DNA from: a virus
Length of the DNA stretch: 21,184 nucleotides
IMG/VR virus record: IMGVR_UViG_3300044954_000221
Location: 1 to 21,184 of that record
Direction: 5' to 3' (one strand)
The notes below the pieces were generated by a model. The model saw only the letters and a program-made list of their open reading frames with translations. It was not told where the DNA came from and did not search any database. The position numbers and the translations under genes are program-made. Below, piece after piece: positions 1 through 21,184 of this stretch. Each line of letters begins with the position of its first letter. The stretch's first letter is position 1.

Positions 1-81
1 TCCGTGCGCTATCGCCAGCAAGACCTCCGCGATTACATCGACCGCCTCGCGAGCGCGCCTACCAGCACGGAGGCCGCGTAG
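1..81 (+). CDS. C-terminal tail of a helix-turn-helix (excisionase-like) protein, partial
   Basis: The window opens inside a plus-strand reading frame of 26 codons ending at TAG 79-81. It reads SVRYRQQDLRDYIDRL followed by a short Ala/Thr tail. A pattern of V-R-[YF]-R-x-x-D-L-x-x-[YW]-I is typical of the C-terminal wing of MerR/HTH_17 domain proteins, the family that includes phage and transposon excisionases. It lies next to the integrase and converges on it, which would suit an excisionase, but only the last part of the domain is visible. It could equally be an unrelated small regulator or a host gene at the edge of the element. The family call rests on pattern memory of one short motif. 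Confidence 0.5.
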   Translation, partial: SVRYRQQDLRDYIDRLASAPTSTEAA

Positions 82-90
82 CACGATGCA

Positions 91-124
91 GAAAAACGAA
101 AGCCCTCGGCTGCGAACCGAGGGC
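91..124 (-). terminator. Intrinsic terminator of the integrase operon
   Basis: An 8-bp perfect stem GCCCTCGG/CCGAGGGC (102-109 and 117-124) with a 7-nt loop is followed, on the minus strand, by TTTCGTTTTTC. The T-rich run lies on the integrase side only, so it stops leftward transcription 17 bases after the integrase stop. On the plus strand no T-run follows the stem, so it would be weak for the converging gene. Confidence 0.8.
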
Positions 125-140
125 GCGCCGCGCAAGGAGA

Positions 141-1133
141 TCAGGAAGTAGGCGGTTGATACCACTCCGGCACCGGCAACGCATCGGCGGGCGTCTCGCC
201 GACGACGAAGGACTGGTTATCGCCGATGTAGCGCTGCGTCGTGGCGAGATCGGAGTGCCCGTAGGTCTGCTGGATCTGATCTAGCTCGACGCCTTTCTTG
301 CGGGCCACGCGGCCAAGCGTGCGGCGCAGGTCGTGCGCGGTCAAGCCGGGCTGCCCGATCTGTTCGGCGTATTTCTTGAAGGCGTCATGGACGCCCCATA
401 CGCTCATTTCCGGGATGTCTTTGTCGACGAACCTGGCGCGCGGCGGACGCATCGGCCGGAGAATGCGCCCGCCCTGGAGGCCGGCGGCGAGCGTCCACTC
501 CTGCATGGCGTCGAAGAGCCACTGCGGCATGGGGATGCGGCGGGACTTGTCGCCCTTGCCGATCAGATCGCAGATGGCGGGGCGTCCATCGACGATGCGG
601 ATGTGCTTGAATTCTACGCGCGTGACCTCCTCCCGGCGCAGGCCGCAATAGAGGAGCAACCCGAGCAATACCACGTCTCGCTTGCCGATCAGCGTGGATC
701 GATTTGGCGCCGACATCAAGCGGACGATACCGGCCTCGTCGATCCACTGGCCCAGGCGCAGTGGCGTCACCTTAGGCGATGGGATGCGCTCTATCGCCAT
801 CAGCACCGCGGGGTCGATCAAACCCTCCATCGTGGCCTCGTGCGCGAGCTTCTTGATGGGTGTCAAGCAATGGTAGATGTAGTAGGGCGGCAGGTTCTCG
901 GCGCGGCACTGGTCGATGAACTGGAGCACGAGCGGGCGACCGAAGGGCTGTCGTCCCAAGCGCCACCACCAGTCGATGAATACGCGCAGGCAGCGCCGAT
1001 ACCTGCCCTGCGTGCTGCGGGCCAAGCCGGCGGTGATTCTGTCGACTAGCTTCTGGAAGTTAGCCGGCGTGTGGATGTCGTCGGCGGGCACGATGGCCTC
1101 GCCCTTGGGGGTTACTACGATCTCGCGGTTCAA
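141..1133 (-). CDS. int: Tyrosine recombinase / phage integrase
   Basis: This 330-aa protein is a tyrosine-family site-specific recombinase that would integrate and excise the phage. An N-terminal SAM-like core-binding domain (about 25-115) precedes the catalytic domain. The catalytic residues are visible: R166 in CGLRREE, a beta-hairpin lysine in GKGDKSRR (K193 or K196), H267 and R270 in HDLRR, H293 in GHSDLATTQ, and the nucleophile Y302 in RYIG. Length and spacing are normal for phage integrases. The start is TTG at 1133-1131: it has GGAG seven bases upstream and overlaps the stop of the small upstream gene as TTGA. It is the last gene of the leftward early operon and is followed by a terminator. 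No attachment site could be identified. Confidence 0.95.
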   Translation of the reverse strand: MNREIVVTPKGEAIVPADDIHTPANFQKLVDRITAGLARSTQGRYRRCLRVFIDWWWRLGRQPFGRPLVLQFIDQCRAENLPPYYIYHCLTPIKKLAHEATMEGLIDPAVLMAIERIPSPKVTPLRLGQWIDEAGIVRLMSAPNRSTLIGKRDVVLLGLLLYCGLRREEVTRVEFKHIRIVDGRPAICDLIGKGDKSRRIPMPQWLFDAMQEWTLAAGLQGGRILRPMRPPRARFVDKDIPEMSVWGVHDAFKKYAEQIGQPGLTAHDLRRTLGRVARKKGVELDQIQQTYGHSDLATTQRYIGDNQSFVVGETPADALPVPEWYQPPTS

Positions 1134-1231
1134 GATAGGCTCCAGGTTGCGAACGTGAAAAAAGCCACGGCGCCGATGGCAAACGCGGCCAGGGACAGGA
1201 CGATTTCGAGCAAGCGGGTTTGGTCAGGCAT
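1130..1231 (-). CDS. 33-aa single-span membrane peptide, unknown function
   Basis: A 33-residue reading frame starts MPDQTRLLE and continues with a hydrophobic stretch of about 20 residues (roughly 10-29, IVLSLAAFAIGAVAFFTF) with a short ATWSLS tail, so it is predicted to span the membrane once. Its ATG (1231-1229) lies inside the end of the 78-aa gene (8-bp overlap), and its stop overlaps the TTG start of the integrase (TTGA). Placement between two coupled genes supports its being real. The longer frame beginning near 1375 adds only residues that shadow the 78-aa gene. A role in exclusion or lysis-like membrane effects is possible but not shown. Confidence 0.55.
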   Translation of the reverse strand: MPDQTRLLEIVLSLAAFAIGAVAFFTFATWSLS

Positions 1232-1460
1232 GGCCAGCTTCAAGTCGGCAGCGTTCGATGACGGATATGGTGGCTTCCGCCGAAGTAACGATCCAAAAAC
1301 GTGCAGAGGGCTCGCCGTCAATGTCGCCATGCCACGACAGCACGAACTCTCCATCCTGAATTTTTCTGAGCCCAAATGTTCCTCTGGTATTGTCGTCCAT
1401 CAGTTCTTTGAGTCGCTGGGCGATATTTCGTTGGCGGCTATCAGTTTGTTGGTCTGTCAT
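1224..1460 (-). CDS. Small early protein, unknown function (78 aa)
   Basis: A 78-aa soluble-looking protein (starts MTDQQTDSRQRNIAQRLKEL) of mixed helical and strand character, with FVLSWHGDIDGEPSARFWIV as a probable beta segment. No family was recognised. The ATG is preceded by a GAGG at 11-14 bases and a second purine-rich site further up. The preceding 81 bases contain GC-rich inverted repeats. Its stop overlaps the start of the 33-aa membrane peptide, which in turn overlaps the integrase, so all three are likely translated from one message. Confidence 0.6.
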   Translation of the reverse strand: MTDQQTDSRQRNIAQRLKELMDDNTRGTFGLRKIQDGEFVLSWHGDIDGEPSARFWIVTSAEATISVIERCRLEAGHA

Positions 1461-1488
1461 TCGGTTAACACCTCGCTTTCCTCTTTCC

Positions 1489-1536
1489 GAGCGTGAGCCG
1501 CTCGCCCGTGGCCCCGAGAGGCCCTAGGCGCGGGGC
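1489..1536 (-). other. GC-rich inverted repeats between small early genes
   Basis: Two short inverted repeats lie in the 81-base gap: GAGCG/CGCTC (1489-1503, 5-base loop) and GCCCCG/CGGGGC (1511-1516 and 1531-1536, 14-base loop). Neither is followed by a T-run on either strand, so they are not convincing terminators. They may form RNA structure before the 78-aa gene. Confidence 0.35.
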
Positions 1537-1541
1537 TAGCG

Positions 1542-1631
1542 CTAATCTTTGCCGTCCTCATCGTCCTTCAACTCCGCGAGCAGGTCGCGCAAGTGCCCGA
1601 GCGTCTCGGCCGTCAGGTTAGTAGGCGTCAT
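1542..1631 (-). CDS. Possible 29-aa acidic peptide gene
   Basis: An ATG at 1631-1629 opens a 29-codon frame reading MTPTNLTAETLGHLRDLLAE and ending in a Lys/Asp/Glu-rich tail (stop TAG 1544-1542). It overlaps the end of the 147-aa gene by 14 bases and has AAGGA about 9 bases upstream. The composition (an amphipathic helix with an acidic tail) looks protein-like and fits the pattern of overlapping minigenes in this operon. No family is known. It is short enough to arise by chance. Confidence 0.4.
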   Translation of the reverse strand: MTPTNLTAETLGHLRDLLAELKDDEDGKD

Positions 1632-2061
1632 TGCTGTGGTCCTTGTACTCCGGCATGTCTTCCACGTTAGCGATACAGCCCGAGTCGTCGCATGGAGCGG
1701 TCATCTTATGCTGGCCTGGGAACGCTCCCACGAGCGTCACGCCGCCATTCGCTTGCGCCATCGCCTCGTATGCCTCGTATGCCTCGAAGGAGTCGCAGTA
1801 GGCTTGCCGAGTGTCGTCGTAGAATCCCACGACTGTCCACGACTGCTTAACGGGATAGCCGGATTTTGTCTCGCCGTACAGACGGTCAACCAGCTCGTCG
1901 ATCTCGTCGTCTGTCATCTGCGGCCAGTTATTGAAGTGATCCATCCGGTCGATGTTCAGCCATTCGCCGTTCATCTCTACGAACGAACCGCCGCTAGCTC
2001 GCACTGCCTGAAACACGCGCAGTGCTGCCACAATTTGATTCTTATCTTGGTCGGTCAGCAT
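1618..2061 (-). CDS. Early protein of unknown function (147 aa)
   Basis: A 147-aa acidic protein. The N-terminal part (about 1-65) has helices and a conserved-looking WLNIDRMDHFNNWPQMTDDE segment. The middle has SFEAYEAYEAMAQ, a short near-repeat. The C-terminal part has a CDDSGC pair, which might be a disulfide or weak metal site. No family was recognised. The ATG is preceded by AAGGAG (spacing about 8); that SD lies in the last codons of the methyltransferase gene, whose stop is three bases upstream. It is part of the leftward early operon. Confidence 0.75.
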   Translation of the reverse strand: MLTDQDKNQIVAALRVFQAVRASGGSFVEMNGEWLNIDRMDHFNNWPQMTDDEIDELVDRLYGETKSGYPVKQSWTVVGFYDDTRQAYCDSFEAYEAYEAMAQANGGVTLVGAFPGQHKMTAPCDDSGCIANVEDMPEYKDHSNDAY

Positions 2062-2064
2062 TAG

Positions 2065-3537
2065 TCATTCTCCTTGTGTGTTTTGGCCGATCCATCTCCG
2101 CCCGGCTGCTGCGTTGATGTTGAACGCTTGGCGCAAGTCCTCGCGTTTGAACTCCAGGTGTACGGTTCCCTTCTTGAAGAAGCGAATCTTGAAGTAGTAC
2201 GACTCGCACGTCCCTGGTTCTCTGGACGAACGGAATCGATCGTTTAGCGCTTTCGATACAGTCGTGAACGATCCATACTCTCGACCGTCCAACACCGCGA
2301 GGATTCTATCTAAATCGCAATAGATTGCCCCGGAGTCATGGCGCGAGTAGAGATCGAAGCTACCGTAGGAATACTGGCAACCGTAAGGGAACACGAGCCG
2401 CTTGTTCACCTTATACGAGTCGTTTGTTTTCCATCCACTGCGCCCGTCTCCGCTGCCTACGTCGCCTGTGGTGTTGCCCTTGAAGTGCCGCGTTAGCGCC
2501 TCGTAGACGTTCCATACAGACTGCTCGAACAGCTTACGCCGCTGGAGAAAGACATTCTCAAACGTTGCCTTGATGTTGTCGGCCGTGAACGCGATCGTAC
2601 TATTGCGATCCACGTCGCGGGCCAACTCCTCGGTCTGCTTGGTATCCAGCCATTTTGTGAACTCGCATTGCTCGAATACGTTTTTCCATGCGGCCTTCCG
2701 TAATCCGCTGGCGAACGCGGCGCGGGCGTGCGTCATGTTTCGCTGAGCCAGTTTCAAAATGGATCCGAGGTCGTCATGATCGCGGCTCGATTCGATTCCA
2801 CTGCCCAGCGCCTCCATAAAGATTGACGCCTTCCGCACGTGTGCAATCGCCTTGAACATCTCCGTTAGCGACTGGTTGTAGAAGTGCTCCATGTTACCGA
2901 GCTTGTCGCGAATAGCGGGCATCATCTCAGGGGAACCAATATCAGCGGCGATTGGTTTCTCCTCGCTTGTGGTCGTCGCCCATAGGTGTACGCGGTCATC
3001 CTCGGTCTGCTTCTTGAGGTAGACCATGGATACATCTACGTCCGTTTTCCGTTCTGCGTTTTGGAAGCATTTACCAAGCGGCTCAACCGATCCATGCGCC
3101 GCGATGATCTCAGCCAGCCGTTGACGTTCCTTTGTGTACGGGTTGGCGATTGTCTCATGGTTTAGGAGACAGACGATCTCGCCAGCGTGCAAGAAGTCCC
3201 AAGCCCGGAGCAGATGGGCGGCGCCTTCTGAAAATGGTGGATTCATGACGATGGCGTCGTAGTAACTCACGCCGCTGTAGGTGAGCCAATCGAACCCGAC
3301 TACCTTCAATTCTTCGTTTGCGCGTAGGGCGTTTATGAGATCCGGGTGAGACTCGATCACGTCGACTTGGTGCTGGCTGTGGCGACTCCATCGGCTAGAC
3401 CCGTGACCAAGGATCGCTTTAGCTAGGTTCCCCTTCCCGGCGCTTGGCTCCAGGAAATACCGCGCGTCTTTGCTGATGCGTGCCATCATACGGGCGGCAA
3501 CGTTGCCCGGTGTTGGGTAGAAATCAGGTCCGAACAT
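2065..3537 (-). CDS. Class I SAM-dependent DNA methyltransferase with DUF4942 domain
   Basis: A 490-aa protein. The N-terminal half is a class I methyltransferase: DFYPTPGNVA (5-14), motif I FLEPSAGKGNLA (28-39), an acidic VIES after the second strand (about 60-63), and catalytic NPPF at 99-102, the signature of N6-adenine-type amino methyltransferases. The C-terminal half matches my recollection of DUF4942: SGWKTNDSYKVNKR and a final FKIRFFKKGTVHLEFKREDL strand/helix. Such proteins occur on phages and mobile elements and may modify phage DNA against restriction. The start was taken as ATG 3537-3535: a GGGGAGGAG SD sits just upstream and it overlaps the preceding stop as TAATG. The longer frame to 3810 is rejected because its first 90 residues shadow the 63-aa and 72-aa genes. 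No target-recognition domain is obvious. Confidence 0.88.
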   Translation of the reverse strand: MFGPDFYPTPGNVAARMMARISKDARYFLEPSAGKGNLAKAILGHGSSRWSRHSQHQVDVIESHPDLINALRANEELKVVGFDWLTYSGVSYYDAIVMNPPFSEGAAHLLRAWDFLHAGEIVCLLNHETIANPYTKERQRLAEIIAAHGSVEPLGKCFQNAERKTDVDVSMVYLKKQTEDDRVHLWATTTSEEKPIAADIGSPEMMPAIRDKLGNMEHFYNQSLTEMFKAIAHVRKASIFMEALGSGIESSRDHDDLGSILKLAQRNMTHARAAFASGLRKAAWKNVFEQCEFTKWLDTKQTEELARDVDRNSTIAFTADNIKATFENVFLQRRKLFEQSVWNVYEALTRHFKGNTTGDVGSGDGRSGWKTNDSYKVNKRLVFPYGCQYSYGSFDLYSRHDSGAIYCDLDRILAVLDGREYGSFTTVSKALNDRFRSSREPGTCESYYFKIRFFKKGTVHLEFKREDLRQAFNINAAAGRRWIGQNTQGE

Positions 3538-3728
3538 TACTCCTCCCCTTCGAACAAACTGCCCTGCACCGCCGGCGGCGTTACACCGGCCTTCTGCATG
3601 AGCTTCCGCCGGTCTGCCTCGATGGCCTGCTGTGCGCGGGCTTGGGCCTCGGCTCCTGCCGTCACAGCCGCATAGATAAACTTCTGGAACTTCCGCGGGT
3701 CGATTCCGTCTTGGATGGTTACGCGCAT
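3537..3728 (-). CDS. 63-aa early protein with C-terminal QGSLF clamp-binding-like motif
   Basis: A 63-aa protein: MRVTIQDGIDPRKFQKFI, a long charged/alanine-rich helix (about 17-46), then a proline linker and the tail PPAVQGSLFEGEE. QGSLF at 55-59 fits the Q-x-x-L-F core of bacterial sliding-clamp (DnaN) binding motifs, a known family pattern; the match is by eye. The ATG (3728-3726) has GGGGA upstream and overlaps the 72-aa gene by 10 bases. Its stop shares a base with the methyltransferase start. It may act with that enzyme, perhaps tethering it to replicating DNA, which is inference. Confidence 0.7.
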   Translation of the reverse strand: MRVTIQDGIDPRKFQKFIYAAVTAGAEAQARAQQAIEADRRKLMQKAGVTPPAVQGSLFEGEE

Positions 3729-3937
3729 GGCTGTTCCCCTGTGGCCTTGGCGATGGCGGCTCGGGCGTGTTCGAGATCCAATAGGCACGCCGCCGGGCAT
3801 TGTTCTCCATCTGGGTGAGTCGCGTACCAATAATGTATGTTCCCCACGATGCGTTGCAAAATATTTAGAAGCTCCGGCGCGGCGGCGATTAGGTGAGCGT
3901 TGGCAATGCGTTCGGTTCCCTTTTGCGTGTAGCTCAC
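3719..3937 (-). CDS. Small phage protein of the 'NA-LIAAAPELL' type (72 aa)
   Basis: A 72-aa protein containing ANAHLIAAAPELLNILQRIV (12-31) and ending in HARAAIAKATGEQPCA. The motif N-A-x-L-I-A-A-A-P-[ED]-L-L is common in small phage early proteins of unknown function, known to me from many phage annotations. The start is GTG (3937-3935) with a near-perfect GGAGGTG six bases upstream, and it overlaps the upstream stop as GTGA. The three cysteines are not arranged as a zinc site. Function is unknown. Confidence 0.75.
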   Translation of the reverse strand: MSYTQKGTERIANAHLIAAAPELLNILQRIVGNIHYWYATHPDGEQCPAACLLDLEHARAAIAKATGEQPCA

Positions 3938-4215
3938 GGTTGCACCTCCGGCGCGGTGGCCTGCATCAGCATGGCGATAACGTCGTCGTCCGTGCGGCCC
4001 GCTGTGGCGGGCGTGCTGCCCTGTAGCGTGGCAATCTCGCGGGCGATCTGGCGGCGTATTGCGTCCAGGTCGTCTGCTAGCCGTCCCGCTGCCACAACAA
4101 CTGCTGCCACGTCCTTAGGCGTTCCAGGTTTGATCGCGATGCCGGCGATAAGGTCAAGGGCCTGCGCGTACTGGTGAGCGCTGGCTATCTGGTCGATGAT
4201 TGGCTTAATTCTCAT
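3934..4215 (-). CDS. Early protein of unknown function (93 aa)
   Basis: A 93-aa, mostly helical protein starting MRIKPIIDQIASAHQYAQAL, with an alanine/valine-rich helix (about 37-47) and an acidic TDDDVIAMLMQAT segment near the end. No family was recognised. The ATG at 4215-4213 was chosen over the GTG at 4251 because AAGGAG lies 10 bases before it, while the GTG sits inside a strong hairpin with its SD directly abutting. The stop overlaps the next gene as GTGA. It follows the DUF932 gene after a 54-base gap. Confidence 0.7.
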   Translation of the reverse strand: MRIKPIIDQIASAHQYAQALDLIAGIAIKPGTPKDVAAVVVAAGRLADDLDAIRRQIAREIATLQGSTPATAGRTDDDVIAMLMQATAPEVQP

Positions 4216-4236
4216 GGCGTTTTTGCTCCTTGGCAC

Positions 4237-4258
4237 GGGGGAGGTTTTCACCTCCCCC
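4237..4258 (-). other. Strong GNRA-loop hairpin between DUF932 gene and next gene
   Basis: A perfect 9-bp stem GGGGGAGGT/ACCTCCCCC closes a 4-base loop that reads GAAA in the leftward RNA. No T-run follows on either strand, so it is not a standard terminator. It may protect or separate the DUF932 message, or act as a barrier that sets the ratio of upstream to downstream products. Confidence 0.6.
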
Positions 4259-4269
4259 TTCTGCGTCGG

Positions 4270-5391
4270 TTAGCATACCTCCGCTAGAATCTGATCTAAC
4301 AAGCTGCCCTGTGTCGGCGCTGGCGGCGCGGGCGGCGCTTCGAGTTCGATTACCGCTTTGTTGACCTGCTGCGCGGCCCACGTCGGCGCGGCGAACGTGC
4401 GGGGGAACGATTTGGCGGGCATTGATTGGGCGAAGTGAGTTATCACGTCAAGCGCTTTGGTCTTGAGGCGATCACCTGAGCCGAACATGGCAGACTCGGC
4501 GCGGCTTCCGGCGCGTGCCGTGCGGGCATGATCGGTGTACTCGGTGATGGCGTTGAGCAGGTTGTACGCGGTTCCGCGCACGTCGGGAAACGCGTTGTTG
4601 TCGTTGCCTTCGAACCGTGCGAGGATCTCGCGGAGCGTGTTGTTCCGTACCGCGCTGGAATACTCCGCGCCGTCATCGCCTTTGGTCTTGGGGTAGAGTC
4701 GGTCGAAGATGCTCTCCACCGTGTCGCGCGTCGTTGTGCGCTGTGCAAGCTGTTGGAGCGTCTCTTTCACACTGGCGCCTTGAACGCGGATATCTTGGAT
4801 CACTTCATTCATGTCCACGATGCGGCGCTCGGCGTTCTTGGTGTGGCGGATTCGTAGCTTCGCTTCGGCGGCGCTAGCTAAGGCAAAATTGAGTGTGTTT
4901 TCGCAGACGACGCGGCGGCGCGTGATGCGGAACTCATAGCTACGCGTGCAATTGTAGCTAGTCGAAAACAGCAAGTACGTTTCGTGGCGATCGCCCGGAA
5001 CGACTTCCAGGGTCAAGGCGAGATCCGCGAGACCCCATACAACTTCACCGACTCCCAACACTCCGGCGGTTTCGTAGTGTGCGCCGCCCTGGGTGGCGAT
5101 CAGGTAATCAATTCCCTCGAAGCCGCGCGAATGGTGGAGGATCGGATAGTCTTCTCCGACGTTGCCGAGAAACTCGTCGTTGTCGGTGCGGAACGTGCCC
5201 CATGAGCTCACGGGCTTGCCGCTAGGTGATTGAAGTTGGCGCTTCTCAACTCCGAAATTCATCATCCCGGAGGCGCAAAGTTCGCCCCATGTGAAGTGTT
5301 CCCCGGTCACGATGCCGAGATCGTGCCAGGCTGCGCGGCGTCCCATGTATGCGCGGGAGTTAGCGCCGTAATATGCTAGATTGTGTGCCAT
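4270..5391 (-). CDS. DUF932 / phage-plasmid-like protein (TIGR03299 family)
   Basis: A 373-aa protein. The start MAHNLAYYGANSRAYMG followed by RRAAWHDLG is the typical opening of the TIGR03299/DUF932 family, found on phages and plasmids and not biochemically defined. The core continues with GVLGVGEVVWGLADL and a conserved RRRVVCENTL segment. The C-terminus is a proline-rich linker ending PAPTQGSLLDQILAEVC. QGSLL (361-365) resembles the QGSLF tail of the 63-aa protein in the same operon. The ATG at 5391 has AAAGGAAG upstream. The 35-residue extension to 5496 has shadow-like composition and is rejected. Upstream lies a repeat array that could control this gene or serve replication. Confidence 0.85.
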   Translation of the reverse strand: MAHNLAYYGANSRAYMGRRAAWHDLGIVTGEHFTWGELCASGMMNFGVEKRQLQSPSGKPVSSWGTFRTDNDEFLGNVGEDYPILHHSRGFEGIDYLIATQGGAHYETAGVLGVGEVVWGLADLALTLEVVPGDRHETYLLFSTSYNCTRSYEFRITRRRVVCENTLNFALASAAEAKLRIRHTKNAERRIVDMNEVIQDIRVQGASVKETLQQLAQRTTTRDTVESIFDRLYPKTKGDDGAEYSSAVRNNTLREILARFEGNDNNAFPDVRGTAYNLLNAITEYTDHARTARAGSRAESAMFGSGDRLKTKALDVITHFAQSMPAKSFPRTFAAPTWAAQQVNKAVIELEAPPAPPAPTQGSLLDQILAEVC

Positions 5392-5722
5392 GCGAAAATC
5401 TTCCTTTCGTTTGGTGCTGGTGGCGGAGTGTTGGAGCACTCCGCCGCCGTCTCGAATCCCGTAAGATTCCCTATGCCGTCTCGGTGAAACGGGCAAGGGA
5501 AGCGCACTAGGAACCCGCGCGTTGGCATTGGCGGGTTGGCAGGGTCATTTTGTCTGCGGTCGTCATCTCTGCTCTCCCTGTGAACAGAGAGAACAATACG
5601 AACACGATGAACACGGTGAACAGCGTGAACAAGGCGGGGCCGTTCACCTGTTCACGCTGTTCACGCCGAAACCGTGTTCTTGGCGAGAAGGAACGGCGCA
5701 TACGAAGGTGAAATAACGATTC
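5392..5722 (-). other. Intergenic region upstream of DUF932 gene
   Basis: No normal-length gene is supported in these 330 bases. They hold the 9-bp-phased repeat array (5582-5668) and a possible 19-aa leader peptide (ATG 5566-5564, stop 5509-5507, reading MTTADKMTLPTRQCQRAGS) with GGGAG about seven bases upstream. Longer frames across the repeats give only repeat-encoded EQR/EHD or LFT/VFV triplets and lack an SD. Confidence 0.5.
5582..5668. repeat. Iteron-like array: six direct and three inverted GAAC/GTTC units with about 9-bp phase
   Basis: GAAC begins at 5582, 5591, 5600, 5609, 5618 and 5627, exactly every 9 bases. The last two units are GTGAACA, and GTGAACA also occurs at the first. After a GC-rich GGCGGGGCC centre, the complement GTTCAC begins at 5642, 5650 and 5659. 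The whole is an imperfect large inverted repeat of short tandem units, as seen at replication origins (iterons) or multi-site operators. The bound protein is unknown. Confidence 0.7.
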
Positions 5723-5950
5723 TCAGTACACGTAACCAATACGCGACGCAGCCTCCATAATGCAGCCGTCCTCTACCCGGAAAACCCGGTGGAACGATCC
5801 GCAGTTTTGCTGGCCAGGCACACGCCGTATACTGCGGAGTATGGCATCAGCCTCCCGTTCGGCTGCGTCTAGCGTGCGGTGCATCGACTCGATCGTGTAG
5901 GTCTCACGCGGACCGGACCCGGTCCACACAACTGCGTATCCGTTTTTCAT
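5723..5950 (-). CDS. Small early protein, unknown function (75 aa)
   Basis: A 75-aa basic protein: MKNGYAVVWTGSGPRETYTI, a helical LDAAEREADAILRSIRR segment (about 27-43), then FHRVFRVEDG. The mixed strand-helix-strand pattern resembles a small compact fold, but no family is recognised. The ATG (5950-5948) has GGAG about 8 bases upstream and overlaps the upstream stop as ATGA. The 26-residue extension to 6028 shadows the 81-aa gene and is rejected. Confidence 0.7.
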   Translation of the reverse strand: MKNGYAVVWTGSGPRETYTIESMHRTLDAAEREADAILRSIRRVPGQQNCGSFHRVFRVEDGCIMEAASRIGYVY

Positions 5951-6192
5951 CTTGTTTCTCCTTCTCTTTCCCGCTTCCCAGCTTCGTAGGCAGCCTCCAG
6001 GGCGGCTCTGATGTTCCAGACGGCGCACTCGTGGAAATCGAGCCTGTCTGAATTTCTAGTCTCCGTCGTCTCGATACGCAGGATCCGTGCAGCGATCTCG
6101 GCGATCTGCTGGTCCTTCTTGCTCGGCTTCGTCTCAGCCTGCAACTGGTCAATCAAGCTATCGGAAGCTAGATCATGTATCGTGAGTTCCAT
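5947..6192 (-). CDS. First gene of the leftward early operon (81 aa), unknown
   Basis: An 81-aa, charged, mostly helical protein (MELTIHDLASDSLIDQL, KDQQIAEIAARILRIE, then CAVWNIRAALEAAYEAGKR). No family was recognised. Being first after the leftward promoter (start about 48 bases downstream of the predicted RNA start) suggests an immediate-early product. The SD is modest (AGAGAG, spacing about 4-5). The stop overlaps the next start as ATGA. Confidence 0.7.
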   Translation of the reverse strand: MELTIHDLASDSLIDQLQAETKPSKKDQQIAEIAARILRIETTETRNSDRLDFHECAVWNIRAALEAAYEAGKREREGETR

Positions 6193-6246
6193 TGTTCTCT
6201 CTGGCTCTCTTTCCCGAACGTCGCTCTCCGCGTCCGATCTGAAACC

Positions 6247-6275
6247 AGTATACCGATGAATAAATAAAATTACAA
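6247..6275 (-). promoter_or_regulatory. Leftward early promoter
   Basis: On the minus strand TTGTAA (6275-6270) and TATACT (6252-6247) are separated by 17 bases, a good sigma-70 match. Transcription would start near 6240, about 48 bases before the 81-aa gene. The spacer contains TATTTATTCA (6266-6257), the word also found at the rightward promoter. Confidence 0.7.
6257..6266 (-). promoter_or_regulatory. Candidate operator inside the leftward promoter
   Basis: The 10-mer TATTTATTCA on the minus strand lies between -35 and -10 of the leftward promoter. The same word occurs on the plus strand at 6385-6394, overlapping the -10 of the rightward promoter. Shared, oppositely oriented words at divergent promoters suggest one regulator. 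Confidence 0.5.
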
Positions 6276-6359
6276 GACACAGCGGGAAATAAAGTTGTAT
6301 CTTACTGACAACACTCAGAAGATAGTTGTTTTTTCGCCTTGTCTTCGCCGCCAGGATTC

Positions 6360-6388
6360 TTGAATAATTATTCAGTACACTGTATATT
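6360..6388 (+). promoter_or_regulatory. Rightward promoter, start point at the next gene's GTG
   Basis: TTGAAT (6360-6365) and TATATT (6383-6388) have an exact 17-base spacer. The expected RNA start, about 7 bases after the -10, is at or next to 6395, the first base of the GTG start codon of the downstream gene. Confidence 0.65.
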
Positions 6389-6400
6389 TATTCAGTGTAC
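6361..6400. promoter_or_regulatory. Operator cluster over the rightward promoter
   Basis: A perfect 14-bp palindrome TGAATAATTATTCA (6361-6374) abuts a perfect inverted repeat GTACACTG (6375-6382) / CAGTGTAC (6393-6400) with a 10-base AT-only centre. Together they cover the -35, the spacer, the -10 and the start site, so a bound dimer or tetramer would block RNA polymerase. Confidence 0.6.
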
Positions 6401-7075
6401 AGTCATCCCTCGTGCTCCATTTGCCAGCATCCCGATCGGAATACTATAGATTGCCGACTCGTCGACCGGCACAAGCTCAGCGCTATCTGCCGCGACTATC
6501 CAAACCTCAACTACCAGGCGCTGCGCCGCCACCGCGAAAGGCACCTGAAACTCAACCTCGCCGCCCTTTCGCCGGCCAAACAACGCGAGGCCGCCGACCA
6601 ACTCCGCGATTACGCGATCACCACAAAATCAAGCCGCATAGCTATCCTGCAGGATCTCGTCAATCGGCACATCGCCCTCATGGAAGCCCGCGCCGCTGCC
6701 GCCGATCCAAACGATGCCGCTGCCAGAACCGGCCTCATCGGCCGCGACGGACTCTATGACCATCGGCTCAACGTCGAGATACGCGCCACTCTCGAGCAGG
6801 CGGCCAAAGAGATGCAAGACTGGGACCCTGCTGGGGCGATAGCTTATGCACGTGCCAATAGGGCGGCGGAGGCGGTACAGGGCGGGTCGATCCAGATGAT
6901 CCAAGTGATCGGCGGCAGCGCAGAGTCGGCGATAGCTGGACCAGTGCCGGTTCGTCCTATACGGGAGATCATGTTCGGCCGGCCTGATATCCAACGCTCT
7001 CTACAGAGTGTGGGTGATGATCCACCACTCTCTGGCGCAGCGGGACCGGCTGGCGGTAGCGAGCCTGGCGAGTGA
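6395..7075 (+). CDS. Zinc/HTH DNA-binding protein, candidate small terminase or regulator
   Basis: A 226-aa protein. The N-terminus has CSICQHPDRNTID with C7 and C10, then a helix-turn-helix-like LSAICRDYPNLNYQALRRHR (28-47) and HRERHL; C7, C10, H46 and H50 could bind zinc. A helical central region (about 60-145) and a Gly/Pro-rich tail follow. HTH, helices and flexible tail is the architecture of phage small terminase subunits, but an autoregulator is equally possible because operators overlap its promoter. Start: an in-frame stop at 6365-6367 leaves GTG 6395 as the only standard start before the cysteine motif. There is no SD, and the predicted RNA starts there too, so the mRNA is probably leaderless. 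Confidence 0.75.
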   Translation: MYSHPSCSICQHPDRNTIDCRLVDRHKLSAICRDYPNLNYQALRRHRERHLKLNLAALSPAKQREAADQLRDYAITTKSSRIAILQDLVNRHIALMEARAAAADPNDAAARTGLIGRDGLYDHRLNVEIRATLEQAAKEMQDWDPAGAIAYARANRAAEAVQGGSIQMIQVIGGSAESAIAGPVPVRPIREIMFGRPDIQRSLQSVGDDPPLSGAAGPAGGSEPGE

Positions 7076-7200
7076 CAGGGGGGCAGGCTGACGGCGCGGT
7101 AGGGCGGTGCGGTGCGGGGTAGCGCTCTTTACCCCCCCCATCCCTTGAAACCGACCGGGTCCCCCTGGCCGCCCCTAGGGTATCGGCCCGATCTCCCTGG

Positions 7201-7320
7201 GGTGAGGTTTGGGAGGCTGACGAGGTGCGAGTTAGGGTTGGTAAACGGTGTTGCTGGTTGGCGGAGGTTGTGATTTGGAAGTGGAAGGGTAACGCAGGAT
7301 AGGGGAGGAAGTGTAGAGGG
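7201..7320 (+). other. Strongly G-over-C skewed non-coding tract
   Basis: By count, the plus strand has 59 G and 8 C in 120 bases. G-runs such as GGG, GGGG and repeated GG pairs could allow quadruplex or R-loop structures. It lies between the control region and the terminase genes, where a packaging site or replication element could sit. No repeat unit is apparent. Confidence 0.55.
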
Positions 7321-7882
7321 GAGTGGGAACAGCCTGCGGCAGCGAGGAAAAGACGAAGTTCCCCCTACCCCAATCGGTGCTGCCTGTTTAGCGTGCTGAG
7401 GATGGCTTCGGCCGCTGCTACATCATAGCGGTTTCGCGCGGGCCTTTTGAGTTGCCGTAGCATTCCATCGACACCCGAATCGACTTGGAGGGCGGCTTCA
7501 CGAAGCACCGCCGGAGCGCCAGTTTCGATCCGAGAAACACTGATTGTGGTTTACGGCCCAGGGAGGGCTAGTGTGATGCCCTCCAATCCTGCCGAACGGA
7601 GTTGCACCGTGGAGAGAGCGCGGCCTGTGGTCTAAAGAGAGGGAAGGCTGTATCTGACCGCGCACAGTTTCACTATACAAGACCTGTGTGCAAAAACAAG
7701 AGGGTACGAAAATGTTTGGAGGAAGCTATGGAAGCCTGCTGCTTACGTCAATGTGCGACTAACATATTTTGGCAAACTGAATTTATGCGTGACAAAGCAT
7801 CGGCTTTCCCATAACAATCAAGCGCTTGCTGTTCTCAGAGCAACGCAGCGCAGGACACTACCTCACGCAGGCCGTTCGTGTG

Positions 7883-7903
7883 GCCGAATTGACACATATC
7901 GGC
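7883..7903. promoter_or_regulatory. Inverted repeat around the first TTGACACA
   Basis: GCCGA (7883-7887) and TCGGC (7899-7903) flank ATTGACACATA. The TTGACA at 7889-7894 lacks a good -10 at 17 bases, but TTGACACA recurs 43 bases downstream at the better promoter, so this may be a regulator site related to it. Confidence 0.35.
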
Positions 7904-7931
7904 AAAGTGCAAACGCTAGATCGTGTCTCTA

Positions 7932-7960
7932 TTGACACAATTTCTCGTTTGCGGTAGGGT
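7932..7960 (+). promoter_or_regulatory. Candidate late-operon promoter
   Basis: A consensus TTGACA (7932-7937) is followed after exactly 17 bases by TAGGGT (7955-7960), a partial -10. Transcription would start near 7967, giving a leader of about 100 bases before the ATG at 8068. It is the only promoter-like signal seen just upstream of the terminase-capsid block. Confidence 0.5.
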
Positions 7961-7979
7961 GATTCTAGGTCGACTGGTC

Positions 7980-8034
7980 CCAGGGCCTTCGCTTGCGCGA
8001 AAATCCTGGCCGCAACCGGGTAATTGAACCGGGT
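7980..8034 (+). other. Structured leader: hairpin plus direct repeat
   Basis: CCAGG (7980-7984) and CCTGG (8005-8009) plus TTCGC (7988-7992) and GCGAA (7997-8001) form a stem with a 3x3 internal loop and a TTGC apical loop. Immediately after, AACCGGGT occurs twice (8014-8021 and 8027-8034) with five bases between. It lies in the predicted late-mRNA leader and has no T-run. A protein- or RNA-based control element is possible; it matches no riboswitch class I know. Confidence 0.4.
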
Positions 8035-8067
8035 GTGGATTTCCGTTACCTAACCTCCCCCGAACCT

Positions 8068-8457
8068 ATGAGACTTCCTGCCCGAGATGTCGTGGCGAAG
8101 CTGTATCCGCGTGTACCGTTGCGCGAAAACGGTGAATTGTTGACGCACTTGAGCGAGCAGGAGGCGCAGAATTTGTGCCGCCTGGAGTATGTACAGGGTA
8201 TTTGTTCGCTCCGCAAGGGCGGAGACGGCCGTAAGGAAATCGGGGATTTGCGCTTTCTGGAGTTGATCGTGACCAGGCGGCGGCTGCAGACGGTGTTGCG
8301 CCGGATGGTGGCGCGGAGCGGCAGGATTTCGGCCGAGGGATCGAAGACGACGTTTACGAATCGGTTCGGGGTATTCCATAGCCCGTCGAGAAGCAGGGCT
8401 TACCGCGATCCGCTGGAGCGCATATTCGTGTTCAGGCGGCTTGTGCCGGCGGCGTGA
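8068..8457 (+). CDS. Protein of unknown function directly upstream of terL (129 aa)
   Basis: A basic, mostly helical protein: MRLPARDVVAKLYPRVPLRE, a helix-rich middle (about 30-85) including LTHLSEQEAQNLCRLEYVQG, and an Arg-rich C-terminal part with SRAYRDPLERIFVFRRL. It is not recognised as a known small terminase family, but its place directly before terL and the TGATG junction make a packaging role possible. No start has a good SD. ATG 8068 is used here; GTG 8035 and TTG 7993 are in frame, and the residues they would add look fairly protein-like, so the true protein may be up to 154 aa. Confidence 0.65.
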   Translation: MRLPARDVVAKLYPRVPLRENGELLTHLSEQEAQNLCRLEYVQGICSLRKGGDGRKEIGDLRFLELIVTRRRLQTVLRRMVARSGRISAEGSKTTFTNRFGVFHSPSRSRAYRDPLERIFVFRRLVPAA

Positions 8458-10289
8458 TGCGGCCGGCTACCTGGACAATCCTGGACGGCAACGGCGAGGT
8501 ACTTTGGGCCGCGCAGCCAGGCCCCCAGCAAGACGTGTTCAATTTGGCGTTCGCGCGGAAGGATCCGGCGAACGAGATTTTGATAGGCGGCGCCCGCGGC
8601 GGCGGCAAGACGGCGGTGATGACGGCGTTCATGCTGTGCCATGTCGACAATCCCGAGTTTGTCGGGCTAGTTCTCCGCAAAACGGCTGAGTCGCTGAAAG
8701 AGTGGGTGGATAAGGCGTACGAGTTGTACAAACATCTAGGCGCCAAGAAGGTCGATAAACCGACGCAGTTCGTGTTTCCCAGCGGCGCCCGCATCCACAC
8801 GGCGCACTTCAAGGATGAGCGGTCGCTGGAGGATGTGAAGGGTCACGAGTACCACTTCATCGCGCTCGAAGAGGCAACGCAGATTTCTTCGGCTCGAATG
8901 TACGAGTGGTTGCTCGGCTCAAATCGGTCGACGGTGAAGGGGATTTCGCCGAAGATCCTGTTGACGACGAACCCGGACGGCCCTGGCAATGGCTGGGTGC
9001 GGAGGCGATTCGTCGATGTCGAGATCAACGGGCAGCTCATTGCGCACAAGACCAGGTTCAAGGCGGGTGGCCGTATCAGGGTGTTCGTCCCGGCGAGGGT
9101 GCACGACAACCCGATTCTCGAGGAGCGCAATCCGGAGTACGTCGAGTGGCTTCGGAACATTGAGAACGAAGCGCTGCGCAAGGCGTGGTACGACGGCGAC
9201 TGGAACTGCATGGAGGGTGCGTTTTTCCCCGAGTTCCGGCCGACCGGCCCGTATGCCGGAGAGCCGGAACGCGCCAATCATGTGATTGCGGCGGTGGATA
9301 TACCGGCGTGGTGCCATCGCTGGGCGGCCATCGACTGGGGCTACATGCACCATTCGGCGGTCTACTGGGCCGCGATCGCGCCCGACCGCAGGACCCACGT
9401 TTACCGCGAGATGCTGGTGCGGCAATGGAGCGCGGAGGACTTCGGCATGGAGTTCGCCAAGCGGACACTGCCGGATCTGGAAGAACAACCGGACCGGACG
9501 ATGACGGTATACCTGTCGCACGATGCGTTCGGGACCAGGAATACCGGCAAGACCATCGCCGAGCAGATCCAAACCGGGATTGAGCGTATCGTCGGCCCGA
9601 ATAGCGTGTTCATCCTCCAGCGAACCGAGGAGGAGCGAAAGCTGGCGTTTAACGATTTGGGCGGCGCCAACGCGATGATGATTGCGCGCATGGAGGAGCA
9701 ACTCGGCGGCGCAAGAATCGTCATTAAGCGGTCGTCGGCCGATAGAACGGCCCAGGCATCGCAGGTTCGGCGCTATCTGAACTGGCGCACGGAAGTGGAA
9801 ATCGTCGAGCCGGATATGAAGTACGCCGCCCAGTTGTTGAGCGAGCACGACGGATACGAAAAACACCGCGCTTACCTGGCGAAGTTTGAAGCGCAGCGGC
9901 GGCGAGTGCCTGTACCGATGCTTCAGATCCACAGCGTTTGCCGGCATCTGATCGAGGTATTCCCAAGGCTTCAGCCCGATCCGAAGAACTTGGAGGCCGT
10001 GCGTAAGTTCGATAACCGATCGTCGGACCCGATGAATACTCAAGTCGGCGACGACCCGTTCGACGCGCTTTGCTACTTGCTGATGGGCGGCGTCGAACAG
10101 CAGAACGACGTTCCGTTTCACGTCTATCTCACGAGCCAAATTGAACGGCTCCTGCCGAGCGGAGATAACGATATCAACCTGAAAATTCAGATCGCGCAAG
10201 CGGCGCGCAAAAAGTTCGAGGGACAGAGAGTTCCGACCGTGATTGAGTGTCTTGGCCGAGCGTCGATGGAGTCACGATGGACAAACTGA
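8457..10289 (+). CDS. terL: Terminase large subunit (packaging ATPase-nuclease)
   Basis: A 610-aa protein, the motor that pumps DNA into the prohead and cuts it. ATPase domain: Walker A GGARGGGKT (44-52), Walker B FIALEE (134-139) and coupling motif LLTTNP (168-173). The nuclease domain has an RNase H-like acidic triad, probably D293 in AAIDWGY, D356 in SHDAFG, and D532/D533 or D536 in GDDPFDALCYL. Length and motif spacing are normal for TerL. ATG 8457 shares one base with the upstream stop; GTG 8454 is an alternative that adds one residue. It heads the virion gene block and its end overlaps the next gene by 13 bases. Confidence 0.95.
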   Translation: MRPATWTILDGNGEVLWAAQPGPQQDVFNLAFARKDPANEILIGGARGGGKTAVMTAFMLCHVDNPEFVGLVLRKTAESLKEWVDKAYELYKHLGAKKVDKPTQFVFPSGARIHTAHFKDERSLEDVKGHEYHFIALEEATQISSARMYEWLLGSNRSTVKGISPKILLTTNPDGPGNGWVRRRFVDVEINGQLIAHKTRFKAGGRIRVFVPARVHDNPILEERNPEYVEWLRNIENEALRKAWYDGDWNCMEGAFFPEFRPTGPYAGEPERANHVIAAVDIPAWCHRWAAIDWGYMHHSAVYWAAIAPDRRTHVYREMLVRQWSAEDFGMEFAKRTLPDLEEQPDRTMTVYLSHDAFGTRNTGKTIAEQIQTGIERIVGPNSVFILQRTEEERKLAFNDLGGANAMMIARMEEQLGGARIVIKRSSADRTAQASQVRRYLNWRTEVEIVEPDMKYAAQLLSEHDGYEKHRAYLAKFEAQRRRVPVPMLQIHSVCRHLIEVFPRLQPDPKNLEAVRKFDNRSSDPMNTQVGDDPFDALCYLLMGGVEQQNDVPFHVYLTSQIERLLPSGDNDINLKIQIAQAARKKFEGQRVPTVIECLGRASMESRWTN

Positions 10290-10534
10290 AAAAAGAATTG
10301 CCGTTCGATGTCGAGTCGCCTGGCGCCGAGACTAAATCGGCCGAGATCCCCGGTTACGTCGAACCGTTTGAGCGCTGCGCCAACTGCAAGCACTTCAAGG
10401 CGGAAGGGGACGAGCAGATGTGTGGCAAATACAACCTGCCGGCCGATCTCGACGGTCACTGCCCGTCGTTCACCGAAGCGGAAGCGGAGCCGCCGAGTCC
10501 GGATGAGGTTGAGGAACCAGAGGATGCCGAGTGA
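10277..10534 (+). CDS. Four-cysteine small protein (85 aa)
   Basis: An 85-aa acidic protein. C34-x2-C37-x11-C49-x12-C62 in the segment CANCKHF, MCGKYNLPAD and DGHCPSF looks like a zinc-binding (or less likely iron-sulfur) module. The tail is Glu/Pro-rich. Similar CxxC-KHF...GxCPSF proteins occur in phage packaging regions without assigned function. The start ATG 10277 has GGAG six bases upstream and overlaps the end of terL by 13 bases. The longer frame from 10247 is rejected because its extra residues shadow terL. Confidence 0.7.
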   Translation: MDKLKKELPFDVESPGAETKSAEIPGYVEPFERCANCKHFKAEGDEQMCGKYNLPADLDGHCPSFTEAEAEPPSPDEVEEPEDAE

Positions 10535-10835
10535 TATCGAGATTGACGGCGTTCGCTACACGGCTGTCGATGGCGGCGAAGGATGCCTGGATCTCCACGC
10601 GGGCGGGGTTGCCTCAGGTTTGCGACTCCAATATCACCGGCCTCCCAACGAGAGCGAGTGGCGCGGATTCGTCGAGCAGGCACACGCTCATCTTTCCGTG
10701 GCGGCGGATCAGGGAACTGACCAGATCCCTGCAGGAGGAGGCGAGGCACCGGAGCTATCTGGAGGGCCTGACAAGCCAAATGCGGTTGGAAATCGAAAGG
10801 CTAAAGGTCCAAGTAGACGAATCGCTGGCCAATGA
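10524..10835 (+). CDS. Unknown protein whose 3' half overlaps the next gene
   Basis: A 103-aa frame. The first 55 or so residues (MPSDIEIDGVRYTAVDGGEG, then NESEWRGFVEQAHAH) look genuine. From about 10690 the frame becomes Gly/Pro/Arg-rich (IPAGGGEAPELSGGP), the look of a shadow, while the +1 frame becomes convincing there. It starts with ATG 10524, with GAGG 9 bases upstream, and overlaps the previous gene by 11 bases. Either it ends as read, or it continues into the next frame by frameshift. Confidence 0.5.
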   Translation: MPSDIEIDGVRYTAVDGGEGCLDLHAGGVASGLRLQYHRPPNESEWRGFVEQAHAHLSVAADQGTDQIPAGGGEAPELSGGPDKPNAVGNRKAKGPSRRIAGQ

Positions 10836-11052
10836 GAGGCGAGTGTACCAGATGGGCGTGAACGTGGAAATGCAGCTTCGTCACGGGTTTGTGCCGTTCC
10901 CCGACGCGCCGCATATTCCGGATTCTCTTGACCGCCGCGGAGTGCCGTCTCGGATCGAGCCGGATTACGTCGACATGCGAGACGTGGTGGCGAAGGAATT
11001 GGCCGAGTTCCACCGCTCCGGACAGGAGCACTTCGGGACGAGACAATGCTGA
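10531..11052 (+). CDS. Coiled-coil protein before the portal; start uncertain
   Basis: The C-terminal part is clearly a protein: RRIRELTRSLQEEARHRSYL, then MRLEIERLKVQVDESLANER forms a coiled coil, followed by a Pro-rich stretch (FVPFPDAPHIPDSLDRRGVP) and DMRDVVAKELAEF. The frame is open from GTG 10531, which overlaps the previous stop as GTGA, giving 173 aa, but its first 55 residues look like a shadow of the other gene. ATG 10780 (90 aa) would cut into the helix. A frameshift fusion with the gene at 10524 is a third option. Its place between packaging genes and portal suggests a head-related role. It overlaps the portal start by 7 bases. Confidence 0.6.
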   Translation: MISRLTAFATRLSMAAKDAWISTRAGLPQVCDSNITGLPTRASGADSSSRHTLIFPWRRIRELTRSLQEEARHRSYLEGLTSQMRLEIERLKVQVDESLANERRVYQMGVNVEMQLRHGFVPFPDAPHIPDSLDRRGVPSRIEPDYVDMRDVVAKELAEFHRSGQEHFGTRQC

Positions 11053-13283
11053 TTGCAAGCGCACCAGTCGAGATGTCTCCGGCCGAACTCACCGCCGAGT
11101 ATGGCCAAAAGATTCTCGATGCCGTCTACAAGGAGCTTGAACTCCCGATCGAGTCCGCCCGCTACGCGCAATTGGCGCGCGCTAAGAAAAACGCGCTATA
11201 CATGGACGGAAAGCAGTATCTCGCGCCGAAATGGGATGCCGGGTTTAAGGGCTTCGATTGGAAGTCGGTAGATGGCGAAGGCGGCGGCAAGAAGCGAAAG
11301 TTCGCGAGCACCTACAATATCATCTACGCCGACGGCATGAAGTTTGTAGCCGTCGTTGGGCAGCGCCCGCCGAACTTGAAGGTGGTTCCCGAAGATCCTA
11401 TGTTCGCGGACCACATCCGCCGCGCGGCGGATGCGCAAGTCGCTTCGCTTTACCTTCACAAGTTCTGGAACATCACAAACCGCATGACCGAGGTCGCATA
11501 CTATCTCTGGTCCACGTCGGCGGTCTTCTTCAACACCGAATACATCGCCGATGAAATGAAGCATGGTTCGGTTGAGGTTCCGCAATACGGGTCCCGGAGG
11601 GAGATTGTCAGGCAGGCCGGTTCGATGTGCCGCTCGTGCGGCGCCGTGTCGGCCGCGACGGAGTGCCCCGGATGCGGCTCCTTGATGGACCCGTTGACTT
11701 TCGAGGACGAAATATCGATCGATGTGCCGGAGATAATCGGCACGTCGCGGTTCCCGCGCGGCGAAGTCGAGTTGCGGATCAAGACCTGTTTTGAAGTCGG
11801 GCACCCAATCGGCGCGCGAACGATAGAAGAATGCGACTGGATCTCCGACGACGTGCTTGAGCCTTTGTGGAAAATCAATTCGATGTTGTCCGAGGATGTT
11901 GGCGCGGACAACGGCATCGGCAGCGCTGCGATTCGCGAAGCGCTGGACGCCAAGGATGCGACCGAGAGCCCGACTGGGGTTTCATACAGGGACGAATCCG
12001 GGAACGTCCTCTACAGCCGGAAGTTCCTGAGGCCATCGGTCTACGGCGCCTTCCCGGTCGAGATGCGCCGGCAATTGAAGGCCAATTTTCCGGAAGGCCT
12101 TGTTATCACGGCGATAGCCGGAAAGCCGGTGTCGATAGAGGCGCGTTCGATCGATGGATCGTGGGCGGTTTCGAAGACCGGGACCGGCCCTCTGATTTCT
12201 TCTCCGCCGCTATGCCACCAGATCATCCCGATCCAGGACGATACGAACGACTTCATCAATATGGCACGAGAGATCGTGCTGCGGCATATCCCGAAAACGT
12301 TCGTCGACGCCGCGCTCATCGATAAGCAGGCGTTGACCGAAAACGAAACCATAACCGGTGAAGTGGTGCGCGTCAAGCTGGGCACGAATCAAAGTCTGGG
12401 AAACCTCATGGGCACGCTGCCAACCGCCCGTTTTAACGACCAGATGCTCGGGCTTGGAAGCCTTCAGAGAGAGATGAGTAGGGAGATCGGCGGTGTCCAG
12501 CCAGCGATCTTTGGCGGCGGGCAGCCTTCGACCACGTTCCGCGGCGAGAACCAGCGAAAGAATCAAGCGCTTCTCCAACTCCAGCCCGCGTTCAAGGAGA
12601 TGCAGGAAGGCGTTCGCGTAGCGACCAGAAACGGCATTCGGTTGATGGCAAAGTTCGGCGTCGGCGAGATCCGTGTTCCATCGAACGATCCCATGGTTCC
12701 GACCAAGAGCGTGCATATGGAGCGGCTGGAGCCGGATGGCTGGGAGGTGGAATCGATGGAATCGGCGCCGGTGACGCTGGCCGAAAAGCAGGACCGCGTT
12801 GCCGCGTTGAGCCAAGAGAATCCTGCGATGGCCGCGGCCCTCGGCTTCTCACACCCTCTGAATGTCGGCGAACTACAGGCCATGTGGGGCGTAGACGGGA
12901 TGTACAACCCGGCCGAATTGAAAATGAAGTACGCGCTCGGCGAGATCCAGGCGCTTCTCGGCGAAACGCCGATTGTTGATCTCGACCCGCTTACCGGCGC
13001 CGAGATCCCTACGCCGTCGCGCACGCCGGACCCCTACATGTACAAGGATGCGGCGTTCATGTCGGAGGTATTCCGCACATGGGCGATATCGGAGGCCGGG
13101 CAGACGGCTTCGATGGAATCGCCAGATGGATTTGAAAACGTGAAATTGTTCGGCAGCCTGTTGGACCAAATGGCGCTGCCGCCAGTTCCTCCCCCAGGCG
13201 AGGAAGGTGAAGCGAACGCCGAACCTTCCTCGCCACCGCCACAAGAACCAATGCCAGAGGCTCCCATGCCTCCGGTCCAATGA
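11046..13283 (+). CDS. Portal protein with an inserted zinc ribbon
   Basis: A 745-aa protein in the portal position: after terL and before a scaffold and coat gene. Its length matches P22-type portals. Portal-like features are the helical N-terminus, an RFNDQMLGLGSLQREMSREI-type helix followed by GGVQPAIFGGG (a gating segment common in portals), and a Pro/Glu-rich tail. Unusual is CRSCGAVSAATECPGCG (C195, C198, C207, C210), a zinc-ribbon-like insert in what would be the wing or clip region. The ATG overlaps the previous stop (ATGCTGA). The family assignment rests on context, length and partial motifs. Confidence 0.8.
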   Translation: MLIASAPVEMSPAELTAEYGQKILDAVYKELELPIESARYAQLARAKKNALYMDGKQYLAPKWDAGFKGFDWKSVDGEGGGKKRKFASTYNIIYADGMKFVAVVGQRPPNLKVVPEDPMFADHIRRAADAQVASLYLHKFWNITNRMTEVAYYLWSTSAVFFNTEYIADEMKHGSVEVPQYGSRREIVRQAGSMCRSCGAVSAATECPGCGSLMDPLTFEDEISIDVPEIIGTSRFPRGEVELRIKTCFEVGHPIGARTIEECDWISDDVLEPLWKINSMLSEDVGADNGIGSAAIREALDAKDATESPTGVSYRDESGNVLYSRKFLRPSVYGAFPVEMRRQLKANFPEGLVITAIAGKPVSIEARSIDGSWAVSKTGTGPLISSPPLCHQIIPIQDDTNDFINMAREIVLRHIPKTFVDAALIDKQALTENETITGEVVRVKLGTNQSLGNLMGTLPTARFNDQMLGLGSLQREMSREIGGVQPAIFGGGQPSTTFRGENQRKNQALLQLQPAFKEMQEGVRVATRNGIRLMAKFGVGEIRVPSNDPMVPTKSVHMERLEPDGWEVESMESAPVTLAEKQDRVAALSQENPAMAAALGFSHPLNVGELQAMWGVDGMYNPAELKMKYALGEIQALLGETPIVDLDPLTGAEIPTPSRTPDPYMYKDAAFMSEVFRTWAISEAGQTASMESPDGFENVKLFGSLLDQMALPPVPPPGEEGEANAEPSSPPPQEPMPEAPMPPVQ

Positions 13284-13311
13284 ACTCCAAAGCTGAATAG
13301 CGAGAGGTCAA

Positions 13312-14661
13312 ATGCCTGAACCGACTTTTATGGAAGCTATGGATGCCGCGCTCGATGACGGCTCCACGCAAGACACCGAGCAGCCAACGGCCGAATCCAG
13401 CTCAGCCGCTCCGCCCGACGATCCCGGTACACCAGACGGAGACGAGCGGCAGCCGGCCGTCGAAGAACCAATCGACGAGCAACTTCCCGAATCGGCGGCA
13501 GAGATCGTGGCGGCCGATCAGCCGCCGGAGGAGCCGCCGTCAGGACAGCCTGCCGATGTACCGGAAGGGGCGACACTGCGCAACCGCAACGGGAAAGACG
13601 AGATCGTCTACCCGAAGGAGCGCGGGCTCGCCGTCTATGGCGGGTACAAGATGGCCCAGCGTGGAGAGGAGATTTTCGGCGAGCCTCTGACCGAACAGGC
13701 CATGACGAGCCGCCAGAACGCGTTCGACTGGCTCGAAAACCAGCGAACGGATTTCACCAGCGGCAGCGTCGACAGCCAGGCCGATGTGTTCCGCAACTTG
13801 TTCCGCGATGGCGCGACGGCGATCAAGAACGGAGAGATCGGACACGACCCGCTCGACACCGCCGGCGAGGCGTTTCTCACAACACTCCGCGATGTGTCGC
13901 CGGATCATTACGAAAAACTCGCAACCGAGATGCTCAACGACCGGCTTGAAGGCTTCTATCGCGACGCAGCCAAGAGCGGCAACGACCGCCTCTTCAAGGC
14001 CGTGCAGAACATCGACCACTTTTTGAATGGCAGATATCGCGACCCCGAAGATGTCAAGCGCACCCTGCCGGACGAGATATCGGAGCGGGAGGCGGCCATT
14101 CAGGAGCGTGAGCGGCGCCTCGCTCAACACGAGCGGGCGCAACGCAACGCGGCTATCGAGGCGTGGAATAGAGACACGCGCTCAAAAATCGACGCTTCGG
14201 TATCGTCGGTAATCTCCGACCAGATTCCCGAGGCCGTCAGAACGGCATTCGAGTCTACGCCGAACGGCAAATCGAGACTCGCGCAAATCACGGAGTTGCT
14301 CCGTGGCGAATTTAAGAAAGCGCTGGCAGGCGACCAGAATTGGGCGACCGCCAACAACAATCTGTTTCGCCAGGTTGAAATCGCGCCATCTGAACGGAGG
14401 CGCGCCGAACTCCAAACGCAAATCGTCCAGCGGTATCAGCAGAAGGCGCGATCGGTTATCGCGGCAAAGGCAAAGGCTCTTCTTGACGCCGAAACCGCCG
14501 CAATCGTCTCCTCCTCTACCGCTCACACCAAACGCCAACAGGCGGCGGCTGGCCAAAAGCCACTTGGATCTGGAGTCGGGATACCACCCGCCAGATCGTT
14601 AGCGCAGTCGCTTGAAGGCAAGAGCTTTGCGCAGGCTTTGGACATGATACTTCCAACCTGA
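13312..14661 (+). CDS. Scaffold-like protein
   Basis: A 449-aa acidic protein between portal and coat. The N-terminal 90 residues are Pro/Glu/Asp/Ser-rich and disordered (DDPGTPDGDERQPAVEEPID). The middle is helical. A charged coiled coil (about 263-285, EISEREAAIQERERRLAQHE) and a basic helical C-terminus follow, the end that scaffolds use to bind coat. Place and composition fit a scaffolding protein, as in P22 gp8. No protease motif was seen. The ATG has GAGAGGT about 5 bases upstream, 28 bases after the portal stop. Confidence 0.7.
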   Translation: MPEPTFMEAMDAALDDGSTQDTEQPTAESSSAAPPDDPGTPDGDERQPAVEEPIDEQLPESAAEIVAADQPPEEPPSGQPADVPEGATLRNRNGKDEIVYPKERGLAVYGGYKMAQRGEEIFGEPLTEQAMTSRQNAFDWLENQRTDFTSGSVDSQADVFRNLFRDGATAIKNGEIGHDPLDTAGEAFLTTLRDVSPDHYEKLATEMLNDRLEGFYRDAAKSGNDRLFKAVQNIDHFLNGRYRDPEDVKRTLPDEISEREAAIQERERRLAQHERAQRNAAIEAWNRDTRSKIDASVSSVISDQIPEAVRTAFESTPNGKSRLAQITELLRGEFKKALAGDQNWATANNNLFRQVEIAPSERRRAELQTQIVQRYQQKARSVIAAKAKALLDAETAAIVSSSTAHTKRQQAAAGQKPLGSGVGIPPARSLAQSLEGKSFAQALDMILPT

Positions 14662-14680
14662 CGCATAGGAGAAAATCACA

Positions 14681-15949
14681 ATGCCAACCGATACTGTATT
14701 TGCGCAGTCCGAGGTAATCTCGAAACTGCTGCCGATCTTCTTCGGAGACCCAAAGAAATGCACCGTTCCGCTGAACTTCGTCAAGAAGAACGGCAATGTC
14801 GAAAAGATTGGCGAGCGAGATTTTCGCGCGCCTTTCCTCACCCAGAACGGCGGCCGGTTTGGTACGTTCAACTCCGACGGCGGCGCACTCGGAAACGGCA
14901 CCAAGCACAAGGGCGACAAGTTCGTTCAGACCGCATTCGCGATGCGGCTGAACTATGAAATGACAACGCTGGCCGTCGACGCCAACAAGGACTCGAACAT
15001 CAGCCGCGTCAACTCCCTGAAGAAGGCCATTCAGAACGCGCCGCTCGAAGCGGCGAAGTACGCCGATTCGATGTGGCACAACGACGGGACCGGGAAACTT
15101 GCCACGGCAACGGCCGTTGGCACTTGGTCGGGCGCCACCAAGCAGGTCTACACGATGAACACCACGCAAGCGTGTCGCTTGCTGACTCGCGGGCAATACG
15201 TGCAGCCGTACTCGGCCGCCAACGCCGTTCTCGGTTCTCCGCTTTTCATCGAGTTGATCGATTACGCCAACCGCTTGGTGTACCTGTCCGGCCTGACCGG
15301 CGGCGCGGGCGCATCGGCCACCGACTATCTCGCAATCGACGGCGCTTCCGGATCGCCCCCGACGGGTCCAAACGGCTTGAAGTACTTCAACTCGGACGCG
15401 ACTTCAGGAACGACACTCGGCGTCACGCGCTCCACCGAACCGGAAGTCATCTCTAACAGCGCCGACGCCGCCAACGGCCCGCTCACCTTCATGAAGGGCC
15501 AGGAGTTGATCGACAAGATCATCGAACGGCGCAAGGGACTCAACGGCCCTTACAAGTGGCTGTCGTCGGAAAAGCAGGTGTCGAACCTCCGGTCTCAGGT
15601 ATTGAACATGGCGCACTTCGAGTTGTCGGGATCGAAGGATCTCAACACCGACTTGAATCCCGGCGCCAACGCGATGACGTTCAAGTTTTGCGGCATCCCC
15701 GGTTACGTTGACCCGCATCAGGACAACGACCGAATGGACCTGCTCAACTTCGACAACTGGAGCCGCGTCCAGATCAAAGACATCGGTTTCTATGAAATCG
15801 ACGGCCAACGCTTCTTCACGATCTACGACTCCTCAACCGGCGCTCCGAAGGCGGCGCAGTGGTTCAGCCTGTACTGGCTGGAGAACTACGTTTCCCACAA
15901 CCCCGGCGAGGACGGCTACATCAAGCAGTGCGGTCTGCCGACTTACTAA
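14681..15949 (+). CDS. Major capsid protein (HK97-fold candidate)
   Basis: A 422-aa protein with a strong AGGAG site and its own 3' terminator, as expected for the most abundant virion protein. It lies directly after the scaffold. It has a short N-terminal helix (SEVISKLLPIFFG), an extended-loop-like region (about 33-80), a long central helix (NSLKKAIQNAPLEAAKYADS), Gly/Ala-rich loops and a C-terminal segment with FYEIDGQRFFTIYD. This agrees with HK97-fold coats of about 400-430 aa, but the assignment is mainly by context. The first 15 or so residues would remain, since no cleavage delta domain is seen. Confidence 0.8.
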   Translation: MPTDTVFAQSEVISKLLPIFFGDPKKCTVPLNFVKKNGNVEKIGERDFRAPFLTQNGGRFGTFNSDGGALGNGTKHKGDKFVQTAFAMRLNYEMTTLAVDANKDSNISRVNSLKKAIQNAPLEAAKYADSMWHNDGTGKLATATAVGTWSGATKQVYTMNTTQACRLLTRGQYVQPYSAANAVLGSPLFIELIDYANRLVYLSGLTGGAGASATDYLAIDGASGSPPTGPNGLKYFNSDATSGTTLGVTRSTEPEVISNSADAANGPLTFMKGQELIDKIIERRKGLNGPYKWLSSEKQVSNLRSQVLNMAHFELSGSKDLNTDLNPGANAMTFKFCGIPGYVDPHQDNDRMDLLNFDNWSRVQIKDIGFYEIDGQRFFTIYDSSTGAPKAAQWFSLYWLENYVSHNPGEDGYIKQCGLPTY

Positions 15950-15971
15950 CCTAACCATCCCAGCAGCCTAC

Positions 15972-16005
15972 CCGCCAGGGGCCTCGGCGCCTCTGGCGGT
16001 CTTTT
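15972..16005 (+). terminator. Intrinsic terminator after the capsid gene
   Basis: CCGCCAG (15972-15978) pairs with CTGGCGG (15993-15999), extended inward by GGGC/GCCT-type pairs, followed by TCTTTT (16000-16005). It sits 22 bases after the capsid stop and would cut, but not abolish, expression of later genes. The next ATG begins at the base after the T-run. Confidence 0.85.
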
Positions 16006-16587
16006 ATGAACAACGAACAGCGCCGGCAGGTCCGGCTACTCAGCATCAAATACTTCTCCGAGTTTGGCCGTCTCGCCGACGGTTCGCCGCGCTTTCAGTG
16101 GATGCGAACCGACAAAATCAAGATCGATTTCGCACGCGGGTTCAAGATGGTCAAGACGCAATCCGGTTTCTTCATGCCGTCTACGATCTACCAGAGGCGA
16201 ACCCTCGCGGAAACTACGGGGCACGGCTTGGCGTGGATCATCGCGAAGTTTGTCGAGCCGGTTAGCCGGCAGCGGTGGGAACTTCTTCACGGAACCGCGA
16301 TCCCGTGGCCGCGCAACGGTCACTGGGAGCCGATGGAGTTGGTCTCGCGACAGGCGGAATTGATTCCCAACGAAGAGGTGTCCGCGCTCGCAGCCAACGC
16401 TCTGCGCACCGCCCTGGAATTATCGGGGGACGACATCCTTCGCGAGATACAGGACGCGCGAGAGAAGAAGGAAAACCAGACAAAAGCGGAACTTGGCGAT
16501 CTATGTGATTCAGCCAGAACCGCATTTCTAAACGATCCAGGAGGGAAGTCTCATGTCAGCTTCCCTTCCGTCAAAGGAGCATCATGA
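16006..16587 (+). CDS. Virion-region protein, unknown function (193 aa)
   Basis: A 193-aa basic protein: MNNEQRRQVRLLSIKYFSEF, then FARGFKMVKTQSGFF, a hydrophobic/aromatic middle including LAWIIAKFVEPVSRQRWELL, and a helical, charged C-terminus. No family was recognised. The ATG directly follows the terminator's T-run; the only SD-like bases (GGCGG) are in the hairpin's 3' arm, so folding of the terminator should hide them. The N-terminal residues look genuine, so this start is kept. Its stop overlaps the next start as ATGA. Confidence 0.65.
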   Translation: MNNEQRRQVRLLSIKYFSEFGRLADGSPRFQWMRTDKIKIDFARGFKMVKTQSGFFMPSTIYQRRTLAETTGHGLAWIIAKFVEPVSRQRWELLHGTAIPWPRNGHWEPMELVSRQAELIPNEEVSALAANALRTALELSGDDILREIQDAREKKENQTKAELGDLCDSARTAFLNDPGGKSHVSFPSVKGAS

Positions 16588-17291
16588 CACAGACCATTGT
16601 TTCGATCTGGCCATTCGAACTGAAAGAGTCAAGGCCCCGTTTTCACCCGCAGTCCGAGTTCGTAGTCCCCGCCGCCCAGTTTGACGGTATCGCGATCCTG
16701 AAAATCGACGATGTGCAGGAAGGCGACTATCTCGCCGCCGGCAAGTCGATCATGCAGGTCGTCACAGCCGAATCGCTCGCCGAGGATCTCGTGCGTTCGT
16801 GGCGGCAATGGACCGTTCGTGGCGGCCACAGAGGCGTGTGGATTCACCCCAAAGCCGAAGCCACCGTAGAGGAGATCATGGCCTCTCCGGAGTACGCCGC
16901 GGCGCGGCGCGAGCAGGACGAACTCATGAAGAATCTGGTCGTTCAAGCGCGCGAGTTATACAATCAAAACTTCAACACCAGCATTACAAACAATCACCGG
17001 ATGGCCGCACAATATCTCCGCATTGAAGGCGAGGCGTGGCTTGGCTCCAATGTCGGTCGAGACCAGAAGAAGACGTGCCAGTTCTGCGGCCAACTGATAT
17101 CGAAGACGGCCGTTACCTGTTTCACCTGTAAGGAGATTGTCGACCCGGCTGGCTACGCCGCTCTCAAGCGGGATGTTGCAAACCAGATTGCGGCCGAGGA
17201 GCAGCAGACTGTCGTCAGGGATATCCCGGACAACGGCGGCAGCGCTCTACGGCCCGCGCCCAGACGCACGGCCGCTCCGATGGCGGGGTAA
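16584..17291 (+). CDS. Zinc-ribbon virion-region protein (235 aa)
   Basis: A 235-aa protein. N-terminal beta-rich part (about 1-60, with FVVPAAQFDGIAILKIDDVQ), a middle helical part (about 95-150), a zinc ribbon CQFCGQ...TCFTCKE (C165, C168, C179, C182), and a basic Pro/Arg-rich tail. The ribbon is of the rubredoxin-like CxxC-x10-CxxC kind. No family was recognised; a structural or nucleic-acid role is possible. The ATG has AGGAG about 6 bases upstream and overlaps the previous stop (ATGA). Confidence 0.75.
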   Translation: MTQTIVSIWPFELKESRPRFHPQSEFVVPAAQFDGIAILKIDDVQEGDYLAAGKSIMQVVTAESLAEDLVRSWRQWTVRGGHRGVWIHPKAEATVEEIMASPEYAAARREQDELMKNLVVQARELYNQNFNTSITNNHRMAAQYLRIEGEAWLGSNVGRDQKKTCQFCGQLISKTAVTCFTCKEIVDPAGYAALKRDVANQIAAEEQQTVVRDIPDNGGSALRPAPRRTAAPMAG

Positions 17292-17294
17292 ACC

Positions 17295-17990
17295 GTGATC
17301 CACTCCGTCGAGAACGTAAAGGCAACGGCTGCTATCTTGCTCGGAGATCCAAACGCCAGGAAGTTCACGGCGGCGGATCTCCATGGAAGTTTCGAAATCG
17401 CGTACCTCAAGCTCACCGGCGAGATGGCGCGGTATCAGATCCGAAAGCAGAAAACCGCCGTTGTTTACACTCTGGCGGCTACAACGACGGACCTCACCCC
17501 GGCAACTGCGTCGATCACCAACTTCGGCGAATTGATCCGACTTGAGGAGCGCGCGAGCGGTTCGACGGATAAATATACCGATGTCGAGCAAGTGGACCAA
17601 CTCCCCCAGCGCAGCCAAGAGTCTCGGCTTTCCGTGTTCGAGTGGTCCGGCGATACGTTCCGGTTTGTCGGCGCATCGCAGAACATCCAGCTTCGCATCA
17701 CCTATTTCGACAGCGGTGCGGCACCGGCAAGCGGATCTCTCGGTATCGACGGAGCACTTCCGTTTCTGGCGTACTACACGGCGTCGATTCGAGCGGCTCC
17801 GTCTGGAAACACCGACCTCAGCGATCGGTACGAGAAGGCCGCTCTCGGCCCGTATCGCGATGGCGGCGGTGGATTCCTGCACGAGTTCCTACAGGCGCAG
17901 ATCCGCGCCGAGCAGCGCGTCCAGGTTCAGATTCCATGCTACGACAGCGACGCCGCTACGAGAACGGCCGCGCCTGCGTCGATCGGGTAA
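17295..17990 (+). CDS. Candidate head-tail connector protein (231 aa)
   Basis: A 231-aa protein. After a helical N-terminus (about 1-50) come beta segments (TAVVYTLAATTTDLTP, FGELIRLEERASGS, RLSVFEWSGDTFRFVG) and a helical C-terminus. In P22-like phages the gene after coat that precedes the tail nozzle is the connector (gp4); this gene has a similar place and a plausible size, but no sequence match was recognised. The start is GTG 17295 with GGCGGGG about 6 bases upstream, four bases after the previous stop. Confidence 0.55.
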   Translation: MIHSVENVKATAAILLGDPNARKFTAADLHGSFEIAYLKLTGEMARYQIRKQKTAVVYTLAATTTDLTPATASITNFGELIRLEERASGSTDKYTDVEQVDQLPQRSQESRLSVFEWSGDTFRFVGASQNIQLRITYFDSGAAPASGSLGIDGALPFLAYYTASIRAAPSGNTDLSDRYEKAALGPYRDGGGGFLHEFLQAQIRAEQRVQVQIPCYDSDAATRTAAPASIG

Positions 17991-17996
17991 TTGCAA

Positions 17997-18025
17997 CCGG
18001 CTGAAACGCTCCAGCCGGCGGTTTT
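17997..18025 (+). terminator. Weak intrinsic terminator
   Basis: CCGGCTG (17997-18003) and CAGCCGG (18012-18018) form a 7-bp stem followed by CGGTTTT. The T-run is short. It lies 7 bases after the connector candidate's stop. A second hairpin GGGGC-AGC-GCCCC (18028-18040) follows it. Confidence 0.6.
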
Positions 18026-18065
18026 AGGGGGCAGCGCCCCATCGTAACCACCTCAACCAGTTCGC

Positions 18066-18090
18066 CTCGCATTAGCGAGCGGAGGACAAC
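18066..18090 (+). promoter_or_regulatory. Hairpin and strong SD before the decoration-like gene
   Basis: CTCGC-ATTA-GCGAG (18066-18079) sits just upstream of GGAGGA, which is 5 bases before the ATG at 18091. A 5' hairpin next to a perfect SD would fit a highly expressed structural protein. No promoter was identified between 18041 and 18065. Confidence 0.45.
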
Positions 18091-18528
18091 ATGCCAAACA
18101 TTCGAGAAAACACTAAGCGGGTCGCCGCGAACGTTCATCAAGGCCCGCCGTTTGAATTCACCACCGTCACAACCGTTACGACGACTGGCGCCGTGACCAT
18201 CACCGCCGCCCAGGTTCTCGGCGGGATGTATATGCGCGATCCCAACGGCGCCCCACGAACCGACACTTTACCAACAGCGGCACTCCTGGTCGCTGCGGTG
18301 CGAGAGGCGCTCGGCGGTGCCGTGTCTCCGAAGGACGGTATGACGCTCCACTTCTTCGTGCGCAACAACGCCGACGCCTCGGAACTTCTGACGATCGCCG
18401 TTGGAACCGGCGGCACGGCGAACGGAACAATGACGATCGCTCAGAACTCAAAACGGGACTTCAGAATCCGGATCACTAGCTTCACTCTTGGTTCCGAAGC
18501 CTATGTCTGCTACTCCGATCAGGTGTAG
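18091..18528 (+). CDS. Capsid decoration / cement-like protein (145 aa)
   Basis: A 145-aa beta-rich protein. After a disordered N-terminus it has Thr/Val strands (FTTVTTVTTTGAVTITAAQV), then LGGMYMRDPNGAPRTDTLPT, VRNNADASELLTIAVGTGG and ANGTMTIAQNSKRDFRIRIT. The T-A-A-x-x-L-G-G-x-x-x-R-D-P-x-G and G-T-M-T-I-A-Q patterns recur in small phage structural proteins that I associate with capsid decoration or fibres. This call is from memory of such sequences, not a search. Strong SD, short length and neighbours agree with an abundant virion part. Confidence 0.6.
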   Translation: MPNIRENTKRVAANVHQGPPFEFTTVTTVTTTGAVTITAAQVLGGMYMRDPNGAPRTDTLPTAALLVAAVREALGGAVSPKDGMTLHFFVRNNADASELLTIAVGTGGTANGTMTIAQNSKRDFRIRITSFTLGSEAYVCYSDQV

Positions 18529-18533
18529 TCTAG

Positions 18534-20423
18534 ATGGCGGCGATTCGCGGGTTCAACTCGACGAGCGCGAAAAATCCGCGCGGTCCGTGGACGAAAATTC
18601 AAGACCGCGCGGCAAACCCTTCGCGGGCGAAGACGGCGTTGAACGTAGCCTACGGGCCGATCAATGTCTACACGCGCGACGGGTTCGGCCAGGCGCTTGC
18701 CGTCTCCGGCAAGGTGACCAGCATGTACCACTGGGTCACGACTTCAAGCGGCCTCGCCATCAACCGGCTGGTTTTTTATGAATCCGAGTCGTCGCTAAAA
18801 ATGCGCGATCTCATCGGGCTATCCACGCAAACCCTCTTCTCTCAAGCCGCACGCGGCGCAGTCTGCGCCGAAGCCGGCAACCGCCTCTTCATCCCCACAT
18901 TCACAACAGCCGGAATAGCGGCCTCCCAGATGCGCATTGTCAACGCACTCCTTGGCGGAGTTCCGTTCGATTACGGCTTTGCGCCGCCAATGACGGTCGC
19001 TCCGTCGATGAGCGACACCGGCGCCGGGCAGTGTTCGAGCGGCGCCCACCGCTTTGGATACCTGCTTGAAGACCGAACTGGATTCACAGGCAAGCCGTCC
19101 CCGTACATCTCAGGCGTATTCACGCCGACATCGTACACCGTCACCGGGAGCAATCGCGCGCTCCAGATGACCGTGAGCGGGACTATGCCGACCAACGCAT
19201 CGTACTTGCACGCGATCATGACGCGCAAGGATAACCCGAACCGGTGGTATCGTGTGCCGGATGCTTCGGTCGCGGTTCCAGGCGGCGTTTCGTGGACCGC
19301 GAACATTCCGATCAGCATTTCCGACGAAGACCTTGCCGCGCGCGCCACCGAGGTTACGGAGAACTTCTCCTACCTCACGCAGGACAGCGGCGGCAGTGGG
19401 CCGTTCAGCCCTCACTTCGCCATCGAATACGGCCAGCGCATGGTGTACCTCACCGAGCAGCGCGCCTACGTGAGCGACATCCAGGATTACCAAGTTATAT
19501 TGAATCCGCAGTCTACTTTGGATCTTCCCGGCCAGCGCCGCATGGTGACCGCCATGGTCGTGCGCGGCGTGCTCTACATCCTTGGCCCCGGATGGACATA
19601 CGGCATTCAGGACAGCGGGAACGCCGGCCGCGCCAGAGAATGGGGAACCCCGGCGCTCATCAGCGGCGGCATCGGAACGACGGCCATCCAAGGAACCTGC
19701 TGGCGTACCGGCGGCGACTATGCGTGGGTCGCCAACAAGACCGGCCTGTATTACTTCGATGGGAAGTACAGCGACGAGCCAATCAGCTTCGGCGTTGACC
19801 CGGAATGGGCTCGCATCAACTGGGGCGCGCCGCAGACGATTCAAGTTGTGGACGACTACGTGAATCACAAGGTCGTGGTACTGGCTCCCCTGGACGGGGC
19901 GACCGAGCCGACTCATATGCTGACTTTCGATTATCGGCGCGGGAAGGGTTGGAGAGACGTGGATTTCTCGTTGGACAATCTGCCCACTTCGATCTCTTCG
20001 CTTGCGATGGTCCTCGACAATGCAACCGGGCTGAGTTCGCTGTGGGTTGGACCGGCGGCGTCCGGGCATATCGTCAAGAGCGAGATCGCGAGGCGAAACG
20101 ACGATGGGAGCGCGATCGACTCTCAATACGAAACGGGCCTGCTCGTCAATCCTCCAGCCGGATACCGCTTCACCAAATGCGGCGGACTGGAGCTAGATGT
20201 CACCGGATCCGGGACCCTTGCCGTAACCTTTCGTGGGCTGAACGAGGTGTACACGCGGGCGCTTAACTCCGTGACCCTTGCCGCGGCGCCGGCCGATTAT
20301 CCGTTTGTTCCGGCCGACGACTTCGATCAGAACTTCTCGGTGTTACTGCGGACGAACGCCGTGAGCGCATTCTTCGATCTCGCCCGGGTGACGGCGTACC
20401 ACCTTCCCTGGATGTCGAACTAA
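18534..20423 (+). CDS. Tail nozzle candidate (beta-propeller-like, 629 aa)
   Basis: A 629-aa beta-rich protein with repeated strand-turn segments that suggest propeller blades, for example GNRLFIPTFTTAG, FGYLLEDRTGFTG, GQRMVYLTEQRAYVSD, TGLYYFDGKYSDEPISF and HMLTFDYRRGKGWRDVD. In P22 and T7 the nozzle (gp10/gp12) is a propeller and follows the connector, as here, so this role is inferred from order, length and composition. AGGTG lies 8 bases before the ATG. The C-terminal 100 residues look like a jelly-roll or Ig-like extra domain. Confidence 0.65.
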   Translation: MAAIRGFNSTSAKNPRGPWTKIQDRAANPSRAKTALNVAYGPINVYTRDGFGQALAVSGKVTSMYHWVTTSSGLAINRLVFYESESSLKMRDLIGLSTQTLFSQAARGAVCAEAGNRLFIPTFTTAGIAASQMRIVNALLGGVPFDYGFAPPMTVAPSMSDTGAGQCSSGAHRFGYLLEDRTGFTGKPSPYISGVFTPTSYTVTGSNRALQMTVSGTMPTNASYLHAIMTRKDNPNRWYRVPDASVAVPGGVSWTANIPISISDEDLAARATEVTENFSYLTQDSGGSGPFSPHFAIEYGQRMVYLTEQRAYVSDIQDYQVILNPQSTLDLPGQRRMVTAMVVRGVLYILGPGWTYGIQDSGNAGRAREWGTPALISGGIGTTAIQGTCWRTGGDYAWVANKTGLYYFDGKYSDEPISFGVDPEWARINWGAPQTIQVVDDYVNHKVVVLAPLDGATEPTHMLTFDYRRGKGWRDVDFSLDNLPTSISSLAMVLDNATGLSSLWVGPAASGHIVKSEIARRNDDGSAIDSQYETGLLVNPPAGYRFTKCGGLELDVTGSGTLAVTFRGLNEVYTRALNSVTLAAAPADYPFVPADDFDQNFSVLLRTNAVSAFFDLARVTAYHLPWMSN

Positions 20424-20896
20424 TGGCGATTCGACCGCTGGCCAATATGATTCGCCGGTCTCGCGACCCTCTGATGCAGCAGGTAGCGGAGGCACTTGAG
20501 GAGTTGGATCGGCGGCAGGCATACACAAAAGCGGAAGTAGACGAGCTGCTGGCCGGAAAGGTCGATGCGGTGGATATGGGCGGCGTCAATTGGGTGTATT
20601 CCTCGGCTCAACTCTACAGTCAAATGTGGGGATGGCTCGTTGAGTACGACCTTAACGACATTGGCGCCGCCGTAACCATCGAATCGCCTATCGCGGCGGT
20701 TTCCGGTTGCCCGCTTCGCATCGTGATAAAGCAGCACGCAACCACTCCGTTAACGATCAACTTCGGAACGACGTTCAAAGACCCCTTCGTCAACATCGCT
20801 CCCGACGCGAACACGTCGTCGACGTTTCACTTTACCGGGCGCGACGACGAACTGTGGTGGCCGATCGGTATCGATCGGACTGGAATTTCAGCATGA
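20423..20896 (+). CDS. Small coiled-coil/beta tail protein (157 aa)
   Basis: A 157-aa protein. The N-terminal helix (about 1-45, LMQQVAEALEELDRRQAYTK then AEVDELLAGK) is a coiled coil of the kind that trimerises tail spikes and fibres. The rest is beta-rich with NWVYSSAQLYSQMWGWLVEY and TPLTINFGTTFKDPF. This fits a trimeric tail-needle or fibre part, as at the P22 gp26 position, but no family was recognised. The start shares the last base of the nozzle gene stop (TAATG) and the stop overlaps the next ATG. Confidence 0.7.
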   Translation: MAIRPLANMIRRSRDPLMQQVAEALEELDRRQAYTKAEVDELLAGKVDAVDMGGVNWVYSSAQLYSQMWGWLVEYDLNDIGAAVTIESPIAAVSGCPLRIVIKQHATTPLTINFGTTFKDPFVNIAPDANTSSTFHFTGRDDELWWPIGIDRTGISA

Positions 20897-21184
20897 GAAC
20901 CTTGTCGCTTATTCTATCGCTTCCCGTTCTGGCGCAACTCCAAACGCCGGTCACGGTGTACCCGTCTTCCGGGTCGGCGGTCGGCGAGATCCGGCTACGC
21001 GAGCGGGGATCGAACCCCGGCCAAAACTACATCAGTCTGAAATCCCCGCAGTCTCTTCGCGGAGACCGTGAGAACACACTTCCGGGCGAGTTTGGACTTC
21101 CTGGCCAATGCCTAACCGACGCCGGTTCCGGCGTATGGACGTGGGGGGCCTGCGCGAAGCGCCTGGTGATCTCCGACTACATGT
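20893..21184 (+). CDS. Fibre-like protein with N-terminal signal-like segment, partial
   Basis: Only the first 97 residues are present. MRTLSLILSLPVLAQLQTP has a charged start, a hydrophobic core and an A-Q junction like a short signal peptide. Then come TVYPSSGSAVGEIRLRERG and TLPGEFGLPGQCLTDAGSG followed by VWTWG. The last part resembles the L-P-x-x-x-G-x-x-G-Q-x-L-x-x-x-G-S-G-x-x-x-W repeat found in phage tail fibres and host-exposed structural proteins. The ATG overlaps the previous stop as ATGA. Confidence 0.65.
   Translation, partial: MRTLSLILSLPVLAQLQTPVTVYPSSGSAVGEIRLRERGSNPGQNYISLKSPQSLRGDRENTLPGEFGLPGQCLTDAGSGVWTWGACAKRLVISDYM

Follow-up and report, generated by a model that had tools for sequence, protein, structure and literature searches.

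A putative tandem ARG-like operator and a candidate SOS box in the divergent control region of an integrase-carrying phage

The divergent control region of an integrase-carrying phage holds two adjacent 18-bp palindromic boxes over its rightward promoter, and the best sequence match over both boxes together is ArgR, a regulator of host type. In addition, an exact direct repeat in the same spacer is a candidate SOS box. We propose, with a probability of roughly 0.4, that this control region may be wired to two regulators of the host, one of ArgR type and one of SOS type. Judged from the arrangement of its sites, the rightward promoter is probably closed by an operator.

The window, which means the whole stretch of DNA analysed here, is the entire IMG/VR record IMGVR_UViG_3300044954_000221, with 21,184 bases and a GC content of about 60%. 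Leftward from the control region come, in order, the 81-aa DUF6900 gene, an 82-aa ORF, the DUF932/TIGR03299 gene, small ORFs, the DNA methyltransferase with DUF4942 and the tyrosine integrase, while the rightward arm runs from the 226-aa ORF over 1.4 kb to the large terminase, the portal (PHROG 9e-05; the Pfam P22 portal is matched under its cut-off) and unassigned ORFs. Because it carries an integrase, the phage is probably temperate. Moreover, since the scanned proteins revealed no gene for lysis or replication, save for one weak below-cut-off match to phi29-SSB, the record is probably a fragment. There is no Rfam family at gathering score in the window, and no tRNA. Two further stretches were observed in passing. 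At 5580-5670, between the 82-aa and DUF932 genes, GAACA/TGTTC words, as seen by eye, follow each other every 9 bp, and a 17-nt loop is enclosed by a perfect 16-bp inverted repeat (5616-5631/5649-5664); the element is possibly a terminator, an attenuator or iteron-like. From the 226-aa gene toward the terminase, about 900 bases at 7080-7990 contain ORFs negative on the codon model and, at 7766-7818, promoter-like pairs on both strands, and this stretch is possibly a packaging site, an RNA or a second control region; the 154-aa ORF at 7993-8457, which overlaps the terminase start, has a slightly positive codon score and no PHROG family.

Regarding the host, the seven top-ranked plasmid matches of the integrase (32-36% identity) are acidobacterial in five cases (Acidisarcina, Paludibaculum, Granulicella) and from Deinococcus in two, and its 11 phage matches, six from Listeria and the rest from others, are weaker than the plasmid ones. 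The best phage relatives of the methyltransferase belong to two Tunturiibacter phages, at 49.1% and 48.0% identity. Because the relatives of integrase and methylase point to that phylum, the host is likely acidobacterial, but DUF6900 points away from Acidobacteriota (83 of 90 records are Streptococcus phages) and the DUF932 relatives are mostly in actinobacterial phages. When the 23 window proteins were compared with 123 other loci (L002-L124) at E 0.01, only the methyltransferase (6 loci), DUF6900 (2) and, weakly, the integrase (2) gave matches. The terminase has no close relative in viral_contigs and its relatives in 1022 phage records fall below 60% identity; with a terminase alignment, 31 genomic loci and, as the best of 597, 80 viral loci were obtained, every one of them distant. 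For the presumed 422-aa capsid protein there is no relative in viral_contigs or phages, and for the remaining right-arm proteins none was found.

An earlier note on this DNA had described two sigma-70-like promoters with 17-base spacers facing apart, and both lie where it had placed them (leftward pair 6275-6247, rightward pair 6360-6388; Table 1), each scoring 9/12, as does a second rightward pair. The spacer has three promoter-like pairs where its own Markov model gives a mean of 0.41, and in 0.6% of 5000 such runs each strand had a pair with a 17-bp spacer. The GTG at 6395 follows 7 nt past the -10 and no Shine-Dalgarno sequence is seen before it; therefore the message for the 226-aa protein would be leaderless, and we infer from these sequence features an active rightward promoter with a leaderless start.

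Table 1. Features of the window and of the Granulicella plasmid pACIX903 referred to in the text
Feature	Position	Strand	Remarks
Divergent intergenic control region	6193-6394		From 81-aa ATG 6192 to 226-aa GTG 6395; 202 bases; 40% GC
Leftward -35-like TTGTAA	6270-6275	-	Promoter scan
Leftward -10-like TATACT	6247-6252	-	Promoter scan
Rightward -35-like TTGAAT	6360-6365	+	Promoter scan
Rightward -10-like TATATT	6383-6388	+	7 nt from last base to GTG 6395
Second rightward promoter-like pair TTGTCT-18-AATAAT	6339-6368	+	-35 within direct repeat 6333-6349; overlaps main pair
Direct repeat GGCGAAGACAAGGCGAA, exact GGCGAA-N5-GGCGAA	6333-6349	-	Putative acidobacterial SOS (LexA) box
Operator box 1 CTTGAATAATTATTCAGT	6359-6376		17/18 to ARG consensus; 17.3 bits
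Operator box 2 ACTGTATATTTATTCAGT	6379-6396		17/18 if position 1 is W, 16/18 if it is the printed T; 17.4 bits
Wider inverted repeat GTACACTGTATA/TATTCAGTGTAC	6375-6400		Surrounds box 2
Left copy of TATTTATTCA	6257-6266	-	Second half weak at best
Tyrosine integrase	141-1133	-	Pfam/PHROGs; top-ranked plasmid matches in Acidobacteriota and Deinococcus
DNA methyltransferase with DUF4942	2065-3615	-	Nearest annotated phage relatives in two Tunturiibacter phages
DUF932/TIGR03299 phage-plasmid-like protein	4270-5394	-	Pfam and NCBIfam
81-aa DUF6900 protein	5947-6192	-	PF21841, 6e-22; first gene of leftward arm
226-aa ORF	6395-7075	+	GTG start within box 2; N-terminal CxxC and HRERH visible
Terminase large subunit	8454-10289	+	1.4 kb downstream of 226-aa gene
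21-bp direct repeat GGCGAATRAAAGGCGAARTAA, candidate acidobacterial LexA box	L181:17427-17447 and 19146-19166	- and +	Promoters of imuA-like and SOS-peptidase genes, pACIX903

The 10-mer TATTTATTCA, which the earlier note had taken as an operator word common to both promoters, is found exactly twice in the window, in opposite orientation at 6257-6266 (-) and 6385-6394 (+). A whole-window shuffle gave a mean of 0.00 for such a pair, a null that is too lenient for a spacer of 40% GC in a record of about 60% GC, and the local null was a Markov model of the spacer itself with 5000 runs, in which inverted copies of a 10-mer separated by 40 nt or more arose in 1.5%. Taken alone, the shared 10-mer is marginal. 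The palindromes are clearly non-random, since ones matching the best here arose in only 0.08-0.8% of the 5000 local runs, depending on arm length. The 14-bp palindrome and the 8-bp inverted repeat reported at the rightward promoter are both present, and each sits within a larger structure: the palindrome (6361-6374) within the inverted repeat 6361-6376/6379-6394 (88%), the 8-bp repeat within 6375-6386/6389-6400 (92%). TGAAT-type half-sites alternate in orientation every 10 bp at this promoter and form two 18-bp palindromes, and the right copy of TATTTATTCA is the right half of one box of this tandem pair. The left copy reaches at best 7.5 bits as an ARG site and 3.1 as a LexA site, against ARG scores of 17.3 and 17.4 in the right boxes. 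What is common to the two promoters is thus a word but not a full operator. For the switch layout suggested earlier, a divergent control region does lie between an integrase-bearing left arm and a terminase/portal right arm, but the same full operators do not occur at both promoters. An attachment site was rejected as a reading of the palindromes, because the integrase gene is 5 kb away and they sit on a promoter.

The word could still be bound at both promoters by one regulator, the 226-aa or the 81-aa protein, which would switch between them. Confinement of the exact 10-mer to the two promoters would suit this, and so would the CxxC and possible helix-turn-helix visible by eye at the 226-aa N-terminus and a weak ARG-like site (14/18) that overlaps the left copy; yet the left copy has 7.5 bits against 17 on the right, the word has a local P of about 0.015 and neither protein has family or fold support, so that we regard such a switch as highly improbable. 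For the 226-aa protein, no above-chance family was obtained from Pfam, PHROGs or NCBIfam and no relative from viral_contigs, genome_contigs or phages; its predicted structure has a mean pLDDT of 41.9 and an unusable fold, and no solved-structure match appeared at E 1. It is possibly a small terminase subunit or a regulator. The earlier proposal of these two proteins as regulators gained nothing from the searches, in which the 81-aa one turned out to be a DUF6900 protein.

The tandem boxes themselves are best described by the ARG motif. The E. coli ARG-box consensus is TNTGAATWWWWATTCANW as given in the excerpt of PMC4865122, to which the two 18-bp palindromes match at 17/18 and 16-17/18. Our scan consensus has W at position 1, and with WNTGAATWWWWATTCANW each box counts 17/18 and the sum is 34/36. 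The corresponding sums of the E. coli pairs are argI 34, carA 32, argE-argC 32, argG 32 and argA 31 (spacing 21), and argR 16+13=29 (spacing 20). In the window the centres are 20 bp apart with a 2-bp gap, and therefore both boxes lie on one helix face; the -35, the -10 and bases one and two of GTG 6395 all fall within them. For canonical E. coli ARG sites the excerpt of PMC6640053 gives a 3-bp gap.

For scoring, a matrix was built from 12 boxes of six E. coli arginine operators, namely those that came closest to the consensus at that spacing; matrix and consensus are those of E. coli and may not be the host's, and the control boxes for both ARG and LexA were selected by hand within known promoters for their fit to consensus strings. 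When each box in turn is omitted from the matrix, the six E. coli pairs score 22.8-35.6 bits, and the window pair, at 34.7 bits, exceeds five of them; its single boxes (17.3 and 17.4 bits) compare with 7.3-19.7 for the 12 E. coli boxes. The pair score was reached in 0/20,000 local Markov sequences and in 2/20,000 random tandem palindromes. Across the 123 other loci (1,023,676 bases) no pair reached 34.7 bits and one had a consensus sum of at least 32. This single pair (L113:1969-2007, sum 33), from a Clostridia genome, is flanked by an ABC-ATPase-like ORF and by a gene on the opposite strand for a family-3 solute-binding protein, which NCBIfam places closest to a lysine/arginine/ornithine transporter family, under that family's cut-off; it is an unplanned positive control.

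Other observations speak against an ARG reading. According to the excerpt of PMC2409434, ArgR did not bind a site beside loxP of P1 that matches the ARG box at 16/18. No arginine gene was recognised in the window, and across nine plasmids and one phage of Acidobacteriota the ARG-like pattern gave one site with two mismatches where its reversed control gave three. At the left promoter, any ArgR-type contact would be made through a weak ARG-like site over the promoter spacer (6259-6276, 14/18 to the E. coli consensus), where the B. subtilis AhrC consensus also has its best spacer match (14/18, with 0.0097 expected). Taking these together with the scores, ArgR may bind the tandem operator, a proposal we make tentatively.

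The nearest competitor to the ARG motif is LexA of gamma-proteobacterial type, the consensus of which is CTG-N10-CAG; it was our first idea and was demoted to a rival for the poor fit of box 1 and the differing host hints. Nine E. coli SOS boxes, selected for their fit to the consensus, gave a matrix on which box 2 (16/20 to that consensus) scores 17.6 bits, within the 14.6-24.6 of the nine boxes left out in turn, and box 1 scores 12.8, under all nine. The pair of 12.8 + 17.6 is nevertheless on par with the two boxes of E. coli lexA itself, 14.6 + 14.7, and it passes the same nulls as the ARG pair, being reached in 0/20,000 local sequences and 1/20,000 random tandem palindromes, and nowhere in the 123 loci. 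In fact, the two motifs are alike, the LexA consensus itself being 16/18 as an ARG box. The cross-scores separate them: on the ARG matrix the E. coli LexA boxes score no more than 12.7, and on the LexA matrix the ARG boxes score no more than 12.4, while the window boxes have ARG 17.3 + 17.4 against LexA 12.8 + 17.6, and therefore ARG fits both boxes and LexA one. Among 22 motifs compared, the numbers of as-good single sites expected in the spacer are 0.0006 for LexA, 0.0007 for ArgR and 0.0097 for AhrC as the next. Control of phage promoters by LexA is well known, as the excerpt of PMC4551915 sets out, but the host hints are acidobacterial, and two Granulicella SOS-gene promoters share a direct repeat without CTGT-N8-ACAG at up to one mismatch. 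We therefore consider it improbable that the boxes are gamma-type LexA/SOS boxes and the rightward promoter an SOS promoter. Still less should the boxes be ascribed to a chance palindromic run in AT-rich promoter DNA with no specific regulator. The spacer is indeed AT-rich and several motif families were compared post hoc (the 22 motifs); however, palindromes at 0.08-0.8% and tandem ARG or LexA pairs at 0/20,000 in the local model make this very improbable.

The candidate SOS box, GGCGAA-N5-GGCGAA, occurs exactly once in the window, inside the divergent spacer, and by chance an exact repeat arose in 1/100 whole-window shuffles and 0/50,000 local sequences. It covers the -35 of the upstream rightward pair and ends 10 bp before the main -35. 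The link with SOS genes comes from one strain, Granulicella tundricola, whose plasmid pACIX903 carries an imuA-like gene (annotated as recombinase A), a Y-family polymerase, an error-prone polymerase and an SOS-associated peptidase. Its imuA-like/imuB/dnaE2 and SRAP promoters share the repeat GGCGAATRAAAGGCGAARTAA, spotted by eye and then confirmed, and CTGT-N8-ACAG is absent from both promoters at up to one mismatch; the GGCGAATRAAAGGCGAARTAA pattern had no match in 100 shuffles, but it was built from those two sites. GGCGAA-N5-GGCGAA was the sole Granulicella-derived motif tried on the window. The exact repeat is there at 6333-6349, and we infer that the repeat itself is recognised by LexA. 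Its 11-bp period resembles the alphaproteobacterial GTTC-N7-GTTC.

In ten acidobacterial records the exact motif occurs four times (twice on pACIX903 and once each on pACIX904 and pPfer1); with up to one mismatch it has 20 sites, only double the 10 of its reversed control. Located 11 nt upstream of an unassigned gene, an intergenic pACIX904 site matches the window repeat at 16/17. A Nitrospirota SOS cassette lacks the motif, and a search of nine acidobacterial plasmids and phage Tunturi_4 gave no LexA DNA-binding domain. Over 1,005,289 bases of other loci one exact copy occurs (L006); it lies inside a 163-aa ORF, looks like chance and was discarded. As a separate observation, the whole window has 13 sites with up to two mismatches against 4.85 expected. 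On this evidence, the repeat at 6333-6349 can be put forward, with some reserve, as a functional SOS box. No acidobacterial LexA motif was found in the listed literature as covered by titles, abstract openings and a term search of PMC8565304.

If the sites act as proposed, the rightward promoter would start a leaderless message at GTG 6395 that heads toward the packaging genes, and a repressor on the tandem operator would shut the promoter by occupying its -35 and -10 together with the start codon. A host repressor of ArgR type would keep it closed while arginine is plentiful, and a host SOS repressor at 6333-6349 would act on the upstream overlapping promoter and release it after DNA damage. 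It is a further and unlikely step that the phage cedes its lysis-lysogeny decision to ArgR and an acidobacterial SOS regulator, sensing nutrition and DNA damage with no repressor of its own.

Temperate phages mostly encode their own repressor, two cooperative operators over a promoter are a usual layout, and phage repressors are by far the commoner cause of such sites. The main rival of our reading, a real possibility, is such a phage-encoded repressor, CI-like or other, with its gene beyond the 21-kb record or among the unassigned small genes of the left arm, and with a coincidental likeness to ARG. As the record may be a fragment, a repressor gene could sit outside it, and several small left-arm ORFs have no convincing family. 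On the other side stand the 2/20,000 random tandem palindromes that reach the ARG pair score, a comparison limited in that natural operators are themselves non-random and any of many host regulators might have been chosen for it, together with the results of the protein searches: no repressor or helix-turn-helix family, S24 included, among ten proteins scanned against each of Pfam, PHROGs and NCBIfam (the sets of ten differ), and no LexA or ArgR DNA-binding domain in the record. The earlier remark that no CI/Cro-like gene adjoins the region agrees with these scans of ten proteins per library in a possibly incomplete record.

Tandem ARG-like sites were also looked for in other viruses. The pattern TGAATWWWWATWCA-N6/7-TGWATWWWWATWCA (spacing 20/21) occurs in 29 viral stretches on 28 contigs of viral_contigs and at spacing 25/26 in none. 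These stretches lie outside any ORF of at least 60 aa in 26 cases, and in 14 of the 29 an ORF of that minimum length faces them at a distance of up to 150 nt. The GC content is under 40% in 24, and six carry an identical plain 20-bp repeat. In the 28 viral records one ArgR-domain match fell below the cut-off and none above it. All this is no more than suggestive of tandem ARG sites being widespread in phages. A search with the palindrome pattern gave two viral contigs, with neighbouring ORFs unlike those of the window. Elsewhere, a perfect ARG-type pair, TGAATTAATATTCA + TGAATATTAATTCA with 21 bp between centres, is located beside a phage adenine methyltransferase gene (L156:1851-1885); a query from this locus had matches in 46 of 5426 E. 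coli genomes and in 90 phage records, none covering 80% of it, and the places listed extend over just its methyltransferase end. Among the papers listed on ArgR and phages, including excerpts of PMC6640053, PMC2409434, PMC7093339 and PMC4707531, none on a tandem ARG operator in a phage promoter was found.

If our reading is true, the phage would sense the arginine status and DNA damage of its host directly through host repressors, and a metabolic input would be added to the known examples of LexA and CtrA. Acidobacteriota are a major phylum of soil of which few phages have been studied, and the direct repeat offers an SOS-box candidate for them; GGCGAA-N5-GGCGAA would then be the first description of a Terriglobia SOS box known to us.

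Among known systems, the immunity region of lambda type has divergent promoters with tandem operators over the rightward promoter, and the window resembles it in both respects. Unlike that region, the window has no cI/cro gene found alongside and the full operator is not at both promoters. ArgR sites at lambdoid pI and p1 were predicted by software in passing, with no tandem operator analysed, in the excerpt of PMC7093339. The E. coli operators of argI, carA, argE-argC, argG, argA and argR likewise consist of two 18-bp imperfect palindromes, 20-21 bp from centre to centre, over a promoter, and in consensus match the window is as good as argI; it differs in that its site belongs to a phage promoter and no arginine gene was recognised, and in its 2-bp gap, which among the six controls argR alone has. 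The phages of Alphaproteobacteria with CtrA sites and "lytic deferment", as described in the excerpt of PMC9437464, likewise have in a promoter region the sites of a global host regulator that reports the host state; there the regulator and the hosts are others and binding is demonstrated, whereas the window sites are predicted from sequence. A further known system is promoter P1 of GIL01, which, in the excerpt of PMC4551915, is under host LexA, in a phage that also has no recognised repressor of its own and has host-regulator sites on its promoter; GIL01 uses dinBoxes of Bacillus-type LexA together with its own gp7, whereas the main operator of the window is ARG-like.
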